Positions 1-64,000 of a DNA stretch of 64,000 nucleotides are shown piece after piece. Source of the DNA: Marinomonas aquiplantarum (GTDB lineage: Bacteria; Pseudomonadota; Gammaproteobacteria; Pseudomonadales; Marinomonadaceae); assembly GCF_003314975.1 (NCBI RefSeq), contig NZ_QNRF01000006.1:62001-126000 (forward strand), in the 5' to 3' direction. Position 1 is the first letter of the stretch; every line of letters starts with the position of its first letter. The notes under the pieces are model-generated. The model saw nothing but the letters and a program-made list of their open reading frames with translations. It had not been told where the DNA came from and did no database searches. The position numbers and the translations under genes were made by a program.

Positions 1-446
1 GGGTAAACCACAGCAAAGCGAAGCAAGGGTTGACCGTGTTTTGCACGTTCCTCAATATAACGCTTCAAGGCGGCACCATTTCGAATATCACTACTTTGCG
101 TCACATACTGCGTCAGTTCTTCATACAAAGTATTGCCAACCGTAATGCCGTTACCATTGTGACTCACCGTAAAACTGGTTTGCATGGCGGTTTTTAATGT
201 CCCAACGCCAAGGCTTGCCGCAATCGGCATGGATGCCAACATGTGTGCACCCTGCAAGATATTAAAGGTTACTTTATCGCGAATGCTGGCCCAAGACGCT
301 TCTTTCGATAGGGTTACCGGAACCCCTTCTGCCGCAAAAAAACCTTTCTCTTTGGCAATAACAAAGGGCGCACAGTCAATTAATGGAATAAAACCGATTC
401 GCACAGTCTGTTGAGATTCTAAAGAATTCTTTATCGCTAACGTCAT
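1..446 (-). CDS. nasS: NasS/NrtA-type nitrate-binding protein, N-terminal part (cut by window edge)
   Basis: Only the first ~148 codons are present; the gene runs off the left edge. The translation starts MTLAIKNSLESQQTVRIGFI and continues with a substrate-binding fold of the NrtA/CmpA family (segments IDCAPFVIAKEKGFF and LQGAHMLASMPIAASLGVG). No lipoprotein or Sec signal is evident, which fits a cytoplasmic nitrate/nitrite sensor (NasS) rather than the periplasmic transporter subunit NrtA. The start codon overlaps the nasT stop as ATGA, so the two are probably translationally coupled. In known systems NasS binds NasT and releases it when nitrate or nitrite is present. The NasS assignment rests on the NasT neighbour and the missing signal; an NrtA-like transporter component is the alternative. 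Confidence 0.8.
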   Translation of the reverse strand, partial: MTLAIKNSLESQQTVRIGFIPLIDCAPFVIAKEKGFFAAEGVPVTLSKEASWASIRDKVTFNILQGAHMLASMPIAASLGVGTLKTAMQTSFTVSHNGNGITVGNTLYEELTQYVTQSSDIRNGAALKRYIEERAKHGQPLLRFAVVY

Positions 447-1048
447 TTAGAAGCTCCCATAATTTCCATCACTGAAATGATATTACGAGCCACTTCGGTC
501 ATTCTTTGACTGCGATCCATCGCTAATTTTCTGAGGGCTTGATAAGCCGCAGGCTCATCACACTGTTGATGCTTCATAATCAACCCTTTTGCTTTATCAA
601 TTAGCTTACGGTCTTCCAACTGAGTTTTTACCGTTTCAAGCTCAGAGCGTAATGCCTGAAACTCCCTAAAACGCGCGATAGCGACCTGTAAAATCGCCTT
701 CACACTGCCACTGTTCACCCCATCGACAACATAAGCACTCACACCAGCACGAATAGCCGCTTCAACATGCCTAGAATCGTCTTCTTCGGCAAACATCACA
801 ATTGGTCTTGGGTTATCTTGGGTAAGTCGAGACATATTTTCCAACATATCTCGGTCTGGGGATTCAATGTCAATGATCACCATATCTGGCTGACATTCCA
901 TCACTGCCTGGCTTAAGTTCAGCGCATTTTCAAGGCGACGGATCACACGGTAGCCACTGTCTAACATAGCTTGCTCGACAATCGCCGCTCGGGCAGGTTC
1001 ATTATCAACCAACATAACGGTTAATTCATTCTTTGGGGGCGCAGACAT
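443..1048 (-). CDS. nasT: NasT-like ANTAR-domain response regulator (antiterminator)
   Basis: The 201-aa protein has a receiver domain (about residues 9-125, likely phospho-acceptor Asp60 in MVIID) followed by a coiled linker and an ANTAR RNA-binding domain (about 135-197, with KLIDKAKGLIMKHQ and EPAAYQALRKLAMDRS). ANTAR proteins such as NasT bind paired-hairpin leader RNAs and prevent termination ahead of nitrate-assimilation genes. The gene is first of a pair with nasS downstream (4-nt overlap) and has a sigma-54-like promoter just upstream. The target leader, probably ahead of nirB/nasA-type genes, is not in this window. Confidence 0.9.
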   Translation of the reverse strand: MSAPPKNELTVMLVDNEPARAAIVEQAMLDSGYRVIRRLENALNLSQAVMECQPDMVIIDIESPDRDMLENMSRLTQDNPRPIVMFAEEDDSRHVEAAIRAGVSAYVVDGVNSGSVKAILQVAIARFREFQALRSELETVKTQLEDRKLIDKAKGLIMKHQQCDEPAAYQALRKLAMDRSQRMTEVARNIISVMEIMGASK

Positions 1049-1089
1049 GGTGCACTCTCTATCTATACAAGCTGAATTTCAATGAATGA

Positions 1090-1105
1090 AGCAAGATATG
1101 CGCCA
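1090..1105 (-). promoter_or_regulatory. Sigma-54 (-24/-12) promoter for nasT-nasS
   Basis: Read on the minus strand the site is TGGCGCATATCTTGCT. It has the invariant GG and GC dinucleotides separated by exactly 10 nt and matches the consensus TGGCACG-N4-TTGCW except at two positions. Transcription would start near 1079, about 30 nt before the nasT ATG, leaving room for the GAGAG ribosome-binding site. RpoN control, usually with NtrC, is the common pattern for nitrogen-assimilation regulators. Confidence 0.65.
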
Positions 1106-1246
1106 CTAAAGCACATGGCTAAAATTTTAAGGAAAAACAGGTGAAATGAGGCTTAACAGAGGCGAAAGAAGAGACGTCAAATGTGTTTTGAACACAAATT
1201 AGTAGAGAAGCGCAAAAATTGTGCGCTATTTTTAGGAAGAATATTA

Positions 1247-1888
1247 TCAGCGCACTGAAAAGTGACGCTTTGCTTTCAAAGCCAAAGCAAGACGATCTCG
1301 AGTATCTGTTTTTTTGAAAACAGAGGTTAGGTGTGCTTTCACGGTTCTCTCAGTAATGGCCATCTCAGTGGCTACCTGCTTATTCGAAAGCCCTTCTGCC
1401 ACATAACGCACTACGTCCATTTCACGCTCAGACAAACCGTCCATTTCCAGAGAAGGTGAATCGACTTGTTCCGCTGATTGACTAATTAATTGCTGTATAA
1501 AGGCTTTACCGCCCCAAATTTCACCCGAATCAATGACTGACAGCACCAAAGATAACTGTTCTTCTCCTATATAAGGAGCACATTGACCATTCACACCAAT
1601 CGAAAATAAACGTAACGCAGCTTGCTGACTGGCTTGGTTTGGAAACACCAACATACTTTGAGCTGAAAACTCTGATTTTAATGTCACTAGCTCTTCGACT
1701 TGACTCGAGAACGTATCATCCGCTAGGTAGACAAAACAATATTGAAATGTTTGTTGAGACTCAATCAGCGCACGACGAGACGCCACTAAGCTGTCAACTC
1801 GAACAAGCTCTGCTCCCTGCGGGACAACTTTTAACCAATGCTCCCAAACAGCATCGTCTGTATTCCAACACAAAATTTTCAAAATCAA
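1247..1888 (-). CDS. LuxR-family DNA-binding regulator with atypical receiver-like domain
   Basis: 213 aa. The C-terminus (about 148-207) is a clear LuxR/GerE helix-turn-helix (LSEREMDVVRYVAEGLSNKQ, then ITERTVKAHLTSVFKK). The N-terminal ~125 residues have receiver-like length and a matching C-terminal end (SIGVNGQCAPYIGEEQLSLVL). The acidic cluster and the conserved switch lysine expected near residue 105 are not recognisable, so phosphorylation-independent control is plausible. It lies 100 nt downstream of lapC on the same strand and could be part of that operon or have its own promoter in the gap. Its target is unknown; control of biofilm genes is only a guess from position. Confidence 0.8.
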   Translation of the reverse strand: MILKILCWNTDDAVWEHWLKVVPQGAELVRVDSLVASRRALIESQQTFQYCFVYLADDTFSSQVEELVTLKSEFSAQSMLVFPNQASQQAALRLFSIGVNGQCAPYIGEEQLSLVLSVIDSGEIWGGKAFIQQLISQSAEQVDSPSLEMDGLSEREMDVVRYVAEGLSNKQVATEMAITERTVKAHLTSVFKKTDTRDRLALALKAKRHFSVR

Positions 1889-1934
1889 TCTCGTTCAGTT
1901 TATTTCACTCTAATCATTGTATCTAGCTTACAAG

Positions 1935-1968
1935 ATATGGTTGTTAACATTTGTTATCACAATGATAT
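1935..1968. promoter_or_regulatory. Interrupted dyad upstream of the LuxR gene
   Basis: In the 100-nt gap between lapC and the LuxR-type gene, ATAT-N2-TTGT (1935-1944) is mirrored by ACAA-N2-ATAT (1959-1968) around a 14-nt centre containing GTTAAC. It could be an operator for the adjacent regulator or a weak RNA hairpin. The sequence is AT-rich, so chance symmetry is possible. Confidence 0.3.
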
Positions 1969-1988
1969 GAAAGCTAAATTTTTTGTAA

Positions 1989-3317
1989 TTATCGCTCTCG
2001 CAGTGCATTCTGTTTGGCTTTCAGAATGGGTTTCAACAAATAATCTAACAAGGTTTTTTTCCCTGTAATAATGTCCACACTGGATTGCATGCCAGGAATA
2101 ATTGGCAAAGGCGCGTCCTTCGTCCCTAAAAAGTTTCGATCTGTTCTGACTCGTACTAGATAAAAACTGTTGCCCTCTTCATCGAGAATGGTGTCCGCAC
2201 TAATATTTTCAACTGTGCCGTCCAAGCCACCAAAAATAGCAAAATCATAGGCAGACAATTTTACCACTGCGGGTAAATCAGGTTGAATAAAACCAATATT
2301 TTCAGGACGTACCTTGGCTTCAATTAATAGGGAGTCCTCAATCGGCACGATTTCCATCATATTCATGCCTGGCTTAATCACCCCACCCACCGTATTAATT
2401 TGAATTTGTTTGACGATGCCTTTTACGGGCGAACGTACTTGCGTTCTGGACACCTTATCTTCTAAAGACACACTTGCTTCGCGAATCTGATCCAACTTAC
2501 TGCGAACATTGGTTAACTCTTCTTGCGCATCCGCACGAAACTTCGCCACACTTTCTTCCAATTTACTTTGCGCCTCCTTAAGCGCAGAACGAGCACGAGG
2601 AATCGCCAACTGAGTTGCTTCTAGATCCCCCTGTAATTGATTCACTTCTCGTTCTAATTGCAGCAGTTCAACTCGCGATACGGCACCCTGCTCAAAGGCA
2701 GGGCGCGTTAGCGCTAACTCTTCTTTTGAAAATTCATAGCTCTGCTTGAGGTTATCCAGCTTCGCCTGCATTTCCACAATTTCTTGTCTCTTTTGCTCAA
2801 TCTGCTGCTGAAAACCCACTTGATTAGTACGTAGGGATTCTAGACGGTTACTGTATAAATCCATCTCACGATTCACTACAGACGGGTAATCGTTTCGTAA
2901 TTCCTCGTCAAATACCGGAGGTCTGCCATAGGATTCACCCTGCAAACGCGCGGCTCTGGCCTGCAAGTTAATGAACTCTGCTTGCTGCTCTCGCAAGGAG
3001 GACAAGGCTTCAGTATTCTCAATGGTCATCAAGATCTGGCCAGCATTGACTACCTGACCCACTTTGGCGTTAATTTCTTTTAAAATCCCCCCTTCCAAGT
3101 TCTGAATTTGCTGAACCTGGCTAGAGGGGATTACTTTGCCTTCACCAACCGTCACTTCGTCTAACGAGGTATAATAGGCCCAGACCAAGGCCGACATGAT
3201 AAAGATAAAAATGACCCATAAAATGATGCGACCACCTTTTGGTGTCTTTAACATCAAGGCGGCATTTCGGTCTGACAAATACCCTAAATCACTTTGTGAG
3301 ACAGTACGCTTACTCAT
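1989..3317 (-). CDS. lapC: LapC-like type I secretion membrane-fusion protein (HlyD family)
   Basis: 442 aa. It has a short cytoplasmic N-terminus, one transmembrane helix (about 31-50, IILWVIFIFIMSALVWAYY), a lipoyl/barrel-sandwich half (about 57-100), a long coiled-coil hairpin (about 105-290, Gln/Glu/Leu-rich), the second lipoyl half (SRTQVRSPVKGIVKQ) and a beta-barrel C-terminus ending about 420. This is the layout of HlyD/LapC adaptors that link the inner-membrane ABC exporter to an outer-membrane TolC/LapE pore. It starts 1 nt after the lapB stop and has a strong GAAGGTGAG ribosome-binding site. The outer-membrane partner is not in the window. Confidence 0.92.
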   Translation of the reverse strand: MSKRTVSQSDLGYLSDRNAALMLKTPKGGRIILWVIFIFIMSALVWAYYTSLDEVTVGEGKVIPSSQVQQIQNLEGGILKEINAKVGQVVNAGQILMTIENTEALSSLREQQAEFINLQARAARLQGESYGRPPVFDEELRNDYPSVVNREMDLYSNRLESLRTNQVGFQQQIEQKRQEIVEMQAKLDNLKQSYEFSKEELALTRPAFEQGAVSRVELLQLEREVNQLQGDLEATQLAIPRARSALKEAQSKLEESVAKFRADAQEELTNVRSKLDQIREASVSLEDKVSRTQVRSPVKGIVKQIQINTVGGVIKPGMNMMEIVPIEDSLLIEAKVRPENIGFIQPDLPAVVKLSAYDFAIFGGLDGTVENISADTILDEEGNSFYLVRVRTDRNFLGTKDAPLPIIPGMQSSVDIITGKKTLLDYLLKPILKAKQNALRER

Positions 3318-3318
3318 A

Positions 3319-5616
3319 TCAACTCACCTTCAACTTACCTTGACGGAGCGCTTCGTGCACTTGCGCTTTCGGACCATCTGCAATTAAACGACCATTATCC
3401 ATAACGATGATACGGTCCACCATATCAAGCATTGACGCTTTGTGTGTAATCAGAATCAAGGTCTTATCTTTTAGCCCTTCCATCAAACGTCGCTTCATAC
3501 GAGCTTCAGTGGTGTTATCCATTGAGGCCGTCGGTTCATCCAAGATCAAGACAGGTGGATCGAATAATAGAGCCCTCGCAATCGCAATACTCTGACGTTG
3601 ACCACCAGACAATAATACACCTCGCTCCCCTACCGAACTGTCCAAACCATTTGAGCGACGGTTCGCAAATTCAGACACACCAGATAACTCGGCGGCACGA
3701 ATGATCGCGTCGTCCTCCATGTAAGGTGCGCCCATGACAATATTGTCTTTTATCGAACCATAGAATAGGTTGACGTCTTGCGACACCGAACCCACATTAC
3801 GACGTAAATCCGTCGGATTAATCTGTCTAAGGTCTACACCGTCGACACGAATCGCTCCGCTGCTCGGTGTATACAGCCCCGTCATCATCTTACCCAGTGT
3901 CGATTTACCAGAGCCAATACGTCCAATAATCGCTACTTTTTCCCCTTGCCTGATATTAATATTAATATCGGTTACGGCCGCCTGATCTTGGTCAGGATAA
4001 GAGAAATTGACCGCATCAAATTGGAACTCACCTTTGAATACAGGACGATGCACAAACTTAGTGTCTTCAGGGTTTTCTACTGGTGACGACATGATCTCAT
4101 TTAATGAGGCAAATGCTGATTTCGCCTGATTATAACGGGTTGCTAAACTGGCAACTTGCGTCATAGGACCAAGAGCACGCCCTGTTAGCATAACGGACGC
4201 CACTAGCGCCCCCATACTCATTAGCCCCTCTGAAATTTGATACACACCAACGATTACAATCACAACGGTGGTGAGTTGCTGAGCCACCATGGCAAACGAA
4301 GAAGTGGACTGAGACAGTTGTCGCGTTTTCACTCCCCAATCAGCAATATTGCCAACCGCGTTTTCCCATTGTTTTTGTAACACACCTTCCGCATTGTTTA
4401 GTTTTACGCTCTCAGCATTGTATAAACTCTCGATCAACACAGCGTTTTTCTGCGACGCGGTTTTCTGACTTTCTTCAATAGAGCGCTTAAGCGGTATTTG
4501 AATGATGATGCTGTAGAGCAAAATCAACGCAATCGTAATAATCGGGATGTAACCCACAGGGCCACCAATGAGCCAGATCACCCCAACGATTAAAAACATA
4601 AATGGAATATCTACTAACGTGGTAATGGACGCAGAAGTAATAAAATCACGGATGCTTTCAAACTCTTGTAGATTCTTCGCAAACGCCCCCACCGATTTTG
4701 GCCGAGACGCCATAGTGATGTTGTTCACTTTGGAAAAAATCGAAGCCGATATGAGAATGTCTGATTTCTTGCCTGCGATGTCGATAAAATACGCTCTGAG
4801 CATACGCAATAAGAAATCAAAAAAGTAGACGGCGACAGCACCAATAGCCAACACCCACAGGGTATCAAATGCATTATTCGGCACCACTCGATCGTACACA
4901 TTCATAACGAATAATGGGCTGGCAACCGCAAACATATTGATTAAAAGTGAGGCGATAAACACATCACGGTAAATCCGCCAAGAGCCAAGCACAGTTCCCC
5001 AAAACCAATGGCCTTTTTTCTGCTTGGCTTCATCAGGCTTCTGAGCACGTTTATCAAATTGATAAACCGGTCTAACAAAAAAACAGTATCCCGTGTAAGC
5101 CGCTTCTAATTCGGCTATTGGCAAAGTAATTTCACCTTCACCAGATTCGGAACGTAAAATTTTCGCCGTACCTTTTGCATCGTTAATGTCCAATAACACA
5201 CAGGCTTGTTGATCGTCTAATAAGAGAACGGTCGGTAACACCATGTGAGGGATTTTAGACAACTTTCGTTTCACAAAGCGTGAACTTATTCCAATCCGTT
5301 TCGATGCCCGCAGAAACAATTCTGGTGTCATTAAATCATCGGTAATCGGCAAACCTGCCGCGATGGCGTCGGAGGTGTATGGGTTATTAAAATAACGACT
5401 TAATAACACCAAGCAATCTAATAAAGGGTTAGGATATTCTAAGGTCGTGGCGTTAGCTTGCCATTGTGGTTTCTGATTATCCATATCCGTTTCATCTACT
5501 GTCGTATTCTCTGTCACACTAGAATCAGAGTGTTCTGTTGTCATATCGTCCGAATGATGCTGCTCTTCTTGATGGGACGATGAAGAGTTCTGTTCTGAAC
5601 GGTCCGAGCCAGACAT
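3319..5616 (-). CDS. lapB: LapB-like type I secretion ABC exporter with C39-like domain
   Basis: 765 aa. An unusual acidic, Ser-rich, probably disordered N-terminus (1-50) precedes a C39-like domain (about 60-190). Its Cys is present in LLDCLVLLSRYF, but the expected catalytic His region reads LLLDDQQACVLL, so it is probably a non-cleaving substrate-docking domain. The ABC transmembrane domain follows (about 210-490), then the nucleotide-binding domain (about 525-760) with Walker A IGRIGSGKSTLGK, signature LSGGQRQSIAIARALL and Walker B VLILDEPTASMD. LapB energises secretion of giant RTX adhesins such as LapA. It is first of the lapBC pair, with AGGAG upstream of the ATG. No adhesin gene is visible in the window. 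Confidence 0.92.
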   Translation of the reverse strand: MSGSDRSEQNSSSSHQEEQHHSDDMTTEHSDSSVTENTTVDETDMDNQKPQWQANATTLEYPNPLLDCLVLLSRYFNNPYTSDAIAAGLPITDDLMTPELFLRASKRIGISSRFVKRKLSKIPHMVLPTVLLLDDQQACVLLDINDAKGTAKILRSESGEGEITLPIAELEAAYTGYCFFVRPVYQFDKRAQKPDEAKQKKGHWFWGTVLGSWRIYRDVFIASLLINMFAVASPLFVMNVYDRVVPNNAFDTLWVLAIGAVAVYFFDFLLRMLRAYFIDIAGKKSDILISASIFSKVNNITMASRPKSVGAFAKNLQEFESIRDFITSASITTLVDIPFMFLIVGVIWLIGGPVGYIPIITIALILLYSIIIQIPLKRSIEESQKTASQKNAVLIESLYNAESVKLNNAEGVLQKQWENAVGNIADWGVKTRQLSQSTSSFAMVAQQLTTVVIVIVGVYQISEGLMSMGALVASVMLTGRALGPMTQVASLATRYNQAKSAFASLNEIMSSPVENPEDTKFVHRPVFKGEFQFDAVNFSYPDQDQAAVTDININIRQGEKVAIIGRIGSGKSTLGKMMTGLYTPSSGAIRVDGVDLRQINPTDLRRNVGSVSQDVNLFYGSIKDNIVMGAPYMEDDAIIRAAELSGVSEFANRRSNGLDSSVGERGVLLSGGQRQSIAIARALLFDPPVLILDEPTASMDNTTEARMKRRLMEGLKDKTLILITHKASMLDMVDRIIVMDNGRLIADGPKAQVHEALRQGKLKVS

Positions 5617-5758
5617 ACTCTAATTCTCCTAAGTAAACGAAAAAAACAATTTAAAACCAACAGGATGTAAGTTTTAGACTAGAATAGTAGTTCTCAGCTA
5701 AGATGGGAAGTTATCAAAACACTCCACTACAAATTGATACAAACACGGGACACTAATC

Positions 5759-6133
5759 ATGCTCTACGCAAAGCTTAACGAAGACGGTGACATCATAGAT
5801 GTTGCGACCTCTCAATCAGAGGAATACGGCCTATTAGTGGCTCCGAATGAACCCTCTGTTGCCAAAATTTTAGAGAAAAAATTTACTGCTAACGATAACG
5901 AAAATACGCAAGAAATGTTGACAAATTCTGATAGCGACATGATGCGTGTATTAGAGGATTTGATTGATCTTCTTTCAGAGAAACGAATCATTCAGTTCAC
6001 CGAGCTCCCTACAGCCGCTCAAAAGAAACTGTTGAGTCGTAAATGGGTTCGTGGCGTTCACAACAGTCAAGACGAAGACTTAATTTCAGACAGTGATAGC
6101 TTGACCGATCCAGATGGTGATTCATTCATTTAA
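5759..6133 (+). CDS. Small conserved acidic protein, divergent from lapBC
   Basis: 124 aa, acidic, no signal peptide or membrane helix. Residues ~60-100 (SDMMRVLEDLIDLLSEKRII then FTELPTAAQKKLLSRKW) resemble a family of ~100-130-aa gammaproteobacterial proteins often mislabelled 'tryptophan synthase subunit beta-like'. None of the catalytic features of TrpB are present. The function is unknown. It is read divergently from lapB with ~140 nt between them and converges with lapD, so it sits between the two halves of the Lap module. The C-terminus is a Ser/Asp-rich tail (DSDSLTDPDGDS). Confidence 0.75.
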   Translation: MLYAKLNEDGDIIDVATSQSEEYGLLVAPNEPSVAKILEKKFTANDNENTQEMLTNSDSDMMRVLEDLIDLLSEKRIIQFTELPTAAQKKLLSRKWVRGVHNSQDEDLISDSDSLTDPDGDSFI

Positions 6134-6248
6134 TCACCATCCAGCTTCCCCTACCCTTATAGCGATAACCTCATCGCCTAACAACAAGCAGGGTGAGAAC
6201 CTAGCAAAAACAACACTGACATCTAGCTTGGTGTTTAGCGTTTAGCCC

Positions 6249-8198
6249 TTACATTGGCTCAGCACGACCCAGTGCGAAACCTTGACCACCCAATACATCA
6301 AATCGCTGCAATGCACTAAGTTGCTTTTCACTCTCAATGCCAGTGGCAATCACTTCAATGTTCAAGCTATTAAACATTTTACATAAGCTGTGTAAGAAGA
6401 AAGACTCGGATTCTTTACCAGCTGCCATTCGAGTATAAGAGGAATCGACTTTCACATAATTTGGCATCAATACTTTTAAATATTGGAAAGCGGAAAATTG
6501 CTTGCCAACATTATCAATTCCAAATACCACAGAGCGTTTCTTCAGAATCTTAGCTACGGCCAGCGCCCCTTCCTCATCAGCTATCACACTTTGCTCTGAC
6601 ATTTCGAAAATCAACAAAGCACGTGCGGCATCATCAAGCTGTGACAAGGTCTTATCCAACCAAGCGGCGAATGCTTCATCATGAAAAGAAGAGCCAGACA
6701 AGTTGACGGTTAATGGCTTAGTGACTTTTTTACCACTGATCACATCCAATACCTTGTTGATAATGACCTGATCAATTTGCGCCGTGAGATGATATTGCTC
6801 CGCTAAACCAATAAAAAAGCCTGCATGAAAATCTTTACCGGCGTGACTCAAGCCCATAAACACCTCTTCATGCAAAATCGTCTCTTGCTCAGCCAATTCA
6901 TACACAGCTTGTTTCTTCAAACTGAAGGCATTATTTGCAATGGTTCTTTCCAGAATCCCTTTCCATTCAGAGCGATTAATTGATAAAGCTTGCTTGGTAT
7001 TCAAGTCATACACGGCAACCTGATTTTCCCCACCTCGCTTCGCTTCACGAAGCGCCGCGTCGGCCTGAGCCATTGCACTGCCTTTACTAACCTGACCATC
7101 AATGGTGACAGCGCCAATATTTCCCACGTAGGAAGAATAACTAATATCCGCCTGACTCAAGTCCAAGAGCTCCGTCATAAGCGCTTCCACCAGCTGTTTA
7201 AGCTGCTCATGGTCAAAGTTAGGTACCAACAAAACAAAATCAGCACCGGATAAACGTGCCAAGGTTGCAAAAGACGAAATCGCTGCCACTTTCTTCTGCA
7301 GAATATCCGCCGCCGCTTGAATAAACATATCCGCTGACTCATAGCCGCGCTCGTTATTCAATTTACCTAAATCGGCCAAGCCTATCAGCGCCAAACCATC
7401 AATACCTCTTTCCGGCTCAGCAAAATGTGACTTCATCTGGCTTTCAAAAAAGTGGCGATTACCTAAGCCACTCACAGGATCTTTAAAGGCTTTAGCTTGT
7501 AACCATTGCGCCGTTTCTACCTCGGCCGCAAATTCCTTTTCCAATTTTTCCGCCATGCGATTCATCGACAACACGACCGACTTGAGTTCTCGTGTTTTTG
7601 GCACATTCTTCATCTTCATGAAACGGCGCTGTTGAATGGCTTCAGCCTGCTTTTCTAACTCAGCCAAAGGTTTGAACAAATACCTCAACGCTATGCTGCC
7701 CAGCACCAAAGTGACCGTACCGATAATGAAAAATGACAATAAAATATGGCGTGAAGCCAGCCACAACTGCTGATAACCGTAACCCGCACTGCCGGTTACA
7801 TACACTTGACCTAACTCATTCCAACCACTAGAAATGACGGCTTTAGCGACAGGCACTTTAAAATCGATTAAATGAATAAACCAGCTAGGCACGCCTTCAA
7901 TTTTAGTTTCATTTTGTCGTACGAGATCTTTTTCTGTCGCATAAACATGGATTTTCACTTCAGAGAAATAACCACTGTCGAATACCGCATTCATGCTACT
8001 TTCGACAGAAGCATAATCTTCCAACGCCATAAAATCAGACACAGACATACTCAAGGAAGTCGCCGTATCTTGAGTCGTCGATTCCAACTGACCAATCAAA
8101 TAGCCCTTTGTGGTATCAAAGTTGATCCCCATAACCACGGCCAGCATGACTGAAAAAATGGCTACAATGGTTAACATTAATTGGCGGAACAGCGTCAT
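6249..8198 (-). CDS. lapD: LapD-like c-di-GMP receptor with degenerate GGDEF and EAL domains
   Basis: 649 aa. Transmembrane helix 1 (about 7-25), a periplasmic LapD/MoxY-type domain (about 26-150, including GWNELGQVYVTGSAGYG near its end, the region used for LapG binding in Pseudomonas), transmembrane helix 2 (about 152-172), HAMP (173-230), GGDEF (about 240-390) and EAL (about 405-645). The GGDEF signature is SGADF and the EAL signature reads EVF, so both enzymes are predicted inactive, as in known LapD. Binding of c-di-GMP to the EAL-like domain would let the periplasmic domain sequester LapG. It lies 10 nt after lapG. Confidence 0.93.
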   Translation of the reverse strand: MTLFRQLMLTIVAIFSVMLAVVMGINFDTTKGYLIGQLESTTQDTATSLSMSVSDFMALEDYASVESSMNAVFDSGYFSEVKIHVYATEKDLVRQNETKIEGVPSWFIHLIDFKVPVAKAVISSGWNELGQVYVTGSAGYGYQQLWLASRHILLSFFIIGTVTLVLGSIALRYLFKPLAELEKQAEAIQQRRFMKMKNVPKTRELKSVVLSMNRMAEKLEKEFAAEVETAQWLQAKAFKDPVSGLGNRHFFESQMKSHFAEPERGIDGLALIGLADLGKLNNERGYESADMFIQAAADILQKKVAAISSFATLARLSGADFVLLVPNFDHEQLKQLVEALMTELLDLSQADISYSSYVGNIGAVTIDGQVSKGSAMAQADAALREAKRGGENQVAVYDLNTKQALSINRSEWKGILERTIANNAFSLKKQAVYELAEQETILHEEVFMGLSHAGKDFHAGFFIGLAEQYHLTAQIDQVIINKVLDVISGKKVTKPLTVNLSGSSFHDEAFAAWLDKTLSQLDDAARALLIFEMSEQSVIADEEGALAVAKILKKRSVVFGIDNVGKQFSAFQYLKVLMPNYVKVDSSYTRMAAGKESESFFLHSLCKMFNSLNIEVIATGIESEKQLSALQRFDVLGGQGFALGRAEPM

Positions 8199-8208
8199 CC
8201 AAGTTCTC

Positions 8209-8934
8209 CTAATTTGAAATCGTATTTAAACGATCATTTAAATCTGTCCACAAGCTTAGGCGCGAGGAGCCCCCAACCAAGACACCACGCCCTTTTTCTT
8301 TTGAAAGCCAAAGGTTCTCAGCATTAAACGAATATATAGGCAACAAATCATTGCGTTTTGATGCGGGCTTCAACTCTTTATCTAAGTTATCCAACAACAC
8401 AGGAATGGAAGTGGGCTTATGATAATATGCCAACACCATATGATGCTGATTCAGACGTAACGCTTTGACATAAACCAAACGCAGCTTGTCGTCCACTACT
8501 CCCAGTTCACGCAAGGTAAAGTATTTGGCAATGGTGAAGTCTTCACAGTCCCCTGCTTGCATGCCTAAAAACTCAATTGGGGTCGCCCAATAATCTTCCT
8601 TACCCCATAGATCGATATCATCAACAAAGTCCATTTGATTAAAGAAATTATTCACTTTGGCTAACTTATCGACAATCGGCAAATCCTTTGACTCATCAAT
8701 TAAACGTCGCCAAGCAAGGACTCGCTTTTCCGCACTGTCGCCATAAACTTGGCCAGCCTGCTTAGCAAGCCTGCGATATTTATCCGATATTTCAGCGTAC
8801 ACATAAAGAGAAGATATTAGACATGCGAGCAAAAGCAAGCCCATTAAAAGCTTGCTTTTTAACACTCGAGCTGACCACAGAATCCAATGGTCATGCTGGC
8901 GTGAATTACTTTTTAGGCTGAGACTTAGCATCAA
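8209..8934 (-). CDS. lapG: LapG-like periplasmic cysteine protease (BTLCP family)
   Basis: 241 aa. A membrane helix or uncleaved signal (about 29-48) is followed by the transglutaminase-like protease domain. The triad is visible: Cys130 in QAGDCEDFTIAKY, His155 in LNQHHMVLAYY and Asp172 in PVLLDNLD. LapG cuts the N-terminus of LapA-type adhesins and frees cells from biofilm; LapD inhibits it when c-di-GMP is high. Its 5' end overlaps the DUF1244 gene by 29 nt, which suggests translational coupling, and lapD follows at 10 nt. The N-terminal ~28 residues are basic; the Met at codon 2 is an equally likely start. Confidence 0.93.
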   Translation of the reverse strand: MMLSLSLKSNSRQHDHWILWSARVLKSKLLMGLLLLACLISSLYVYAEISDKYRRLAKQAGQVYGDSAEKRVLAWRRLIDESKDLPIVDKLAKVNNFFNQMDFVDDIDLWGKEDYWATPIEFLGMQAGDCEDFTIAKYFTLRELGVVDDKLRLVYVKALRLNQHHMVLAYYHKPTSIPVLLDNLDKELKPASKRNDLLPIYSFNAENLWLSKEKGRGVLVGGSSRLSLWTDLNDRLNTISN

Positions 8935-9199
8935 AAGCGGCTAATTGCTCGGCCGTAGCCTTAGGTTGATGTTTCACCTTCCAAGCCTCATAGGGTTCAC
9001 CATATACATGTTCACGCGCTTCGTCATAACTTACTTCAACACCTTGATTTTCGGCTTCTGCCATATACCACTTACTCAAACAGTTTCGACAAAAACCTGC
9101 AAGATTCATTAAGTCTATATTTTGTACTGTTTTGTTGTCATCTAGGTGCTTTAACAAACGACGAAATACCGCCGCTTCTATTTCAGTTTGCTTATCCAT
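8906..9199 (-). CDS. DUF1244 family protein
   Basis: 97 aa, cytoplasmic, starting MDKQTEIEAAVFRRLLKHLD. It contains the family core NLAGFCRNCLSKWYMAEAEN with a conserved CxxC and a YDEAREHVYGEPYEAWK segment. The ATG at 9199 is chosen because this family begins there; the frame stays open upstream to 9502 only as a shadow of tapT. The function is not established. It sits between tapT and lapG, with the 29-nt lapG overlap noted there. Confidence 0.85.
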   Translation of the reverse strand: MDKQTEIEAAVFRRLLKHLDDNKTVQNIDLMNLAGFCRNCLSKWYMAEAENQGVEVSYDEAREHVYGEPYEAWKVKHQPKATAEQLAAFDAKSQPKK

Positions 9200-9239
9200 G
9201 GTGTATTTCTCTAGCTTAGTTAAAATTGACGGTACCAGC

Positions 9240-9824
9240 TTAAAGATGCTGATGATGCTTTGGTTGCCGACGCCATTGCCAAGCCTGAGCCTGTTGCATG
9301 AAGTCACGCAAACCTTGCATGTCTTCGGCACACAGTTGCTCAATGCAATAAGCACAAGCTTCCAAGGTTGACAGTGCTTGATCATTTGGGGACTTTCGAA
9401 TGGCATAGGCCCCAACGGGTGGTTGCTCAAACGACAAGGTTGTAAAACGCTGTAAAAGCGGCTCACTGAGCAGTAACTTCTTGGCTTTTCGCCAAGTTGC
9501 ATCGATCAAAATGATCCCTTCAATATGACTTTTTTGATCTTCTGTGACTGACTCTACAGGTGTCGCCCCCTGACCGGGAAACAACAGACGCCAAGCATCC
9601 ACATCTAAATGCGACAAACACGTCACATCAGCACTATCAACGCATTCTACTGATGGCAAAGCCAAACGCAGTAAGGCGACGGTGTTTTTCGCGTGTAATG
9701 CCTCTTTACCATCCTGTACAACCAAAATCTTCAGGCGAGTTGTCAGTGAAGGTATCCAAGCACACACGCATTGTGACTGTAAGAAGCCACAGGCCTCACA
9801 CTGAGGACGTTTATTCGACGTCAT
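9240..9824 (-). CDS. tapT: DTW-domain tRNA-uridine aminocarboxypropyltransferase (TapT-like)
   Basis: 194 aa. The N-terminal Cys cluster (C-x2-C-x6-C-x-C at residues 9-21) is a probable metal-binding knot. The DTW signature appears as IDATWRKAKKL, preceded by a Ser/Pro-rich substrate loop. Family members transfer the 3-amino-3-carboxypropyl group of SAM to U47 in tRNA (acp3U). Length and motifs fit the TapT/YfiP group. It is followed 40 nt later by the DUF1244 gene. Confidence 0.85.
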   Translation of the reverse strand: MTSNKRPQCEACGFLQSQCVCAWIPSLTTRLKILVVQDGKEALHAKNTVALLRLALPSVECVDSADVTCLSHLDVDAWRLLFPGQGATPVESVTEDQKSHIEGIILIDATWRKAKKLLLSEPLLQRFTTLSFEQPPVGAYAIRKSPNDQALSTLEACAYCIEQLCAEDMQGLRDFMQQAQAWQWRRQPKHHQHL

Positions 9825-9876
9825 TGCCTGCTCTCATCTGTCTGAATATTACGCTGCTCCCATGGGTCACCAAATA

Positions 9877-10602
9877 CTAAGATAGCTTCGCTAAATAAGC
9901 TTGCACAACTTGATCCCAACCAAGATCCAATGCCTCGACAGTCAAAGCATGACCAATTGATACTTCAGCAATATGACCCGGTGCACACAAGGCTTCAACA
10001 TTATTCAAATCCAAATCGTGACCAGCGTTTACTCCCAAACCGGCCGCGACCGCTGCTTGAGCTGCTTGCTGATATTGAGCCAACACCGCCTCCGCGTCTT
10101 CTGTGTCATAAGCATTGGCATAGGCTTCGGTATACAACTCAACACGGTCAGCACCAATGTCTTTTGCCATTTGCATATTGTCTGCCACTGGGTCCATAAA
10201 CAAGACAACACGAATGCCCTTTTGTTTCAGTTTCGCAATCACTGGACGCAAAGCATCTTGATCACGAGCTAGGTTCCAACCATGATCTGAGGTTAATTGA
10301 TTTGGATCATCTGGTACCAATGTGCATTGATGTGGCACGACCTCCTGAACCACTTCTAAGAATTTAGCGTCAGGAAAGCCTTCTATATTCAACTCTGCTG
10401 TTGGAAAACGTTTTAACAAATCTTTTAGATCATAAGCATCTTGATACGTTGCATGACGCTGATCTGGGCGTGGATGAATGGTGACACCAAAGGCGCCTAA
10501 CGTAAGGGTACGCTCTGCCATTTCAACCATGTTTGGGTAATTGCGCCCACGGGAATTACGTAATAGACCAATTTTGTTCAGGTTAACGCTTAAATGTGTC
10601 AT
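9877..10602 (-). CDS. pdxJ: Pyridoxine 5'-phosphate synthase
   Basis: 241 aa from the ATG at 10602 (MTHLSVNLNKIGLLRNSRG). The frame is open to 10635, but the family starts at this Met. It is a TIM barrel with PdxJ signatures: NLNKIGLLRNSRG, VTIHPRPDQRH, NIEGFP, CTLVPDDPNQLTSDHGW, RVELYTEAYA and VNAGHDLDLNN. PdxJ condenses 1-deoxyxylulose 5-phosphate with 3-amino-2-oxopropyl phosphate in the DXP-dependent vitamin B6 pathway. recO and acpS, frequent neighbours elsewhere, are not next to it here. Confidence 0.95.
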   Translation of the reverse strand: MTHLSVNLNKIGLLRNSRGRNYPNMVEMAERTLTLGAFGVTIHPRPDQRHATYQDAYDLKDLLKRFPTAELNIEGFPDAKFLEVVQEVVPHQCTLVPDDPNQLTSDHGWNLARDQDALRPVIAKLKQKGIRVVLFMDPVADNMQMAKDIGADRVELYTEAYANAYDTEDAEAVLAQYQQAAQAAVAAGLGVNAGHDLDLNNVEALCAPGHIAEVSIGHALTVEALDLGWDQVVQAYLAKLS

Positions 10603-10781
10603 GCCATGTCTCTCGATTCGATCATTTTGGCGCATTATAAAACAAACTCTTCTTTCTCAATACTAAATCTCCTTAACTTCTGCCAAATCTACCACTCAGC
10701 TTATGATAAACTTGCCCAATAAAGAGGCCACCAGCAGCAAGCACACAGGCTTTGTTATACGTCGCAAAATAGGACTCCTTA

Positions 10782-11456
10782 ATGCAATACGAACGCTTTG
10801 AAGACATTTATCAGCGTGCCGCCCAACGACATGGTGGTGAACGTGCTCTTGAACAGAGATTATCTCGCCCTTTGTCTAGTAACGAGTTAAAAAATCATAC
10901 GGATGATCGCTGGTTGTCCGCCTTTAGTCAGAAAGTCTTTCAGTCCGGTATTAGCTGGCAAGTGGTACGCAATAAATGGCCCAATTTTGAAGACGTGTTT
11001 TTTCATTTTGATATTGAAAAAATGCTACTAATCCATGATGAGATGTGGGAAGAAAAAGCCAAGGATCAGCGCATTATCCGACATTTAGGAAAGGTCATGA
11101 CGATTCGGGAAAATGCTTTAATGATTCATGAGAGCCAACAGAATCATACTTCTTTTAGCCACTTCATCGCCGATTGGCCTAGCGATAATATTATTGGTTT
11201 GTGGCGACACCTTAAAAAACATGGTGCTCGTTTAGGTGGCAATACTGGCCCATATACCTTACGAGCAATGGGTAAAGACACTTTCTTACTCACCAAAGAC
11301 GTAGAAGGCTATCTTCGCCATCACCAAATCATGACCACAGGAAAAGACACACAATCAGCTTGGCAAGCCGCTCAAGACGCTTTTAACCACTGGCAACAGG
11401 AAAGCGGTCGATCCTATACAGAGATCAGTCAATGCCTCGCCCTAAGCATTAATTAA
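10782..11456 (+). CDS. DNA-3-methyladenine glycosylase I family protein
   Basis: 224 aa. The segment DDRWLSAFSQKVFQSGISWQ and the following WPNFEDVFFHFD match the Tag-type helix-hairpin-helix glycosylases that excise 3-methyladenine. The family's usual zinc-binding N-terminal Cys is absent, as in the shorter Tag-like branch common in marine gammaproteobacteria. The protein is soluble. It is followed after 23 nt by a DsbA-like gene on the same strand. Activity on 3-methyladenine is inferred from family membership only. Confidence 0.75.
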   Translation: MQYERFEDIYQRAAQRHGGERALEQRLSRPLSSNELKNHTDDRWLSAFSQKVFQSGISWQVVRNKWPNFEDVFFHFDIEKMLLIHDEMWEEKAKDQRIIRHLGKVMTIRENALMIHESQQNHTSFSHFIADWPSDNIIGLWRHLKKHGARLGGNTGPYTLRAMGKDTFLLTKDVEGYLRHHQIMTTGKDTQSAWQAAQDAFNHWQQESGRSYTEISQCLALSIN

Positions 11457-11479
11457 CACATTCACATTCAGGAGAACTC

Positions 11480-12121
11480 ATGGCCGATCTTCGTATCGAC
11501 ATTATTTCAGACATCGTTTGCCCTTGGTGCTACCTTGGCTATTCTCGTTTAAAACAAGCGATAGATCAGCTTGGTGAAGATTACAAAATTGACATCCGCT
11601 GGCAACCATTCGAATTGCACCCCGATATGCCATTATCCGGCGCAGATCGAGAAAGCTACCTAGGTACTAAATTTGGTAGTCAAGAAAAACTCAATGAAGT
11701 GAGCCATGCTCTACAACATGTGGGAAAAGAGGCTGGGATTGAATTTAACTTTACGGAGAAAGACCAGATCCCTAACACCAAGCTAACCCATCAGTTTGTA
11801 CTGGCCGCCAGCAAAGCAGGATTGGGCACACCTTACGTACTTGCTCTTTTCCATGCCTACTTCACCAATGGAGAAAACATAGGACAACAAGCCATACTGG
11901 AAAAGATCGCTCTGGCTTCAGGATTAAAAGACACCGACCTAGCTTATGCTATTAGCGATGAAGCCAAAAGGTTAACGGATAAAAAGCTCAAGCATTTGCG
12001 CAGCATGGACATTCAATCAGTGCCAACTTATGTCATCAATGACAAATACATGATACACGGAGCACATGATCCAGAATCTTTCTTAAAAGTACTTAATGAC
12101 ATTGCGGAAAAAGAGCACTAA
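11480..12121 (+). CDS. DsbA-family (FrnE-like) thiol oxidoreductase
   Basis: 213 aa, no signal peptide, so cytoplasmic. It has a thioredoxin fold with the CPWC motif (residues 14-17 in DIVCPWCYLG), a central helical insert, and a cis-Pro loop (QSVPTYVINDKYMIHGAHDP). This is the FrnE/2-hydroxychromene-2-carboxylate isomerase-like subgroup of DsbA. The strong AGGAG at 11471 sets the start. A rho-independent terminator follows at 12143. The substrate is unknown; redox or oxidative-stress roles are known for some relatives. Confidence 0.88.
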   Translation: MADLRIDIISDIVCPWCYLGYSRLKQAIDQLGEDYKIDIRWQPFELHPDMPLSGADRESYLGTKFGSQEKLNEVSHALQHVGKEAGIEFNFTEKDQIPNTKLTHQFVLAASKAGLGTPYVLALFHAYFTNGENIGQQAILEKIALASGLKDTDLAYAISDEAKRLTDKKLKHLRSMDIQSVPTYVINDKYMIHGAHDPESFLKVLNDIAEKEH

Positions 12122-12142
12122 GTCAGTCTAGTCGGCATAAAA

Positions 12143-12173
12143 AATGGGAGGCAATCGGCCTCCCATTTTTTTC
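12143..12173 (+). terminator. Rho-independent terminator after the DsbA-like gene
   Basis: A perfect 10-bp stem AATGGGAGGC / GCCTCCCATT with a 5-nt loop is followed by a run of T. It ends the tag-like/dsbA-like unit. Confidence 0.9.
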
Positions 12174-12216
12174 ACTTCAAAAAAACTATCAATACTCTCA
12201 AGTTAATAAGAAATTT

Positions 12217-12235
12217 AATGTTGATAATCATTCAC
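12217..12235 (+). promoter_or_regulatory. Fur box upstream of bfd
   Basis: AATGTTGATAATCATTCAC matches 14 of 19 positions of the Fur consensus, including an unbroken TGATAATCATT core. It lies ~50 nt before the bfd start, in a very AT-rich promoter region. Confidence 0.65.
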
Positions 12236-12266
12236 ATTAAAAATAAAATCAAAACATATAAACACT

Positions 12267-12285
12267 AATGAGAGTAATTTTCATT
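12267..12285 (+). promoter_or_regulatory. Second Fur-like box overlapping the bfd ribosome-binding site
   Basis: AATGAGAGTAATTTTCATT has the AATGAGA...TCATT symmetry typical of gammaproteobacterial Fur sites and ends one base before the bfd ATG. Its GAGAG doubles as the likely Shine-Dalgarno, so Fur binding here could also block transcription through the start region. Confidence 0.55.
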
Positions 12286-12286
12286 C

Positions 12287-12481
12287 ATGTACGTATGTAT
12301 TTGTAACAAAGTCTCAGACAAAGACATCAAAGCTTCAATACAAGATGGCGCGACTACCATGCGTGCCCTGTACAAAGAGCACAACATTGGTAGTCAATGT
12401 GGCAAGTGCTGCCAGTGCGCAAAACAAGTACTGAACCAAGAACTCATCAAAATAGCCGAAAGCCAATTTCAAGTTGCTTGA
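12287..12481 (+). CDS. bfd: Bacterioferritin-associated ferredoxin Bfd
   Basis: 64 aa with four Cys arranged C4-x-C6 and C38-x2-C41 (YVCICNKVSD and GSQCGKCCQCAK) plus an adjacent Cys. This is the [2Fe-2S] BFD fold. Bfd docks on bacterioferritin and passes electrons that reduce stored ferric iron for release. Two Fur-like boxes upstream imply expression when iron is scarce. It converges with the two bfr genes, which sit immediately downstream on the other strand. Confidence 0.93.
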   Translation: MYVCICNKVSDKDIKASIQDGATTMRALYKEHNIGSQCGKCCQCAKQVLNQELIKIAESQFQVA

Positions 12482-12496
12482 TGTCTTTTTGTTTCA

Positions 12497-12961
12497 TTAC
12501 ATTTGAGACTGTAGATAGTTTTCAATTCCTGAAGTTTTAATCAATTGTTGCTGAGTTTCCAGCCAATCAATCTGCTCTTCTTGCTCTTCCAGAATTTTTT
12601 CCAATGTATCACGGCTCATGAAATCAAGCTTTTGCTCACATAAATCAATGGCCGCTTTCACTGCACCAACCGTGCCCAATTCAAATTCTAGATTTGCGGA
12701 AATCATCTCTTCGCTGTTTTCACCAATGCGAAGTCGACCTAAGTCTTGAAGGTTAGGCAAACCTTCTAAAAATAAAATACGCTCAATCAAACGATCGGCA
12801 TTTTTCATTTTTTGAATTGAGGTTTTGTAATCGGCCTTGTCCAAAGCTGAAAAACCAAAATCCTTAAACATACGAGCGTGAAGAAAATATTGGTTAATTC
12901 CTACTAACTCGTTAGCCAACACCTTGTTTAAACTAGCAACAACGTCGCGATCACCTTTCAT
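12497..12961 (-). CDS. bfr: Bacterioferritin subunit, haem-binding type lacking ferroxidase site
   Basis: 154 aa, four-helix bacterioferritin. Compared with the E. coli Bfr ligand positions, Glu18 and Glu94 are kept, but Glu51, His54, Glu127 and His130 are replaced by Lys51, Asn54, Gln127 and Gln130. Met52, the haem axial ligand, is retained. This subunit should therefore bind haem at the dimer interface but not oxidise iron. It lies 9 nt downstream of the complementary subunit gene, so mixed shells are likely, as known for paired bacterioferritins in Pseudomonas and Neisseria. Confidence 0.92.
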   Translation of the reverse strand: MKGDRDVVASLNKVLANELVGINQYFLHARMFKDFGFSALDKADYKTSIQKMKNADRLIERILFLEGLPNLQDLGRLRIGENSEEMISANLEFELGTVGAVKAAIDLCEQKLDFMSRDTLEKILEEQEEQIDWLETQQQLIKTSGIENYLQSQM

Positions 12962-12970
12962 AGCCTGCTC

Positions 12971-13444
12971 CTAGTTACCCATCTGAGATTGGTAGTAGTT
13001 CTGCATGCCAATCTTATCCATTAGGCCAAGCTGCTGCTCCAACCAATAGACATGATCTTCTTCGGTATCAAACAGAAGCTTTTCAAGCGTCTCACGTGTT
13101 TGATAGTCGCCTTCTTCTTCACAGATTTTAATCGCTCCACGAACACTGCTAACCACTTCTAGTTCAAGTGTTAGATCATTCTGCATCATTGAACGAACAT
13201 CGGACCCAACCAAAAGATCGCGGCGCTTAGTCATGCAAGGAACACCTTCCAAGAACAAGATACGCTTAATTAGCCAATCTGAGTGCTGAGTTTCTTCTTC
13301 CATTTCGTGATTCAAACGCTCATAAAGCTTGTTTAAACCCCAATCGTCGTACATGCGAGAGTGAATGAAGTACTGATCAATTGCAGCCAATTCATTGGCC
13401 AACAATGCATTCAGACTATCAATTACTTTCTGACTGCCTTTCAT
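12971..13444 (-). CDS. bfr: Bacterioferritin subunit, ferroxidase type lacking the haem Met
   Basis: 157 aa. All six di-iron ligands are visible: Glu18, Glu51, His54, Glu94, and the E-x2-H pair at 128-131 (one residue shifted from E. coli). The haem ligand position 52 is Thr. This is the ferroxidase partner of the downstream haem-type subunit. Strong GAGGAGAG ribosome-binding site. The 103 nt between it and parC carry three perfect inverted repeats that could structure its 5' leader. Confidence 0.92.
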   Translation of the reverse strand: MKGSQKVIDSLNALLANELAAIDQYFIHSRMYDDWGLNKLYERLNHEMEEETQHSDWLIKRILFLEGVPCMTKRRDLLVGSDVRSMMQNDLTLELEVVSSVRGAIKICEEEGDYQTRETLEKLLFDTEEDHVYWLEQQLGLMDKIGMQNYYQSQMGN

Positions 13445-13462
13445 ATTTCTCTCCTCACAAGT

Positions 13463-13541
13463 GGCGTTACTTGAACATCCTGTAACGCCGAATTAACACC
13501 TTATCATTAGGTTGTGACCTAGGTGTTATTCAGTCACAACC
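13463..13541. other. Cluster of three inverted repeats, two interleaved (pseudoknot-like), between bfr and parC
   Basis: IR1 is GGCGTTAC (13463-13470) with GTAACGCC (13482-13489). IR2 is TAACACCT (13494-13501) with AGGTGTTA (13521-13528). IR3 is GGTTGTGAC (13510-13518) with GTCACAACC (13533-13541). All are perfect. IR2 and IR3 interleave A-B-A'-B', so the RNA can form either of two hairpins, or an H-type pseudoknot with 8-, 2- and 4-nt connectors. IR1 ends 18 nt before the bfr ATG. There is no U-tract after IR3 on the minus strand, so it is not an ordinary parC terminator. Confidence 0.6.
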
Positions 13542-13547
13542 AACCTC

Positions 13548-15851
13548 TTATCCTTCGAATAAATCCGGATCAGATGGGGTCGCAGTAGAAGCCACTTTGC
13601 CTTCGCCTACTTTCACTTCCAAGCCATCAATTCGTTGGAAACCTCTTGGTAACTTCAAGCCACGGCGACCGCGCTCACCCATGTATTCTTGTAAGTCTTT
13701 TTCGGTAAAGTTCATAAAACGCTTACCGGATAAGGCCACCAATAAATCCTCGGGCTGAACACATGCCATCGCCACAACCAGCTCTTCGCCCTGCGCTGCA
13801 CGAGCACTTGGAATGCTGATCATCTTGTTGCCTTTACCTTTTGCCATCTGTGGCAATGAAGCGACGTCAAATACTAACATACGTCCCTCATTAGATATTG
13901 CAACAACGCGTCCCGCTTCTGTACTCGACACAGCAACAGGTGCTAACACTTTAGCCCCAGCTGGCAAGCTCAAAGTCGCTTTACCTGCTTTATTTTTAGC
14001 ATACAAATCTTTCAATTGCGCAACAAAACCATAACCCGCATCACTGGCAACTAAATAATGCGCTTCTTCTTTGTCTAATACCGCCGCGACAATCGTTGAG
14101 TCTTTCTCTAAAGAAATGCGCCCCGTAATCGGTTCACCTTGCCCTCGTGCTGATGGCAAGGTATGCGCTTTAATGGAATAGGTCCGCCCATTCGACGCGA
14201 ACAAGACTAGCGTCTGATTTGAGCGACCTTTGGTGCTGATCAAGAACTCATCACCAGACTTGTAGCTCAAACCTTGCACATCAATGTCATGACCTTTGGC
14301 TGCGCGAATCCAACCTTGTTTTGAAATCACCACCGTAATGGGGTCATTTGATAATAGATCTTCCTCGCTAAAGGCTTGTGCCTCTTTACGAGCAACAATT
14401 GGAGTACGACGATCATCACCAAACAGATCAACGGCTTCTTGTATTTCGTCAGAGATAAGCTTCTTCAACTTACGATCAGAAGACAATAACCCTTCTAACG
14501 TTTTGCGCTCTTTCTCTAATTCATCCTGCTCACCCTTGATGCGAATTTCTTCCAGTTTCGCCAAATGACGCAACTTCAATTCCAAAATGGCTTCGGCTTG
14601 AATTTCACTCAAACCAAAACGTGCCATCAGCTCCATCTTTGGTTTATCTTCATTACGAATGATTTCGATCACTTCATCAATGTTCAAATACGCGATCAAC
14701 AAACCTTCTAAGATGTGTAGACGGTTGAGCACTTTGTCCAAACGAAATTGTAAGCGCTTGCGTACTACGTCGATTCTAAAACGCAGCCATTCAGATAAGA
14801 AATTCTTAAGGGGTTTAACTTGTGGTAAACCATCTAGACCAATGACATTCATATTCACGCGATAAGATTTTTCCAAATCCGTTGTCGCAAATAAGTGCGT
14901 CATCACAGAATCGATATCAACACGATTGGATTTCGGCACAATCACTAAACGCGTCGGGTTTTCATGATCTGATTCGTCGCGAAGATCCACCACCATTGGC
15001 AATTTTTTGGCCTGCATCTGAGCGGCAATTTGCTCAAGAATTTTGCTACCTGACACTTGATGCGGCAGTTCAGTGATGACAATCTCACCTTCTTCCATCT
15101 CGAAACGAGCGCGAGCTTTAATTTGACCTTTGCCAGTTTCATACAATTTGACGATGTCACTTTTTGGCGTAATGATCTCGCCACCCGTCGGGAAGTCCGG
15201 CCCTTGTACAAAATTCAGTAAGTCTTCAAGTTCTGCATTGGGGTTATTCAACAAGTGAATACAAGCTTCCCCCACCTCTCTCAAGTTATGAGGCGGAATG
15301 TCTGTCGCCATACCAACCGCAATACCAGTAGTACCATTCAACAGTAGATTAGGCAGACGCGCAGGCAATACCGATGGTTCTTGCATTGTGCCATCAAAGT
15401 TTGGCACCCAATCTACCGTGCCTTGAGAGACTTCTTTGAGTAATACATCGGCGTATTTAGACAGACGAGACTCGGTGTAACGCATGGCGGCAAATGACTT
15501 AGGATCATCTGGTGCGCCCCAGTTACCTTGTCCATCGACTAATGGATAGCGATAGGAAAAAGGTTGCGCCATTAACACCATGGCTTCATAACAGGCACTG
15601 TCTCCGTGTGGGTGAAACTTACCCAACACATCCCCGACAGTACGTGCGGATTTTTTGTACTTAGCGGTTGCCTTAAGCCCTAGTTCGCTCATGGCGTAAA
15701 TAATGCGACGTTGTACGGGTTTTAGACCGTCTCCAATATGAGGCAAAGCACGGTCTAGAATAACGTACATAGAGTAGTTCAAGTACGCTTTTTCGGTATA
15801 GTCTTTTAATGAAAGGGTTTCATTAGACTCAAAATTTGACAACTCACTCAA
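13548..15851 (-). CDS. parC: DNA topoisomerase IV subunit A
   Basis: 767 aa. GyrA/ParC breakage-reunion domain with the catalytic Tyr in [11 protein letters not shown] (about residue 122) and a shorter C-terminal beta-pinwheel than GyrA, as expected for ParC. The quinolone-determining region reads [13 protein letters not shown], with Ser and Glu at the usual resistance positions, so it looks quinolone-sensitive. ParC with ParE decatenates daughter chromosomes. parE is not in the window. A second, longer paralogue (gyrA) is at 37302-39956. Confidence 0.96.
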
Positions 15852-16035
15852 GGAAGCATTCCTTCTTCTATCGTTTAAATCTACAAGCTAACCGCATGGG
15901 TGCAATAAGATGCTTTTTTCTCTGGGCACAACTATAAAGAATCTCCATGATGCACTGCAACTCTCATGGCAAGATTCTAATGGTAAGGGCTATATTCTCA
16001 TGCTTTAATAGAATGGATCTAACAAAAGGTTCAAG

Positions 16036-16746
16036 ATGGTGAGTCAAGCAGACCATAATACACTCCCTGTTATCCAGCATCCTCTTTACGGTGAAAGCAA
16101 GCGAATCATTATACACCAACAAGAGGATGTTTTGATTGTCCATGAACACCTCAATCAAGCGACGACGCCTTCGCGACTTTACCGGCCCGCTGATTATTGT
16201 TTCTGCTTTGTTATAAAAGGGGAAGTTCATCTGCAATCAGAGCAACACTCAGTGAACTTAAAACCCTATCAAGCGGTTTGGTTACCAAGCCAACAGTCTA
16301 GTGTGCTTACTTTACTGACCCCTAATGCCACTCTTTGTACCATTCGATTCACTAAAATAGCATTAACCGGCCAACATCAAACATTACAGAAAGTGTCTAC
16401 GGGCACAGTGGACTCAAAATTAGAAAAGAAACACATTCAAGTATGGCCATTATGGGAAAGCAAAACGGCTCGAATTTGCATTGAAAAATACCCGGCCCAT
16501 TACTCCGAAGCCCTATACTACCAAAAAGCCGCCAGCCACTATGTGTTGCCCTTAAAAGGGTCAGCGTATTTAGCGAAAAAGAACGCTGCCGCCATTCCCT
16601 GCACAGAGTTTGGCCAGTTCATTCCAGCCAGAGAAGCCAGCGGCATCATCAATCCAGACGATGACCACTTAATCGCTCTGACCGTCATTGTCTCCCAACA
16701 ACAAAAGCTAAAAGGCCGTGTGATTGTCTTAAATCGCCCTTCTTAA
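16036..16746 (+). CDS. Cupin-like protein of unknown function
   Basis: 236 aa, soluble. It shows two RmlC/cupin-like halves: residues ~45-115 (YCFCFVIKGEVHLQSEQHSV then LKPYQAVWLPSQQ) and ~150-225 (SHYVLPLKGSAYLA, FGQFIPAREASGIINPDDDH). The pattern resembles bicupins and the sensory half of some AraC regulators, but there is no DNA-binding domain. Metal-binding His residues are few, so enzymatic activity is uncertain. It is convergent with the ABM-GNAT gene and divergent from parC. Confidence 0.65.
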   Translation: MVSQADHNTLPVIQHPLYGESKRIIIHQQEDVLIVHEHLNQATTPSRLYRPADYCFCFVIKGEVHLQSEQHSVNLKPYQAVWLPSQQSSVLTLLTPNATLCTIRFTKIALTGQHQTLQKVSTGTVDSKLEKKHIQVWPLWESKTARICIEKYPAHYSEALYYQKAASHYVLPLKGSAYLAKKNAAAIPCTEFGQFIPAREASGIINPDDDHLIALTVIVSQQQKLKGRVIVLNRPS

Positions 16747-16763
16747 GCGAATAAAGATAAGCA

Positions 16764-17651
16764 TTATCGTAGAATCAAAGCCGTTAGAACATGATCTTCC
16801 CACTGACCATTGATTTTTAAATAGTCTCTGGCCATCCCTTCTTTTTCAAAACCCAATTTCGCTAACACAGCGGCACTACGTTCATTTCTAGGCATATAAC
16901 CGGCTTGAATCCGATCAATCTGTTGCTCTTTTTGCATATAACGAATACCTGACGTCAGCATTTCATTCATTAAGCCTTTACCCTGCTCACTCTCACGTAA
17001 GCTGTAACCCAGCGTGCAGGCCTGAAATACGCCACGAACAATATTAGAGTAATTACTGTAAGCCAGCATCTTTGTCTCATCAGGTGTTAACAGACACAAA
17101 ACACAACCTTTGTCTTCCAAAAAATCGCGACGCATTTCGCGCACTCTCAATTGACAGGTTTCAAGTGAATAGTAAGCTTCATTTCTTAATGGCTCCCATG
17201 GTGACAAAAAGTGCTTTTCGGAATTGACATAATCATGCAGTAAATCGGCCTGGGATTCGTCTAAAATACGAAGCACACCACGGGGTGTTTTGATAGTAGG
17301 AAAACGAGAGGCGTGTAAATCAGCATTAGAGGTTTTAAACGACATGTCCTTAGTCACAATACAAGATTTAATCGAATACTCTTGATACCAAAAATGCTCA
17401 CCCAATGACAAGACCCTACGTAACATTTCGTCTTCTTGCCATTCTTGGGCTGCAGCCTCAGTCTGCCAATAGGTAATGAGCGTATAAATTTCGCCAAAAC
17501 TACTCTCTTCACCAAGATACCCTGACTTGTCTTTTGCCATCATGAGCAGCTTTTCAATCATGATGCGATGAGTCAGATCCTCCAGCATCAATTTCACTGA
17601 AAGCACGACCGCAAAATATTTTTGATTCGCAGTGGAACTAAATACGCTCAT
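16764..17651 (-). CDS. Fusion of antibiotic-biosynthesis-monooxygenase-like (ABM) domain and GNAT acetyltransferase
   Basis: 295 aa. Residues ~10-110 form a ferredoxin-like ABM domain (KYFAVVLSVKL at one end, then IYTLITYWQTEAAAQEWQ and WYQEYSIKSCIV). Residues ~117-294 are a RimJ/RimL-type GNAT N-acetyltransferase (TPRGVLRIL, SPWEPLR, LGYSLRESEQGKGLMNEML, MPRNERSAAVLAKLGFEKEG). The RimJ-like half suggests acetylation of a protein N-terminus or small amine; the ABM half may bind a small ligand or mediate dimerisation. Strong AGAGG 5 nt before the ATG. The combination is uncommon to my knowledge; the substrate is unknown. Confidence 0.8.
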   Translation of the reverse strand: MSVFSSTANQKYFAVVLSVKLMLEDLTHRIMIEKLLMMAKDKSGYLGEESSFGEIYTLITYWQTEAAAQEWQEDEMLRRVLSLGEHFWYQEYSIKSCIVTKDMSFKTSNADLHASRFPTIKTPRGVLRILDESQADLLHDYVNSEKHFLSPWEPLRNEAYYSLETCQLRVREMRRDFLEDKGCVLCLLTPDETKMLAYSNYSNIVRGVFQACTLGYSLRESEQGKGLMNEMLTSGIRYMQKEQQIDRIQAGYMPRNERSAAVLAKLGFEKEGMARDYLKINGQWEDHVLTALILR

Positions 17652-17779
17652 GAAGCCTCTAAGATAAGTAATGTTGGTTGTTGTTTGCGAGCCTTTAATC
17701 GGATTTCAATTCGCCGTTTAAATAAAAGTCGCGAAAACCTCATTTCTGACTATAGTTAATTGGCTATGTCTAAGTATAG

Positions 17780-17962
17780 GTTCTTTCATGCATTCCTTGT
17801 TACTTTCAACAAGTTTAACGACCAATTATGACGACCAATATACTAGATGCACGGCTTTATCTATCTCTTCACTGACCGTGCGAATGGATGTTCTTTATTA
17901 ATATTCCCCTTATATTGGTAGAGATAAGGACAGCTTGATGCCCGCCAAGTGCGGGCTTTTTT
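17780..17962 (+). ncRNA. Candidate orphan small RNA (or tiny transcript) ending at a strong terminator
   Basis: The 390-nt gap 17652-18041 has no recognisable gene, yet a plus-strand rho-independent terminator lies at 17940-17962 although both flanking genes are on the minus strand. Something must be transcribed from within the gap. A pairing TATCTCT (about 17866) with AGAGATA (about 17920) could fold the body. A 37-codon frame (ATG 17788 to TAA 17899) has only a weak ribosome-binding site. No convincing promoter was found, so the 5' end is approximate. Confidence 0.4.
17940..17962 (+). terminator. Rho-independent terminator with no assigned gene upstream
   Basis: Stem GCCCGC / GCGGGC with a 5-nt loop, then TTTTTT. 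On the minus strand there is no U-tract, so it acts only on plus-strand transcripts. Confidence 0.8.
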
Positions 17963-17983
17963 ATGCCTGCTCTAAGCTAAAAC

Positions 17984-18026
17984 AAAAAAGCGAAGCAAGA
18001 AGAGGCACTTCAAGCTTCGCTTTTTT
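17984..18026 (-). terminator. Rho-independent terminator of the lipA operon
   Basis: A 13-bp perfect stem AAAAAAGCGAAGC / GCTTCGCTTTTTT encloses a 17-nt loop that itself contains GAAG/CTTC. The flanking A/T runs make it usable in both directions. It ends the minus-strand cell-wall/lipoate operon. Confidence 0.85.
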
Positions 18027-18041
18027 AATCAGACAAACGGA

Positions 18042-19001
18042 TTAAGACACTCGTTCACCGTGTGCTTGTTTATCAGCATGATAAGAAGAACGGACTAATG
18101 GTCCACAAGCCGCATGCTTGAATCCCAACTCTTTCGCCACTTCTTCATAACGAGCAAATTCTTCTGGTGGCACAAAACGAGCCATTGGGAAATGGTGTTT
18201 GGAAGGCTGTAAATATTGACCAATGGTCAACATATCTACGTTATGAGCACGCAAGTCTTTTAGCACTTCGACGATTTCTTCAAACGTCTCACCCATACCG
18301 ACCATCAAACCAGACTTAGTTGGCACATCAGGACAACGGTCTTTGAAGTTTTTCAACAGATCCAATGACCATTGATAATCAGACCCTGGACGCACCTGAC
18401 GATACAAACGAGGAATGGATTCTAGATTATGATTAAAGACATCCGGCGGTGCTTGCTCTAGGGTATTAATCGCTACTTCCATACGACCACGGAAGTCTGG
18501 CACCAATGTTTCAATCTCAATATTAGGACTTTCTGCACGAGTTTCACGGATACAGTCAACAAAGTGCTGTGCACCACCATCACGAAGATCATCACGATCC
18601 ACTGACGTGATCACAACGTATTTTAACTTCATATCGCGAATCGCCGCCGCTAGCTCTTTTGGTTCATCTTGACTTAGAGCATTTGGACGACCGTGTGCCA
18701 CATCACAAAACGGGCAACGACGCGTACAAATTTCACCCATAATCATGAAAGTTGCTGTACCGTTACTGAAACATTCACCTAAATTGGGGCAGTTTGCCTC
18801 TTCACATACAGAAGCCAACTTGTGCTCACGTAAGGTACTCTTAATACGAGCAATTTCCGGTGATGCTGGCATACGAACTCGAAGCCATTCTGGCTTACGA
18901 GGAATTTCTTCTGTTGGTACAATTTTAACTGGGATACGTGCCATCTTATCGGCGCCACGTAGTTTCTCCCCTTGAACAACGCGTTTGCGTTCTGCTGTCA
19001 T
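18042..19001 (-). CDS. lipA: Lipoyl synthase
   Basis: 319 aa radical-SAM enzyme. The auxiliary cluster C-x4-C-x5-C is in [14 protein letters not shown] and the SAM cluster C-x3-C-x2-C is in CTRRCPFC. The C-terminal RSSY motif that ligates the auxiliary cluster is also present. LipA inserts two sulfurs into octanoyl groups on lipoyl domains. It follows lipB by 1 nt, so the two are surely co-transcribed. Confidence 0.97.
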
Positions 19002-19002
19002 T

Positions 19003-19647
19003 CTAGTTCCACCCTTGTTGGATAGTCGGACTGGTATATCCGAGGTGTTCAGCCAGCTGATTGGCCAACTGAATTTTCGTATCTGATAACGACGCGCCAG
19101 TAAACAGACGCTTCATATCGACCATTTGTAGCCCCTGATAGCCACATGGATTGATGCGATTAAACGGTGTGAGGTCCATATCGACATTCAGTGCTAGTCC
19201 ATGAAAGGAGCAGCCTCGTCTAACCCTTAAGCCCAGTGATGCAATTTTCTTTTCATCAACATAGACACCAGGTGCATCAGGCTTAGCGTAGGCCTCAATG
19301 CCATTCAACGCCAACACCTTAACGATTGAGTTTTCCAGCACAGACACAAGGTCTCTGACACCAATTCCCAACCGTTTTAAATCAATTAGAACATATGCGA
19401 TCAGCTGCCCAGGACCATGATAAGTCACCTGACCTCCACGGTCAGCTTGATAAACAGGAATATCCCCAGGCGCTAACAAATGCTCTTCTTTCCCAGCTTG
19501 CCCCTGGGTAAAAAGAGATGGATGTTCCAACAACCAAATTTCGTCAGCATCATCCTTACTACGCACTTGGGTAAATTGCTTCATGCGCTCCCAAGTATCT
19601 TCATACTCGACCACACCAAGGTCGCGGCACACCAAGTCTAATGTCAT
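19003..19647 (-). CDS. lipB: Octanoyl-[acyl carrier protein]:protein octanoyltransferase
   Basis: 214 aa. Signatures are [21 protein letters not shown] (shown here as [16 protein letters not shown]), the thioester-forming Cys in [10 protein letters not shown], and the Lys of the catalytic dyad in [12 protein letters not shown]. LipB moves octanoate from acyl-ACP to lipoyl-dependent enzymes, the step before LipA. It directly abuts ybeD upstream and lipA downstream. Confidence 0.96.
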
Positions 19648-19953
19648 TTACATAACCATTTTTACAGCGTTAACTGACATTAAATCAGTGTGCAATGCTG
19701 ACAATTGCGCTTCGCTTTGAGCAATGATGCGAAAACTGTAGCTTACGAAGCGTCCTTTACTAGAACGGTTCATGCTTACGGCTTTAGGATCCATCTCTGG
19801 CGCATGGGTTTTAAAACACTCAACGATTTTCGCATGAACACCTTCAGCGTCCATGGTCACTACTTTTACCACATAGTTTTCACAAGGAAATTCTATTTTT
19901 GGCGCATCAGGCTGTTTACCTACTTGATCGCCGTCTTTCGTAATTAACGCCAT
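19648..19953 (-). CDS. ybeD: YbeD/DUF493 family protein
   Basis: 101 aa from the ATG at 19953 (MALITKDGDQ); a TTG further upstream is possible but less likely. The ACT-like alpha/beta fold carries the DUF493 pattern IEFPCENYVVKVV and SSKGRFVSYSFRI. The gene is classically placed between dacA and lipB, as here. The function is not established; a ligand-binding regulatory role is often suggested from the fold. Confidence 0.9.
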   Translation of the reverse strand: MALITKDGDQVGKQPDAPKIEFPCENYVVKVVTMDAEGVHAKIVECFKTHAPEMDPKAVSMNRSSKGRFVSYSFRIIAQSEAQLSALHTDLMSVNAVKMVM

Positions 19954-19977
19954 GTATCTACCATCACCCAACTGGGC

Positions 19978-21126
19978 TTAAAATAAGTTCGCAAAGAAAA
20001 GTCTGATTTTATCAAACATACGCTTGAAGAAACCACCTTCTTCGACGGCTTCCAAAGCAACAACAGGTTGCTCAAGCAGAATATTCCCTTCTGTGCCAAC
20101 AATCACTTTACCTAATACGTCACCAACGGCGATTGGGGCTGTAATTTCTTTCATCATATCCAATGTCGCTGGTAATGAATCACCTTGCTGACGAGGAATG
20201 GTCACCAAAACATCTTCGGCAAAACCGACTTTTACATTAGACTGACTTCCGCCCCAAACTTTAGCGTTGTTAACAACTTGACCGCGGCTATACAGCTTAC
20301 GAGTTTCGTAGTATCGGAAACCGTAATCTAAAAGTTTTTGCGATTCTGCCGCACGAGCTTGATCTGATTTTGTGCCCATCACAACGGTAATTAAACGTGT
20401 ACCATTACGCACCGCGGAAGCAGCTAAACAGTAACCCGCTTCTTCTGTGTGACCTGTTTTCAAACCATCAACGGTTTTGTCACGCCACAATAATTTATTA
20501 CGGTTAGGTTGTTTGATGTTGTTATAGGTAAATTCTTTTTCCGCATACATTTTGTAGTTTTCTGGAAACTGCAAAATGGTCGCACGAGATAACTTGGCAA
20601 GATCGTGAGCACTCGAGTAATGCCCTTCCGCCGGAAAGCCTGTGGCATTCACAAAATGCGAGTTTTTCATACCCAAAAGCTGAGCGTGTTGATTCATTAG
20701 ATCGGCAAACGCTGACTCACTGCCCGCCACATATTCCGCCGCTGCCACACTGGCATCGTTGCCTGACTGAATAATAATGCCACGCATCAGGTCTTCCAGA
20801 GACACTCGCGTGCCTTCACGAATAAACATGCGTGAACCTTCCATACGCCATGCTTTTTCACTAACACTGACTTGATCACTAAAAGACAAATTACCACGAG
20901 CCAATTCATATTCAATAATGTAGGCCGTCATCAACTTGGTTAGACTTGCTGGAGGTAACTCTTCGTCAGCATTGTGAGACACCAATACGTCTCCGGTATA
21001 AGCATCCATTAAGATATAACTACTAGCAGACAGTTGTGGTGGAGTAGGAATCAATGAAGGAGCGGCCGAAACAGGCGTAGATACAAGGCCAAATACAATC
21101 GATAAAGTCGCGAGAAGTTTTTTCAT
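19978..21126 (-). CDS. dacA: D-alanyl-D-alanine carboxypeptidase (PBP5-type)
   Basis: 382 aa. Sec signal (1-21, ending VSA-A). Active-site motifs: SxxK in PASLTKLMTAY, SxN in QSGNDASVA and KTG in GLKTGHTEEAG. A C-terminal beta domain is followed by an amphipathic membrane anchor (FFKRMFDKIRLFFANLF). The enzyme trims the terminal D-Ala from pentapeptides in the periplasm. It lies in the mrdA-rodA-mltB-rlpA-dacA wall cluster. Confidence 0.95.
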   Translation of the reverse strand: MKKLLATLSIVFGLVSTPVSAAPSLIPTPPQLSASSYILMDAYTGDVLVSHNADEELPPASLTKLMTAYIIEYELARGNLSFSDQVSVSEKAWRMEGSRMFIREGTRVSLEDLMRGIIIQSGNDASVAAAEYVAGSESAFADLMNQHAQLLGMKNSHFVNATGFPAEGHYSSAHDLAKLSRATILQFPENYKMYAEKEFTYNNIKQPNRNKLLWRDKTVDGLKTGHTEEAGYCLAASAVRNGTRLITVVMGTKSDQARAAESQKLLDYGFRYYETRKLYSRGQVVNNAKVWGGSQSNVKVGFAEDVLVTIPRQQGDSLPATLDMMKEITAPIAVGDVLGKVIVGTEGNILLEQPVVALEAVEEGGFFKRMFDKIRLFFANLF

Positions 21127-21208
21127 ATCAAAAAATGTCGTCTTCCAAAAAAATGTTCGTGAATAATACTAGAGCATAGATAGAATCTCTAGCCCAAACC
21201 TAGTGACT

Positions 21209-22135
21209 TTAGGGCACCAAAGCCACTCTTACCGGACTTCCAAATCCACTTTCTTGCAGTTTTCCTTGCCACTTTTGTAACTCTTCCATCTCTTTATAAG
21301 GACCAACTAAGACTTTATAAAGACCATCTCCTTGTTGATTCACTTCCACACGGACACTTGTGTCAAAGGTTTCAAACAAGCGTCGTTTTAATGTTTCAGC
21401 CGAGGCCTCACTACTAAAGGCGCCAAGCTGCAAATGCGTAAAAACAAGATCAGGAGTACTCGCATCAGCCCCCTTAGAAACAGCAGAAGCCTTGTTTGGC
21501 AGGGCTTGAGGCGTCTCTACAGGCACATCATCCGCTGCGTAAGCTTCACCTTTGGCTGGAGTAATGGCTTCAATACGTACTCTTGCCAACCCTTTCTTAT
21601 GGTAATCCAGTCGTACCGCTGCGGCATAAGAAAGGTCAATTAAACGATCGCCATGGAACGGCCCTCGATCATTCACCCTAACAATCACCGAACGGTTGTT
21701 GTCCAGATTCGTCACCTTAAGGTAGGTTGGCAGCGGCAAGGATTTATGTGCCGCGGAAAAAGCATACATGTCATATATTTCCCCATTTGAGGTTTTATGA
21801 CCGTGAAACTTCTTACCATACCAAGAAGCAGTCCCTTCGGCGGTGTAACCTTTAGCCGAATCCATTACCCAGTATTTTTTGCCCCAAACCTCATAAGGAT
21901 TTTTATTGCCTCCACGACTTTTGGCTTCCCATTTCGGTACCAAGTCCGGCAAATGGTCTACCTTAATGTCACCGCTTGGGGCATGATCCTGAAGAATACT
22001 ATAACGCCCGCCGCCAGAAGCCTTATCAAAATCGATGTCACTGTCATCATGACCAAGTACATGACGAGTACTCATGCAGCCACTTAAGACAAGTGAGAAA
22101 ATACTGACCAATAACAGCAGTTTACCTTGCTTCAT
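21209..22135 (-). CDS. rlpA: RlpA-type septal lytic transglycosylase lipoprotein with SPOR domain
   Basis: 308 aa. Lipobox LVLSGC (Cys at about 20). The double-psi beta-barrel (about 100-195) contains EGTASWYGKKFHGHKTSNGE and the catalytic Asp region VRVNDRGPF. A Pro/Ala-rich linker leads to a C-terminal SPOR domain (about 230-306) that targets denuded septal glycan. RlpA cleaves stem-less glycan strands in Pseudomonas. The 5' end overlaps mltB by 14 nt, indicating coupling. Confidence 0.93.
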   Translation of the reverse strand: MKQGKLLLLVSIFSLVLSGCMSTRHVLGHDDSDIDFDKASGGGRYSILQDHAPSGDIKVDHLPDLVPKWEAKSRGGNKNPYEVWGKKYWVMDSAKGYTAEGTASWYGKKFHGHKTSNGEIYDMYAFSAAHKSLPLPTYLKVTNLDNNRSVIVRVNDRGPFHGDRLIDLSYAAAVRLDYHKKGLARVRIEAITPAKGEAYAADDVPVETPQALPNKASAVSKGADASTPDLVFTHLQLGAFSSEASAETLKRRLFETFDTSVRVEVNQQGDGLYKVLVGPYKEMEELQKWQGKLQESGFGSPVRVALVP

Positions 22136-23177
22136 AAGCCCCTATACTTTTCGCTAATTCCAGAACTGACATGGCATAACGACGGCTAGGATTGTAATCC
22201 ATTACCGTGAAAAAATTTTCATACGCTAACCAATAAGACACTTCTTCCGGCGATGTTCGTAAGCCAATCAAACCGGTTTTATCAATGACAAACGGCTGAG
22301 TTGGTAACACATTAACAGCGGACCATTCAGTCATATCCTTACTCGGTGAACGTCCTTTATTCACTTCCTCTTCAACCGTAGCCAAGTCGGCCACTTGAGC
22401 CGTGACAAACCAAGGTTGATCTGTTGTCCAGCCATGGTGTTTTAAATAATTCGCCACACTGCCAATGGCATCCGCTTCTGAGTGCCATAAGTCGATGTGA
22501 CCATCTTGATCATAATCCAGTGCCAATTTTTGGTAATTGCTGGGCATGAACTGAACCATCCCCATGGCACCACTGTATGACCCTTTTGTCTCGCCAATGT
22601 TCCATCCTTCTTCACGAGCAAGCAACAAATACGCTTCTAATTCGCTTTGAAAGTAGGTTTCTCGTCTTGGATAATCAAACGCAAGCGTCGTTAAGGATGT
22701 GAACACATCTTTCGAACCAGTTATACGACCGTAGTAAGTTTCCACCCCAATCAGAGCCACCACAACATGCGGGTCAATGCCAAACTCCTGCTCGGCCTTG
22801 TCCAACCACTTGGCATTGCGCAAAGCAAATTTTTGCCCTGCCCTCATACGGTCTTTGTTAACAAAACGTGTTTTATATTGGTAGTAAGGAATTAACACTT
22901 CTGGTTGATTGTCAGACTTTTCAATCACCTTAGGGCGACGTTTGATATGTGAAAACGCCAACTCTAGGGTTTTTCTATCATAACCGTGTTGTGACGCCAT
23001 TTTTTCAATAAAAGCTTGTACTGATGGGTTACCTGCATAAGAGTCCGTCCATTCTTTGGGCTTGTCTTCAAGCAAGGCATTACTCACTCCTGAGTTCGCT
23101 GGCAAATCCTTCTGCTCAACAGCGCTACATGCCGTTAAACCAATGGCTACAATTACCGAAGCTGCTAGCTTAATCAT
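22122..23177 (-). CDS. mltB: Membrane-bound lytic murein transglycosylase B
   Basis: 351 aa lipoprotein (lipobox LTAC, Cys at about 17). SLT family 3: the catalytic Glu is in LIGVETYYGRITGSKDV, followed by SYSGAMGMVQFMPSNY and DYDQDGHIDLW. It cleaves glycan strands to 1,6-anhydroMurNAc. It overlaps rodA by one base (TAATG) and rlpA by 14 nt, tightly in the elongasome operon. Confidence 0.94.
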   Translation of the reverse strand: MIKLAASVIVAIGLTACSAVEQKDLPANSGVSNALLEDKPKEWTDSYAGNPSVQAFIEKMASQHGYDRKTLELAFSHIKRRPKVIEKSDNQPEVLIPYYQYKTRFVNKDRMRAGQKFALRNAKWLDKAEQEFGIDPHVVVALIGVETYYGRITGSKDVFTSLTTLAFDYPRRETYFQSELEAYLLLAREEGWNIGETKGSYSGAMGMVQFMPSNYQKLALDYDQDGHIDLWHSEADAIGSVANYLKHHGWTTDQPWFVTAQVADLATVEEEVNKGRSPSKDMTEWSAVNVLPTQPFVIDKTGLIGLRTSPEEVSYWLAYENFFTVMDYNPSRRYAMSVLELAKSIGAYEAR

Positions 23178-24298
23178 TATCTCGCTCTTTTATGTGTTTG
23201 AATCGACATTAAAATTCCAAACGTCGCCATGATGGTAATGATGGAAGTACCGCCATAGCTGACTAGAGGTAAGGGTACCCCAACTACAGGCAAAATTCCT
23301 GAAACCATACCAATATTTACAAACATATAAACAAAAAATGTCAGCGTAAGGCTACCCGCCAACAAACGAGCATAATTATCTTCTGCCATGGCAGAAATGT
23401 ATAAACCTCGGGCAATAACCAGCAGATACGCACAGATTAATAACCCACAACCAAGCATGCCAAATTCTTCCGCTAAAACAGCGATGATAAAGTCAGTATG
23501 ACTTTCTGGAAGGAAATCCAGCTGCGCCTGTGTACCTTCCAACCAGCCTTTACCGTATAAGCCACCCGAACCAATAGCGGTTTTAGATTGAATAATATTC
23601 CAGCCAGAACCAAGAGGATCACTTTCTGGATTCAAAAACGTTAAAACCCGTTGTTTCTGATAATCATGCATAACCTGCCATAAGGTATAGCCAGCAATCG
23701 GTGCCAATGAAGCAGCCCCTAAAATATAACGCCAGCCAAGCCCGGCCAAAAACAACGCAAAAATACCAGAGACAGCAACCAACAGAGAGGTTCCCAAATC
23801 AGGTTGTTTGGCGATCAACAACACAGGCGCAACAATTAACACAATGACCGTCATGATCTGCTTAAAACTAGGCGGTAAAGCCCTATCAGAAAAGTACCAA
23901 GCCACCATCATAGGCATGACAATTTTCATAATTTCAGATGGCTGAAAACGCAACCCGCCAGGTAAGGATAACCAGCGCTGAGCCCCTTTTGCTCCGACCC
24001 CAAACATCAATACGCCAATTAACAACAAGGCAATGAAGATGTATAAAGCAGGTGAAGCACGGCGCATGTATTTAGGCGGTAATTGCGCCAATACCAAGCA
24101 CACCATTAAGCCAACAGCAAAACGAAAAACTTGCCGCTCCACCATGGCAACATTTTGACCTGAGGCGGAATACAAAACAAACAAGCCACCGCCAATCAAT
24201 AACATCAAGGAACCAATCAGCAAAATGTCGATATGAACTAACTGCCAAAGCCTAGCATTAGCAAAGGTCAGCACGCGACGATACAAACTCTCACTCAT
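23177..24298 (-). CDS. mrdB: Peptidoglycan glycosyltransferase RodA (MrdB)
   Basis: 373 aa SEDS protein with ~10 transmembrane helices. Signatures include FQPSEIMKIVMPMMVAWY, the catalytic-region Asp in KQPDLGTSL, and PLPLVSYGGTSIITIM near the C-terminus. It polymerises lipid II glycan for cell elongation together with PBP2, encoded just upstream (8-nt overlap). Confidence 0.96.
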   Translation of the reverse strand: MSESLYRRVLTFANARLWQLVHIDILLIGSLMLLIGGGLFVLYSASGQNVAMVERQVFRFAVGLMVCLVLAQLPPKYMRRASPALYIFIALLLIGVLMFGVGAKGAQRWLSLPGGLRFQPSEIMKIVMPMMVAWYFSDRALPPSFKQIMTVIVLIVAPVLLIAKQPDLGTSLLVAVSGIFALFLAGLGWRYILGAASLAPIAGYTLWQVMHDYQKQRVLTFLNPESDPLGSGWNIIQSKTAIGSGGLYGKGWLEGTQAQLDFLPESHTDFIIAVLAEEFGMLGCGLLICAYLLVIARGLYISAMAEDNYARLLAGSLTLTFFVYMFVNIGMVSGILPVVGVPLPLVSYGGTSIITIMATFGILMSIQTHKRAR

Positions 24299-26171
24299 TG
24301 CCTTTCCCTTTTAAATAATCATAGTGCGGTGGGTACTTATCATAGAGGTAAGCATCAAACAGCTTTTTACTCAGATCAGCAGGTTTGGAACTACTGCCAC
24401 CATTTTCAAAAATGGCAAACACCGAAATTTTAGGCGCTTTCGCTGGCGCGAAACCAATGAACAAGGCATGGTCATGAAGGCGTTTTTCCAATTTCTCTGA
24501 ATCGTATTCTTCGTCTTCTTGAAGACTGAATACTTGTCCTGTTCCTGTTTTACCCGCGATATCGTATTTGGTTCCCTGTAGTCGTCTTGCGGTTCCCAAG
24601 GAATCAGTAATGACTTTGCGCATGGCGTTCACCATTCGCTCCCAATTATTTTGATCCTTGAGAATGATATCGTGCTCGCCGCCCAAATCGCCTTCAAACT
24701 GAGCCGCTTCGTTACCAATTTTATCAGCCATACGCGGATAAAAGTAACGGCCTCGACTGGCCAGTGCAGACGTGGCGGAAGCAATTTGCATCGGCGTTGC
24801 GACCATAAACCCCTGCCCGATCCCCACGTTGACCGAGTCTCCTGGATACCAAGGCTCATTATATTTGGCTTTTTTCCACTCATTAGAAGGTAATAACCCA
24901 GAGCTATCACCATTCAAATCTAATAAGGTACTGCGACCAAAACCAAAACGGGAAAGAAAATTGTGAATGGGGGTAATGCCCATTTTATTAGCCAGCTGAT
25001 AATAATAGGTATCAACCGACTCAATAATAGAACGCTCTAAATCAATCCAACCATGACCTGTTCGCTTCCAATCTCGGTAACGACGGCCATCTGGGTTGAT
25101 CTGGTAATAGCCCTTAGCAAAGTACCGCTCTGTCCAAGAGGCGAAACCATAATCTAGTCCAGCCAATGCCATGAAAGGTTTAATGGTCGAAGCGGGTGGA
25201 TAGCCTCCACGCAGAGCACGGTTAAACAAAGGCAGCTTTTTGGATTGTCTTAGCGCGGAATAGTCCGCGACAGAAATGCCACGAACAAACAAATTAGGAT
25301 CAAAGCCCGGTTTAGAAACCAACGCAAGAATGCCCCCGGTTTCCGGGTCAATCGCCACCACAGAGCCTTTATAATCCCCCAACAAGTCATAGGCATACTG
25401 CTGCAGACGAGCATCCAAATACAGGTGCAGATCTTTACCCGGCACAGGAGACTGACGCTCCAACTGAGACATAATACGGCCACGAGCATTTACTTCGACT
25501 TTGCTAAAACCCGCTTCGCCAAACAGCTCTTTTTCGTAGAATCCTTCTATGCCCGTTTTACCTATAAACAGAGCCCCTTGATAAGCTTGTTGATCAACAC
25601 GCTTTAAATCATTAGCCGTAATTCGCCCCACGTATCCGATAGCATGAGCAAAGGCTTCGCCGTATGGATAATAGCGGGTTAACTGCGCCTCAACCTGCAC
25701 ACCATCTAAGCGATAAAGATCAACCGAAACTCGCGCCCACTCTTCATCAGTCAATTGGGATTTTAGAGTAATAGATTGGTAAGGACGGCGATATTCTCTC
25801 AAACGGATATCAAAGTTTTCCCATTCGCTATCAGAAATATCTATGATGCTAGACAGCTCTTTTTTTAACTCAACAAAATCCTCAACCCGTTCCGGCGTCA
25901 CCGTCAAACTGTGAATAGGACGATTATCTGCCAGCACCAAACCATTACGATCATAAATTAAACCACGAGGTGGCGGATCGGTAACCAGCATAACGCGGTT
26001 GTCATCGGCTTTGGTTTGGTACAAGTCGTATTCCATTACCTGTAGGTAAAATAGACGAGCCATCAAAATACAAACGAGGACTACGACAAATATTGCAGCG
26101 GCAATCACCCTATGCTGGGTGAGGCGTTGCTCTTGACGATAATTACGAAATTGCTGATGTTGACGACTCAC
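24291..26171 (-). CDS. mrdA: Penicillin-binding protein 2
   Basis: 626 aa. One N-terminal transmembrane helix (about 22-42), a dimerisation/pedestal domain (about 60-235), and a transpeptidase domain with SxxK in PPASTIKPFMA, the second motif in IESVDTYYYQLA and KTG in AGKTGTGQVFS. It crosslinks peptidoglycan for rod-shape elongation, paired with RodA. It follows rlmH closely. Confidence 0.96.
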   Translation of the reverse strand: MSRQHQQFRNYRQEQRLTQHRVIAAAIFVVVLVCILMARLFYLQVMEYDLYQTKADDNRVMLVTDPPPRGLIYDRNGLVLADNRPIHSLTVTPERVEDFVELKKELSSIIDISDSEWENFDIRLREYRRPYQSITLKSQLTDEEWARVSVDLYRLDGVQVEAQLTRYYPYGEAFAHAIGYVGRITANDLKRVDQQAYQGALFIGKTGIEGFYEKELFGEAGFSKVEVNARGRIMSQLERQSPVPGKDLHLYLDARLQQYAYDLLGDYKGSVVAIDPETGGILALVSKPGFDPNLFVRGISVADYSALRQSKKLPLFNRALRGGYPPASTIKPFMALAGLDYGFASWTERYFAKGYYQINPDGRRYRDWKRTGHGWIDLERSIIESVDTYYYQLANKMGITPIHNFLSRFGFGRSTLLDLNGDSSGLLPSNEWKKAKYNEPWYPGDSVNVGIGQGFMVATPMQIASATSALASRGRYFYPRMADKIGNEAAQFEGDLGGEHDIILKDQNNWERMVNAMRKVITDSLGTARRLQGTKYDIAGKTGTGQVFSLQEDEEYDSEKLEKRLHDHALFIGFAPAKAPKISVFAIFENGGSSSKPADLSKKLFDAYLYDKYPPHYDYLKGKGNE

Positions 26172-26180
26172 CTACGACAC

Positions 26181-26648
26181 CTACCTGTGATACGGATGAT
26201 TGTTCATTAGTGTCCAAGCTCGATATATTTGCTCAGCCAATATGATTCTCACCATGGGGTGAGGAAGGGTTAGACGAGATAGAGACCAGACTTGGTCAGC
26301 TCGTGCGGTACACCTTGGGTCCAAACCATCTGGACCACCAACCAACAAAGAGACATTATAGCCATCCATGCGCCATTGTCCGGTTTGGTCTGCCAACTGT
26401 TCAGTTGACCACTCTTTACCCAAAACCTCCATTGCAATGACCTTGTCGCCTGCTGGAATCGCATCCAGCATGGCATCACCTTCTTTGCGAATGGCTTTCG
26501 CTATGTCAGTATTTTTACCCCGTGGCGACATTGGAATCTCCACGGTTTCTAACGCAAAATCTTTCGGAAGACGCTTAGCATAGTCCTCATAACCCTGGAC
26601 TACCCATTTGGGCATTTTATTTCCGACAGCAATCAATCGCACACGCAT
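26181..26648 (-). CDS. rlmH: 23S rRNA pseudouridine-1915 N3-methyltransferase
   Basis: 155 aa SPOUT methyltransferase. SAM-binding knot motifs: [13 protein letters not shown] and [20 protein letters not shown] with [14 protein letters not shown] at the C-terminus. It methylates pseudouridine 1915 in helix 69. The rsfS-rlmH-mrdA order is conserved in gammaproteobacteria. Confidence 0.97.
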
Positions 26649-26659
26649 CTAACGAAGCC

Positions 26660-27013
26660 TTATCTTTCTTCTGGCTTAATATCCCATAATTTTTCTAGAT
26701 CGTAGAAAGTACGAGCTTCTTCTGTCATTACATGCACAACAACGTCATGTAAATCCACTAGAACCCAATCACTTCCCATATCGCGACCTTCCGTACCCAA
26801 AGGCTGTAGGCCTTTTTGTTTTAGAAATTCGAACACATTTTGACCCAATGAGTGAACGTGTCTTTTCGAAGTACCGGTACAAATGACCATGTAGTCCATC
26901 ATGTCTGTATGATCTGCTACATTCAACACAGTGATCTTGTCACCTTTGACATCTTCTAACGCTTCGACAGCAAACGCTAAGATTTGATCCGCTGTGAGAT
27001 TAATTTGACTCAT
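26660..27013 (-). CDS. rsfS: Ribosomal silencing factor RsfS
   Basis: 117 aa. Family motifs MDYMVICTGTSKRHVHSL, GTEGRDMGSDWVLVDLHDVV and the C-terminal RTFYDLEKLW. RsfS binds uL14 and blocks joining of the subunits in starvation. It sits between nadD and rlmH. Confidence 0.96.
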   Translation of the reverse strand: MSQINLTADQILAFAVEALEDVKGDKITVLNVADHTDMMDYMVICTGTSKRHVHSLGQNVFEFLKQKGLQPLGTEGRDMGSDWVLVDLHDVVVHVMTEEARTFYDLEKLWDIKPEER

Positions 27014-27027
27014 ATATTTACATTTTC

Positions 27028-27705
27028 CTATCGGTATAATTGATTTTTTTCTATGTAGTTTTGCACGGGCTCGGGCAATAAATACGCTATGGATTTATCC
27101 TTTCTCGCTAATGATCGAATCATGCTAGAAGAAATACCCAATGGCGTTAAGGTTTCGAACCAGACCAGCCCTGACGGCTTGCATTGTAACTCATGCGGCG
27201 AAGCGGCACGATAGTTTTCACTAAAGCTACTTAACTCAGAAATCAGATCCGGCTCCCAACCTGGACGAGACACCACAAACAAGTGCGCATATTTGATCAG
27301 ATCTTGCCAATTATGCCAGGTTGGTAAAGACAAAAAGCTGTCCATACCCAATACCATAACCAAAGGCTCATCTGGACCAATTTCAGCACGAATATCCCGC
27401 AAAGTATCAGCCGTATAACTTGGTCCTTCACGGGTTATTTCCCGGTCATCAACTAACAAGCCATCATGACTACTGATGGCCAGCTTGACCATATCTAAAC
27501 GCTGCTGAGGGGTAATGCTAGGCTGTCTTTTATGAACGGGCTGAAAACAAGGAATAAGCCTTAAACTGGCATAATGGTAACCGTCCAGAATATCCACTGC
27601 GGTGCGCAAGTGGCCATTATGAATAGGATCAAATGTCCCCCCCATAATGGCCACCCCTTTTTTCTTATGAGCTGCGTTTATATCAATTGTCACGGGTATG
27701 GCCAT
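27028..27705 (-). CDS. nadD: Nicotinate-nucleotide adenylyltransferase
   Basis: 225 aa. The nucleotidyltransferase motif [12 protein letters not shown] begins at residue 22, and the second motif [21 protein letters not shown] is near the C-terminus. NadD makes deamido-NAD+ in the de novo/salvage NAD route. With this start the gene overlaps the end of proA by 23 nt; the in-frame Met21 just before the motif is a less likely alternative. Confidence 0.95.
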
Positions 27706-28942
27706 CGCCTAATACGATGTATTTTTGACTGGTTAAACCGATCAAACCAACAGGCCCACGGGCATGAATTTTATCGGTTGAAATACCAATTTCAGCACCA
27801 AAACCGTACTCAAAGCCATCGGCAAACGCGGTTGAAGCATTCACCATAACCGACGAAGAATCTACTTCCGTCATGAAAGCTCGGCTTTTTGTGTAGTTCT
27901 GAGTCACAATGGCATCCGTGTGATGAGAACCGTATTTATTGATATGCGCAATCGCCTCATCCATATCTTCAACAACTTTGATCGATAATTTCGGCGCCGT
28001 GTATTCCGTGTACCAATCTTCTTCCGTGGCAACACCGACCTTATCAGACAGAGCTTGCATCGCAGAACAGCCTAATAATTCCACTCCCTTTTCTTCAAAG
28101 GTTGCCAGAATACGAGGAAAGAAATCCGCTGCAATGTTCTTATGCAATAACAGAGACTCCATTGCATTACACACACCATAACGACGAGTTTTCGCATTGA
28201 TGACGATCTTATAAGCTTTATCAAAGTCCGCTTCGTCATCCACATAAACATGGCAATTACCATCAAGGTGTTTAATCACAGGAACACGAGCATCAGCACT
28301 AATGCGCTCGATCAAACCTTTACCACCACGAGGCACAATGACATCGACAAACTCCGGCATGGTGATCAACTTACCCACCGCGGCTCGATCGGTGGTATTG
28401 ATCACCTGAACTGCCGTTGCCGGTAAGCCGACTTTCTCTAATCCGGTTGAAATGGCAGTCGCAATCATCTGGTTAGAATAAAACGCTTCTGAACCGCCAC
28501 GTAGAATCGTTGCATTGCCAGATTTCAAACATAAACTGGCCGCATCAATGGTCACATTTGGACGAGACTCATAAATAATGCCTACTACCCCCAGAGGCAC
28601 TCGCATTTGACCGCGCTGAATACCAGAAGGCAGGTACGCCATGTTGGAAATTTCACCCACCGGATCTGACAGTGAGGCCACTTGCTTTAGACCTTCAATC
28701 ATACCGTCAATGCGCACATCGGTGAGCAACAAGCGATCCAACATTGCGGAATCTAAACCCTTTTCCTCACCGCTCTTCATGTCTTTCGCATTTTCTTCGA
28801 TCAACTTGGGGCGAGCAACTTCCAACGCTTCAGCCATGGCAAAAAGAGCCATGTTTTTTTGTTCCGTTGACGCCTTAGCAAGCAAGCGTGATGCCGCCCG
28901 TGCCTGCTGCCCAATTTGATTCATATACGATTCTAAAGACAT
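27683..28942 (-). CDS. proA: Gamma-glutamyl phosphate reductase
   Basis: 419 aa aldehyde-dehydrogenase-fold enzyme. The catalytic Cys is in [15 protein letters not shown]. Other family motifs are [27 protein letters not shown] and [12 protein letters not shown]. ProA reduces glutamyl-5-phosphate to the semialdehyde in proline synthesis. proB is not adjacent. Confidence 0.96.
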
Positions 28943-29073
28943 TTTTCATCTCAAACTAAATAATAAAAAATACGCATCTGACAACAAAATCAGTCAAATA
29001 CCTCTATGCGAAACAGTATACTATCACAATATATTTATTCGTCCCGTGCAGTTTTACATGAAAGGATCCAAAC

Positions 29074-29796
29074 GTGCCCTCAACTGACGCCTTCCAATTT
29101 ACCAGCATTGGCATTGTCCACTCGTGTTACCAAGAAAAATTTGGCATTCCTAGACAACCCGGGCTCGTTACCATGGCCACCGCGCACCTTGAATTGCTAC
29201 CACCCTATAACAGACTCGATACACTAGACGGCATCGAAGCCTATTCACACATTTGGGTTCAGTTCGTGTTTCACGCCTGCATCAGCGAAGGCTGGAAAGC
29301 CAAAGTTCGCCCACCTAGGTTAGGTGGAAAAAGTAAAATGGGCGTATTTGCCACAAGGTCAACCCATCGTCCAAACCCTATTGGGTTATCTGTAGTCAAA
29401 ATAGGCAAAATCCACCAACAAGATAAACGCATTTTGATCGATCTTCACGGCGCTGATCTACTGGATGGCACCCCCATCCTAGACATAAAACCCTACTTAC
29501 CCTATTCAGATTGCCTTCCTCAAGCGACCAGTTCATTTACACCAACGACAGAAAGAAGCCAACCTAAACCCGTCGTATTTACAGCAAAAGCACAACAACA
29601 ATGTGACGCTTTTTCAGCCAACTTAGAAAAAGACCTATATACTTTAATTACACAAATCATAGAACAAGACCCAAGACCCTCTTATTTAGCCAATCAAATC
29701 GATCGAGAACATGGCATTAGCCTGTGGGACTTAAATATTAGATGGCAAGCGAAGGATCAATATTTCGAAATCATCGAAATTGAACAAGTGAAGTGA
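29074..29796 (+). CDS. trmO: tRNA (adenine(37)-N6)-methyltransferase (TrmO/YaeB)
   Basis: 240 aa, GTG start at 29074 with AAAGGA 8 nt upstream. N-terminal TsaA/UPF0066 beta-barrel (residues ~6-145) with GIPRQPGLVTMATAHLELL, GIEAYSHIWVQFVFH and the signature KMGVFATRSTHRPNPIGLSV. The short C-terminal domain (DPRPSYLANQIDREHGISLWDLNI) is also typical. TrmO adds the N6-methyl group to t6A37 in tRNA-Thr. It is followed by a small gene at 8 nt. Confidence 0.93.
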   Translation: MPSTDAFQFTSIGIVHSCYQEKFGIPRQPGLVTMATAHLELLPPYNRLDTLDGIEAYSHIWVQFVFHACISEGWKAKVRPPRLGGKSKMGVFATRSTHRPNPIGLSVVKIGKIHQQDKRILIDLHGADLLDGTPILDIKPYLPYSDCLPQATSSFTPTTERSQPKPVVFTAKAQQQCDAFSANLEKDLYTLITQIIEQDPRPSYLANQIDREHGISLWDLNIRWQAKDQYFEIIEIEQVK

Positions 29797-29804
29797 GGTT
29801 AAGT

Positions 29805-30077
29805 ATGATCAAAAAACAATTTTTAAATACTTATAAGAAAATCAACCAACTTGACCCAAATAACGCGAAGCATGCCCGCCAAGGTTCAGTACCTGACGAA
29901 CCTTCAGCGAACATTTATCGATCAAAAGAAGATGAAAAGCTAATCAAAGATTTTCATTATGCGAAATTTCAAGAAAACTTAAGTAAAACAAAGAAAAACA
30001 ATAAGTTAAAAGAGTTAATTGAAAAAGAAGATTGGAACGAAGAGGACGTAAAAGCACTTTTAGACTCGCTTAACTGA
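29805..30077 (+). CDS. Small highly charged protein of unknown function
   Basis: 90 aa from the ATG at 29805 (MIKKQFLNTYKKINQLDPNN), which has GAGGT 7 nt upstream; the frame opens earlier at 29793. It is rich in Lys, Asn and Glu with predicted helices, has no Cys and no membrane segment. I do not recognise a family. It starts 8 nt after the trmO stop, so it is probably co-transcribed. A bidirectional terminator follows at 30162. Confidence 0.65.
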   Translation: MIKKQFLNTYKKINQLDPNNAKHARQGSVPDEPSANIYRSKEDEKLIKDFHYAKFQENLSKTKKNNKLKELIEKEDWNEEDVKALLDSLN

Positions 30078-30161
30078 CCTTAGGTTAGCTATACCCATGG
30101 TTATCCACATGTTCTGTGTATAGTTTTATTGTCAAGATTATCCATCAAAAAATACGCATAA

Positions 30162-30188
30162 AAAAAGCGAGCCAGAGGCTCGCTTTTT
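30162..30188. terminator. Bidirectional terminator between the trmO unit and rpsA
   Basis: A perfect 12-bp stem AAAAAGCGAGCC / GGCTCGCTTTTT with a 3-nt loop. T-runs are on both strands, so it can end both converging units. Confidence 0.9.
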
Positions 30189-30210
30189 CATTAAGACGAA
30201 AGAGTAAAAA

Positions 30211-31893
30211 TTACTCTTGGCCTTCCAATTGTGCTTTGATCAAATCACCGATAGTGGTTGGACCATTTGCTTCAACTTGTTGCTTCTCAGAATGAGACTT
30301 CATCGCCGCTTTTTCTTCAGTAGCATCTTTCTGCTTGATAGAAAGCGTGATAGTACGAGCTTTACGATCAACATTGATGATCGCCGCTTCTACAGAGTCA
30401 CCTTCTTTAAGAGCAGTTGTTGCATCTTCAACACGTTCGCGGCTGATTTCAGATACTTTAAGAGTCGCTTCAACACCTTCAGAAAGTGTTACAACAGCGC
30501 CTTTAGCATCAACTTCAGAAACAGTACCGTTTACGATAGTGCCTTTGTCGTTTTCAGCAACGTAAGCTAGGAAAGGATCTTCTTCTAGTTGTTTAACACC
30601 TAGAGAGATACGCTCGCGCTCAGCATCGATAGACAATACAACTGTTTCTAGCATATCGCCTTTCTTGTATTGACGAACTGCTTCTTCACCAGCTTCATCC
30701 CAAGATAGGTCAGAAAGGTGAACTAGACCATCAATGCCGCCGTCAAGACCGATGAACACACCGAAGTCAGTGATAGACTTGATGGCACCAGAGATCTTGT
30801 CGCCTTTGTTGAAAGAAGTAGCAAATTCTTCCCATGGGTTCATTGTGCACTGCTTGATACCCAAAGAGATACGACGACGTTCTTCGTCGATATCAAGAAC
30901 CATAACCTCAACTTCGTCGCCAATTTGGACAACTTTAGATGGGTGGATGTTCTTGTTAGTCCAGTCCATTTCAGAAACGTGAACAAGACCTTCAACACCC
31001 TCTTCCAACTCGGCGAAACAACCGTAGTCAGTCAAGTTAGTAACTTTAGCCGTTACTTTAGTGTTTTCTGGGTAACGGGCTTTGATTGCTACCCATGGAT
31101 CTTCACCCAACTGCTTAAGACCTAGTGATACACGGTTACGCTCACGGTCGAACTTAAGAACTTTAACATCGATCTCATCGCCAACAGCAATGATTTCGCT
31201 TGGGTGCTTAATACGCTTCCAAGCCATGTCAGTGATGTGTAGAAGACCATCAACACCACCAAGATCAACGAATGCACCGTAGTCAGTAAGGTTCTTAACG
31301 ATACCTTTAACTTCTTGACCTTCTTCAAGAGAAGCAAGCAATGTTTCACGTTCAGCGCTGTTAGTCGCTTCCATAACGGCACGACGAGAAACAACAACGT
31401 TGTTACGTTTTTGATCAAGCTTGATAAGTTTGAACTCTAGATCCACACCTTCCAAGTGAGACGTGTCGCGGATTGGGCGAACATCTACCAAAGAACCAGG
31501 CAAGAAAGCACGGATGTTAGCGATATCAACAGTGAAGCCACCTTTGACCTTACCGTTAATCACACCATTAACGATGGCATTTTCTTCGTAAGCTTTTTCA
31601 AGCACAGACCAAGTCTCTGCACGCTTAGCTTTTTCACGAGACAATTTAGTCTCACCGAAACCATCTTCAACAGCGTCAAGTGCAACTTTAACTTCGTCAC
31701 CGATGTTTAAGTTGAACTCACCACTTTCCGTTAGGAACTGAGAACGAGGAATTACGCCTTCAGATTTAAGACCTGCATGAACAGTTACCCATTCATTGTC
31801 GATATCAACAATGATACCAGTAACAATTGAGCCTGGCGCCATTTCAACGCTTTGTAGGCTTTCTTCAAACAGTTCTGCGAAGCTTTGAGTCAT
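30211..31893 (-). CDS. rpsA: 30S ribosomal protein S1
   Basis: 560 aa with six S1/OB repeats, each ending in the RISLG- or RTITLS-type motif (for example [17 protein letters not shown] and [17 protein letters not shown]). S1 binds mRNA upstream of starts and unwinds structured initiation regions. It is preceded by a structured 5' leader (31912-32004) and by cmk, the usual arrangement. The ribosome-binding site (TAGGAAAT) is weak, as expected for an autoregulated S1 gene. Confidence 0.97.
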
Positions 31894-31911
31894 TGTATTT
31901 CCTATATAATC

Positions 31912-32004
31912 GACCTAGTTGAACTAAGTCTTAACCACACTGCCAGCAAGATGTGGGTCAATTTTTATAAAATTTGCGATGTAGGTTTACTGGCCCCCAC
32001 ATCG
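31912..32004 (-). promoter_or_regulatory. Structured rpsA 5' leader (three hairpins)
   Basis: In the minus-strand RNA, from distal to proximal: a 9-bp stem CGATGTGGG / CCTACATCG (32004-31977) with a 10-nt loop; a 5-bp stem CCACA / TGTGG (31956-31935); and an 8-bp stem GACTTAGT / ACTAGGTC with a 3-nt loop (31930-31912, one G-U). An AU-rich single strand separates the first two, and the weak ribosome-binding site follows the third. E. coli rpsA has a comparable three-hairpin leader that mediates autogenous control by S1. A match to it is inferred, not aligned. Confidence 0.6.
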
Positions 32005-32074
32005 ACTTGGTTAACATTTAAACTATTTTAGCACACTTAACGCACAAAAAAGAACACATGCAAAAAAGAACAAG

Positions 32075-32758
32075 CTATACGAAACCCGCCTTGGCTGTTT
32101 CAGCAAGGATGATTTCGACAACTTGTTCTATGGTTAAGTCAGTACTATCGATTACAAGCGCACCGGCCGCTGGGACAAGTGGCGCGATCACACGATTCGC
32201 GTCACGCTCATCACGCTCTTTAATCGTTTTAACTAATGTCTCTAGATTAACAGTTTCGCCTTTTTGCTGCAATTGCAGAAGACGTCTTTGTGCGCGCTCT
32301 TCAGCGGACGCCGTAAGAAAGATTTTAATTTGTGCAGAAGGGAAAACAACCGTCCCCATATCACGACCATCCGCCACCAATCCTGGCGCTTGAGCAAACG
32401 CTCGCTGACGGAGTAACAAGCCTTGACGCACTTCAGGAATCGCTGCTAATTTTGATGCTGCATTGCCCACTTCTTCGGTACGGATTGCCTGAGTAACTAC
32501 CTCACCCTCAAGCACAATTTCAACCTTGCCTTCGGCCGACTGTTGGAACTGAATATCCAAATGCTCAGCCAGTACCTTTAATGTTTCCACATCATTTTCA
32601 GACATACCGTGGTGTGACACTGCCAACGCCAAAAGTCGATACAAAGCACCACTATCTAACAAATGCCATCCCAGCTTTTCCGCTACCAATTGACTTACTG
32701 TGCCTTTACCAGCACCACTTGGACCATCAATCGTAATAACTGGGCCTTGGTTAATCAT
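32075..32758 (-). CDS. cmk: Cytidylate kinase
   Basis: 227 aa. P-loop in [18 protein letters not shown]-binding region [12 protein letters not shown], and [13 protein letters not shown] plus [16 protein letters not shown] in the lid. It phosphorylates CMP/dCMP. It lies 19 nt downstream of the tyrA-aroA fusion and upstream of rpsA, an old conserved order. Confidence 0.97.
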
Positions 32759-32777
32759 AACTATTCCTCTTAAAAAA

Positions 32778-35015
32778 CTATTGCGCCACCGAGCAATGTA
32801 AACCTAATTGCTTAGCCTGCGCGTCTAACTCACTAAATTCTTCTAATAATGTTTGGCAATCTTCTATTTGAGTAACTGTTTTACTTCTTACCCCAAGCGC
32901 TAACATAGCAAGCGCTAAATATTGATCACCTGCGCAGTCCAATTCCCCTCCCTGTGGAACACTGCCATCAATTCTCAAACAACCAGCTTCAATTTGTGCA
33001 TTCACTTGCACCAAACCAAACGCGTCAACCAATGCCAACACTCTATCTTCATGGTAATAAGGCAAGCACCCAATACCATCCATTCGAGATTGACCTTTGG
33101 CATAAGCCGCTGCCACACAAAGCAACGGCAATAATGTCCTTAGCTGATCCGTCTGCTCAATTGACAGCTGAAACGCTGACAACTCAGCAAAGCGCACCAC
33201 CACTTGCCCTTCATATAAACCGGAGACACCCTTCTCAGGCATTTCAATATCGGCTCCGATCTGTTTAAGCAATGCAAAAAACGCAAACGCTCTGGCATCC
33301 AAACCTAAATTCGTCATTACCAGCTCCGAACCTGGCAATAAACTGGCCAGCAATGCCATCCAGGCTGAACTGTACATATCTGCAACTATCTCAACATCCG
33401 CTGAGATCAGTTCACCCGATGCAAGCGCCACTGTGGTTTCGGAGCGCGTAACATGCACACCAAAACGCTGTAACAGCACTTCTATTTGAGTGACGCCCTG
33501 TGGCGCACACGCCAAACTCGCACCCTGCTCAGCAAACAAACCTGCCATAAACGCACTGACAATTAATTTTTGTGACGCCCCATCCAAACTAAAAGACAAG
33601 GTCTTCGACACAGCAGGCGTGATTTTAACAGGCAAACAGTCTTCACGCTCAAATGCTAATTCAGCTCCCATTGACCTTAGTAGATCAAACACATCCTTTC
33701 GAACGCGATTTAAAAGAGGGTCGTCCGCCGTGACAGAAACCTGAAAAGGCTGCCCAGCCAACACAGGTAACAACACATGCAAACTTAATTCAGACTGATG
33801 CAAATTAATTGGCGCTATTGGCGCTCTCAGACCTCGTAAGCCAACACCATGCACCCGCAACGAACTGTCTGACAGAGTCTCAATCACCACACCCATATCA
33901 CGTAATGCCTGAATCGTGACTCGAACGCCGTTATCAAGACAAACATTCGTTAATTGGCTCACACCTTTTGAAAGCGCAGCCATAGTAATCGCAATATGTG
34001 ACAAGGATTTGTCACCAGGCAAAGAAACTTCACCTTTTATAACAGACGCAGGTAAAACCGAAACAGAAACTGAACTGGTATCTTTTTGCGGCGCAATAGT
34101 ACGCTGTTCAAGCAACCTTAAGAAATGATCTCGAGCAGACTTTGCACGAGTAAAAACACCAAACATACTGGCGCCATCACCCTGCTCAATAGCCTCACGC
34201 ATATCCGCCAAACGCGCCGTGAACTGGTCAAGCGTGGCTAAGGTCGCCTCTTTGTTGGCTAAGAATACATCGCGCCACATCACAGGGTCACTGGAAGCAA
34301 TTCGCGTAAAATCACGAAAACCACCAGCTGCAAACTTAAAGACATCCTGACTACGATCACTGTTGGCTAGAGCATCAACTAAGGTATAGGCTAACAAATG
34401 AGGTAAGTGACTAGACGATGCCAACACATGGTCATGGTGCTCAACATCCATACTCACAACGTCTGCACCAATCGCGCGCCACAATCGATGCAAACGATCC
34501 ACTAGCACAGGGTCACTATCGGCGACAGGTGTTACAATCGCCATGTGCTTTTCAAACAATTGAGAGTTGGCGGCTAATACACCACTTTTCTCCGCACCAG
34601 CAATCGGATGGCCGGGAATAAAGTTAGCCGGCATATGACCGAATACGGACACCGCCGCTTCCACCACACTTCCTTTGGTTGAGCCAACATCAGTCAACAA
34701 AGTATGTTCAGCAAGGTACGGCTTAATATCAGCCAACACAGAGGCCATAGCACGCACCGGCGTAGCCAATACAATGACATCCATCTGAGCAATGTATTGC
34801 TCACTCAATTCAGCCGGATAATCAATGACTCCAGTTGAGACACCTAAGGCCAACTCACCTTCACGGCGATCAACGGCATAAAGTTCAGCCAAGCCTCTTT
34901 CTTTTAGCGCTTTCGCAAAAGAACCGCCAATCATGCCCAAGCCAACAATCATGACTTTTCCAAAGGGAAATTGGTCTTGCTTCAATTGATTTTCTGACAA
35001 CGTAGATTCACTCAT
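32778..35015 (-). CDS. Prephenate dehydrogenase fused to a degenerate EPSP-synthase domain
   Basis: 745 aa. Residues ~18-305 are an intact prephenate dehydrogenase: NAD fold [34 protein letters not shown] and [16 protein letters not shown]. Residues ~315-745 align along their length with the EPSP synthase (AroA) half of the fusion known in Pseudomonas, but most active-site residues differ. By E. coli AroA numbering: R27 to I341, N94 to Q407, G96 to E409, T97 to L410, R100 to H413, Q171 to K483, K340 to Y654, E341 to H655, H385 to Q698, R386 to Y699. K22/S23 (K336/S337), D313 (D546) and R344 (R658) remain. TyrA activity is likely; EPSPS activity is unlikely. It overlaps nothing and follows pheA by 6 nt. 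Confidence 0.9.
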
Positions 35016-35021
35016 CGCTAA

Positions 35022-36143
35022 TTACAGTACCGCCACAGGATAAGAGCCCAGCACTTTTACTTCAGCAGCACGATCTCGCAGTTCCTCAATGACAGCCTGA
35101 CATTCTGGATCTTGATAATGCCCAACAAAGTCGATGTAAAAGATGTAACCCCAACGACTCATCAAAGATGGACGCGTTTCTAGGCGAGTCATATCGACTC
35201 CGTGACGCTCAAACGCTTCCAACAAACGATACAAAGCACCCGGCTCATTCTTCGCACTGATCAATAATGACGTTTTATCTTTACCACTTGCTGGCACATC
35301 CTGCGTACCCACAATCAAAAAGCGAGTCGTGTTGTCAGGGCGATCTTCAATATTAGCCGACACCTTCACCAAATCGTATAACTCACATGCCACTTCACCG
35401 GCAATCGCCGCAATCGCTCGACCACTACGCCCCGCCTCTGCCGCCAAACGTGCTGCCTCAGCGTTAGAGCTAACTGCCACGCGCTCCACATGCGGCCAAT
35501 AGCGATCCAACCAAGCACGACACTGAGCCAAAGATTGCTGATGAGAATAAATGTGTGTCACATCATCCGCATTTACATTAGGGCTCAACAACAAATGATG
35601 ATGAATTCGCTCTTCCACCTCACCGCAAATTTTTAATTGCGAATCTCGGAAGGTATCCAAAGTGTGATTCACCACACCTTCGGTAGAATTTTCAACCGGC
35701 ACCACACCATAGTTAGCCGCACCGGATTCCACTTCACGAAACACTTCATCAATTGCCGCCATCGGCGCACTGATAATGGACTTACCAAAATGCTTCAATG
35801 CAGCCTGCTGAGTAAAAGTACCTTCAGGCCCTAAAAAGGCAATGCGCATCGGTTTTTCTAAGGCCAAACATGAAGACATAACCTGACGAAAAATTTTCGC
35901 CATTTCTTCATTACCAAGTGGCCCCTCATTGCGCTCCATAACACGACGCAATACCTGAGCTTCACGCTCAGGTCGGTAGAAAACAACCGCTTCATCGCCC
36001 TGCTCAGCCAACTTCACTTCAGCGACTTTCTCAGCACATCTGGCGCGTTCATTAATTAAGGACTGAATTTGCGAGTCAATACTATCAATGCGATCTCGCA
36101 ATAGTGGTAAGGTGTCTGGCACAGCTATTTTTGAATTAGACAT
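35022..36143 (-). CDS. pheA: Chorismate mutase / prephenate dehydratase (P-protein)
   Basis: 373 aa. AroQ-type chorismate mutase at the N-terminus (about 12-95), prephenate dehydratase (about 100-280: FLGPEGTFTQQAALKHFG, VPVENSTEGVVNHTLDTF, DNTTRFLIVG) and a C-terminal ACT domain (about 290-370: ETRPSLMSRWGYIFYIDF), where Phe feedback acts in relatives. It makes phenylpyruvate from chorismate. It sits between serC and the tyrA fusion, so phenylalanine and tyrosine branches are co-transcribed. Confidence 0.96.
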   Translation of the reverse strand: MSNSKIAVPDTLPLLRDRIDSIDSQIQSLINERARCAEKVAEVKLAEQGDEAVVFYRPEREAQVLRRVMERNEGPLGNEEMAKIFRQVMSSCLALEKPMRIAFLGPEGTFTQQAALKHFGKSIISAPMAAIDEVFREVESGAANYGVVPVENSTEGVVNHTLDTFRDSQLKICGEVEERIHHHLLLSPNVNADDVTHIYSHQQSLAQCRAWLDRYWPHVERVAVSSNAEAARLAAEAGRSGRAIAAIAGEVACELYDLVKVSANIEDRPDNTTRFLIVGTQDVPASGKDKTSLLISAKNEPGALYRLLEAFERHGVDMTRLETRPSLMSRWGYIFYIDFVGHYQDPECQAVIEELRDRAAEVKVLGSYPVAVL

Positions 36144-36147
36144 AAAA

Positions 36148-37227
36148 TTACCCGTAACGTTTCTCGAAGGCTTTCATGAAATCAATCAAGGCTTGAACAC
36201 CTTCCATTGGCATAGCATTGTAAATACTGGCACGCATACCACCAACAGAACGGTGACCTGCCAATGTACGCAGGCCAGCCGCCTCAGACTCTGCCAAAAA
36301 AGTGGCTTCTAACGATTCGTCCGCCAAGGTAAACGGCACATTCATACGTGAACGATTTTCTGGCGCAATCGGGTTCGCATAAAATGCGCTTTGATCAATG
36401 AAATCATACAAGGCTTTGGCTTTCGCTTGGTTAATCGCTTCCATTGCTGCGACACCGCCCTGCTCTTCCAACCACTCAAACACTAAATCAGCTAAATAAA
36501 TAGCGAAGGTCGGTGGCGTATTGACCATAGAATCGTGTTTCGCCAAATTGGCAAAATTCCAAATGGTTGGCAAAGAGTCGTCACAGCGAGCCAATAAATC
36601 TTTGCGGATAATACAAATCACAATGCCTGCAGGACCAACGTTTTTCTGAGCGCCAGCATAAATAACACCGTATTTGCTGACATCAATCTTGCGCGACAAG
36701 ATGGTTGACGACAAATCTGCCACAATAGGCAAATCCGTTTCAGGCAAATCCGAAAATTCTAAACCACCAATAGTTTCGTTTGGACAAAGGTGCAAATACG
36801 CAGCGCTTTCATCCAAGGCAACATCAGACCATTTCGGCACATAGGTGTAATTATCTGCTTTAGAGGAACCCACGACCTTTACATTGGTGTACTTCTTGGC
36901 TTCATTAATCGCTTTCGTCGACCAAGCACCAGTATCTAAATAACAAGCCGAATCATATCCATTCGCCAAGTTCGCTGGAATTTGAGCAAACAGAGTAGAC
37001 GCGCCGCCCTGTACAAACAATATTTCGTAGTCATCACCGATCTCTAGCAAGCGCTTTAGACGCGCTTTAGCTGACGCTAGGATTGACATAAACTCTGTAC
37101 TACGGTGACTCATTTCCATTACAGAAACACCGGCACCATGCCAATCCAACAACTCAGCTTGGGCTTTCTTCAATACCGCTTCTGGAAGTGCCGCTGGACC
37201 AGAACAAAAATTGTATACTCGACTCAT
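36148..37227 (-). CDS. serC: Phosphoserine aminotransferase
   Basis: 359 aa from the ATG at 37227 (MSRVYNFCSGPAALPEAVL), which has GAGGT upstream; a longer open frame to 37281 lacks family support. PLP Lys in YAGAQKNVGPAG. Family ends GMRASIYNAMPMEGVQAL. SerC makes phosphoserine and is also used in B6 synthesis, complementing PdxJ encoded at 9877-10602. It follows gyrA. Confidence 0.95.
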   Translation of the reverse strand: MSRVYNFCSGPAALPEAVLKKAQAELLDWHGAGVSVMEMSHRSTEFMSILASAKARLKRLLEIGDDYEILFVQGGASTLFAQIPANLANGYDSACYLDTGAWSTKAINEAKKYTNVKVVGSSKADNYTYVPKWSDVALDESAAYLHLCPNETIGGLEFSDLPETDLPIVADLSSTILSRKIDVSKYGVIYAGAQKNVGPAGIVICIIRKDLLARCDDSLPTIWNFANLAKHDSMVNTPPTFAIYLADLVFEWLEEQGGVAAMEAINQAKAKALYDFIDQSAFYANPIAPENRSRMNVPFTLADESLEATFLAESEAAGLRTLAGHRSVGGMRASIYNAMPMEGVQALIDFMKAFEKRYG

Positions 37228-37301
37228 CCCGTGTTTACCTCTAAAAATCAGGATCCAATCTAAACAAAAGCGACGCATCAAGTGCGCCGCTTTATTACTA
37301 C

Positions 37302-39956
37302 TTAATCTTCTGCTGCGTCGGGCTCTTCTGCCGCCGCGGCTTGATTATCGGCCTCTGGTGCCTGTAGTTCATCATCCTCGTCATCAGCATCTTCGTCTTC
37401 TTCAACACGAACGACACCCACTAGGTGTTCGTCATTGGTTAAACGAATCAATGTCACACCTTGGGTATTACGCCCTTGGCAAGACACTTCACCAACACGA
37501 GTTCGAACCAAAGTCCCCTGATCCGTGATCAACATGATTTCATCGGTTTCCTCTACCTGAGTCGCACCAACCACTGGACCGTTACGATCAGAGACCTGGA
37601 TACCGATAACACCTTGACCACCACGACCGTAAACTGGGAAGTCTTCAACCAAAGTACGTTTTCCGTAACCATTCTCACAAGCCATCAGCACAGCAGTACC
37701 TTCTTGCGGAACGATAAGAGACACTACTTTCGCATCTTCACCTAGGCGAATACCACGAACACCAGCAGCTGTACGGCCCATCGGGCGCACATCACTCTCA
37801 GAGAAACGAATGGTTTTACCTGAGCTCGAAACCAACATAATGTCGTTCTCACCCGTCGTTTGCGCCACACCAACTAAGGCGTCAGTTTCGTCTAAATTCA
37901 GCGCAATCAGACCAGTAGAACGTGGACGAGCAAAGTGCTCCATCGCCGTTTTCTTCACCGTACCGTTAGCCGTTGCCATAAAGATATAGCTGCTTGCCTC
38001 TTGTACTTCCTCTTCTTCATCAGAATCGGATTTTTCAGGTGCGGTTAATGGCAATAGCGCAGAAACATGTTCGCCTTCGGCCAATGGCAACAAATTCACA
38101 ATCGGACGACCTTTCGAAGAACGACTGGCCACCGGAATTTCAAACACACGCAACCAGTACACTTTACCGAAGTTGGTAAACAGCATCACAGTGTCATGAC
38201 TGCTGGTTACCAATAGGTGATTAATGTGATCTTCTTCTTTCATTGCCGATGCAGACTTACCACGACCACCACGACGCTGAGCTTTATATTCCTCAAGCGG
38301 TTGTGACTTGGCATAACCCGTATCCGAGATGGTCACCACCATAGGCGCTTCATCAATCAAATCCGCAATGGTCAGATCTTGGCGAGACGTAAGGATTTCA
38401 GTACGACGAGCGTCACCGAACATTTCACGCACATCTTCCAATTCTTCACGAATCACTTCCATCAAGCGATCTGGGTTAGATAGGATTTCCAGCAACTCAC
38501 CGATCAAATCAATTAATGCACGGTATTCGTCCATTAATTTTTCATGTTCTAGACCAGTCAAACGGTGCAAACGCAAATCCAGAATGGCTTGTGCCTGCTC
38601 AGGTGACAAATGGTAAGTACCATCAACAAAACCAAACTCTGGCGACAAGTCATCAGGACGACACGCATCCGAACCAGCTCGTTCAAGCATTGCCATGACG
38701 TTACCTGGCTGCCATGACTCGGCAACCAACTTCTCTTTGGCTTCTGCGGAAGTAGGTGAGTTTCGGATCAACTCGATCACGCGATCGATATTCGCTAACG
38801 CTACCGCCAAACCTTCTAAGATATGGCCACGCTCACGCGCTTTACGCAATTCAAAAATAGTTCGACGAGTCACTACTTCACGGCGATGCTTAACGAAACA
38901 TTCTAAAATCTGTTTCAAATTAAGCAGCTGTGGACGACCATCAACCAAGGCCACCATATTCATACCGAATACAGACTGCAATTGAGTTTGAGTAAAGATA
39001 TTGTTTACAACTACGTCTGGGTTCTCACCACGGCGCAATTCAATCACGATACGCATACCGTCTTTGTCAGACTCATCGCGCAATTCGCTAATGCCTTCAA
39101 TTTTCTTTTCTTTTACCAGTTCTGCAATCTTCTCAATCACTTTAGCTTTATTTAACTGGTAAGGAATTTCAGTAAAGACGATGGCTTGGCGATTGCCTTT
39201 TTCCATGTCTTCAAAGTGATGGCGAGCACGCATGTAAATACGGCCACGACCTGTTTTGTAGGCTTCAATGATGCCAGCACGGCCATTAATAAAGGCCCCT
39301 GTTGGAAAATCAGGTCCTGGAATATGTTCGATCAACTCATCAATAGTGATGTCATTATTGTCAATGACAGCCAAGCAACCATCAATCACTTCGCCTAAGT
39401 TGTGTGGTGGGATATTAGTGGCCATACCAACGGCGATACCCGCTGAGCCATTGACCAAAAGTCCAGGCACGCGAGCCGGCAAGACTTCAGGCATAAACTC
39501 TGTACCGTCGTAGTTAGGTACAAAGTCGACCGTTTCCTTTTCCAAGTCCATGAGAAGATGATGAGAAATCTTCTCCATACGGATCTCGGTGTAACGCATC
39601 GCTGCGGCACTATCACCATCAACCGAACCAAAGTTACCTTGGCCATCGACTAGGGTGTAACGCATGGAAAATGGTTGCGCCATACGGACTATCGTATCGT
39701 AAACTGCAGAGTCACCATGAGGGTGATATTTACCGATTACGTCACCAACGATACGCGCTGATTTTTTATACGGTTTATTCCAATCATTTTTAAGTTCATT
39801 CATCGCAAATAGAACGCGACGGTGAACAGGTTTCAACCCATCTCGTACATCTGGTAATGCGCGACCCACGATAACACTCATCGCGTAATCGAGATAAGAC
39901 CCTTTAAGTTCATTCTCGATACTGACGGGAATAATTTCTTTGGCTAATTCACCCAT
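37302..39956 (-). CDS. gyrA: DNA gyrase subunit A
   Basis: 884 aa. Breakage-reunion domain with catalytic Tyr in [10 protein letters not shown], quinolone region [13 protein letters not shown] with wild-type Ser and Asp, six-bladed C-terminal pinwheel including the GyrA box [12 protein letters not shown]. It ends in a strongly acidic tail (from ~850), which in other GyrA proteins tunes supercoiling. It is first in the serC-pheA run. Promoter with perfect TATAAT lies 70 nt upstream. Confidence 0.97.
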
Positions 39957-40023
39957 AGATACAATCGATCCTTATGCCTCGTAAGCCCGAAGGGCTTCCT
40001 AATATCTTTTTTATAAGCGCCGC

Positions 40024-40029
40024 ATTATA
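40024..40029 (-). promoter_or_regulatory. gyrA -10 element with GC-rich discriminator
   Basis: On the minus strand the sequence reads TATAATGCGGCGC. The -10 is perfect; no good -35 is seen 16-18 nt upstream. The GC-rich discriminator is the type that makes promoters respond to DNA relaxation and ppGpp. The short leader contains a hairpin AAGCCC-TTCG-GGGCTT-like stem (about 39983-39997) with a UUCG tetraloop. The rest of the 39957-40311 gap holds ubiG upstream signals. Confidence 0.6.
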
Positions 40030-40198
40030 CCACAAGGAAATAAATAACACCCCTTCCAGCAAGATGTTTTGTTGCCTATTCGTGTAATTATGATCTCACT
40101 GCAATTTTGCTCCGTAAAATTCTTTGTCCGGGGGCAAAATCTTGGCCATGAAAAGTGCAAAATAAGAATTGTTATTGGTCACCATAAAGTCTTAACGC

Positions 40199-40250
40199 TA
40201 TACTTATCTTAATGACCACAGGCGGTCTTTTTTTCGCACCCTTGACCGCC
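40199..40250 (+). promoter_or_regulatory. Putative ubiG promoter -10 and leader with alternative stems
   Basis: TATACT (40199-40204) is a possible -10, although its -35 is poor. Just after the expected start, GACC (40214-40217) can pair with GGTC (40224-40227) before seven Ts. The 7-nt GGCGGTC (40221-40227) can instead pair with GACCGCC (40244-40250). This is attenuator-like geometry, but the first stem has only 4 bp. Confidence 0.3.
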
Positions 40251-40311
40251 ACAACAACCTGAGTCCAACCCACCGGACGTATCAATCATCCAATGTATAT
40301 AAGGCATATCC

Positions 40312-41034
40312 ATGACAACGAATACTCAACAAACCAACGTCGATCTAGATGAAGTTGCCAAATTTGAAGCACTGGCCAGCCGTTGGTGGGACACAGAAAA
40401 TGAATTCAAACCTTTACACGACATCAACCCACTGCGCACCAACTACATAAATGAACGTGCTGGGTTAGAAGGCAAAAAAGTCATCGACATCGGCTGCGGC
40501 GGCGGCATTCTATCTGAAGCCATGGCCAAACATGGCGCTCAAGTAAAAGGCATCGACATGGGCGAAGCACCGCTTGCGGTGGCCAAACTTCATCGCGAAG
40601 AATCAAATTTAGACATTGATTATGAACGCATTACAGCAGAAGAAATTGCCGACCGAGAAGCTGAACAATACGACGTTGTAACTTGCCTAGAAATGCTTGA
40701 ACACGTTCCAGACCCAGCATCTGTCATTCGTGCCTGTATGAAACTGGTCAAACCAGGTGGTCATGTATTCTTCTCAACCATCAATCGCAACCCGAAAGCC
40801 TATTTGTTTGCCATCATTGGTGCTGAATACATTCTCAACATGCTACCAAAAGGGACTCATGACTACGCCAAATTCATTCAGCCAGCGGAATTAAACAGCT
40901 TCGCACGCGAGGCTGGATTAGAAGTTCAGCACATGACAGGCATGACCTACAACCCACTAACCAAAGTCTATAAGCTCACTGATAAAGACGTGTCGGTTAA
41001 CTATTTAATGCACACCCAAAAACCCATCGCCTAA
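40312..41034 (+). CDS. ubiG: Ubiquinone biosynthesis O-methyltransferase
   Basis: 240 aa class I methyltransferase. [20 protein letters not shown] at the start is UbiG-specific; the SAM motif is [16 protein letters not shown] and the post-motif is [15 protein letters not shown]. UbiG makes two O-methylations in ubiquinone synthesis. It is followed by yciK at 21 nt. Confidence 0.96.
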
Positions 41035-41055
41035 CACAAGGCATAAGGAGGAGAT

Positions 41056-41799
41056 ATGTTCGATTATCAAGCCCCAAGCCAACTACTATCAGGCAAAATT
41101 ATTTTAGTCACAGGCGCAGGAGACGGCATAGGTAAAGCCGCCTCCCTTGCTTACGCTAAGCATGGCGCTACGGTGATTCTATTGGGCCGCACAACCAAGA
41201 AACTAGAAGCGGTTTATGACGAAATTGAACGTCAGGGTTACCCACAAGCCGCCATCGTACCACTCAATCTGGATGGCGCTTCCGAGCATGAATACTTAGA
41301 ACTGGCCAACACCTTAAAAAGTGAATTTGGCCAGCTTGATGGCATTTTACACAACGCCAGTTTATTGGGAGACAGAGCCGAACTGAAACACTACGACCCA
41401 ACTCTGTTTGAACAGGTCATGCGCGTCAATGTCATGAGCCAACTCATGCTAACGCAAGCCCTTTTTCCATTGCTAGAGCAATCACCAGCGGCTTCCATTA
41501 TCTTTACGTCTTCCGGAGTCGGCCGTACCGCGAAGCCCAAATGGGGCGCTTACGCCGTTTCTAAATTTGCGACCGAAGCCATGATGGGACTGTTTGCCAG
41601 TGAACTGAGCGACAGCAACCCTAACATCCGCGCCAACGCCATTAACCCTGGCGCCACTAGAACTGCCATGCGCGCTTCGGCTTATCCGGATGAAGACCCT
41701 CAAACCCTCGCAACGGCCGACGACATCATGCCGCTTTATCTGTATCTAATGGGTAAAGACAGCCTGACAATCAATGGCCAATCCATCAATGCACAATAA
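41056..41799 (+). CDS. yciK: YciK-like short-chain dehydrogenase
   Basis: 247 aa SDR. Cofactor motif TGAGDGIGKAAS; active-site Ser in IIFTSSGVG and Y-x3-K in YAVSKFATEAMM. YciK members often follow ubiG and a phosphatase gene (gph/mupP) in pseudomonads; the phosphatase gene is absent between them here. Substrate is unknown. A strong AGGAGGAG ribosome-binding site lies before the ATG. Confidence 0.9.
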   Translation: MFDYQAPSQLLSGKIILVTGAGDGIGKAASLAYAKHGATVILLGRTTKKLEAVYDEIERQGYPQAAIVPLNLDGASEHEYLELANTLKSEFGQLDGILHNASLLGDRAELKHYDPTLFEQVMRVNVMSQLMLTQALFPLLEQSPAASIIFTSSGVGRTAKPKWGAYAVSKFATEAMMGLFASELSDSNPNIRANAINPGATRTAMRASAYPDEDPQTLATADDIMPLYLYLMGKDSLTINGQSINAQ

Positions 41800-41816
41800 A
41801 TAATTCGTAATTTCAG

Positions 41817-41840
41817 CAATGGGGGCGCACTCCCCCATTG
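41817..41840. terminator. Hairpin after yciK
   Basis: Perfect 9-bp stem CAATGGGGG / CCCCCATTG with a 6-nt loop. No T-run follows, so it may be a 3'-end stabilising structure or a weak terminator. Confidence 0.5.
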
Positions 41841-41873
41841 CGTCCATTCAGCGGCATCAGTTAATCTGAACTC

Positions 41874-44800
41874 ATGATTAAAGCCGTAACCATCCTTTGC
41901 TGCCTATTTAGCCTTTCTTTTAGTTGTGTTCTATTTTCAGCACAAGAAACCATTCCGTCTGAAATACAAGTTGATGTCGCTCAAGCAACAACACCTACTA
42001 CTGACAACACTTCAAACACCAGCACAGACACACCGAAGAACCAGACACGAACACAAGAAACCACCCCAACAGACACAAACACAACTACAAAAAACCAAGC
42101 TACTAACCTGACCACCAAGCATCACTTAATTGGTGAAATCGAAGCAATCCCACATAAAAGCCGCACCGACCAGAGCCAATACCACTTCATCACTCTGTCC
42201 AATGGACTCAAAGTCACCCTCGTTAGCGACCCACAAGCAGAGAAGTTTGCCGCCTCTCTTTCTGTTAAGGTCGGCAGCTTCCAGGACCCTAACCAACAAC
42301 TCGGGCTTGCCCACTTATTGGAACACATGTTGTTTCTGGGCACCGAAAAATACCCAGAGTCTGGCGACTACCAATATTTCATACATGACAACGCGGGAAC
42401 GCACAATGCCTACACGAGCACAGACAACACCAACTACTTTTTTGACGTAAAACCGTCTGCTTATGAAGGCGCTCTCGACAGATTTTCACAATTCTTCACC
42501 GCCCCGCTGTTTAGCGAATCATTAACTCAGAGGGAAAAAAATGCCGTTGACGCAGAATACAAAGCCAAAATAAAAACAGACAGTCGTCGCAATAACCAAG
42601 CACTCAAGACGCTCATCAACTCAGAACACCCCTATAGCCGCTTTACGGTAGGCAATTTAAAAACACTCAAAGACAGACCCAATCAACCTTTGAGAGAACA
42701 GGTAATGAATTTATATGAGCAACATTATTATGCTGAAAACATGGCTTTAGTGTTGGTCGCCAATCTAGGTCATGAGCAATTGGCAGACCTAGCACAACAC
42801 TATTTTTCAGATATTCCACAACACCCAAGCAAACCTTACCAAGATCAGACTTATCCAGACCTAATTAAAAGCGACTTAGCGTCACCAAAACTTCAGTTTG
42901 TGCGCTCACTATCTGATCGCAACAGCATTCGTTTTTACTACCAAATCCCAGCACAAGGGCAGAATTACAAAACCCAACCTACGCGCTACCTGTCATACAT
43001 TTTGGGCAACGAAAACAAGCAGTCTCTCTACTCAACCTTAAAATCAGAGGATCTCATCACCAGCATCTCAGCCTCGACGAGCAATGATTACGGTCACAAC
43101 GCCTTTTTCACAGTAAACATCAATCTAACCAACAAAGGCATGAAAGAAATAAACGATGTCACGAGACATTTTTTCGCCACCATTAGCCTACTTAAATCCT
43201 CTCCAGTTAACCCCATGTACCTAGAGGAAGGACTAAAACTAAGTCGCTTGATGTTTAACAACCAAAGCTATGTCACCCCCATTCGTTTGGCCCGCTCGCT
43301 CTCATCCCGCATGCTAAAGGTCAACATCAGCGACTTACTTGGCAGTTACAGAATTGAGAACACCGCCGCACAAGCAGAAGTTCAAGCGCTTTTAAAACAA
43401 CTAACACCGAATAATCTACTGATACAAATCGCCAGCCAACAAACCTTCCCCGAAGATTGGGCTGCCGAACCCTCTCATTGGCAGGAAGAGCCTTGGTATC
43501 AAACCCAATACACTAATCATCATTTCAGCCAAGCCTTGTTAGACATGATGACCTTAGCGGTAAAAAGCACCTTCGTTAGCCTTCCGCAAAAAAATCTTTT
43601 CATCCCTAATAGCCTTGAAGTTATAGAGGAAGCGGACGACAAACCGACGGTGGTATTTGAAGAATCAGGCTTCCGTTTCTGGCATAAATCCGATCCGAGC
43701 TTTAACAAACCAACAGCGATGAATTTTTTGGCCATCCGCTTTGATCATGCCGGCGATACCGCCAAACACATGCTCGCCAATCGATTATGGACACGATTGT
43801 TTAATGCCAGCATCAGTGAAGCCACCTACTCACCCTATGTTGCGGGTTTGGGCTACAGCTTCTACCCACACGCAAATGGCGTCACCCTGCGCACTAATGG
43901 CTATTCTGACAAACAAGGCGAATACTTAACCTGGCTAGTCGACCAGCTCTTTCTTTATCGCCCTAATCGAGAAAAGTTCGAACAAGCCAAACAACAATTA
44001 GCAAAAGATTTTAAGAATCAACAAAATCGCCAAGCGTTTCGTATTGCGAATACCGCCTTCAACACCCTCATCACCAAAAACAGTTTCACCACCAAAGCCC
44101 TAGAGCAAGCTTTACAGGCCTTATCCTTTAGCGACTATGAACACTTTACCAAACGAGCCAGAGAGAGCTTTAACATAGTCGGTTACAGTACTGGCAACAT
44201 TACCAAAGCAAGTTCCCAAAAACTCGCTGACACCTTATACCAGCGCTTTATTGGACGCCTAATTGAACGCACTCCCGTCAAAATAGAAACCAAGCGCATT
44301 TTGCCACAGCAAAAACTTCACGCAGCATTCGCCTCCAGCAGCGATGACAGCGTCATTCTATACACCCTCATTGACACCAGCCATCAAAGTCAGGACGAAT
44401 CCCCTACCACAATCGCTCAGAAGTGCTATTTCACCTTATTAAATACATTATTAAAGAGTGCGTTCTACCAAGAACTGAGAACAGAAAAACAAATGGGCTA
44501 CATTGTCGGCACGCAAAATTTAAGCATCCGCAATACCCCCATCTTAGGTTTGCTGGTGCAATCACCAAACAAAGATAATTTAACCCTAATCAGAGCCATT
44601 GAAAGCTTTTTGGATGAACAGGAAATTAAGCTAAAAAACCTAACGGACGAAGCTTTCCAAGCGGCGAAAAACGCCATGTTGGCAAAGGCAATCCGAGAAG
44701 CAAAAAACCTAAGTGAAAACGCGCTAAAAGAGTGGCCTCAAATCGCTAAATCCGAGCCTAATTTTAAAACCAAAGAAGAATGGATTGACGCCATAGAGCA

Positions 44801-44954
44801 GATCAAAAAAGAAGATTTTGTTCGTTTTATAAAGCAGAAAATAGAATCCGATCAGACCACTCGCATCATTGTGCACAACAAAGCCTTTCCAGATGAACTA
44901 ACGGGTGATCAACCCATCTGGCAAGAAACCTCAGCCACCAATCAGAGCCTCTAA
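41874..44954 (+). CDS. M16 (insulinase/pitrilysin) periplasmic metallopeptidase
   Basis: 1026 aa. Sec signal (1-22), then an unusual Thr/Asn/Gln-rich low-complexity segment (about 30-75). The first M16 domain has the inverted zinc motif HLLEH (in GLAHLLEHMLFLGT) and the distal Glu in EKNAVDAEYKA. Three further inactive M16-like domains follow, giving the four-domain length of pitrilysin (PtrA). It would degrade small peptides in the periplasm. It converges with the next gene by 24 nt. Similar to ptrA but not clearly orthologous. Confidence 0.88.
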   Translation: MIKAVTILCCLFSLSFSCVLFSAQETIPSEIQVDVAQATTPTTDNTSNTSTDTPKNQTRTQETTPTDTNTTTKNQATNLTTKHHLIGEIEAIPHKSRTDQSQYHFITLSNGLKVTLVSDPQAEKFAASLSVKVGSFQDPNQQLGLAHLLEHMLFLGTEKYPESGDYQYFIHDNAGTHNAYTSTDNTNYFFDVKPSAYEGALDRFSQFFTAPLFSESLTQREKNAVDAEYKAKIKTDSRRNNQALKTLINSEHPYSRFTVGNLKTLKDRPNQPLREQVMNLYEQHYYAENMALVLVANLGHEQLADLAQHYFSDIPQHPSKPYQDQTYPDLIKSDLASPKLQFVRSLSDRNSIRFYYQIPAQGQNYKTQPTRYLSYILGNENKQSLYSTLKSEDLITSISASTSNDYGHNAFFTVNINLTNKGMKEINDVTRHFFATISLLKSSPVNPMYLEEGLKLSRLMFNNQSYVTPIRLARSLSSRMLKVNISDLLGSYRIENTAAQAEVQALLKQLTPNNLLIQIASQQTFPEDWAAEPSHWQEEPWYQTQYTNHHFSQALLDMMTLAVKSTFVSLPQKNLFIPNSLEVIEEADDKPTVVFEESGFRFWHKSDPSFNKPTAMNFLAIRFDHAGDTAKHMLANRLWTRLFNASISEATYSPYVAGLGYSFYPHANGVTLRTNGYSDKQGEYLTWLVDQLFLYRPNREKFEQAKQQLAKDFKNQQNRQAFRIANTAFNTLITKNSFTTKALEQALQALSFSDYEHFTKRARESFNIVGYSTGNITKASSQKLADTLYQRFIGRLIERTPVKIETKRILPQQKLHAAFASSSDDSVILYTLIDTSHQSQDESPTTIAQKCYFTLLNTLLKSAFYQELRTEKQMGYIVGTQNLSIRNTPILGLLVQSPNKDNLTLIRAIESFLDEQEIKLKNLTDEAFQAAKNAMLAKAIREAKNLSENALKEWPQIAKSEPNFKTKEEWIDAIEQIKKEDFVRFIKQKIESDQTTRIIVHNKAFPDELTGDQPIWQETSATNQSL

Positions 44955-45467
44955 TTTCTTCTGCTTAGATTGCAACGATTCGCCTGACTTTCCAGAAGGA
45001 ATTGGTGAAACACCTTGCCCAATTGGTGAGAAGTCGCCCACTTCAGGCTTAACATCTTCGGCCGACACGGTGTCACCACGCTCATTTAAGAGGCCGATTT
45101 CAGGCATCATACGTAACCTTCTTTCCTCAATTTCTTCCGGTACATTCCCTGTAAATAAGACCGTAAAGGGGGCGTCTTTGGTTCGTTGATTCACCTCATC
45201 GTAAATTTCTTGCTCACGCTGAGCGATGGCATTTTCTTCCAAGTAGGATGCTTCGGAAGCATTAGAAGACACCACGACATTTGGCTTACGCTCTTGCGAG
45301 GTTTTATCAACCGGAATAATCGACACTTCCTCTTTTGAACTGAGAACAACTTGATGTTCAGCCCGAATCACTTGATTGCCATAAATAATTTCCACAGGTT
45401 GGCGCTCAACTGTTTGCGCCAAAACAGCCGAAGAAAAAACACACAACACATAACAAACTGGCTTCAT
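44931..45467 (-). CDS. Secreted protein of unknown function
   Basis: 178 aa from the ATG at 45467, with a cleavable signal peptide (MKPVCYVLCVFSSAVLA-Q). The mature part is acidic, with a beta-like start (VEIIYGNQVIRAEHQVVL), a Glu/Arg-rich helical middle and a Gly/Pro/Ser-rich end. I recognise no family. The upstream ATG at 45515 would place the signal internally and is less likely. It converges with the M16 peptidase over 24 nt and lies downstream of the fabV terminator. Confidence 0.7.
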   Translation of the reverse strand: MKPVCYVLCVFSSAVLAQTVERQPVEIIYGNQVIRAEHQVVLSSKEEVSIIPVDKTSQERKPNVVVSSNASEASYLEENAIAQREQEIYDEVNQRTKDAPFTVLFTGNVPEEIEERRLRMMPEIGLLNERGDTVSAEDVKPEVGDFSPIGQGVSPIPSGKSGESLQSKQKKLEALIGG

Positions 45468-45520
45468 AGTCTTACCAAGCAAATCCAATAACCACACTAT
45501 AAGAGATATACCCAAAATAA

Positions 45521-45553
45521 AAAAGGAGTTCAGATTACCTCTGAACTCCTTTT
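45521..45553. terminator. Terminator after fabV (bidirectional form)
   Basis: A 13-bp perfect stem AAAAGGAGTTCAG / CTGAACTCCTTTT with a 7-nt loop; on the minus strand it is followed by a T-rich run. Confidence 0.88.
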
Positions 45554-45583
45554 ATCGGAATGCCTCTCAATAGCTTGAGTCGA

Positions 45584-46786
45584 TTACAGTGTAATCACCT
45601 CAAAATCCGCTACCGGATTCACATCCGCTTCATAATCCACACCGTCGATTCCAAAACCAAACAACTTCAAGAACTCGTCTTTGTAAAGTTGGTAATCGGT
45701 TTTCGCAAACAAGTTCTCATCATTCACTTGTGGCCAAAGGTCACGACAAGCCTGCTGCACGTCATCTCGCAATTCCCAATCATCCAAACGCAGACGATTG
45801 GCATCATCAGTAAGCTCTGCAGGGTTATGGTTATTAAACAAACGTTCTGCGAACATGCGATAGATCTGATCCATGCAACCTTCATGGAGACCTTTTTCAC
45901 GCATCACCTTGAACACCATAGCTAGATACAATGGCATAACCGGGATCGCGGAAGACGCTTGAGTGACCACAGACTTAAGAACCGCCACATTTGCCCCACC
46001 TTTCAAGGCAGACAATTGTGTGTTGATGGCAGCAGAAGCACGATCCAAATCTTCTTTCGCTTTACCTAGGGCGCCATGCCAGTAGATAGGCCAAGTGATG
46101 TCAGAACCAATGTAAGAGTAAGCAACAGTGCGAACACCTTCTGCTAATACGCCCGCTTCCTGAAGCGCCGACATCCACAATTCCCAATCTTCACCACCCA
46201 TTACGGTAGTAGTTGCTGCGATCTCTTCTTCGGTTGCTGGCTCAATTTCCGCCTCAATAATGACATCTTTGTTAGTATCAATGGCAGTAGAACGGTATGG
46301 CTGACCAATCGGCTTCAACACAGAACGAACCACTTCGCCTGTTTCAGGTAATTTACGAACTGGCGACGCCAATGAGTAAACCACCATATCAATTTGACCA
46401 AGGTCTTCCTTGATCAACTCAATCACTTTGTCACGAGCTTCGTTAGAGAATGCATCGCCATTGATGCTTTTCGCATACAGGCCTTCTTCTTTCGCTGCTT
46501 TATCGAATGCTGCCGCATTGTACCAACCAGCTGTGCCTGGCTTTTTCTCTGTCCCAGGTTTTTCAAAGAAAACACCAATGGTGGCAGCACCTGAACCAAA
46601 CGCGGCAGCAATACGTGAAGAAAGACCATAACCACTAGAAGAACCAATCACGAGTACTTTTTTAGGGCCATTTTCAATAGCGCCATTTTTCTTTGTAAGC
46701 GCAATCTGCTCTCTTACATTTTGCTCACAGCCCACTGGATGAGTCGTTGTACAAATAAATCCACGAATTTTTGGTTTAATGATCAT
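45584..46786 (-). CDS. fabV: Trans-2-enoyl-ACP/CoA reductase FabV
   Basis: 400 aa. NADH-binding [16 protein letters not shown] (residues ~49-64) and the long-spaced catalytic pair Tyr-x8-Lys ([10 protein letters not shown]). FabV is the enoyl-ACP reductase of Vibrio, Pseudomonas and relatives and is intrinsically tolerant of triclosan. It completes each fatty-acid elongation cycle. It is read alone, divergent from a glycosyltransferase. Confidence 0.95.
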
Positions 46787-46954
46787 AGTATTTTCTCAAC
46801 ATCATGTTTTGCTTACGTCTTGCCTGACAATCCCTTCAAATGAGACAGGCAACACAAATGTGACCGCCATGATACAATAGCCGAAACAATATGTCCTGAT
46901 TCTCGTTTAAATACAGAATCAAAAACTTCCTCCGTCGACATTGAAGAGATTCAA

Positions 46955-48181
46955 GTGCAAGTATTAGTGATTGGCTATGTTTGGCCAGAACCCAACTCCT
47001 CTGCTGCAGGCAGTCGCATGATGCAATTACTGCAGAGCTTCTACAATCAAGCGTGGCACATTACCTTTGCTAGCCCTGCACAACTCAGCGACCACATGGC
47101 CGACCTCAGCCAACTCAACATTCAACAAGACCAAATCGAACTCAACAGCGATACCTTTGACCAGTATATAGCTGACAAAAAACCAGACATTGTCATCTTC
47201 GATCGATTCATGATGGAAGAACAATTTGGCTGGCGTGTGGAAAAGTTCAGTCCAGAGTCACTGCGCGTACTAAACACAGAAGATCTGCATTCGCTCAGAC
47301 AAGCCCGACACAATGCACTGAAAGCACAACGTGAATTTCAACTAACCGATCTGTACAGCGAACAAGGCATACGAGAAATCGCTGCCATACACCGCTGTGA
47401 TTTAACTCTGATGATTTCGGAGTTTGAAACCCAGCTATTAAAAGACAAGTTTCATGTGCCTGAGACGCACCTAATGCATTTGCCGTTTATGCTGGACACA
47501 CCAACCAAAGTCGAAGAACTCGTTGCATTTGACCAACGCCAACACTTCATCAGCATAGGCAATTTTCGCCACGCGCCAAATTGGGATGCGGTACTGCAAT
47601 TAAAAACGGAAATTTGGCCCAAGATACGTCAAAGGCTACCACAGGCTGAACTGCATATTTACGGGGCTTACCCGCCCCCTAAAGCGACCCAACTGCACAA
47701 CCCCAAACAAGGATTTCATATCAAAGGGTGGGCAGAAGACGCCAAAAAAGTAATGGCAAGCGCTCGGATCTGCTTAGCGCCGTTGCGCTTTGGCGCAGGT
47801 ATTAAAGGTAAACTAGTCGAAGCCATGGAAGTCGGAACCCCGAGCATTACCACTCCTATTGGCGCTGAATCCATGCATGGTGAATGGCCTTGGAACGGCA
47901 TCATTACAGATGATATGGATGAGTTTATTCATGCTGCCGTGTCGCTCTATGAAGACCAACAAAGCTGGCAACTGATGCAGAAAAATGGTTTGCAGATTTT
48001 ACAAGCTCGCTACCAAGCCAGTGAATGGGAAAGCAAATTAATCAATCGATTAACGCGGCAAATACAGCTCAAAAACCCACTTCGCCAACAACATTTCTTA
48101 GGCTTAATGCTCAGACATCACAGCCTAAAAAGTACGCAATATATGTCACAATGGATTGAGTTGAAGAACAAACAGGAGTAA
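46955..48181 (+). CDS. GT4-like glycosyltransferase
   Basis: 408 aa, GTG start with GAAGAG upstream. GT-B fold: N-terminal VLVIGYVWPEPNSSAAGSRM and C-terminal donor-binding part (ISIGNFRHAPNWDAV, LHIYGAYPPPKA, ICLAPLRFGAGIKGKLVEAM with a GT4-like Glu). No membrane segments. The acceptor is unknown; cell-surface glycan synthesis is likely. The gene stands alone and not in a polysaccharide cluster. Confidence 0.85.
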   Translation: MQVLVIGYVWPEPNSSAAGSRMMQLLQSFYNQAWHITFASPAQLSDHMADLSQLNIQQDQIELNSDTFDQYIADKKPDIVIFDRFMMEEQFGWRVEKFSPESLRVLNTEDLHSLRQARHNALKAQREFQLTDLYSEQGIREIAAIHRCDLTLMISEFETQLLKDKFHVPETHLMHLPFMLDTPTKVEELVAFDQRQHFISIGNFRHAPNWDAVLQLKTEIWPKIRQRLPQAELHIYGAYPPPKATQLHNPKQGFHIKGWAEDAKKVMASARICLAPLRFGAGIKGKLVEAMEVGTPSITTPIGAESMHGEWPWNGIITDDMDEFIHAAVSLYEDQQSWQLMQKNGLQILQARYQASEWESKLINRLTRQIQLKNPLRQQHFLGLMLRHHSLKSTQYMSQWIELKNKQE

Positions 48182-48197
48182 TCACTAAAAAGTGTGA

Positions 48198-48395
48198 TTA
48201 GGATTGACTGACAAATTGGCTGGCCGCTTCTCGCTCGCGCACCTTTTCCATCACCGCTTGCTGAGACGCGACATCCATTCGCCCCCATTGGCTAATTTCA
48301 TGGCCAGTGCGATAACAACCAACGCACACATCGTCTTCATTTAGAAAACAAACATTGACGCACGGGGATGGCACCTTATTTTCATGATGATCCAT
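48198..48395 (-). CDS. DUF1289 family small Cys-rich protein
   Basis: 65 aa from the ATG at 48395 (MDHHENKVPSPCVNVC) with GGAGA upstream; the open frame upstream to 48434 is not needed. Four Cys in SPCVNVCFLNEDDVCVGCYRT followed by ISQWGRM is the DUF1289 signature, probably metal-binding. The function is not established. Confidence 0.88.
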   Translation of the reverse strand: MDHHENKVPSPCVNVCFLNEDDVCVGCYRTGHEISQWGRMDVASQQAVMEKVREREAASQFVSQS

Positions 48396-48458
48396 TGGTG
48401 TCTCCAGCCAATACAGGAAAAACCGACACCTCACTCAAGAAGCAAGGTGCCTAATCAA

Positions 48459-49175
48459 TTAATATTCTGCGTTATGATAAACACGCTGAACATCGTCTAA
48501 GTCATTCAGCAAATCTAGGAAACGATCAAACTGCTCAACCTCTTCGCCTGAGATTTCCGTCATGTTTTGCGCCACGAATTGAATTTCGTCAACGTCAAAT
48601 TCAATCTCGCCAAACGCATCTGTTAAGGCGGCCTTTGCTTTAGCGTATTCTGTGTTTGGCGCAAATACTGTGACTTTACCATCTTCCAACTCGATGTCGG
48701 TCACATCCACGTCAGCCATCATCAAAGCTTCCAGTACGGCTTCTTCATCATCACCGTTGAAGACAAAAATGGCACTGTGATCAAACATGTGACTCACACT
48801 ACCCTGACCACCGATCTTACACTTTACCTTGTTGAAACAAGTACGCACATCACCAAAGGTACGATTTGGGTTATCTGACAGACAGTCCACAATGACCATG
48901 GTGTTGCCAGGTCCAAAGCCTTCATATCGCGCCGTATCAAAATCTTCTCCGCCGCCACCTTTGGCCTTATCAATTGCTTTATCGATAACGTGGGTTGGCA
49001 CCTGATCTTTTTTCGCGCGATCAATCAATGAACGCAACGCAAGGTTGCCATTTGGATCAATACCACCGGACTTGGCACAAACATAAATTTCACGGCCGTA
49101 TTTACTGTAAACCTTGGCTTTTTGGTCAGAAGTTTTTGCCATGGACTCTTTGCGATTCTGAAAGGCTCTGCCCAT
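48459..49175 (-). CDS. YebC/PmpR-family protein (YeeN-like branch)
   Basis: 238 aa. Starts [20 protein letters not shown], the YeeN-like variant, then [38 protein letters not shown] and [10 protein letters not shown]. Members are annotated as DNA-binding regulators; recent work links the family to ribosome stalling relief at prolines. Which role applies here is not shown by sequence. Confidence 0.88.
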
Positions 49176-49301
49176 TACTTATTCCTATTGATTACCCATT
49201 TAAAAGAAAGATTCTAACTCGTACCACCGGAAGAAGGAACTCCAATAACAGGATAAAACACTCACTCTATGGAGGCTAATCGGTCGTCGAGTCAGAATCA
49301 C

Positions 49302-50195
49302 TTACGACTTGCTAGACGTTAGCAAGTCGTCAAATTGCTTATCTTTTTGCAACCACAATGCATTAACCCATTGCTGAAAATGGTGCCGATAGTCAGCATC
49401 ATTCTGGTAGTCACCCAGTAAATTCAAATCGATTGGCATGGTACGAACGTGCACCTTAATCTCTTTAACCTTACCTGACAGATACTGAAAAAAGCTCGGA
49501 GCTCCGTTGGGATAAACAATGGTCACATCAATTAATTGGTGCAACTTGCCATCCATTGCATTTAATGCAAACGACAAACCACCCGCTTTGGGTGACAACA
49601 AATGCTTAAACGGACTGTTTTGTTGCTGATGTTTCTCGGCGGTGAAACGTGTTCCTTCTAGGAAATTCATGATGGACACTGGAAAATGCTGAAATTTTTC
49701 ACACGCTTTTTTGGTTACTTCAATGTCTTTGCCTTTTAACTCCGGACGCTTCTTTAACAGTGCTGGGCTATAGCGCTTCATAAAAGGAAACTCTAATGCC
49801 CACCATGCCAATCCGATAAAAGGCACCCAGATCAATTCTTTCTTTAGAAAGAATTTAATAAAGGGAATACGACGATTAAACAAACGCTGTAAGACCAAGA
49901 TATCCACCCATGATTGATGGTTGGCAACCAGCATATACCAGTCTTTTTCGAGCAACGTTTGCTGTCCTGACACCGCAATATGAGATCGACCTAAATAACG
50001 TTGATTAACGTTATTTACCCCAATCCAAAAGGTGGCAATGTGATCTAATAATAAATTCAAACGGGCTCGAATCGACGCGATCGGTAAAAGACACTTCAGG
50101 ATTGCCAAAAACATCACCGGCAAGAAACAAAACAAGGTATTTAACACGATCAAAGAAAGGGAAATGACTGCTCGAACAGCAGGTAATTTGGGCAT
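49302..50195 (-). CDS. LPLAT-type acyltransferase (YihG/PlsC-like)
   Basis: 297 aa from the ATG at 50195 (MPKLPAVRAVISLS); the frame runs open to 50318. N-terminal membrane helix (about 10-35). Acyltransferase motifs: HX4D in NHQSWVD, a second block FPFMKRYSP and FLEGTR. Resembles E. coli YihG, a 1-acylglycerol-3-phosphate acyltransferase of minor role. It would acylate lysophospholipids at the inner membrane. Confidence 0.85.
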   Translation of the reverse strand: MPKLPAVRAVISLSLIVLNTLFCFLPVMFLAILKCLLPIASIRARLNLLLDHIATFWIGVNNVNQRYLGRSHIAVSGQQTLLEKDWYMLVANHQSWVDILVLQRLFNRRIPFIKFFLKKELIWVPFIGLAWWALEFPFMKRYSPALLKKRPELKGKDIEVTKKACEKFQHFPVSIMNFLEGTRFTAEKHQQQNSPFKHLLSPKAGGLSFALNAMDGKLHQLIDVTIVYPNGAPSFFQYLSGKVKEIKVHVRTMPIDLNLLGDYQNDADYRHHFQQWVNALWLQKDKQFDDLLTSSKS

Positions 50196-50430
50196 TATCG
50201 TAACTCTATTGGAATAATTTTTGCGCATAATACTAAAGCTAGTGGCAGAATGGAAATCCTCATTATTTACACGTCTGACAAGTAGCCAAGTTTTGCTAAG
50301 AAACTGTATAGTAAACATACGATTAGCGTATTTATAAAATATTAGCTTGGTATAAGACCCGTTCTCATATCGTCTTCACCCATTTCCTGCGATGCTTTGC
50401 TGGATAATAAATAGGAATTCAAGCTCAACC

Positions 50431-51837
50431 ATGACTGCATTTAAAGGCTTAAAGATTCGACACAAGCTCTTTGCCGTTTTTGTTCTTAGTAACATTTTAT
50501 TGATTGTTTCCATGTGGCAAGTATTTCAGTGGAGTTTCGATCGAGGCTTTGTTTCCTATGCAACAGAACGAGACCGAGATTTCCTAGAGCAAATGGCCAA
50601 TCGTACAGCCAACCTATATATCTACTATGATGATTGGTACTTCTTGGTACAAGAAAGTCGTATGGAAAGAGAATGGCATAAAGCCAAATTAGAGAACCTA
50701 CGCGATCTTGTGCCACCACCAAGCACACCAAATTTGGACCTTATTTATCCATCACAATATTATCGCCAACGTTTTTTACTGTTTGATCTACAGAAACGTC
50801 CTATCATCGGTTCCACGCCTTTTGCCAGCGCAGAGACCCACGCGGTAAAAGTCGATGACAGAGTGGTTGGTTATGTCGGTTTGAGGTCCATTCGTGAACT
50901 CGTTCAGGACCAAACCCTGCGTTTTGTTAAACAACAAGGCGAAGCTTTCTTATTAATTTCAGCTTTCATGCTGGCCATTGCCGCCTTGCTCACATGGCCT
51001 TTGGCACAGTGGTTGAGTCGCCCTCTTTGCTCTATGCGAATGGCGACTAAAAAACTTTCCGCTGGTCGTTTCGATACCCGTATTGAAGTAAAAGGAACCG
51101 ATGAATTAGCGGACCTAAGTTGCGACTTTAATCACCTAGCCTGCACCTTAGAAAATACTCGCGAAGCTCGCAAACGCTGGGTAGCCGATACGGCTCACGA
51201 ACTAAGAACCCCGGTCGCGATTTTACGTGGCGAAATCGAAGCCATGCAGGATGGCATCATCAAGGTAACACCTGAAAGCTTGGCGTCTTTGCAACACGAA
51301 ACTATCCACATCACTCGTTTGATTGACGATCTAAACCAGCTGTCTATGCATGACGTGGGCAGTTTGAACTATGATATGGAAGAACTAGAACTAAACGACA
51401 TCGTTGAGCAAGCGGTACAAACAATGACCTTTCCATTCAATGAAGCCGGACTGGAAATTGAGTTTGAAGATTTAGAGAGCAAACCCATTAAAATGACGGG
51501 AGACGCGGATCGTTTGCATCAACTTTTCTCGAATTTAATCAATAACTCACTAAAATACACAAATGCCCCAGGAAAACTGAAAGTTAGCCTATCGAAACAA
51601 AGTAAAAAAGCCGTTATTCTATTTGAAGACAGTGCACCTGGCGTAAGCGAAGAAGAGAAAGAACGAATCTTCGAGCAGTTTTATCGTATTGAAAATTCAC
51701 GCAACCGAGCCACTGGCGGGCGCGGTTTAGGTCTTGCCATTTGCACCAACATTGTGAATGGTCACCAAGGTAAAATTAACGCCTACCATTCTCCAATTGG
51801 CGGTTTAGGCATAAAAATAGAACTCCCTTTAAACTGA
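50431..51837 (+). CDS. BaeS-like sensor histidine kinase
   Basis: 468 aa from the ATG at 50431. Transmembrane helix (about 14-32), a periplasmic sensor domain (~33-170) rich in aromatic residues, second helix (~172-193), HAMP, HisKA with the phospho-His in ADTAHELRTPVA, and HATPase (NLINNSLKYTNAPG, GRGLGLAICTNI). It pairs with the next gene, a BaeR-type regulator, 18 nt later. BaeSR responds to envelope stress in E. coli; the stimulus here is unknown. Confidence 0.88.
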   Translation: MTAFKGLKIRHKLFAVFVLSNILLIVSMWQVFQWSFDRGFVSYATERDRDFLEQMANRTANLYIYYDDWYFLVQESRMEREWHKAKLENLRDLVPPPSTPNLDLIYPSQYYRQRFLLFDLQKRPIIGSTPFASAETHAVKVDDRVVGYVGLRSIRELVQDQTLRFVKQQGEAFLLISAFMLAIAALLTWPLAQWLSRPLCSMRMATKKLSAGRFDTRIEVKGTDELADLSCDFNHLACTLENTREARKRWVADTAHELRTPVAILRGEIEAMQDGIIKVTPESLASLQHETIHITRLIDDLNQLSMHDVGSLNYDMEELELNDIVEQAVQTMTFPFNEAGLEIEFEDLESKPIKMTGDADRLHQLFSNLINNSLKYTNAPGKLKVSLSKQSKKAVILFEDSAPGVSEEEKERIFEQFYRIENSRNRATGGRGLGLAICTNIVNGHQGKINAYHSPIGGLGIKIELPLN

Positions 51838-51855
51838 TATGGAACGAGTAACACT

Positions 51856-52533
51856 ATGAGCAAGATTCTGATTATTGAAGATGAACCAAAATTAGCGGAG
51901 TTGATGGGAGCTTACCTAGAGCAAGCAGGATACGAACATCATCACCTTGACCGTGGCGACGTGGCGGTCAATTACATTAAAAACAATCAGGTTGACCTGA
52001 TCCTTCTTGACCTAATGTTACCAGGCTTAGACGGCGTTGAAATCTGTAAACAAGTACGTCAATTCAGTGGCGTTCCGATAATCATGGTCACAGCGAAAGC
52101 CGAAGAAATTGACCGTCTAATCGGTCTTGAAATGGGCGCAGATGATTACGTTTGCAAACCTTTCAGCCCTCGTGAAATTGTTGCCCGTGTGAAAGCCAAC
52201 TTGCGTCGTGTTGAACTTGACCAAGAAGAATCACCTCGCACGGATGGATTTGACCTTGATGTGGATCGCCTTCGTGCAACTTACAAAGGTGAATTGATCG
52301 ACCTAACAACCGTTGAGTTCCAATTGCTTCAGTTACTGATCAAAGAACCTGGACGAGTGTTTGGCCGCGACCTCATTATGAAGAGCATCTATGCCGACAG
52401 CCGTGTGGTAAGTGACCGTACAATCGATAGCCACATTAAGAAATTGCGTAAGAAGATCTCCGCTGTGGCGCCAGAGCTTAACGTAATTCACTCTGTTTAT
52501 GGTGCGGGTTACCGTTTCGAAAACAACGACTAA
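51856..52533 (+). CDS. BaeR-like OmpR-family response regulator
   Basis: 225 aa. Receiver domain with Asp in LILLDLMLPGLDG and Lys in DDYVCKPFSPREIVA; OmpR/PhoB winged helix at ~130-225 (LIDLTTVEFQLLQLLIKEPG, VSDRTIDSHIKKLRKKI). Partner of the histidine kinase upstream. An AEC transporter gene follows at 34 nt and may be in the same operon. Confidence 0.9.
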   Translation: MSKILIIEDEPKLAELMGAYLEQAGYEHHHLDRGDVAVNYIKNNQVDLILLDLMLPGLDGVEICKQVRQFSGVPIIMVTAKAEEIDRLIGLEMGADDYVCKPFSPREIVARVKANLRRVELDQEESPRTDGFDLDVDRLRATYKGELIDLTTVEFQLLQLLIKEPGRVFGRDLIMKSIYADSRVVSDRTIDSHIKKLRKKISAVAPELNVIHSVYGAGYRFENND

Positions 52534-52567
52534 GCCACACCAAAATAACCAGTAAAAGGGACATAAG

Positions 52568-53518
52568 TTGGACAACTTTTTAGACGTATTGGCATTCTCG
52601 TTTTCCATTACTATGCCAATATTCTTAATCTTGGCATTGGGGATCATTCTCTATCGAGTTCGCATCATCAATGACAATTTTATCGATACTGCGTCTAAAC
52701 TGGTGTTCAACGTCACTTTACCCGCCTTACTCTTTATCAGTATTTCCAAAACCAGCCTAACCAGTGAAACTGACTTTTCACTGGTTATTTATGCCATGCT
52801 GGCTGTGGTCGTCACCTACATTGCCCTTGAACTGATCATGCCTATTTGGATCAAAGACAAAGCAGAGCGTGCGGTACTGGTTCAAGGAGCCTTTCGCTCC
52901 AACATGGGCATCATAGGCCTGGCCTACTGCGTCAATGCCTATGGCGATACAGTATTCGCCGTGGCCTCCGTGTATTTGGGCGGCGTTACCGTATTATTCA
53001 ATATCTTGTCAGTCATTGGTTTAACTCGTGGTCTCGGCGGCAGTACCAATTTCAAAGGCATCTTTAAAGGCATTGCAAAAAACCCGTTGATCATCGCCAT
53101 CGTTGCCGCCTTTGTGTTTTCTATTTTTGGACTTCATCTTCCGGCGACTTTACACAAAGCCGGTGACTACTTTGCGCAAATGACATTACCACTCGCATTG
53201 CTCTGTGCAGGTGCCTCATTAAGCTTCAGTTCCATGCGTAAGGATTTATTTGGCGCTGTACTCTCCTCCATCGGCAAACTCATTTTCATTCCTATTGTAC
53301 TGACCTTCGGTGGCTATTTATTAGGGTATCGCGGCATGGAGCTTGGGGTACTTTTCCTAATGTCTTCAGCACCCAGTGCGTCCGCCAGTTATATTATGGT
53401 GAGAGCGATGAACGGTAATTCCACTCTTGCTGCGAACATCATTGTTATCACCACACTGGCTTCCTTGATTACCACCAGCATTGGCGTTACCTTGTTACGC
53501 AGTTTGGCACTTATCTAA
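52568..53518 (+). CDS. AEC family transporter
   Basis: 316 aa, TTG start at 52568 preceded by AAAAGGGA. Ten hydrophobic segments in two halves of five, with the AEC pattern (FRSNMGIIGLAYC in the first half and SSAPSASASYIMV in the second). The family includes auxin efflux carriers and bacterial malonate/lactate exporters; the substrate cannot be told. It lies between two two-component systems and could be a target of either. Confidence 0.85.
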   Translation: MDNFLDVLAFSFSITMPIFLILALGIILYRVRIINDNFIDTASKLVFNVTLPALLFISISKTSLTSETDFSLVIYAMLAVVVTYIALELIMPIWIKDKAERAVLVQGAFRSNMGIIGLAYCVNAYGDTVFAVASVYLGGVTVLFNILSVIGLTRGLGGSTNFKGIFKGIAKNPLIIAIVAAFVFSIFGLHLPATLHKAGDYFAQMTLPLALLCAGASLSFSSMRKDLFGAVLSSIGKLIFIPIVLTFGGYLLGYRGMELGVLFLMSSAPSASASYIMVRAMNGNSTLAANIIVITTLASLITTSIGVTLLRSLALI

Positions 53519-53588
53519 CGCGACGGACTGCAACCTAAGTAAGATGGGTGCTGGTAAAAATCACCGCCACAGTAAATAGAGCCTTTTC

Positions 53589-55664
53589 TTGATCGCATTA
53601 TTTCAAAAGCACAGACTGTCGTTTGTCAGCCTAGGGCTGGCTAGCATGGCATTGCTGTTTTTCATCGTAAACAAGTTAGCCTATCAGGTTCTCATTATCG
53701 AAAAGCATAACGAAGGCCAAGATAGACTACTGGACTACGTCATTGAATTACGTAATGAGCTTAAAAACTATCAGATTCTCCCTTATGCCCTAGCGGATAA
53801 TCCAACCCTGTTAGCTTTTATGCAAGACCCAAATGAACAAGCGATAAAGCAACAAATGCAGCGACAGCTTGAAGACTTAACACACGTCTCTAAAACCCAA
53901 GACTGGTTTATCCTATCCGCCAAAGGGGAGGAAATGCTGTCCAGTGAACAATCTCTTAACTTTGAGCTAGAAGACTATTTTAACCTTGCTGACCTAAGTG
54001 ACACTCTTAAAGAATATCAGGGAGAATACCTGCTTATTTCGGGTTACAGCCCCACTGCGTTTCAGTCTGCGCATTTGGCCCTGTCACCGGTTTACAGTCA
54101 AACCGGCAAACTGTCCGGAGCCATTGCCGTCAAAATCAATGTCAATGATTTGATTGAACGCTGGAATCTACTGGATGACCTGGTGTTCATGACAGATCAA
54201 AACGATCTGGTGTTTGTCGCCAATAAACTTAACCGCGTCATCACCAGCGACTGGCTTAATAGCCCCAAAGCCATTCAATTTCTTGATCACACTAACGCCA
54301 AAACCTATCGCCTAAACGATCAGCACTACTTATTACAAGACGTGTTACTGGACGATTTAAAATGGCAAATTCATTATCTTTCGAGCTTAAACAACATACA
54401 AAAAACAGCGCATAACATGGCTTGGGTGAGCTTAGGCTTTTTCACTTTACTCTTTGTATTCTGGCTGTATCGACGAGAAAGATCACTGAAAATTGCGTCT
54501 AAGTTAGAAAACCAACATCTCATTGCCAACAGTGTCTTACAACAACGGGTGCTTATCGAAAACACCCACGTCGGCTTACTACTGCTCACCAACCAAGGTC
54601 ACATTTCCTTTGTTAACCCAATGGGTAAACGTTACTTTGGTGAACACCACCCACTTATCTCACACAATCTAATGACTCTTTTACCAGAGCGCGCTGAGAA
54701 CCAAACCGCGCGGCGCTTTCTAAGCGCGCTGAGTAGCGGCGACATTCATAACAACGAAGACCTGCTCGAACAAGAAGTGATTCTTCAAAAGCATGATGGC
54801 ACTACTTTTCCGGCGCTGCTGTCTGTTTCTCCTTTGCAATGGGATCACTCATTAGGTTATCTGGTCACCCTACTCAATATCAGCAAACGTAAAAGAGCCG
54901 AACTCAGTTTGCTTGAAGCCAATGCCAGACTCGAAGATAGGGTGCTGGAACGAACTCAAGCCCTACAAGTCGCGCAAAAAGAACTTCTTAGAACGGAAAA
55001 ATTGGCAGCGATCGGCCAAATGTCTACCGCCATTGCTCATGAGCTTAATCAACCCTTAACAGGCATTCGTACCCTCACCTACACCGCTGAATTGCTGTTA
55101 AAACGACAAGACTCCGAACAAGCGCTCAAGGTCATCTCGGACCTAGAGTCATTGGTGGTGAGAATGCAAAAGCTCACTAGCGAGTTAAAGGTCTTTGCTT
55201 ATCGTCGACCAGAACAACTAGCACCGACCTCCATTCGCCAGTGCTTTCAAAAAGCACTCCACCATCTAGGCGAAGAAGCGCACGGCCTCACCCATCAGTT
55301 ACACAGCCATGAAAATGACTTAGTCTTAGCTGAGCCAAGCCGTCTTGAACAGATTTTCACTAATTTAATCAGCAACAGTCTTCAAGCCTGTGCCGAGGTC
55401 AACATCACGCCCGCCATCGACATTTCATTAAGTTCCGATGACGGCTACATAGAGATGCAGTTTAAAGACAATGGCCCTGGTATTGAGAAAGACAAACTAG
55501 CACACATATTCGAACCTTTTTTCACCACCAAACCCATTGGCAAGGGCTTAGGCTTGGGGATGGCAATCAGCGCCAACCTAGCTAAAGACATGAATGGTAA
55601 GTTGCAAGCAAGTTATAATGATGCGGCAGAATTGGTTTTCCGATTACGTTTATTAAAGGCATAA
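53589..55664 (+). CDS. DctB-like sensor histidine kinase with PAS domain
   Basis: 691 aa, TTG start. First transmembrane helix (about 12-30), double-Cache-like periplasmic domain (~35-275), second helix (~278-296), PAS (~318-430), HisKA with phospho-His in AIAHELNQPLTGI, HATPase (GPGIEKDKLAHIFEPFFTTK, GLGLGMAIS). DctB family members sense C4-dicarboxylates or related organic acids. Partner dctD-like gene is 1 nt downstream. No TRAP transporter genes are nearby. Confidence 0.88.
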   Translation: MIALFQKHRLSFVSLGLASMALLFFIVNKLAYQVLIIEKHNEGQDRLLDYVIELRNELKNYQILPYALADNPTLLAFMQDPNEQAIKQQMQRQLEDLTHVSKTQDWFILSAKGEEMLSSEQSLNFELEDYFNLADLSDTLKEYQGEYLLISGYSPTAFQSAHLALSPVYSQTGKLSGAIAVKINVNDLIERWNLLDDLVFMTDQNDLVFVANKLNRVITSDWLNSPKAIQFLDHTNAKTYRLNDQHYLLQDVLLDDLKWQIHYLSSLNNIQKTAHNMAWVSLGFFTLLFVFWLYRRERSLKIASKLENQHLIANSVLQQRVLIENTHVGLLLLTNQGHISFVNPMGKRYFGEHHPLISHNLMTLLPERAENQTARRFLSALSSGDIHNNEDLLEQEVILQKHDGTTFPALLSVSPLQWDHSLGYLVTLLNISKRKRAELSLLEANARLEDRVLERTQALQVAQKELLRTEKLAAIGQMSTAIAHELNQPLTGIRTLTYTAELLLKRQDSEQALKVISDLESLVVRMQKLTSELKVFAYRRPEQLAPTSIRQCFQKALHHLGEEAHGLTHQLHSHENDLVLAEPSRLEQIFTNLISNSLQACAEVNITPAIDISLSSDDGYIEMQFKDNGPGIEKDKLAHIFEPFFTTKPIGKGLGLGMAISANLAKDMNGKLQASYNDAAELVFRLRLLKA

Positions 55665-55665
55665 A

Positions 55666-57033
55666 ATGCAAAACGACATTTCTTCAATTGAAATATGGTT
55701 GCTCGATGACGACGAGATAGTACGCTCCACAACAGCTCAGTGGCTAAGACTCTCTGATTATGAGGTCAGAGAGTTCCACCAAGCGCAAACTTTGCTTGAT
55801 CAATTTCAAGCTGATCAAGCTTGTATTGTGGTCAGCGACATTCGTATGTCACCAATGGATGGCCTGACGTTAATGAATCAATGTCTTGCACAAGATCCTT
55901 CATTACCCTTTATTTTAATCACTGGGCACGGAGATATTGATACGGCCGTCAATGCTCTGCGCGATGGGGCTTTTGACTTCCTCGAAAAACCATTCGACCC
56001 GAATCGCTTAATCCAGACCGTTGAAAAAGCCAAACAAGCTCGAAAAACACAGTTACAGATGGCTAATCAAAGCCAATACCTCGGTGATTTGCATGGCTTA
56101 GAAGAGTCTATTATTGGCCAAGACGAACAGATTGTGCGGGTACGACATCAAATTCAAACCTTTGCTAACATTGATGCCCATGTGATTGTCTATGGTAAAA
56201 CCGGGTGCGGTAAAGAATTGGTCGCGAAAGCATTACACGATGCCAGCCCTCGCCGAGAAAAACCTTTTGTCGCCATTAACTGCGCCGCAATACCAGCCGA
56301 TTTATTTGAAAGTGAACTCTTCGGTCATGAAGCGGGGGCTTTCACCAGTGCCCACAAACAACGCATTGGCAAACTGGAATTAGCCAGTGGCGGCACGCTC
56401 TTTCTTGATGAAATTGAAAGCATGCCCCTTGCGATGCAAATTAAACTGCTGCGCGTATTACAAGAGAACCAAGTCGAACGCATTGGCAGTAACCACACCA
56501 TCAGCATTAACCTTCGAGTCGTAGCAGCAGCGAAACAAGATTTACAAAACACTGCCGACTTTCGACAAGACTTATTCTTTCGCTTAAATGTGTCGCAAAT
56601 ACACTTACCCGAACTCAGACATAGGGGCTCAGATATTCCCTTACTCTTCGAACATTTTTGCCGAGAGGCCATTGAACAAAGAGGCGGCGAATTTAGGCCT
56701 CTCAGCCCAATTGACCTGGAGACTTTGACACTTTATGGCTGGCCTGGAAACGTTCGAGAGTTGAGAAACGTTGCCCTACGCTATGCCCTTGAAGCCAATA
56801 CCAGTATTGCTAAAATTTTGGCGGGTTACCAAGCACAAGAACAGATCGACACACAAACCCCATTACCCTTGAGCGTCAAAGTACAAGAATATGAGCGCAG
56901 TTTGATCGAAGCCAGCCTGAATCAACAAGAAGGCAATATCCAACAAGTATTAGAACAGCTGCAACTACCAAGACGAACCTTAAACCAAAAGATGCAAAAA
57001 TACGGTCTTAACAGGGCAGATTATTTAAAATAA
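55666..57033 (+). CDS. DctD-like sigma-54-dependent response regulator
   Basis: 455 aa. Receiver (1-125, Asp in CIVVSDIRMSPMDG), AAA+ domain (~140-375) with Walker A YGKTGCGKELVA, the sigma-54 contact GAFTSA, and Walker B GGTLFLDEIESMP; Fis-type HTH at the C-terminus (~410-450). It activates RpoN promoters. Its targets are probably uptake genes for the acid sensed by the upstream kinase; none with an obvious -24/-12 site is seen beside it. Confidence 0.9.
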   Translation: MQNDISSIEIWLLDDDEIVRSTTAQWLRLSDYEVREFHQAQTLLDQFQADQACIVVSDIRMSPMDGLTLMNQCLAQDPSLPFILITGHGDIDTAVNALRDGAFDFLEKPFDPNRLIQTVEKAKQARKTQLQMANQSQYLGDLHGLEESIIGQDEQIVRVRHQIQTFANIDAHVIVYGKTGCGKELVAKALHDASPRREKPFVAINCAAIPADLFESELFGHEAGAFTSAHKQRIGKLELASGGTLFLDEIESMPLAMQIKLLRVLQENQVERIGSNHTISINLRVVAAAKQDLQNTADFRQDLFFRLNVSQIHLPELRHRGSDIPLLFEHFCREAIEQRGGEFRPLSPIDLETLTLYGWPGNVRELRNVALRYALEANTSIAKILAGYQAQEQIDTQTPLPLSVKVQEYERSLIEASLNQQEGNIQQVLEQLQLPRRTLNQKMQKYGLNRADYLK

Positions 57034-57107
57034 CCTTCGCTTTTTAGGCTTTTTGGGCCAGTCATGGAGGAAAGATATCAGCCCCTGAAAATTTATATAA
57101 AATATTT

Positions 57108-57126
57108 AATGAGAATCACTTGCATT
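57108..57126 (+). promoter_or_regulatory. Fur-like box upstream of the AraC/PchR-like gene
   Basis: AATGAGAATCACTTGCATT has a good AATGAGAAT left half and TGCATT right half. It is the upstream member of a pair. Confidence 0.55.
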
Positions 57127-57142
57127 CATTTAAAAAAACCTC

Positions 57143-57161
57143 TTTAATGATAACCATTATC
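57143..57161 (+). promoter_or_regulatory. Strong Fur box upstream of the AraC/PchR-like gene
   Basis: TTTAATGATAACCATTATC matches the 19-bp Fur consensus at 16 positions. It lies 20 nt before the ATG of the regulator. Confidence 0.75.
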
Positions 57162-57180
57162 AAGTTAGAGGCGCAAAGAG

Positions 57181-58068
57181 ATGCAAGTTCACATGCAAGA
57201 TATTTACGACAACCAAGGACAGGTAAAAGAACCTGTTGCTGATGTCTTATCTGGGCATAAGCATCTATTGTCTTTGCTACCGAATTTAACCTTGTTGAAT
57301 CACCACATACAGGCTCAACAAGACGTAACCTTGGAAGAAGAAGCTCAGGCTGGGTTGTACTTTTCATTTCTTGGAACGCAGGCCATTCGTACCGTTGAAG
57401 ACATTCAATCCGTACAAATACGTTACCAAGCAAGCCCAATTAGCGGTCATTTCGAGATGGCAAAAGGCCAGCAGCAAAGTCTACTGCAAATTCGCATTAG
57501 CCCAAATTTATTGGCTTCTGTATTGGGTGAAACGGAAGATCAAATCATTCAGCATTTTTCTTCTATGCAAAAAGCCTTATCAGATAATGGCATGACGATC
57601 AGCCTTCCTATGACCACTAAAACAAAACAGATCATTGCACCTGTGTTGGCTCATAACGGTCACTCCATTAGCCTTGCGGGTCATATTTATTCGGTTATTT
57701 TCACCTTAATTGAGCAGTTACAAATGCTCAGTCATCTTTCTCGCTGTGAAGATTGTCAGAGTAAATTGTTCCATGCTCAAAACCTGATTGAAGCACCAGA
57801 ACACGACAAGATTACGGTTCAAAAACTGGCAACGTTAACCGGTTTAAACACTGAAGCTTTGATGATTGGTTTCTATTTGGTTGTCGGGCAATCAATTGAA
57901 AGCTATTGCACTCAAAGCAAGATAAAATACGCTGCAGCGAGATTAAGACAAGATCCAACAGCGAAATCTCACATCGTGGCAGAAAGTGGCTTTTCTGAAG
58001 ATCAATTTGAAGCGGCTTTTATTAAACATTTTGGCGTCAGTAGTCATCATTACGGCCAAATCCATTAA
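57181..58068 (+). CDS. AraC-family (PchR-like) transcriptional regulator
   Basis: 295 aa. N-terminal sensor part (~1-190), then paired AraC helix-turn-helix motifs (~208-293: LATLTGLNTEALMIGFYLVV and SHIVAESGFSEDQFEAAFIKHFG). The domain resembles PchR-type siderophore regulators, in which the N-terminus binds a ferric siderophore. Two Fur-like boxes precede it. It is followed by a flavodoxin gene at 21 nt. The siderophore genes are not in the window. Confidence 0.82.
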   Translation: MQVHMQDIYDNQGQVKEPVADVLSGHKHLLSLLPNLTLLNHHIQAQQDVTLEEEAQAGLYFSFLGTQAIRTVEDIQSVQIRYQASPISGHFEMAKGQQQSLLQIRISPNLLASVLGETEDQIIQHFSSMQKALSDNGMTISLPMTTKTKQIIAPVLAHNGHSISLAGHIYSVIFTLIEQLQMLSHLSRCEDCQSKLFHAQNLIEAPEHDKITVQKLATLTGLNTEALMIGFYLVVGQSIESYCTQSKIKYAAARLRQDPTAKSHIVAESGFSEDQFEAAFIKHFGVSSHHYGQIH

Positions 58069-58089
58069 GAAATAGGAATAGATTACAAA

Positions 58090-58626
58090 ATGGCTCAAGC
58101 ATCAATAGCCCTGATTTACGGTACTGATACCAATAACACCGAAGAAGTCGGACACAAGATTGCAAAACAATGGGAAGAACTGGGTGAACAGGTTGATATC
58201 TTCAACATCAAAGACATTGAAGTCAGCCAGTTACAAGAATACGCCACTTTAATACTTGGCATCCCAACATGGGATTTTGGCGGTATCCAATCTGACTGGG
58301 AAGACATTGAAGATCAGCTTACTGAACTTTCTCTTGAGAACACTACCGTTGCCTTATACGGCTTAGGTGACCAATTTGGTTACGGAGATTATTTTGTGGA
58401 TGCGATGGGCTGGTTGTATGAAAAACTATTGCCAACCAAAGCCACTTTCATTGGCCAATGGTCAACGGAAGGTTACGAGTTTGAAGCATCGCGAGCTTGT
58501 GTTGAAAATAAGGAAAGTTTCATTGGTCTCGCCATTGACGAAGACCAACAATTTGAACTCACTGACGAACGCATTGAGCAGTGGGTTATCCAGCTTTACG
58601 CTGAAAGAGCTGTGGAGGCCGCATAA
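58090..58626 (+). CDS. fldB: Flavodoxin
   Basis: 178 aa. FMN-phosphate loop GTDTNNTEEVG (usual TGNTE replaced by TNNTE), FMN-flanking loops TWDFGGIQSDW and GLGDQFGYGDYFVDAMGWLY. Long-chain flavodoxin. Flavodoxins replace ferredoxins when iron is scarce, which fits the Fur sites upstream of the operon. The FldA/FldB choice is from general resemblance only. Confidence 0.88.
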   Translation: MAQASIALIYGTDTNNTEEVGHKIAKQWEELGEQVDIFNIKDIEVSQLQEYATLILGIPTWDFGGIQSDWEDIEDQLTELSLENTTVALYGLGDQFGYGDYFVDAMGWLYEKLLPTKATFIGQWSTEGYEFEASRACVENKESFIGLAIDEDQQFELTDERIEQWVIQLYAERAVEAA

Positions 58627-58966
58627 TAACCAACTGACTGGCCATTGATATTAAGTAAACGACTCAATTTGGATTCCCACACATTCGCTGCCCCGAATGC
58701 CCAAATTTTACTTAGTAGCAATGAGGTTATTATACGACTTGCTCTTCGTTGCGTAAAGAACGTGGCTACCTCTCCTTTCTCTCCTGCTTGGAGGTAGCCA
58801 CGTATTTATTTCTCGGCTTGAATGACCGTAATAATATGTATACTTAAGCCTAACCTTAGTCTACATACATAAATAAATCAGACATCCCGTCAAATACACT
58901 CGCTCTCACCTTCTCCGATCAGCTCGTTCAAGCTTTTGGTTATCTTAATTCAATAATTTCGTTATC
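58627..58966. other. 340-nt gap: hairpin and AT-rich sequence, no gene seen
   Basis: No coding potential beyond short frames. The only clear element is the 13-bp inverted repeat at 58760-58803. The distal part (58810-58966) is AT-rich and may hold the DUF3301 promoter, but no firm -35/-10 pair was found. Confidence 0.6.
58760..58803 (+). terminator. Large hairpin after the flavodoxin gene
   Basis: A 13-bp perfect stem ACGTGGCTACCTC / GAGGTAGCCACGT with an 18-nt pyrimidine-rich loop, followed by ATTTATTT. The T-tail is imperfect. It sits 134 nt beyond the flavodoxin stop. Confidence 0.6.
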
Positions 58967-58999
58967 ATGTTGAACACTTCTGATTTTAAGACCTCTATT

Positions 59000-59314
59000 A
59001 TGAATCTGCAGCTAACCGACATCATCATCGTTCTTATATTCGCCAGCATGGTCTATGCTTGGTGGCGTAACATCGCCATTCGAGAACAAGCAACACTAGC
59101 GGTTAAACAACATTGCGAGTCCTATCACTTACAATTGCTAGACCAAAGCGTTGCCGGTATAAAATGGTGGCCTTGCTGGCATCAGGGTAATTTGATGATT
59201 AAGCGAGTGTATAAATTTGAATTCAGCTCATCCGGTATCGCCAGGTACACTGGTACCATTACCTTCATTGGCAAACAGCAAACTAAAATTTGGCTTAGCC
59301 CACACGATATTTAA
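59000..59314 (+). CDS. DUF3301 family membrane-anchored protein
   Basis: 104 aa from the ATG at 59000 (MNLQLTDIIIVLIFASMVYA); an alternative ATG at 58967 adds 11 residues. One N-terminal membrane helix, then WWRNIAIREQATLAVKQHCE and RVYKFEFSSSGIARYTGTI, the DUF3301 pattern. The function is unknown. Confidence 0.85.
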   Translation: MNLQLTDIIIVLIFASMVYAWWRNIAIREQATLAVKQHCESYHLQLLDQSVAGIKWWPCWHQGNLMIKRVYKFEFSSSGIARYTGTITFIGKQQTKIWLSPHDI

Positions 59315-59603
59315 GTAAACTTAAGCTATCGACAAAGCATAGTTTTTTTCTGCTAACCTCTTAATTCTCAAGGTAAAGCCATTGAAAATGGCTCACAGCG
59401 ATTAAAATGCAATTTTCTTGCTTAAAAAGCGCTTAATATGATTGCATTCATGGTAAATCAAGCAATAATATACTTTAGTAACTTTTGTTTACATTTTCCT
59501 AATAGTGATCTGACCGAATCATGAGGTACAAAAACAAGCAAAAGTGAAGAAATGATCTAAACGATTATTTCATCAATAAATAATAATAAATGCAGGATTT
59601 CAT

Positions 59604-61490
59604 ATGTTGGCAAATCTAAGTTTTCGCACCAAGTTACTCTCTCTCTTGATAGCAGCAGTTCTTGGCTTTGTGGTAGTTACCGCCGTCGCATTGCAGGGAT
59701 TAAATGTTCAAGAGACATCCTCATCACAATTTGACCGACTCACCACAGTCGATAAAGATCTCTCCTCCCTCACCATTACTTTAATGGAAGAATACGAATC
59801 ACTTTCCAGCATTGATGATTCAAGCTTTGATGCGTTTATCGCAACACTTGATACAAATTACGAAAATTTCACCGTAATTCTGAACAAAGATCTTGAACTG
59901 CTTCAAGATGAAGGTGCCAAAGAAAACCTTACTCAAATTGCCGCCTCTTTGGATCTTTACAACACAGCGTTAAAACAGCTGGTCATTCAGAAACAAAAAG
60001 TAGGGTTTAATGGTACTTCTGGTTTAAAAGGTTCCATCTCCAGCTTAGGCGAGACAGTGACGGAAGAAATTTCATTCCTAAGCTTGGTTAAGCAAGAATT
60101 CCTACCTGTACGTGAAGCAGAAAAAAACTACATATTCGAACCAAATGCAGAAAACAAACAAGTTTTCATGGAACGATATGAGAAGTTCTTTAAACGTGTT
60201 ACCAACTTTGGTCTTGAAGAACGCTTTGGCGAAGTCATCAATCAATACTTCACTGCCGTCGAAAATTTTGATACCGAAAACCAAACACTTAGCCAAATGC
60301 AAAATGCTTTCGGCACCGCTAAAAAGAACTTCAGCGAAACCCGTTTAGCAGCCGCTAATTATATGCAACAAGCGGTTACAGAAGCTCGTCAGCAAGCCTC
60401 AGCAAGCTCCCAGCAAGCCAGTATTAGCGTCATCATTGTAAGTATTGCTGTCGCGATTATTGCTGCATTAATGATGGCCAGCATTGGTAGCAACGTGAAA
60501 AAAACCCTAAACCAAATCATCTCAGATTTGGGCAAGGTGAAAAGCGGCGACTTAACAGCACGCTTAACAGTGAATAACAAACGTAATGATGAGTTTGATT
60601 CGTTGTGTAGCTCAGTGAATGAAATGACCACAGGTTTAGGGACCGTTATTGGCGATGTTGTCACGACGACTCGAGACGTCAGTGGCATGGTCACAGAACT
60701 GAACACCTCAGTGACAAGCATTGCTCAAAGCAACCGTTCTGTGAGCGAGCAGACCAACTCTCTTGCGGCTGCGACAGAAGAAATCTCAACGACGATTTCG
60801 AGCATTTCCCACACCACAGAGGATCTGAGCTCACAATCTCAAAATACGTATGAGTCAGCTAAATTAGGCGCTGAAACCATCAATGGCGCGATTTCTAATC
60901 TATCAACGACGATCCAAGTTGTGAACAAGACCAGCGAGCAGCTAAACGAACTTGGTCAATTGTCAAAAGACATTGATAATGTAATTGCGATGATCAACGA
61001 CTTGGCTAACCAAACAAACTTGCTTGCCTTGAACGCTGCCATTGAAGCGGCTCGTGCGGGTGAAGCCGGCCGAGGTTTCTCGGTTGTTGCTGATGAAGTA
61101 CGCTCATTGGCAGAGAAAACCGTCGATGCCACAGCCAAAATCACAGACATTGTTAGCACTATTCAGTCGTCTACTCAAAATGCCATTGAAACCATGAAGA
61201 ATGGTCAAGAGAACCTGCATGCCATCGAAGACTTCAGTGAAAAAGCGGAACTGGCTATTCGTGAAATCGAGCAAAATGCGCAAACCAGCTCTTCTTCTTC
61301 TGTTGAAATGGCACGTTCTATCCAAGAGGTGGCTAAAACAGCCATTCATATGAGCGAAGAAATGGATAAGATTGCACAACAACTGCAACGTGATAATAAC
61401 TTCATCAACAGCATTGAAGGCAACACCAGAGACATCCATAACCAGGTTTCTAGCCTAGACAGTAAGACAAGTGTTTTTACCACGAAATAA
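59604..61490 (+). CDS. Methyl-accepting chemotaxis protein
   Basis: 628 aa. Transmembrane helix 1 (~10-30), a long helical periplasmic domain (~31-270), helix 2 (~273-293), HAMP (~294-347), and the signalling domain with hairpin tip [20 protein letters not shown] and [20 protein letters not shown]. No C-terminal CheR-binding pentapeptide. The ligand is unknown. The 289-nt region before it (59315-59603) is AT-rich with a short perfect hairpin at 59377-59393 and no clear sigma-28 promoter. A bidirectional terminator follows. Confidence 0.93.
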
Positions 61491-61522
61491 TGCTGAGCTA
61501 ACCTAACGCTCTCTATAGCAAC

Positions 61523-61551
61523 AAAAAAACCGGCCAGTGGCCGGTTTTTTT
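61523..61551. terminator. Bidirectional terminator between the MCP gene and gltX
   Basis: 12-bp perfect stem AAAAAACCGGCC / GGCCGGTTTTTT with a 3-nt loop and A/T runs on both sides; it suits both converging genes. Confidence 0.92.
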
Positions 61552-61623
61552 ATGTGCGCTTTAAGAGCAACAAGTAGAAGGCATTATCCTCTACTAATCC
61601 CCCTTATTAGAATACCTCTCTGA

Positions 61624-63105
61624 TTACAGAGCAGCGAATTCTTTCTCCCAGCGCTTAGTTTCTTTCTTAGATGGTCCACCAAGTGCATTCACTGCTGTAC
61701 GCATACGAGCTCGAGAAATGTCTGAACCCAAAATAGCCATGGCATCAAAAACCGATACCGACGCTGTCGTACCTGAAATAGCGACAAATAAAGGCGCAAA
61801 GAAATCTTTTGGCTTGATGTCCATAGCTTGCGCCAAAGACTTCATTTCGTTAAAGATGTTGTCTTTTTCCCACTTGTTTAGCGCTTCCAAGCGCCATAAA
61901 GCAAATTGCATGGCTTTACGCAGGTTTTCTTCTTCCATCTTGATGCTAGCAAAGTCTTCTTTGGTCAATGGCAGTAAACCTTTCAAGAAGAAGCCAGCCA
62001 CATCGGCCACGTCCGAGAAAGTTTCTACTCGTGGCATCACCAAAGGTAAGATTTTCATCAAGTATTCAGGATTCAACGCCCATTCTACATACTTCTGCGC
62101 GAAGCTTTCTGGGGTTAGGTCTTCGCGAATCCACATGCCGTTCAACCAGCTTAGCTTTTCAACATCAAATACCGGACCGCCAAGGGAAACACGCTGAATG
62201 TCGAAATGCTCAATCATGTCATCCAACGAGAACTTTTCACGCTCATCCGGCATAGACCAACCCATACGACCTAGGTAGTTGATCACGGCTTCTGCCATGT
62301 AACCCATGCGTTGGTAGTACAAAATACTGGTCGGATTTTTACGCTTAGACAGCTTGGACTTATCAGGGTTACGCAACAACGGCATGTGGCATAAGGTTGG
62401 CATGTCCCAACCGAAGTATTGATACAGCAAAATGTGTTTAGGTGCTGAATTGATCCATTCCTCACCACGAATCACGTGAGTAATCTGCATCAAATGATCG
62501 TCTACAACATTCGCTAGGTGGTACGTTGGCATACCATCGGCTTTTAACAACACTTGCATGTCGACTTGAGCCCAGTCAATTTCAATGGTGCCGCGCAACA
62601 TGTCTTGTACCACACACACGCCTTCTTCTGGTACTTTCATACGAATGACGTATGGCACACCAGCATCTAGCTTGGCTTGTACTTCTTCCTCAGACAGCAG
62701 CAATGCTCGACCATCGTACTTTTGCGGCAAGCCTTGTTCTTTTTGCTCAGCGCGCATTTGATCCAGCTCTTCCGGTGTTTCAAAAGCATAAAACGCATGG
62801 CCTTTTTCGACTAACTCACGTGCATATTGACCATAAATATCACCGCGCTCACTTTGACGATAAGGGCCGTATTCACCCCCAACGTCTGGACCTTCAGCCC
62901 AATCTAATCCCAACCAACGCAAAGCGTCGAGAATCATTTTTTCTGATTCAGGCGTACTACGAGTCTGGTCGGTGTCTTCAATACGCAAAATAAACTTACC
63001 GCCCATTTTGCGTGCAAACGCCATATTAAATAATGCAATATAAGCCGTACCAACATGAGGATCACCCGTTGGTGACGGGGCAATACGTGTTCTTACCTCA
63101 GACAT
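61624..63105 (-). CDS. gltX: Glutamate-tRNA ligase
   Basis: 493 aa class I synthetase. HIGH-type motif in [18 protein letters not shown]-type motif in [13 protein letters not shown], and the Glu-specific IEDTDQTRS. Single-copy GluRS pattern of pseudomonad type. Monocistronic between an MCP gene and a second MCP-like gene. Confidence 0.96.
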
Positions 63106-63543
63106 AATGTTCTCAATTATCCGCTTTCTACAAAGATGGGCCTATTATAAGCATCTCGACTAGGATGAGTAAGGGGCTGCCGTCATCTTTTCCTCACTTG
63201 GCTGGATATTTCTCTTTGTGAAGCGGAAACGAACTGACCCAATGCTTCCAGCGTGCTCAAAATCGTCCCTACCGAATCAAACATGCACAAAAATCAAGCA
63301 CACTTGTCTGCCTTCCCCACTCTTCCTGTTCGGCTGATCTCATTCGCTCAAAGTTCACAAATTGAGGCAAATTGACGCCTATTCATAAGATATTAGGGAG
63401 CAAATACGCATTCAAATTGCCCTAGCAATGCCTCTTTATGTTCCACGTAAGTATCGTATTGCGCACTAAATGAATTCACTTTCAGCCTTACTGGTCTGTT
63501 TATTGCTTTGATAAACACTCTATCATGACAATGAAGGACCAAC
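63106..63543. other. 438-nt gap with no gene seen
   Basis: Between gltX (minus) and the last gene (plus). It must hold both divergent promoters. I found no tRNA, no strong hairpin with a T-run and no long frame. Confidence 0.6.
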
Positions 63544-64000
63544 ATGCTACTGAAACCAGGAACCATACTCATAACGGCTCTCCCCTATTACGCACGTCTT
63601 ATCATCATGTTTCTACTTGGTGCGCTTGCTATCTCAGCCCTGTATTGGTCATTTTTACAACCTCAAGCTCAGACAGTGATTTTAGTTAGCACCAGTCTGT
63701 TGGTGTACTTTGCCATGTCTGCCAGCCACTTAACTCAGCAGAGAATCAAAGAGCTTAACCGACATCTGCAAACACTCGACTCCAGCCACACCTTAGAACT
63801 GTCCCACAACGATAAAGAATTTAACCACCTTGCCAGCCAGATTAATAACCTACTGCGTCACCTTAATCGCAAACAACATTTACTCACCAGCTGCTCACAA
63901 GAAACCCAATACACCGCAAATGAATTACAAACCTCTTCTAACATGGTCGCTCAAGGGGCCGCTGAAGAGCATCAAGCGCTGGATACCTTAGTAAAAGAAA
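63544..64000 (+). CDS. MCP-like chemotaxis transducer, N-terminal part (cut by window edge)
   Basis: About 152 codons before the edge; ATG at 63544 with AAGGA upstream. Two transmembrane helices (about 18-36 and 44-61) separated by only a few residues, so there is almost no periplasmic domain. A HAMP-like helical region follows and the sequence enters SNMVAQGAAEEHQALDTLV, typical of the start of an MCP signalling domain. It probably senses an internal or membrane signal. The C-terminus is outside the window. Confidence 0.75.
   Translation, partial: MLLKPGTILITALPYYARLIIMFLLGALAISALYWSFLQPQAQTVILVSTSLLVYFAMSASHLTQQRIKELNRHLQTLDSSHTLELSHNDKEFNHLASQINNLLRHLNRKQHLLTSCSQETQYTANELQTSSNMVAQGAAEEHQALDTLVKE

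Follow-up and report, generated by a model that had tools for sequence, protein, structure and literature searches.

Loss of the active site from a full-length EPSP synthase domain fused to TyrA in Marinomonas

The tyrA-aroA fusion gene found in the window analysed here, a 64,000-nucleotide stretch of the Marinomonas aquiplantarum genome, encodes an EPSP synthase (AroA) half that has kept its full length and lost the residues of its active site, and the same genome holds a separate aroA in which every catalytic residue is present. Judged by its sequence, with catalytic residues gone, the reading frame intact and a second enzyme in the genome, this half would thereby qualify as a pseudoenzyme domain of the kind known from the dehydroquinase (DHQase) domain of Candida albicans Aro1. 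Our preferred reading, to which we assign a probability of about 0.52, is that it is a non-catalytic EPSP synthase domain retained as a folded structural partner of TyrA. The gene, its parts and its neighbours are as follows.

32778..35015, minus strand: tyrA-aroA fusion gene, 745 aa, with an ATG start and no internal stop (stop codon at 32778-32780)
34455..34919, minus strand: PDH_N (NAD-binding) domain of the TyrA half, residues 33-187 (Pfam PF02153, 112 bits)
34155..34442, minus strand: PDH_C (dimerisation) domain of the TyrA half, residues 192-287 (Pfam PF20463, 95.7 bits)
32781..34061, minus strand: AroA (EPSP synthase) half, residues 319-745, catalytically disabled according to the active-site map, with a predicted EPSPS fold (PF00275, 151.9 bits)
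33741..34052, minus strand: most constrained part of the dead half, residues 322-425 (approximately E. coli 8-112), dN/dS 0.046
33042..33065, minus strand: former catalytic loop LPYYHEDR, residues 651-658 (E. coli L337-R344)
35022..36143, minus strand: pheA (chorismate mutase/prephenate dehydratase), an ORF upstream in the same supraoperon
36148..37281, minus strand: serC (phosphoserine aminotransferase), an upstream ORF named by sequence inspection
32075..32758, minus strand: cmk (cytidylate kinase), beginning 19 bases past the fusion stop
30211..31893, minus strand: rpsA (ribosomal protein S1), downstream

The protein has the architecture of the bifunctional TyrA-AroA fusions, with prephenate dehydrogenase and EPSP synthase domains following each other on one chain in a pheA/cmk/rpsA context. 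Its TyrA half agrees with a prephenate dehydrogenase, having both PDH domains and 54 of 59 invariant sites unchanged, and the Pfam EPSP_synthase match spans residues 324-723 (profile positions 5-406 of 417). The gene order gyrA-serC-pheA-tyrA_aroA-cmk-rpsA is that of the supraoperon of pseudomonads and their relatives (PMC1173090). The source genome is 3.77 Mb in size and 100% complete, and the only close named relative found was Marinomonas sp. TW1, with an AroA half that is 90% identical.

A preliminary description of this DNA had listed ten active-site substitutions, aligned by eye. All ten (R27I, N94Q, G96E, T97L, R100H, Q171K, K340Y, E341H, H385Q and R386Y, in E. coli AroA numbering) were correct in a MAFFT alignment of E. 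coli AroA with 36 standalone AroA proteins and with 49 fusions each from Marinomonas and from other genera; the E. coli reference has a length of 427 residues, in agreement with E. coli PDB chains. D313T is an additional loss, so that eleven key S3P/PEP-binding or catalytic residues are substituted in the window copy, which retains K22, R124, S169, R344 and D384. Across the genus K340, E341, R100 and H385 were absent from all 49 fusions, with K22, S23, S169 and R344 mostly retained, and within the former catalytic loop, where K340 and E341 have become Y654 and H655, residues P652, Y653 and E656 are near-invariant. The residue map thus bore out the loss of the fused active site, and the full length without stops or frameshifts that had been described for a single copy was found in every one of the 49 genomes. 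Since they all show the same dead, full-length fusion, an assembly or single-strain artefact is excluded. Outside Marinomonas the core residues were retained in 46 of 49 fusions, the three altered ones (L136, L137 and L140) all lying in genomes with a second aroA, and the 36 standalone AroA proteins retained all listed catalytic residues, with one row differing at N94. At S170, S197, Y200, E240, N336 and K411 even the intact fusion type departs from E. coli, and changes at these positions are therefore no evidence of decay.

The separate functional aroA that the preliminary description had predicted does exist. It is located at G000:C5:129177-130400(-) (L001 1474-2769(-)), is E. coli-like and encodes 431 aa scoring 478 bits against PF00275; murA was found at C5:108781-109983. 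Fusion and standalone aroA occurred together in 48 of the 49 Marinomonas genomes, the exception being a genome that is 77% complete. A tree placed the standalone aroA genes of the order beside E. coli AroA and at a long distance from the fusion type; of the 21 genes sampled, 19 formed one clade (support 96), to which those of Marinomonas belong. The AroA tree also grouped the Marinomonas AroA half with other decayed copies, which may be a case of long-branch attraction, and this grouping was not used for counting losses.

The window AroA half scored 163.7 bits against the TIGR01356 equivalog cut-off of 287.25, and the window fusion 847.9 bits against the 902 of NF011381 (PRK14806). Two equally dead Marinomonas fusions, in G016 and G028, pass the latter cut-off with 913.8 and 911.1 bits, so that automatic annotation would label them as active EPSP synthases. 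Our results correct this annotation, as such proteins are called bifunctional EPSP synthases, and predictions that start from the fused copy, such as one of glyphosate response, would be wrong.

Modelling pointed to a complete fold for the dead half. An AF2 model of the AroA half (pLDDT 78.5, pTM 0.78) matched EPSP synthases end to end over 397-418 residues with Z of 36-38, including 5bs5, the AroA half of the Acinetobacter baumannii fusion (VIA Z 36.4). The half is thus predicted to have a full-length EPSP synthase fold, in a model whose input alignment held two intact AroA rows that may have helped the fold. The model of the full-length fusion, at pLDDT 55, was too poor for placing the interface between TyrA and AroA.

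Rates of substitution were determined by NG86, pooled over nine close Marinomonas pairs. The dead AroA half gave a dN/dS of 0.096 (95% 0.086-0.110; each pair 0.05-0.11) and the TyrA half 0.038 (95% 0.030-0.048). Compared with the 0.037 of intact fused AroA halves in genomes without a second aroA and the 0.017-0.059 of standalone aroA genes (four pairs), constraint on the dead half is relaxed two- to threefold and far from absent; comparisons between distant intact fusions, which were misaligned or saturated by this method, were left out. The constraint was unevenly spread, with 0.046 for residues 322-425, close to the value of the TyrA half, 0.121 for residues 426-600 and 0.100 for residues 601-740. 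As the N-terminal part is also slower in intact fusions (0.020 versus 0.041), its constraint is only partly special to the dead copies. In simulations of neutral change the frame was never preserved once 0.12 substitutions per site had been reached, against 49 open frames in the 49 real copies.

Among the 178 AroA sites at which intact fusions show a single residue, Marinomonas has 130 that have become variable, 35 that are unchanged and 13 that have switched to a new near-invariant residue, the corresponding figures for TyrA invariant sites being 2, 54 and 3. N357, N404, P417, R626, P652, Y653 and E656 are among these new residues. In intact fusions no part is better conserved than the pocket (mean entropy 0.06 versus 0.94 elsewhere), but in Marinomonas its variability equals or exceeds that of the remainder (1.79 versus 1.41, p = 0.06). 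Positions that are hydrophobic in intact fusions stay so in 87% of cells in Marinomonas and 94% in the dead copies of a second family described below, and invariant Lys/Arg residues are retained in only 38% of Marinomonas cells.

The same kind of loss was seen again in this second family of the order (f38, 60 genomes). There, a second aroA was lacking wherever the fusion scored above 1160 bits; genomes that have one carry, without exception, either a lower-scoring fusion or TyrA alone. Counting as dead any fusion changed at D313, K340, E341, R344 or R124, we found among 96 fusions 42 that were dead and accompanied by a second aroA, 16 alive with a second aroA, 38 alive without one, and none dead without one; the weakest case, L247, is dead only through R124K. 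The replacements in f38 were diverse (K340A/E341A, K340L/E341S, K340G/E341L, K340D/E341M, K340R/E341V, K340A/E341Q and R344P). Mapped on the TyrA tree there were at least four catalytic losses including that of Marinomonas, that is at least three more in f38, and an independent-pairs sign test of second aroA against death had only three pairs. Dead f38 copies gave a dN/dS of 0.101, with 0.028 for the N-terminal part, and the share of cells with a retained residue was 35% for PEP/catalytic sites and 72% for the remaining invariant sites (p = 0.0008). That dN/dS is close to 0.1 in both of these independent lineages supports the proposal that the domain is kept for something other than catalysis, subject to the passenger explanation considered below.

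Different stages of this process were seen in living species. In genus g47 (L192-L197) all six genomes have the fusion together with a second aroA, and some show early changes (K22R, G96A, H385P) with K340/E341 retained, possibly an intermediate stage of decay. The domain has been deleted cleanly in five genomes of two families, where tyrA is followed by cmk with no AroA between them, and it follows that TyrA can work without the AroA half. Genus g59 holds both states, with full-length dead halves in G319 and G332 (L258 and L260) and TyrA directly followed by cmk in G121 and G306 (L152 503-2136 and L265 280-1977); the remaining cases are three f6 genomes with no AroA remnant. A BLAST result had suggested that an unfused dead AroA persists in G115, but the gene, which adjoins tyrA (L189, about 1-1300(-)), is intact and of E. 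coli type. Related genomes have the native type at this place, so that aroA has here been replaced in situ in a lineage without the fusion, and no dead copy is left. Intact fusion, intact fusion with a second aroA, loss of catalysis with the fold kept, and deletion of the domain together make up a replicated natural series in the turning of a fused enzyme into a pseudoenzyme; since all its stages live in extant species, it is directly testable whether dead domains persist through function or as passengers.

The sequences show that a second aroA of E. coli type, with all catalytic residues, was acquired or retained and that the PEP-binding and catalytic residues of the fused copy were lost; we propose that the second gene was there first and made the fused copy redundant. 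The fold and full length have stayed under purifying selection throughout the genus, probably because TyrA profits from a folded partner, or at least suffers from a misfolded one. The retained fold might help TyrA by stabilising it or by holding its quaternary structure, a need that would prevent most lineages from dropping the domain easily, and where TyrA became independent the domain would have been cleanly deleted. Such a scaffold is preferred because of the genus-wide retention, the new near-invariant sites and the strongly constrained N-terminal part in two lineages. Against it, selection that acts only against misfolding can likewise keep dN/dS low, and deletion of the dead domain of C. 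albicans Aro1 gave no growth defect (PMC9074039).

Ranking close behind as the main rival, though in itself rather unlikely, is the explanation that the dead half is a frozen passenger without any positive role: copies that misfold or lose the open frame would be eliminated, and the domain would go only by a clean deletion in frame, which is rare. A nonsense mutation would be polar on the downstream cmk and rpsA, and misfolding would drag TyrA down. Such a passenger is consistent with the position of the fusion in the order pheA-tyrA_aroA-cmk-rpsA with cmk only 19 bases downstream, with the clean deletions, rather than truncated remnants, of the domain-less lineages and with the growth-neutral deletion in Aro1. 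Not one deletion was seen, however, among 49 Marinomonas species, the 13 newly near-invariant sites are poorly predicted by mere foldedness, and Pseudomonas syringae has truncated its domain (PMC1173090), so that disruption is tolerated there.

Of the roles that had been suggested earlier (regulation, scaffolding or ligand sensing), scaffolding thus stands as the best guess, and sensing at the old site found no support. A regulatory domain that binds a pathway metabolite, such as shikimate 3-phosphate, chorismate or tyrosine, and alters TyrA activity appears improbable. It would fit with the residues mostly retained in Marinomonas (K22, S23, S169 and R344), with pocket sites that evolve no faster than the average of the domain when close pairs are compared (dN 0.046, dS 0.695) and with the dead f38 copies (L240-L264), in which the S3P-binding lobe is nearly intact at E. 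coli positions 22-27, 100 and 169-171 (K22/R, S23, R27, R100, S169 and Q171) and the PEP/catalytic side is lost, so that these copies, by their residues, may still bind S3P. Special retention of this half-site was, however, not significant, as retention of the S3P residues did not exceed that of the remaining invariant sites of lobe 2 (p = 0.33 in f38 and 0.93 in Marinomonas). In Marinomonas the pocket differs widely between species and its net charge has fallen from +3 in intact fusions to 0.4, which leaves S3P sensing at the old site unsupported there. A bolder version, in which the dead domain serves TyrA as a module for allostery or assembly, senses a metabolite of the shikimate pathway and evolved in this way more than once in the order, we regard as a slightly longer shot still; if true, what was once an enzyme of this pathway would now tune tyrosine synthesis. 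It is highly implausible that the half continues to work as an EPSP synthase or carries a new enzymatic activity. The full fold and length and the presence of K22, R124, R344 and D384 in the window copy could suggest it, but the four residues lost in all 49 fusions, the changes at D313 and R386, the low TIGR01356 score and the complete second aroA speak against catalysis, and the replacement residues vary between species, so that no new conserved site is evident.

The earlier view that a domain with a regulatory, scaffolding or sensing role on an intact TyrA would be new was too strong, considering precedents in P. syringae and C. albicans. In the literature searched on dead EPSPS domains, TyrA-EPSPS fusions and Marinomonas aroA, with subscription journals mostly outside it, no such case had been reported before; the part that appears new in that literature is the existence of full-length, selectively maintained and repeatedly evolved pseudo-EPSP synthase halves. 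The PRK14806 (NF011381) fusions, such as that of A. baumannii (5bs5), share architecture, gene order, descent and EPSPS fold with the window fusion, which differs in falling below the cut-off and in being without the catalytic residues of the second activity. In C. albicans Aro1, also a shikimate-pathway multi-enzyme with a full-length dead domain, the inactive type I dehydroquinase domain is compensated by a second enzyme, Dqd1, and is dead only in species having that enzyme (PMC9074039). Enzyme, kingdom and architecture are different there, the backup belongs to an unrelated enzyme class, and deletion of the domain was shown to be growth-neutral. In P. syringae, a discarded, truncated AroF half is fused to TyrA and a standalone aroF was acquired, with a possible future as a regulatory domain suggested (Song et al. 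2005, PMC1173090). There, too, the fused AroA half lost catalysis, TyrA was retained and the standalone gene came from elsewhere, but the domain was truncated by about 200 residues and in one species, whereas in Marinomonas it is of full length, disabled by point substitutions in the active site, present in the whole genus with recurrence in another family, and under measured purifying selection.
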